Assembly: GCA_014885115.2 (NCBI GenBank) | Contig: WKLE02000675.1 | Location: 1-14,959 of the forward strand | Length of the DNA stretch: 14,959 nucleotides | Direction: 5' to 3' | Source: Asterionellopsis glacialis | Taxonomy: Eukaryota; Bacillariophyta; Plagiogrammaphyceae; Rhaphoneidales; Asterionellopsidaceae | In this document: positions 1-14,959 of the stretch, piece by piece | How positions within the stretch are numbered: position 1 is the first letter of the stretch | How the letters are laid out: each line of letters opens with the position of its first letter | Program-made: the position numbers and the translations under genes | Notes under the pieces: generated by a model | The model's input: only the letters and a program-made list of their open reading frames with translations | What the model was told of the DNA's origin: nothing | Database searches by the model: none

Positions 1-536
1 AAATACTAAGAGGACAAACTTATTCTTTATCATTATAATATTATGGAAAATGTGCTATTCAACAAATATAATAATAAGAACGATCTTTCGACGAAAGATG
101 GTCTATAAAAATTTACAGAAAATGTTTGATTGTATATACGTGGATTGTTAAAATGCTGATTATTGGGATTTGTGCGTTGTACAGCAAATTGGCCCATAAT
201 AGCGTTAGTTCTAACTCTGTTCTAGAACCCTTCCCAGACAGTCAACCCGGTACTGTACTTCAGGATCCATGGAAAATATAATGAACGATCTTTCAACGAA
301 TTTGACAATACTGTACGCGAGTGTCGCACCTTCGAGGATTTTCAGGGGAGAACTTGCCACACACGACTTCTCTCCAGTTGTGTGCTGTGTTGGCAGCCAC
401 ATCTTTAAGTTTTCAAGTGCAGCGTGCTCCATTTTCTTCAACGAAACAAGCCAGTGAACATTTCTTTTAAAGAGACAGGTTCCTGAAATCAATCGTTATT
501 TACACCCACATTATTTCATTGTTTGTTTCATATACA
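1..536. other. 5' flank of the AapJ-like receptor gene, no supported gene
   Basis: AT-rich DNA upstream of the first gene. It holds a short palindrome at 83-99 and a diverged direct repeat (79-95 and 284-300). An open minus-strand frame at 211-432 would give 73 residues from its first ATG, and a plus-strand frame at 269-457 would give 62 residues. Neither resembles a family I recognise. The plus-strand frame could be an upstream ORF in the leader of the following gene. No TATA box stands out convincingly. Confidence 0.4.
79..300. repeat. Diverged direct repeat with a palindromic copy
   Basis: A 17-base motif AACGATCTTTCGACGAA at 79-95 recurs at 284-300 with a single G-to-A change; both copies are preceded by AATATAAT-like sequence. 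In the first copy the motif extends into a perfect palindrome, ATCTTTCG-A-CGAAAGAT at 83-99. The second copy has lost the symmetry. It may be a local duplication or a regulatory palindrome; the sequence does not decide. Confidence 0.5.
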
Positions 537-3500
537 ATGGCGACTGATGATTCTTCGTCTTTGAATCCCAAAGAACAAGAGTCTGCGTTTTCAACAGCTG
601 AAGGCGCAGCGACAATTGCCAAAAGTACAAAGCAAGAAAACAAAAGAAGTGAATCCTACCCCAACAAGGAGGATGGTCAAAGACACTCTGATCAACTAGA
701 CGAAAAGATTCGTCGCAAAATACAATCCATGAATGGTAGTGTTACAACTACTAGCGATAGTGACAACGATCTAGCTTCTGCCAACAGCTTCATTGTTGCT
801 GAAAAACAAACCCCTAAACGCGTTACTACTAGTACTACCAAAAGTGACAACGCAGAAAATGTAACAAGCAAAAGAAATCGTGGTAAAAGGGAAGGAGATA
901 GGTTAAGCAACGGCAGTGCTGGTGTTGCAACTGCATCCGCAACTGGAGCTGCTACTAACACTGCGACTAAAATTCAAAAGGGCAAAGCAGCAGCAACCTT
1001 GGAGAACACAGAACAACCATCTGATTTTCTGGAACAAAAACTGCGCATTGCCAATCGAAGCAGCAACAGACGAAAGCGTGGTGATGAGAGAGGAAACTCG
1101 AGCAGTGTTGTTGCGGCAGCAACAGCAGCAACTGCGCCAGATGAGGATAATACCAAAGAAGTAGAAGATGATGACGATGACGGAGATGAAGATGATGAAG
1201 AAGAAGTACGACCTGGTGCAGTTGCTGTAGCTGGATTGGGTCTTGATGCTCCAGAATATGACGAAGACGAAGGCATTGACTTTTCCGATGATGACAAATT
1301 TGGCCAGAAGGAAGTTGTGTTCTCGTCAGAGGTGGACGAAACTAACGAAGAAATTATGGCACCTGTAGCAATGGTCGTAGATAATGACGAGCTAGAACGA
1401 GAATTTCGTGAAACCATAATGCAAAATGCAGCGACAGCTGAAGTTGTTGACATGGATAAAACAAAAATAGAAATTAAACAATGCATTGCAGTCGCAGCAT
1501 GTTTTGTGCTTACGATTGTCGGTGTGGTGATTTTGTCGGTGGGATTGACAAGAGATAAAGACACCATAATCGAAATTGTTAATGAGCATAGCAGCAGTAT
1601 ACCAACAATGGTTCCATCTGTGGCACCATCCGCATTGCCAACAACTACACCATTGCCAACTCTAGAAACGATCGTCAATAATGGGGTTGTTCGATGTGCT
1701 GCCGGAACAATAGTCCCAGACGTACCATTTATACAATCTATCGGAACGAATTTTGTAAGTTTTATACGCATGTAAATTTTTTACGTCAACATGCTGCTTT
1801 GAATTTTTCTTTGGTTTCTCATATTTCCTCGTGACGATATACATTTTATAATAAAAGTGTCGTGCTTTAGCTGCAGCTATATTTGGCAACCCTGATCTCA
1901 TTGAAATTATTTATGATGAACCTGTAAGAGACTGTCTTGTCAATATGACGGCGGACGTAGGAGTAAAGATTGAACCTTTCCAAATGGATAAGGCACTCAA
2001 GGTAATTTACATTTTCTAAATTGTGGTCTTCTACCTGTTGTTGAATTCGCTGCAAACCTGACTGCACATAGCTCAATATCTCCCTTTATTACGTTTGGTG
2101 TGGACATCCTCTCATTTTTCCGTACTAGGTACTGGATGGTTCTGGTTTTACTTTTAGCGACCCAATTTTTTTCGATGGCTACTCATTTGGTGGAAAGAGT
2201 CCATACGTAGAATGTGCCGATAGACTAGATGGTTTTTTTGGAGAATGCCGAAAGGTCAGGATTTGCACTGATGCTGTCACTGCCGGTTTTAGGGTCCTTA
2301 AAGATTGGTTTCCATCTTCTAAAATCAGGCAGGTATCTTTGCCTACTAAAAATCTAGTTGAAAAGTTGGAAAGTGGAGAGTGCAACGTGATAGGAGCACC
2401 TCGACCGATGATTTCCTCTCTGATTGTTCGTACGCTACTTGGTTACACCGGAGATTACAAGCTTGGAAGTATCATTCTTTCAAAAAGTGCTTATTCTATG
2501 ATGACACGAAACGATGATCATCAATGGTCTGACTTTGTGAACTGGATCGTGCGTGCTATAATCGCCGCCGAACATCAAGGAATTACCAAGGATACCGCGC
2601 ACAAGTTCATGAATACTTCTGTATTTGGGAGCCAATTTGAGAAAATGTTTGTCAATGCTATATCTGCCCTAGGAAACTACGGGGAATTATATAGACAGTA
2701 TATCCAATTTTATGTGCCCAGAGAAAGTCATAATATGGTCAATAATGGAAGCACTGGGTTGATGTCTTCCTTTCCTTTGGGTCAAAAGATAGATAGGATA
2801 GGTCCTGACCCTGTTAAAGGTTCCACGATAGAGAGCATACGAAATCGCGGGTTCCTTCAATGTGGAATAACAAGCAAGACGGATGAAGATGTATGGAAGG
2901 GTATGGATAAAGATTACTGCCGCGCTTTGTCTGCGAGTCTATTTGGGGGCAACAGTACGAAGGTGCAGTTCATAGAAATGAATACCGTCCAAGATGGTTT
3001 TGTGGCACTTGACAGTAATGAAGTAGACATTTTGGGTGGGGGGCGTATTACTCTTGAAGCAGATGTTTTCGAACCAATGACAGGAAAAGGATACACCTTC
3101 TCCTTGCCATATTTTCATAGTCCTTTGGATAATGAGAGGTGAGCACTGATCTTACTATTTTATTGCGGTCTGGATGCGAAGAGAAAGCGATGGTCACGGT
3201 TGATTTTTTTCTTTTACTCCACTGACTGTTTCTTTTGCATATATTTTTGTTCTTGAAAAGCTTCGGCAACGGATCTATTGCTTTGGTGACCAGAGAAGAT
3301 GATACTGAGTGGTCATCTTTTGTCTTTTGGATAGTTTCGGCCACTATTCTTGCGGAAGAGGAAGGTACTACGCAGCAGACTGCTTTAGAACTTCCACCCG
3401 TCAATTTATTTGGGCTTGCTTTTCAAGATATGTTTCGCCATGCGGTAGCAGCCGTCGGAAACTACGATGAGATATATAACCGGGCTCCTTTCATCCCCGA

Positions 3501-3564
3501 CCGTTCTGGTCGAAATAAGCTAAACCTCAATTTGGCTGGTCCTCAACTATATGATCGGTTCTAG
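537..3564 (+). CDS. Membrane-anchored tandem AapJ-like (family 3 solute-binding) receptor-like protein
   Basis: Spliced CDS of about 891 residues. Exons are 537-1754, 1858-2001, 2129-3138 and 3261-3564; introns of 103, 127 and 122 nt all have GT-AG ends, and joining them keeps one frame. The start is ATG 537 in the good context ACAATGG. Residues 1-315 are low-complexity and acidic (poly-Asp/Glu near 215-225, PGAVAVAGLG at 227-236). One hydrophobic span lies at about 316-340, followed by a Ser/Thr/Pro stalk. Two repeats then resemble bacterial AapJ, the general L-amino-acid-binding protein of ABC transporters: copy A about 373-670 and copy B about 685-891. Shared hallmarks are TxESIRNRGFLQCG, CRALAAAIFG (A) / CRALSASLFG (B), a D/E-rich W-SxFVxWIVxA block and a GNYxExY motif. 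The CRAL motif of copy A is created exactly by the exon 1-exon 2 junction, which supports that splice. No ABC permease or ATPase is nearby, so a sensor or scavenging role in the surface or an endomembrane is inference. Copy B lacks roughly 85-90 residues of lobe 2. Confidence 0.78.
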
Positions 3565-4155
3565 CTTACTTATGTGGCTACAGCTATACTTCTGATTCGG
3601 GTATATTTTTTACTTATGTAGTTTTTGAATGAGCAAAATGTATGATTTCGATATTGTCCAAGATAATGCTACCTGTTGGAAGATTATATTGTGAACTACA
3701 GGTTATGATGTCCAAAGACGGATCATGCAAATTTCATGAAACTTTAGCGTCGTGGAAGAGGATACGTTTCAAAAATCTACTTGGTCTTGAAATATAGGGG
3801 GGTGACTCAATGATCATGCTACTATGCCGAAAAAATTGATAAAGGAGAAGAAATAACCACATGAACCGAGCGAATAGAACATCTTTACGTAAGCAAACCA
3901 CATATATTTTAATAGTACGATACTGATGTACCTGCATTATTTTTTCTATAAAGACAACCTATAACGCTCTGTGCGCACACCTATCCAGGCGCAAGTCCAG
4001 GCGCAAGAGCAAAAGAAAGTTTCTAGCAAAGAATTTTTAATTGTTGCGCTCATCTTTCAAAAATTGGATTATAACTAACAAGTACTGTAAGTGTTTTGTA
4101 ACGAAGGTATACTTAATGTCCGTCCATCCGTGCTAGCAAGGGACAACTCCCTGTA
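3565..4155. other. Convergent intergenic region
   Basis: The 3' ends of the AapJ-like receptor gene (+) and the LRR gene (-) face each other across 591 bases. It should hold both 3' UTRs. No ORF with recognisable content is seen. The only notable structure is the 12-base tandem repeat at 3984-4007. Confidence 0.5.
3984..4007. repeat. 12-base tandem duplication
   Basis: TCCAGGCGCAAG occurs twice head to tail without a spacer. It sits in the convergent intergenic region and is too short to assign a role. Confidence 0.7.
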
Positions 4156-5943
4156 CTACCACCCAGAGCAACAACTACATTCGACGGTGTCGTCCACATA
4201 AAGCGACTGCAATCGTCCACCATTGTTTGCGGTTAGCATACAAATTTCAGATGAAATTTCTCCCGTAAAACGATTGCTAGTCAAACCAAGATCTGTAAGA
4301 CGTGTCAATTTGCCTAATTCACTTGGGATGATTCCCGTGAGGTCGTTTTCGTACAAGGATATATGCCCTAATCGACTTAGTTCACCAACATAGGAAGGGA
4401 TGGTTCCAGTAAAACTATTTCTTTGGATTTCAATAGTTGTAAGTGATGTCATGGTCCCAATCTCGGAAGGTATAGTACCATGTAATTTATTCCCAAACAA
4501 TAGCAAACTAGTTAGTTTAACCATTGTACCAACTGTGGAAGGTATTGACCCTGAAAGATTATTACCTTGTAACCCAAGATGAGTCATTTTAGTAAAGCTT
4601 CCAAATTCAGGAGGTATGGTTCCACTCAATCCAGATTCATACGCATCAAAGTACTCCAAATTACTTAATCGTCCAAACTCTGATGGGATTGATGCCTGTA
4701 AGTAGTTGTTTGTTAAAGCGAGGTTTGTAAGACTTGTGAGCTCTCCAATCTCAGAAGGTAAGGGGCCAACGATATAGCCATGATATAGTGCAAGAGTCTC
4801 CAATGCTGTAAGTAATCCAATTTCACTTGGAATTGTCCCCTCAACATTATTACTGTTTAGATATAGCTCCACTACTTGACTGGATCTACAACCAATTCCT
4901 TCCCATTCACATACGCGAGTCTCTGACCCCCAACCATCATTATTGTTCCATTCAGGACCATTTAAAGCTTCATAAATAACCATGAGTGTGCTAACCATGT
5001 CATTAGAACTATTTGAAGTGGTGGGAGGGGATGTTTCTGGATTTTGCGTGACGGGTTCTGTTGTGGTTGTAATATCAGGAATGTTTGTGGTGGGAGACGA
5101 GGTTTTGGAATCTTGAGTTGCAGGTTCATTAGTGGCCGAATCATCGCCCTGTATGGGTACAGTAGGGGGGGGAGTTGTTGGTTCTTCAGTCGACGTTTCG
5201 TCACCACCGCTGCTACCTCTTTGTGACATAATCATTGCAAGTGCAACTGCAATTGCAACTCCAATGACCGAAATGAGAATACTGGCTACAAGCATCAACC
5301 GAACCGACTTGGGTGTCTCCTTTCTTTCTTTTCCATCTTCTGTAGGCATAACTTCGGCTGCCATTGGGACTGGAAATGGCACTTGAACCTGTGCCGTTGG
5401 AGCTTGGTCCTCGACTAGGAAAGCATGCACCATTGGATCATCACTCTCCTGTTGGTTTTGTTCGTGATCATCCTGGTTCTCTTCTTCTTGTGAAAGATCC
5501 TCGTCAGAGTCGACATTGACGATCGAAGAAGCACCAATACCCGGCCCTTCTATAGCTACTGCTCCAGGAGGCTGTTCCTGTTCTGTAGGAGGCTGTTCGT
5601 CTTCCCAGTCGTATTCTTCGTCGTTGACGTCGATTGAAATGATTGCAGGACCAAACTTTGAATTATCTTTTTTTCCGTGAATTTCGTCTACTGCAGTTTT
5701 ATGCCGCTGCTTCTTGTCTTTCCCTTCTCCATGGTTTTTAGGCTTCTTCAAGGCAACTTTTCTCTCCGTTGTTTCATTGTTTACGATTCGTTCGTTCGAC
5801 AGTGCCCAAGGAACCTCCGTCGGAAACGATTCTTTTCCGGTATTTCTCCGAGGAGGAGGCTTCAAAGATTCACATTGTCCGTCTTCCTCATTTTTTCTTG
5901 CTCCTAAAGCCAGTGGAGGCTTTTTGTTGATGGTGCGTTTCAT
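4156..5943 (-). CDS. Single-pass leucine-rich-repeat membrane protein
   Basis: Intronless, 595 residues; start ATG 5943 in the context CAACAATGA, stop TAG at 4156-4158. Residues 1-215 are a hydrophilic, basic then acidic N-terminal tail with PPGAVAIEGPG at about 124-134 and HAFLVEDQ further on. A single hydrophobic span (about 216-238, VASILISVIGVAIAVALAM) is followed by a Thr/Pro-rich stalk holding two imperfect repeats (EPATQDSKTSSPTT, EPVTQNPETSPPTT). From about 319 comes an LRR N-cap (ALNGPEWNNNDGW, CEWEGIGC) and about nine 24-residue plant-type LRRs with the pattern LxxLxLxxNxLxGxIPSEIG. The protein ends in a Cys-rich cap (VECSCCSGW). There is no kinase or other catalytic domain. The layout predicts a type II protein with the LRRs outside the cytoplasm. 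The ligand is unknown; protein or peptide recognition is the usual LRR role. It is divergent from the next gene and convergent with the AapJ-like gene, whose cytoplasmic tail has related motifs. Confidence 0.85.
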   Translation of the reverse strand: MKRTINKKPPLALGARKNEEDGQCESLKPPPRRNTGKESFPTEVPWALSNERIVNNETTERKVALKKPKNHGEGKDKKQRHKTAVDEIHGKKDNSKFGPAIISIDVNDEEYDWEDEQPPTEQEQPPGAVAIEGPGIGASSIVNVDSDEDLSQEEENQDDHEQNQQESDDPMVHAFLVEDQAPTAQVQVPFPVPMAAEVMPTEDGKERKETPKSVRLMLVASILISVIGVAIAVALAMIMSQRGSSGGDETSTEEPTTPPPTVPIQGDDSATNEPATQDSKTSSPTTNIPDITTTTEPVTQNPETSPPTTSNSSNDMVSTLMVIYEALNGPEWNNNDGWGSETRVCEWEGIGCRSSQVVELYLNSNNVEGTIPSEIGLLTALETLALYHGYIVGPLPSEIGELTSLTNLALTNNYLQASIPSEFGRLSNLEYFDAYESGLSGTIPPEFGSFTKMTHLGLQGNNLSGSIPSTVGTMVKLTSLLLFGNKLHGTIPSEIGTMTSLTTIEIQRNSFTGTIPSYVGELSRLGHISLYENDLTGIIPSELGKLTRLTDLGLTSNRFTGEISSEICMLTANNGGRLQSLYVDDTVECSCCSGW

Positions 5944-6303
5944 TGTTGAGAGGGTTTACTGCTATTTGTACTTTTTTTTTCGTTCTGATGTTTTTCTGTC
6001 AGTCAGACAATAAATTGTAGCCACCAACATTTTGAAGGGTTCGCATTCTCCTGCCTTGGACTGGAGTGTATCATTGTGCCGAACTTTCGGGGTTCGGGTT
6101 TTGAATTCATTAATCCTAACCCTAAAAATATATATCATGTACCTTACTCTGCTGCTGTTTTTCTTTTATATATTAGGGCTAATGTAAAGGAAAATGGTAA
6201 ACCTCATATCATTATTTCAAAGGGCACAGAACTTTTTTCTCTTTGACGTCCGACAAGGGAGGCCAGGGGAAGGGAAGGGAGAAGACAAAAGTTCATATTC
6301 ACA
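5944..6303. promoter_or_regulatory. Shared divergent promoter region
   Basis: This 360-base gap separates the start codons of the LRR gene (-) and the selenoprotein candidate (+), so both promoters and both 5' UTRs must lie here unless a distant first exon exists. It contains AT-rich runs (6125-6137, 6167-6176) and CTAACCCTA at 6116-6124, with the related TATTAGGGCTAA at 6171-6182 in opposite orientation. No specific factor site can be named. Confidence 0.45.
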
Positions 6304-7920
6304 ATGAAATTCCCAATGGCAACTTCTGCACTTCTTGCGTTAAAACCAGGTTTGCCTGCACTAGTTTTAAGACCCGAGTTGGCTAAAAGTCTGCAGAAAG
6401 CCAACGTCAATACCTGTCACGAAAGTGGTACTGATGCAAATGCAGTAGCTGTTGCCACGCTTGTGCGACCTTCTTTGTTATCGAATGATACAAAAGATGG
6501 CAAAGAAGACACTACGATGTTGTCATCTTCTTCTTCACGTGAGGAATGGATTTGTCGATTACCTAAAACTTCTAAACAACTTCGTGAGGCATACCAACTA
6601 GTTCATGTTTCCCCAAAAAACATCCATCCAATTTTACTCAACAATGAAGTTATAAATGCTTCTAACGGTGATAATGTTGAAAATCTTTTAGATGGCTCAC
6701 TTTTTCCTTCTGTGTCATTTACCAAAAAAATGGAGGACGAGGATAATGAACAATATGACCATCATCATAATCGTCATCGTCGTACAAAATCAATCAAAAT
6801 CAATGCTGACTTTGTCACTTGTACACAATGACCTCATGGGTATATAGGAAAGAGGAATATTGTTGAAGCTATACAACTTTTTCATGAAAAGAATCCTGAT
6901 TGTGCTTTACGCGTGAATGTTGTTCGTCATCCATTTTCCTTTCGAGGAGGTCATCATGCTGCAACTAGGATGTTGAAAAGTCGTAACAAGAGGGAAAACG
7001 AGGGAGATGGCAGCGAGAGTGACGACTCAAAAGCATCATCATGGAAGTGGCATGATGATCTATCTATATATGCTGGTGATGAAATACAAAAATATTTGTT
7101 GTCCATGGGAATATCGCATCGTGATGTACTAATGCTACGATCACCAGGTGGATTAAAAGAAGTTCTTTCTCTGGTCACAGATGACAACTACGGCAGCAAT
7201 AACGGAGAACTGGAATCATCATCATCACTAAGCGTATTTCAACAAAAACATTACAAACACATTTTGGTGGCTTTAGAAGAGTTTTCAATCCAAAAAGGAT
7301 ACAATCCGAGATTGACAAAATCCACAATTTCCAAGGCAATGGAAAGTCTTCATCAATCGAATAATGATGATTTAAGATCATGTCGAGGAAAACAAATAAG
7401 TGAATTAGATGTGATTCTTGGTGATTATTATAGAAAGGGTCTTGCTAATCTTGGTCAATCTGTTGGAATTGACTTTGATTTTAATGTTGATTTTTGTTGG
7501 TATCCTGTGCAATCACAACGATTATTATTTTATGCATCAAAGTTTGGTGCACAAGAAGCCTATGCGGATGCTTTAGCTCGACGTCACTTTACACAAGGTC
7601 AAGCATCAGGAACTATTGAAACTGTCATTGATGCTGCTGTGGAAGTGGGTCTTTATCGTCAAGATATTGTTGAGTTTTTAGACAGCAATGAATATTATGA
7701 CGATGTATGCCAAAGTTATCAAGATACAGTCGGTAAACACAACATCCATTCGATTCCTTTTTTCATATTTAATGGTCCCCATACAAATGGAGGGATGTTT
7801 CGTAAAGATGGCCCTGGAAGTGGTGAACAGATTGTTAGAGGATCTGGAAATGTAAATCAATTCCTTAATGTCTTCGAAAGAATCCAATCTGAAATGATTT
7901 TGAATGGTGATCTTTATTAA
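6304..7920 (+). CDS. Putative selenoprotein, DsbA/FrnE-type thioredoxin-fold oxidoreductase with CxxU motif
   Basis: One continuous frame from ATG 6304 to TAA 7918-7920, interrupted only by TGA at 6829-6831 (codon 176). Read as selenocysteine it gives 538 residues. Around the TGA the protein reads DFV-T-C-T-Q-U-PHG-YIGKR, so Cys173 and residue 176 form a CxxU motif. This sits where FrnE-type DsbA proteins have CPWC followed by YIGKR. Downstream features fit the family: RHPFSFRGG at about 207-215, a helical region, SIPFF with the expected cis-Pro at residue 485, and a C-terminal FLNVFERIQ helix. The DsbA-like part (about 166-535) is longer than the usual 210-230 residues because of a hydrophilic insertion near 220-330. 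Residues 1-165 are unrecognised, with a Ser run and a His-rich stretch just before the domain. No clear signal peptide is seen. A SECIS-like fold follows at 7977-8045. Likely role: thiol-disulfide or selenenylsulfide redox chemistry; substrate unknown. Alternatives are a pseudogene, a sequencing error or a nonsense mutation. Confidence 0.75.
6829..6831 (+). other. In-frame TGA, candidate selenocysteine codon
   Basis: This is the sole stop in a 539-codon frame (538 sense or Sec codons plus the final TAA). It falls in the redox loop of the thioredoxin fold, three residues after a Cys (C-T-Q-TGA). The DsbA-like homology continues in the same frame on both sides: DFV before it, YIGKR after it. 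No GT-AG intron that removes the TGA and keeps this frame was found by eye. Confidence 0.7.
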
Positions 7921-7961
7921 CACCTATCTTATTGTGTGGCAGCGTGTTCTCATGAGTCTGA

Positions 7962-8070
7962 ACAATACTAACCGTAATGACGGTGCAAAAGAGGATAGAA
8001 GTGTGCAGCATATATCGAATGCACTCATTTCCTTTTTGTACCTGACGTCGTCCAAAACGTGGAGTTTTGT
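7962..8070 (+). ncRNA. SECIS-like element in the 3' UTR (candidate)
   Basis: Starting 56 nt after the stop codon, AUGA (7977-7980) and UGA (8043-8045) could form the non-Watson-Crick SECIS core. Between them 7982-7995 pairs with 8030-8042 in 13 base pairs (12 Watson-Crick, one G-U, G7991 bulged). Above this is an internal loop with unpaired AA at 7999-8000, then a five-pair mini-helix (8003-8007 with 8020-8024) closing a 12-nt loop, as in form II SECIS. Below the core, 7962-7969 can pair with 8063-8070 at 7 of 8 positions. The caveat is spacing: about 18 nt from AUGA to the AA, longer than the roughly 11-13 typical of known elements. Folded by hand, not computed. Confidence 0.45.
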
Positions 8071-8288
8071 ATGCATGTGCGATAACCCTTATTTAAGTCC
8101 TCTTGGTGTTGTACTAGCATGGCCGTCAATTTGGAAGAAATCATTGTTTGATGTATGAGACTATGTTCAATATAATAATATTTTTTTCTTAAATTTGTAA
8201 CATTTTGCTGATGCCAACTGCGTGAAAAGGGGTAGAGTAAAAGCTGTTTAAAATTGCTTTCTCGTTTTTATTTGGAGTTAAAAAGCAT

Positions 8289-8317
8289 TCCATGCTAACA
8301 ACAGCACAGTGACACCT
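8289..8317. repeat. 29-base dispersed repeat, copy 1
   Basis: Begins TCCATGCTAACAACAGCACA. It matches 8770-8798 at 28 of 29 positions, while the flanks differ. It lies in the intergenic region 3' of the selenoprotein candidate. Function unknown. Confidence 0.65.
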
Positions 8318-8769
8318 GATTTTCTTGTTATGCTGGCTCCAATAGTTCAATCGCCTACTTGCAACTGTAATTTTTTTTACCTGCATCAGTTTTTTTAGAA
8401 TATAAACAGATCTTCTTTAAAATATCTTTTTATAATTTGTTTATCACCTTTGAAATTCCATCGAGATGATAGAGATATACACCCATATCACTGCCTTTCA
8501 CACCCATCAAATCACATACAGTCTGTTTCTAAATTTCTTGTTCTTGTTCGAGATTTTGAATCAAATTTGTATACAGTACGAGGCCATAAAGTACGGACCT
8601 ATCCCATAACGTTTCAAAATTGCACTATCTTCCTCATCTAAAGGCTTTGATGCATTGACGTTACGTACCTAATTGCATTTGCTTACAGTAAACTATCAAA
8701 CGCTTGAGACATGGACATCCCATGAGAAGGTGCCTGTTAAGTTAGCAAGAACGGACCAATACGAACAGC

Positions 8770-8798
8770 TCCATGCTAACAAAAGCACAGTGACACCT
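8770..8798. repeat. 29-base dispersed repeat, copy 2
   Basis: Begins TCCATGCTAACAAAAGCACA. Same orientation as copy 1, 481 bases away, one mismatch (A for C). Confidence 0.65.
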
Positions 8799-9485
8799 CA
8801 AGAATGTTGTTATTGTTATAACAGCTTGTCGGAAACCTTTTGCAAACCCGTCTGAATTATGGCACTTTCAACTGTGCATTCAACGTCAAATTCAATCTGT
8901 CAACAATGATAGACGAAGCCAAGGGTAAGTTGAACTCTGAAACAAGGAAGATAATAAACCACCCTTTCGAGTCGACACGGAACCTTAAAGAGAATGATCT
9001 GTACATTCTTCACAAGTTTCATAGAAACTCCAGCGACATGGGATCTTTTTGGACGAGACTAATAAACCACTCTATCTACCTTAAAAGGTGAAAACTTTGG
9101 AAGGATAACCTTCATGGATAAAATCTTGGTTGAGGAATCACTCTCATTTTTATATTTGTTGGACTCTAATTTTAGTGGTATGATTTATATGCGAATGATA
9201 CTGTGCTTGTCTGAAACCAATTTATAATACAGTAAGGATAGACTCTAAGATATGTTGTACAGAGCTTTTTTTCAAAACTGGTGTTTATGTGTGCGGTATG
9301 TGGACATGATTTCCTTGACGCATGTTCGAAGTACTATTTGGAATGAATGTCACCAGGATTCGTCTCGTCTTGGGTTCAACAACCTTTAAGACCGGATATC
9401 TTTGACAAAGGAATTCACTCTTCCATGCTATTACACTAACGTATTCCATTTTTAGATTGCGTTGTTCGTGTTACAAGATCTTCAT

Positions 9486-10169
9486 TTAAGCGCTCATGGC
9501 AGCTAATGGTTGTTGAACATCCCATAAGGCTTGAACACTTTCCTTAATTGAATGTTCATGTTCTTCACGAAAAGCTGCCCATTCTTCGGATGTTCTAGTT
9601 TGAGCTTGTGAAATAGTGTCTTTGAGCTGTTGTTGAAAACCAGATGCACCTGCCACGCTTGCAATACGTTCGCCATTCCTCCATACCTGCATGAGAGGAA
9701 AACGATCGATGCCCAGTCTCTTCAGCTTTTTCGTGACTAATCGCGATGATTCCATCTTCGCAAATTGTACTTTCTGTTCACCCTCGTTATGCAACTTGGC
9801 AATCTTGGCATATCTTGGCATTGCAACCTTGCATTTTTTGCAATAGTTTGCGTAGAAGTAGACAACCGTATCTTGATCCTCAGGCGCGTTTTCGATCATT
9901 TGAGCCAAATCTTCAAATCCGGAAAGTTCTTTGAGGGCCGATGATGATGACTTGGAAGAAGTGGAGGAGGGCGCATTCACTGGCGTTAAATTATCAGGTG
10001 TTACAGGAATTGCTGATTCAGGAATTGCATAGCCAAGCTGGGTGGGAGTTACTGCCACCAACGATCGTCCACTGGAAGAAACGAAAGACTTCCCGAAAGA
10101 AGCGAAGGCTGCAGTATTCGTGATGAGGCACATCAGGAGGCATGCAATTTTCAGTGTAAATGAATTCAT
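9486..10169 (-). CDS. Thioredoxin-like protein, probably plastid-targeted
   Basis: Intronless, 227 residues, ATG at 10167-10169, stop TAA at 9486-9488. Residues 4-21 form a hydrophobic signal peptide ending in TNTAA|FASFGK. The Phe at the predicted +1 position followed by a Ser/Arg/Lys-rich stretch matches the bipartite presequence used by diatoms for import into complex plastids. A Ser/Thr/Pro spacer (about 55-80) leads to a thioredoxin fold (about 83-185) with VVYFYANYC, active site C110-K-K-C113, and cis-Pro158 in RFPLMQVW. The C-terminal 40 residues are helical and charged (EEWAAFREEHEHSIKESV). CKKC is less common than the classical CGPC, and the conserved Trp before the site is replaced by Tyr or Asn, so this is an atypical thioredoxin. 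Expected role is dithiol-disulfide exchange in the plastid; the partner is unknown. Confidence 0.85.
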   Translation of the reverse strand: MNSFTLKIACLLMCLITNTAAFASFGKSFVSSSGRSLVAVTPTQLGYAIPESAIPVTPDNLTPVNAPSSTSSKSSSSALKELSGFEDLAQMIENAPEDQDTVVYFYANYCKKCKVAMPRYAKIAKLHNEGEQKVQFAKMESSRLVTKKLKRLGIDRFPLMQVWRNGERIASVAGASGFQQQLKDTISQAQTRTSEEWAAFREEHEHSIKESVQALWDVQQPLAAMSA

Positions 10170-10649
10170 TCTGATGTTGTTATGCTGTATTAGAATGGTT
10201 TGTTCGAGAAACGGTTTGTATTCGAAATTCTTGAGACTTTTGTGTTGTTTACGTCGAAAAGTCGGGTACTTCTAGTTTATGACCACTTGGTTACTTCCTC
10301 TTTTTGTGGTCGCTGAAATGTTGTACTCCGATAACCAATGAGTGCACAAACTAATCATCTGAATTTTTGGACGTACATAAAACGTCATAGTCACTTGTAC
10401 CGTCGTTGAACCGTTGGACAGATGTTTTGATGACTGGTTCTCCTAAACTTCTGAGTCGGGCATCCTTTTATCCAATCAAATCTCTTAATTTGACTGTTTC
10501 TTCAAAAATTGACTCACCGGAACAACCGGAACAGTCAATCAGACCGCCAGAAGGAAAAAGAAAAGTTCGGAACATTGCGTCACCTGTTTGAGCCCTAGCG
10601 TCATCATATCGTCATCAGCTGACCGTCATGCCGGTATCTCGCGAGATGG

Positions 10650-10679
10650 GATTCCCAAGAAGTGGCACGACTGACTCAA
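10650..10679. repeat. 30-base direct repeat, left copy
   Basis: Begins GATTCCCAAGAAGTGGCACG. It matches 14174-14203 in the same orientation at 28 of 30 positions; both differences are C-to-T. The two copies bracket the interval with the Gypsy integrase remnant, but the sequence beyond them does not match, so they are not intact LTRs. Confidence 0.65.
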
Positions 10680-11401
10680 TCGCATTGTCTATTGTCTCTC
10701 ATCTGCGTGACTGACTCAGAATTCGAATGGAAGTGGTATATTTCCTGTGATTCATCCGGCTGACGGGCATGGCGTTGTGTCTGCTGTGATGATTCTCATT
10801 CTCCTGACTAATGACTCTCGCCCCAAAAAATGATTCAGTCCTGTTTTGAGATAAAGAACTGAACTATTTGCATACAGTCTTGCAGAAATCTGTGCTCTCA
10901 AATTACACCTTACTAACACTGTGTACACTTTTGATGTCTTGAGGATATCCTCTTGATGTCACAATCAATGTCTTCTCTTATAACCTAATCTCCTTTTGAT
11001 CTAGAAAGAAGATCAAATCCTATCACCTCGGTCATCAGCTCAAAAGCTGAGCCTCTTGTAATCATAAAAATAGAACTATATTACTGATACTGGTACACTT
11101 GGATGATTATTTCCTTTCATTATCTCACTTCTTTTCATTCTTGTTGACCCTTGTCACCTTATTTCTTCTTTTACATGAACAGGATACAGAGCAATGCTGA
11201 TTATAACATATTCTCTTGTAGATGATACTGGTGAGAAGATGTGTATCTCATTTTCTTCTGAGTTCAAAATAACCATTGCAGCATCATCCTCTTTAGGTAA
11301 TTTTTTCTACAAATTTTAGTTATTATAAGTTCTGGGGGTTGTGCATGGCTGTGACATACTGTATACTAGCCTAGGGGAGGAGACCAGCAAACTTCCCAGA
11401 A

Positions 11402-11425
11402 AAGGTCATCATCAAGGTCATCATC
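11402..11425. repeat. 12-base tandem repeat
   Basis: AAGGTCATCATC occurs twice in tandem and is followed by another ATC. A related ATCAAGGTCAAA lies about 100 bases downstream. Confidence 0.65.
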
Positions 11426-11554
11426 ATCTTTAATGTGTTGATTTTTAACACCATGATGTTGTTTGGTCTCAAACCTACTTTCTACTTACAATACAATCAA
11501 TCTTTATATAAGTGAATTTTATATAATCATCAAGGTCAAACTTTTTTTAAATAA

Positions 11555-12630
11555 TCGCAAAATGCAAAACCTGGCAAATTCACAACTGAGGAAGTTGAAG
11601 GAGAAGCTCTTGTACATTTTGAAGGTAAAATATACCTACCCAAGAGACTTCAACAATGTGTCATAGCGTGGTATCATGAATACTTAGCACATGCAGGAAT
11701 GACACGTACAGAAGCAACCATACAACAGCTTTTCACTTGGCCCAAGAAGCTAAGAACACATGTAGAGAACTTCTGTAAAACATGTAAACAATTTCAGTTC
11801 AGTAAAAGAAATGTAAGAAATATGGACACTTACCTTGTAAAGAGACTGAAATCCTGAAATGGAAACGAGTCCATAGAGACCTAATTGGAAAATACAATAT
11901 TAAGTCTGATTCAGGTACACGTACACTACAATGTCTTGCTATGATAGATCCCACCACATGTCGGTTCAAAATCAAAGCAGTTAAAGACAAAATAGCTGAC
12001 ACTGTAATAGAAGCATTCCACTCTACCTGGCTAAGCCAGTATCCACATCCATGGTATGTAGGCTACAACAGTGGCTCAGAGTTTGAGAGCATATTTGATC
12101 AAACAAGATGAAACTTTGGACTTGAGAAAAAGCTGACAACTACTTATAATCCCCAATACAATTGTATCATAGAACAGGTACACCAAGTCATAGGTAACTC
12201 CTTATGTGCACTTGATATAAGTGAATCCACCAATCCACCTACTATAAGAGATGATGAACCATGGGAAAATAAACTTAGTTCTGTAGCATGGGCTATATGC
12301 AGTACATATCATACTACCTTAGAAGCTATGCCAGGACAACTTGTATTTGGACATAACATGTTACTACCAATTACATTTAGAGCTAATTGGGCTTGTATCA
12401 ATATTAAGAAACAAACCCTGATTAATCAAAATAACCAAAAAGAAAACTGTAAGCAGCAACACCATGTATATTCTGTAAGTGACCTACTTATGCTAGAGAA
12501 GCTGGGAAAGATAGCTAAATTGGACAGACCTTGTACTGGTCCTCATGAAGTTATTCAAGCATTTATGAACAATACCACTGTATTCATCCATAGAGACATC
12601 ATAGAAGAGATGGTTAACATCCGCTGGTAA
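11555..12630 (+). mobile_element. Degenerate Ty3/Gypsy-type retrotransposon integrase
   Basis: The 3' part of a retroelement pol gene, broken in two places. 11555 to about 11805 encodes an H2C2 zinc-binding domain (WYHEYLAHAG, then ENFCKTCKQF). A frameshift near 11805-11815 is followed by the start of the catalytic core, with the first Asp in KRVHRDLIGKY. The second catalytic position, normally D in a DNGSEF-like motif, is N (GYNSGSEFE). A TGA at 12109-12111 interrupts the frame just before FGLEKKLTTTYNPQYN. The third acidic residue survives in CIIEQVHQVIGN. The C-terminal part (TYHTTLEAMPGQLVFG, then VNIRW) runs to TAA 12628-12630. Reverse transcriptase, RNase H, protease and gag are not seen in the window, and LTRs could not be identified, so this is an immobile relic. 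The family call rests on motif recognition. Confidence 0.8.
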
Positions 12631-12888
12631 TGCTGTACTATGAATGCACACAGGACAGCTTGGGAAGCAAATGAACTACACTCCAATTAGAACACTCTTG
12701 AGGATGGTTATTGCATGGACATTGCCCATGCAGACAGACTCTAATTTACCTTTTACTAAATTTTCCTTAATATTTACTTCTTACTAAATTGCAGGAACTT
12801 CTCTGGATTGAACTAGTCTCATAATTTACATCACCAAATAAAAATCTTCTTTTCTTTTATGTGTTGCTGTTAGTCTGATTGTTGTGTT

Positions 12889-13070
12889 GTGCCACCGTCA
12901 GCAACACTAGCAGCATTAGGCAGTCCCCAGAAATTCAAGAAAGGGGAATATGGGGAGTACTGGAAGTTTAAAATAATGATGTTGCTGCATATTTGCAGCC
13001 TGATGGGATGATAGAAAACACAGTTGAACCTGATGCCGAAGATGATGACATGCAACAAAAATTTAAATAA
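12889..13070 (+). pseudogene. Small broken coding-like remnant
   Basis: One frame reads through LAALGSPQKFKKGEYG and EYWKFK up to about 12972. A one-base shift then continues as NDVAAYLQPDGMIENTVEP and an acidic end (DAEDDDMQQKFK) before TAA 13068-13070. The two halves look like natural protein and abut, suggesting a single-base frameshift in an old ORF or exon. I do not recognise the family. Chance cannot be excluded at this length. Confidence 0.25.
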
Positions 13071-13086
13071 CAGTAGGAGTACTATT
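13066..13086. repeat. Short dispersed repeat with GGAGTACTATT, copy 1
   Basis: 21 bases starting AATAACAGTAGGAGTACTAT. It matches 13940-13960 at 19 of 21 positions. It begins right at the stop codon of the coding-like remnant. Confidence 0.45.
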
Positions 13087-13901
13087 GATCTGTTTAAGAT
13101 CGTATTGACTGCAGAAAGGGCAATACCAAAATCAAGTAGATTTCCACATCTTTTGGCTCCATATTATGTTTTCTGTTGAGGCCAATTTTTTCAAACTCAG
13201 ATATTAGGGTTAATCAATAATTATTATATATAGTACCTTCATGAATAGTATTTACTTAATGCCGTATGGTCCCCACATTGGTTAATATCCTCTTCATGAA
13301 TATATATACTTGTCTTATGATGAAACAACATTTAGTTCAAAATTGAATTGTCAATTTCAAGTTAATAAATATGAAGCCAATTAAGTATTTATTGTGTGTG
13401 TTTCTTGTTTGATTTGTCTGTTTTAGTGTACCTGGTACTGAATAGTTGTTTTGAGAGTCTTGTGAAATATTGGCAATACCTTTTCTCAATAAAAAATAAA
13501 ATCTGATGCTGAACTTGAGTCCTATCCTGGAGCTTCTGACCATCACTTCTACCAACCAGAAATGGTCAAACCTTTCATTAAGGGTAATAAAGTAATATGT
13601 TTTTAATTTTTGGTAAAAAGTTGAAATTTAGCTTTTGTGAAAATCACACAATATTTCAGTATTCCAATCACCTCTGCTACAGTTTCAGTCAATAAAGGAA
13701 CTAAAATGTATTAAGAGAGGACATTTCTAATCTGATTTCAACCCAGAAGGTAAACATTTGATGGGCCTTCTGAGGGGTTTGGGAGGTAAAAAAAGAATTT
13801 GTTAAAAACAAAAAATCTAGAAATTTGTGTGGAGAACAAAAAAAAGTGTAAATTTTTTTGGGGGGCACAAGGGAGTGAATTTACAGTCACTACCACCTTA
13901 A

Positions 13902-13996
13902 GAAGATAAATTGAACATTTAGAATTAAACAAAAATTAGAATAACTGCAGGAGTACTATTTATTTGTTAGGAAGATAAATTGAACATTCAGAATTA
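13902..13996. repeat. 26-base direct repeat pair plus second GGAGTACTATT copy
   Basis: A 26-base unit starting GAAGATAAATTGAACATT lies at 13902-13927 and again at 13971-13996 with one mismatch. Between them, 13940-13960 is the second copy of the 21-base repeat seen at 13066-13086. The arrangement suggests nested or duplicated fragments of one old repeat. Confidence 0.6.
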
Positions 13997-14067
13997 CTTA
14001 GGAAAAATTAATTAGCAAATTCAAATTTAAAAGTCATTATTAAGCAATGATTCTCAAGACAAGCTTG

Positions 14068-14110
14068 CTATTTTTGGGTCAAATTAGAAATTCCAAGCTT
14101 GCAAAAATAG
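14068..14110. repeat. Inverted repeat
   Basis: CTATTTTTG (14068-14076) pairs with CAAAAATAG (14102-14110) across a 25-base loop, and AAGCTTGC is repeated directly at 14061-14068 and 14095-14102. A weak hairpin in an AT-rich region. Confidence 0.5.
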
Positions 14111-14173
14111 GGACCGTTTCTTATTTCCAGGGGTGGACTGTAGCACATTGTCATTTGATGACCAGAGAGCAAT

Positions 14174-14203
14174 GATTCCCAAGAAGTGGCATGACTGACT
14201 TAA
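14174..14203. repeat. 30-base direct repeat, right copy
   Basis: Begins GATTCCCAAGAAGTGGCATG; partner of 10650-10679 with two C-to-T differences. It lies 3' of the integrase remnant. Confidence 0.65.
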
Positions 14204-14814
14204 CCAAGAAGGCACAGACGGTTCGCCTGCTGCTCACCTGGGGTTCCGAATGCTGTTTGGGCTCCTCTAGGCCAGAGCAATGGTCCAGTACAAAATCAGT
14301 ACCATTAAAAAACCAATTTGAACCACTAATTTTCAAGCTGTTGAATTTGTTTATATTTGTTTTTTTTCGTTAACCCTTTTGTCGCATCACACCCTTTACA
14401 ATCAATCTCTGTTATACTCCAATAAAACATTCTTTTACTTCAATGTTTGTTATTCACTATTATGCAGTAAACATATCATGCAACCCAAATATCTCTTCCA
14501 TCAGCAAAATACAAAAATATTATGCCTCAACTAAAAAATGATTTGACTGCTGTCATTATATGAAGTTCTAAATTTATACATTTTTGGTCATACTATTCTG
14601 TACCATAACCCTGAAACTTTTACTTCTGCCAAGGAATAATCATCTTAAGACTGTAGAATCATCATCTTAAAAAATTGCAGCTACAAAAAAAATCCTCTGC
14701 AATAAAAAAGCTGCAACTGCAAAAATGTCCTCAAAAGAAATATTTTCTTTAATGTACTACTGTATAAGATTTTATACCACATAATAGTAGAAGGACTTAG
14801 TTTACTTTTCACAA

Positions 14815-14832
14815 TATACTGTTTACAGTATA
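14815..14832. repeat. Short perfect hairpin
   Basis: TATACTG-TTTA-CAGTATA, seven-base arms around a four-base loop, with no T tract or gene nearby to make it a terminator. Confidence 0.5.
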
Positions 14833-14959
14833 CAGGTAAGGCCCAAATAATGACCAACAGTTGGAAGATTCAATGTTTCATTCTAAAATATACACTACTG
14901 TGCTTTAGTGATGTACCTGGTACAGTACAGGTATCCCAGGTAGGGTCTAAGTTCCAAAT

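Follow-up and report, generated by a model that had tools for sequence, protein, structure and literature searches.

The window analysed here, a 14,959-nucleotide stretch of DNA from the diatom Asterionellopsis glacialis, contains on its forward strand a coding frame (6304–7920) that is interrupted once by a TGA (6829–6831), as the initial annotation had described, and ends in TAA. Translated through the TGA, with selenocysteine (Sec) proposed at codon 176, the frame gives a protein of 538 residues, and both of its halves have homologues. The upstream half (6304–6828, 175 residues) holds a conserved N-terminal region (6304–6780), in which the stretches LALRPG, TLVRP, CRLPK and ENLLDGSLFP are conserved, and closes with strand β1 and an invariant ADFVTCTQ. 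Within this last motif, the codon for Cys173 (6820–6822), a candidate partner of Sec, stands three codons 5′ of the TGA, which is itself followed by codons for Pro-His-Gly (6832–6840). A Pfam search places a DSBA match (PF01323, E = 2.8e-12) exclusively 3′ of the TGA, at residues 374–492 (7423–7779), the C-terminal part of the thioredoxin fold, while Pfam gave nothing for the upstream half at E 1 and an NCBIfam search returned two weak matches, both meaningless. We treat a SECIS-like hairpin on the same strand (7977–8045) as part of the feature, though it lies beyond 6304–7920.

Other features of the window include a leucine-rich-repeat protein of 595 residues (4156–5943, reverse strand) and, near the selenoprotein gene, a protein with a thioredoxin domain whose site is an ordinary CKKC (9486–10169, reverse strand). 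A 29-nucleotide direct repeat (8289–8317 and 8770–8798), 97% identical and 481 nucleotides apart, lies 3′ of the gene. An open reading frame of 100 residues (12328–12630, forward strand) resembles, on visual inspection, the end of a retroelement polyprotein and gave no Pfam match at E 0.001.

Comparison with the solved FrnE of Deinococcus radiodurans (PDB 5cnw, 5cp1) by phmmer gave E = 1.9e-5 over two aligned stretches, residues 162–210 and 388–496, and placed residue 176 over the first Cys of CPWCYIGKR; the stretch that spans the TGA (162–210) contributes only 5.3 bits and is not significant by itself. A profile made from the N-termini of 11 bacterial FrnE proteins was then slid over all 538 residues, with U176 scored as neutral. 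The best position covers residues 166–193 with a score of 36.8, compared to 8.8 for the runner-up, and sets U176 on the FrnE catalytic Cys. None of 2000 shuffled proteins reached 36.8, so the FrnE register is far beyond chance. The same register is seen when the protein is aligned to bacterial FrnE together with two paralogues from the same genome, where DFVTCTQ-U-PHGYIGKR lies over SDxx-C-PWCYIGKR, such that U176 corresponds to the first FrnE Cys, Gly179 to the second, and Cys173 to the FrnE Asp. The register adopted here was taken from an alignment free of truncated homologue rows, together with the position scan. Alignments that mixed upstream and downstream halves or included truncated homologues misplaced the active site and were set aside, as was a MAFFT alignment that disagrees with this register by putting the bacterial CPWC on the WKWHDDLSIYAG stretch. 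Two earlier suggestions are thus borne out: FrnE-like sequence of the DsbA family flanks the TGA on both sides (profile scan and phmmer), and the TGA before PHGYIGKR occupies the site of CPWCYIGKR in FrnE (phmmer, profile scan and alignment).

The CPWC of FrnE therefore reads U-P-H-G, and the second catalytic Cys is lost. DSBA-domain homology and the FrnE fold are present and a CPxC dithiol is absent, with Sec first and Gly second; the window protein is homologous to FrnE and of its fold, yet is no canonical dithiol FrnE. The initial annotation had read the site as CxxU, which holds insofar as Cys173 stands three residues before U but overlooks the loss of the second FrnE Cys at Gly179. The protein retains an IPFF loop, which we take to carry the cis-proline in this fold. 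An hhalign comparison of the downstream profile with FrnE gave a probability of 99.6 over 136 columns of the C-terminal part, a region outside the active site. Across the TGA, the structure predicted for the read-through product agrees with FrnE, in a model whose input alignment contained FrnE sequences, and in this model each half alone is without part of the thioredoxin fold. A first structure model, with a mean confidence of 50.2, was discarded.

A lone stop in an otherwise open frame, seen on one contig of one assembly, resembles a young pseudogene, and the TGA could accordingly reflect a disabling mutation, or a mistake in the assembly, in an FrnE gene of the ordinary Cys type. The homologues argue against this. 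A search with the upstream half found nine proteins at E ≤ 1, seven of them at E ≤ 1e-3, and all nine, at identities of 37 to 98%, have ADFVTCTQ as their C-terminal end, exactly before the TGA of the window; the stops of these homologues are known from the protein ends, that is, by position and not by codon. The closest, P0068 (98% identity), ends at the same residue as the upstream half of the window protein and may come from this species or a sister species. A profile search with the downstream half found 66 proteins at E ≤ 1e-3 among 7994 candidates scored. The close homologues (E ≤ 3e-85) begin at residue 186 or later in 13 of 13 cases; the other 53 match at E 3e-9 or weaker with 22–32% identity, and all 15 of these whose N-termini were inspected carry CPWC or CPFC. 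A search for Cys homologues had been proposed earlier as a check, and among the database homologues it yielded no Cys version of this branch that spans the TGA at full length, although a protein of that length is within the searched range. With the same stop residue in nine of nine upstream homologues, the downstream half still conserved and no Cys form found, a mutation or assembly error is very improbable.

The two halves occur as separate entries in the protein databases, as the initial annotation had forecast, and since the stop stands at the same place in the relatives found, ordinary annotation cuts the enzyme in two. Separate entries, along with the disregard of introns by six-frame tools, are also what one would see if an intron removed the TGA or if the halves were two genes. 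However, P0069, an upstream half that stops where the TGA stands, and P0002, a downstream half, are named as complete open reading frames (g.16127 and g.16126) of one MMETSP transcript, Transcript_10514, and for both members of a second pair of proteins, P0075 and P0013, the longest contig is given as 4157 bases. FrnE homology also crosses the TGA in one frame, and either half alone would be an incomplete thioredoxin fold, leaving an intron or two separate genes barely plausible. Judged from sequence, an intron over the TGA, an assembly error and relaxed downstream selection, each of which had been named beforehand as capable of overturning the selenoprotein reading, appear to fit badly with the same stop residue in ten upstream open reading frames and the strong protein conservation downstream.

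Within these upstream halves, Cys173 is invariant (10/10), and a census of cysteines found none conserved downstream of Sec. Searches for relatives at the DNA level gave no matches to the coding pattern across the TGA in viral_contigs or genome_contigs, and none confirmed in either set with the protein profile. A tblastn search of phages with the downstream half gave only two weak matches, annotated as protein-disulfide isomerase.

The 40.3 Mb genome encodes tRNA-Sec, SepSecS and eEFSec. The tRNA-Sec (L002) has the anticodon TCA, and the Rfam model used to find it also matched in all 14 controls, in five of them over the cut-off; a second match over the cut-off in this genome (L003) is a tRNA-Ser according to ARAGORN. 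SepSecS was matched at E = 6e-109. A search with SelB gave nothing over the curated cut-off and matched all 14 controls as well, and its top match (L058) reads by eye like an ordinary EF-Tu. The eEFSec call consequently rests on L060, a gene in which one exon matches solved eEFSec (PDB 5izk) at E = 6e-57.

Frames with one TGA each were recognised for SelT (L008), two glutathione peroxidases (GPx; L014 and L016), SelM (L017), MsrA (L022) and two DsbA-type proteins (L010 and L012), and we take the TGA in each of these families to be the Sec site. The DsbA-type frames, both on the minus strand, read SDTV-U-PWC and SDLA-U-PWC, and U176 of the window protein aligns with the U of these UPWC paralogues. 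Separately, a 375-residue open frame with tandem Rdx (SelW-like) domains (L006:1501–1734 and L007:1501–1740) has both domains in the Cys form, CTGC.

In favour of TGA being a sense codon throughout this genome, none of 13 terminators is TGA (nine TAA, four TAG; a 14th locus gave no stop). Seven of these 13, however, come from selenoprotein genes, that of the window among them, which would not be expected to end in TGA. In addition, 35 of 37 matches to light-harvesting proteins, a set that points to a photosynthetic alga, nine of ten MsrA-family matches and SepSecS run without an internal stop, while the recognised selenoprotein frames hold a single TGA each. A genome-wide reassignment of TGA is exceedingly improbable.

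The hairpin at 7977–8045 begins 56 nucleotides after the stop codon and consists of ATGAC, 61 nucleotides enclosed by a helix of 13 pairs that has a single bulged base, and TGA, with an inner energy of −19.7 kcal/mol. Folding of 7970–8052 gave z = −2.7, with two of 200 shuffles as good. Its core, ATGACGG...CCTGA, is shared with candidate elements found 3′ of four other selenoprotein genes in this genome, SelT (L008), GPx (L014), SelM (L017) and DsbA (L010), while the second GPx (L016) has a variant, ATGA...TTGA. No SECIS-like element was recognised at MsrA (L022), and the contig of the second DsbA-type gene (L012) ends before the 3′ UTR. The window hairpin has a weak lower stem, and its inner length of 61 nucleotides exceeds the 35–44 of the four others; the pattern ATGACGG N25–55 CCTGA had no match in the window because its gap there is 57.

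A strict descriptor (ATGAC, 28–62 nucleotides closed from end to end by nine pairs or more, TGA), whose upper length was chosen knowing the 61 nucleotides of the window, was found in 16 of 5000 shuffles of the 900-nucleotide UTR. It occurred three times in 284,968 strand-bases from 46 other genome loci, a few of them overlapping, with none of the three having GG/CC closure or an energy below −10.3. Of six further selenoprotein genes whose 3′ end could be read, just three carry it, namely SelT, GPx L014 and SelM. By itself, the sequence core shows hardly any enrichment genome-wide (79 matches against 69 for the reversed control), and five of the 79 stand 3′ of the four selenoprotein genes. Rfam searches gave five sub-threshold matches in 6000–9500, none of them a SECIS, and no match to SECIS_1 over the genome, a result shared by the control genomes. 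ATGACGG...CCTGA may represent a simple SECIS core for this alga that is missed by the Rfam model. A covariance model built from the other SECIS elements was abandoned, as its MAFFT alignment was structurally wrong. The 3′ region of SelT holds two SECIS-like copies (L008:2077–2156 and L008:2312–2391), 89% identical over 80 nucleotides and 235 nucleotides apart, the second with a much weaker helix (−5.7 compared to −15.0).

Conservation of the stop position alone cannot separate Sec from read-through with an ordinary amino acid at the stop. The residue, however, sits on the catalytic Cys, two paralogues in the same genome likewise have TGA before PWC, a SECIS-like element follows downstream and the Sec machinery is present, all of which make ordinary read-through highly unlikely. 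The proposal of the initial annotation that codon 176 specifies Sec is thereby supported, at the level of sequence, by the stop position, the catalytic-Cys register, the SECIS-like element and the machinery. The in-frame UGA occupies a redox position, the coding sequence to either side of it is conserved, and the window gene is very probably a real selenoprotein. We infer, with a probability of roughly 93%, a selenoprotein of the FrnE/DsbA class in which tRNA-Sec and eEFSec decode UGA 176, aided by the putative 3′ UTR SECIS.

In the proposed mechanism, tRNA-Sec and eEFSec would read UGA 176, helped by the putative SECIS at 7977–8045, and Sec would be placed at the start of helix α1, the position of the nucleophilic Cys of FrnE. 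The Sec may then form a selenenylsulfide, either with Cys173 (C-T-Q-U) or with a thiol from outside the protein, for example glutathione, and the enzyme would presumably act as a thiol-disulfide oxidoreductase. Cycling via Cys173 or an outside thiol is most likely, given that Gly takes the place of the second CPWC cysteine and that none of the downstream cysteines is conserved, and the invariance of Cys173 suggests that C173-T-Q-U176 is probably the redox pair. We further propose, tentatively and at slightly less than even odds, that these proteins form a Sec-only algal branch of FrnE in which the catalytic pair has been turned round, from UxxC to CxxUxxG, by loss of the resolving Cys at +3 and gain of a new Cys at −3. 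If true, the selenenylsulfide would form on the opposite flank of the nucleophile, in a family whose members are split by standard annotation. Such a protein would be a natural thioredoxin-fold site that kept the position of the nucleophile while the resolving Cys seemingly moved, and the branch, found in transcriptome and metagenome data, appears to be Sec-only and is present in the searched databases only as separate halves.

DsbA belongs to the Sec families with the widest distribution in algae, and diatoms have 20–44 selenoprotein genes, according to the sections available of PMC7539508. The 16 selenoproteins of Thalassiosira pseudonana were listed by Lobanov and colleagues, in a report whose accessible text has no DsbA (PMC2375036). 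The algal Sec-containing DsbA family (PMC7539508) is, like the window protein, a selenoprotein of the DsbA class, and the A. glacialis genome has two UPWC members (L010 and L012). The window gene differs in that it has no second Cys and has a Cys at −3, while the sections available of that paper give no DsbA motif. The window gene looks like a new variant of this family. Compared to bacterial FrnE-type DsbA proteins and D. radiodurans FrnE (PDB 5cnw, 5cp1, 5xwh), it has U-P-H-G for CPWC and T-C for the preceding SD, and adds a long, poorly predicted helical insert and the conserved N-terminal region. SelT (CVSU) and SelM (CSGU), both encoded in this genome, also place a Cys at −3 from Sec within a thioredoxin-like context, but no sequence relation to them was seen, and the Sec of the window protein is at the first, not the second, ancestral CxxC position. 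Kappa glutathione transferase, HCCA isomerase and DsbM are weaker matches than FrnE, and the UPHGYIGKR motif is FrnE-like.
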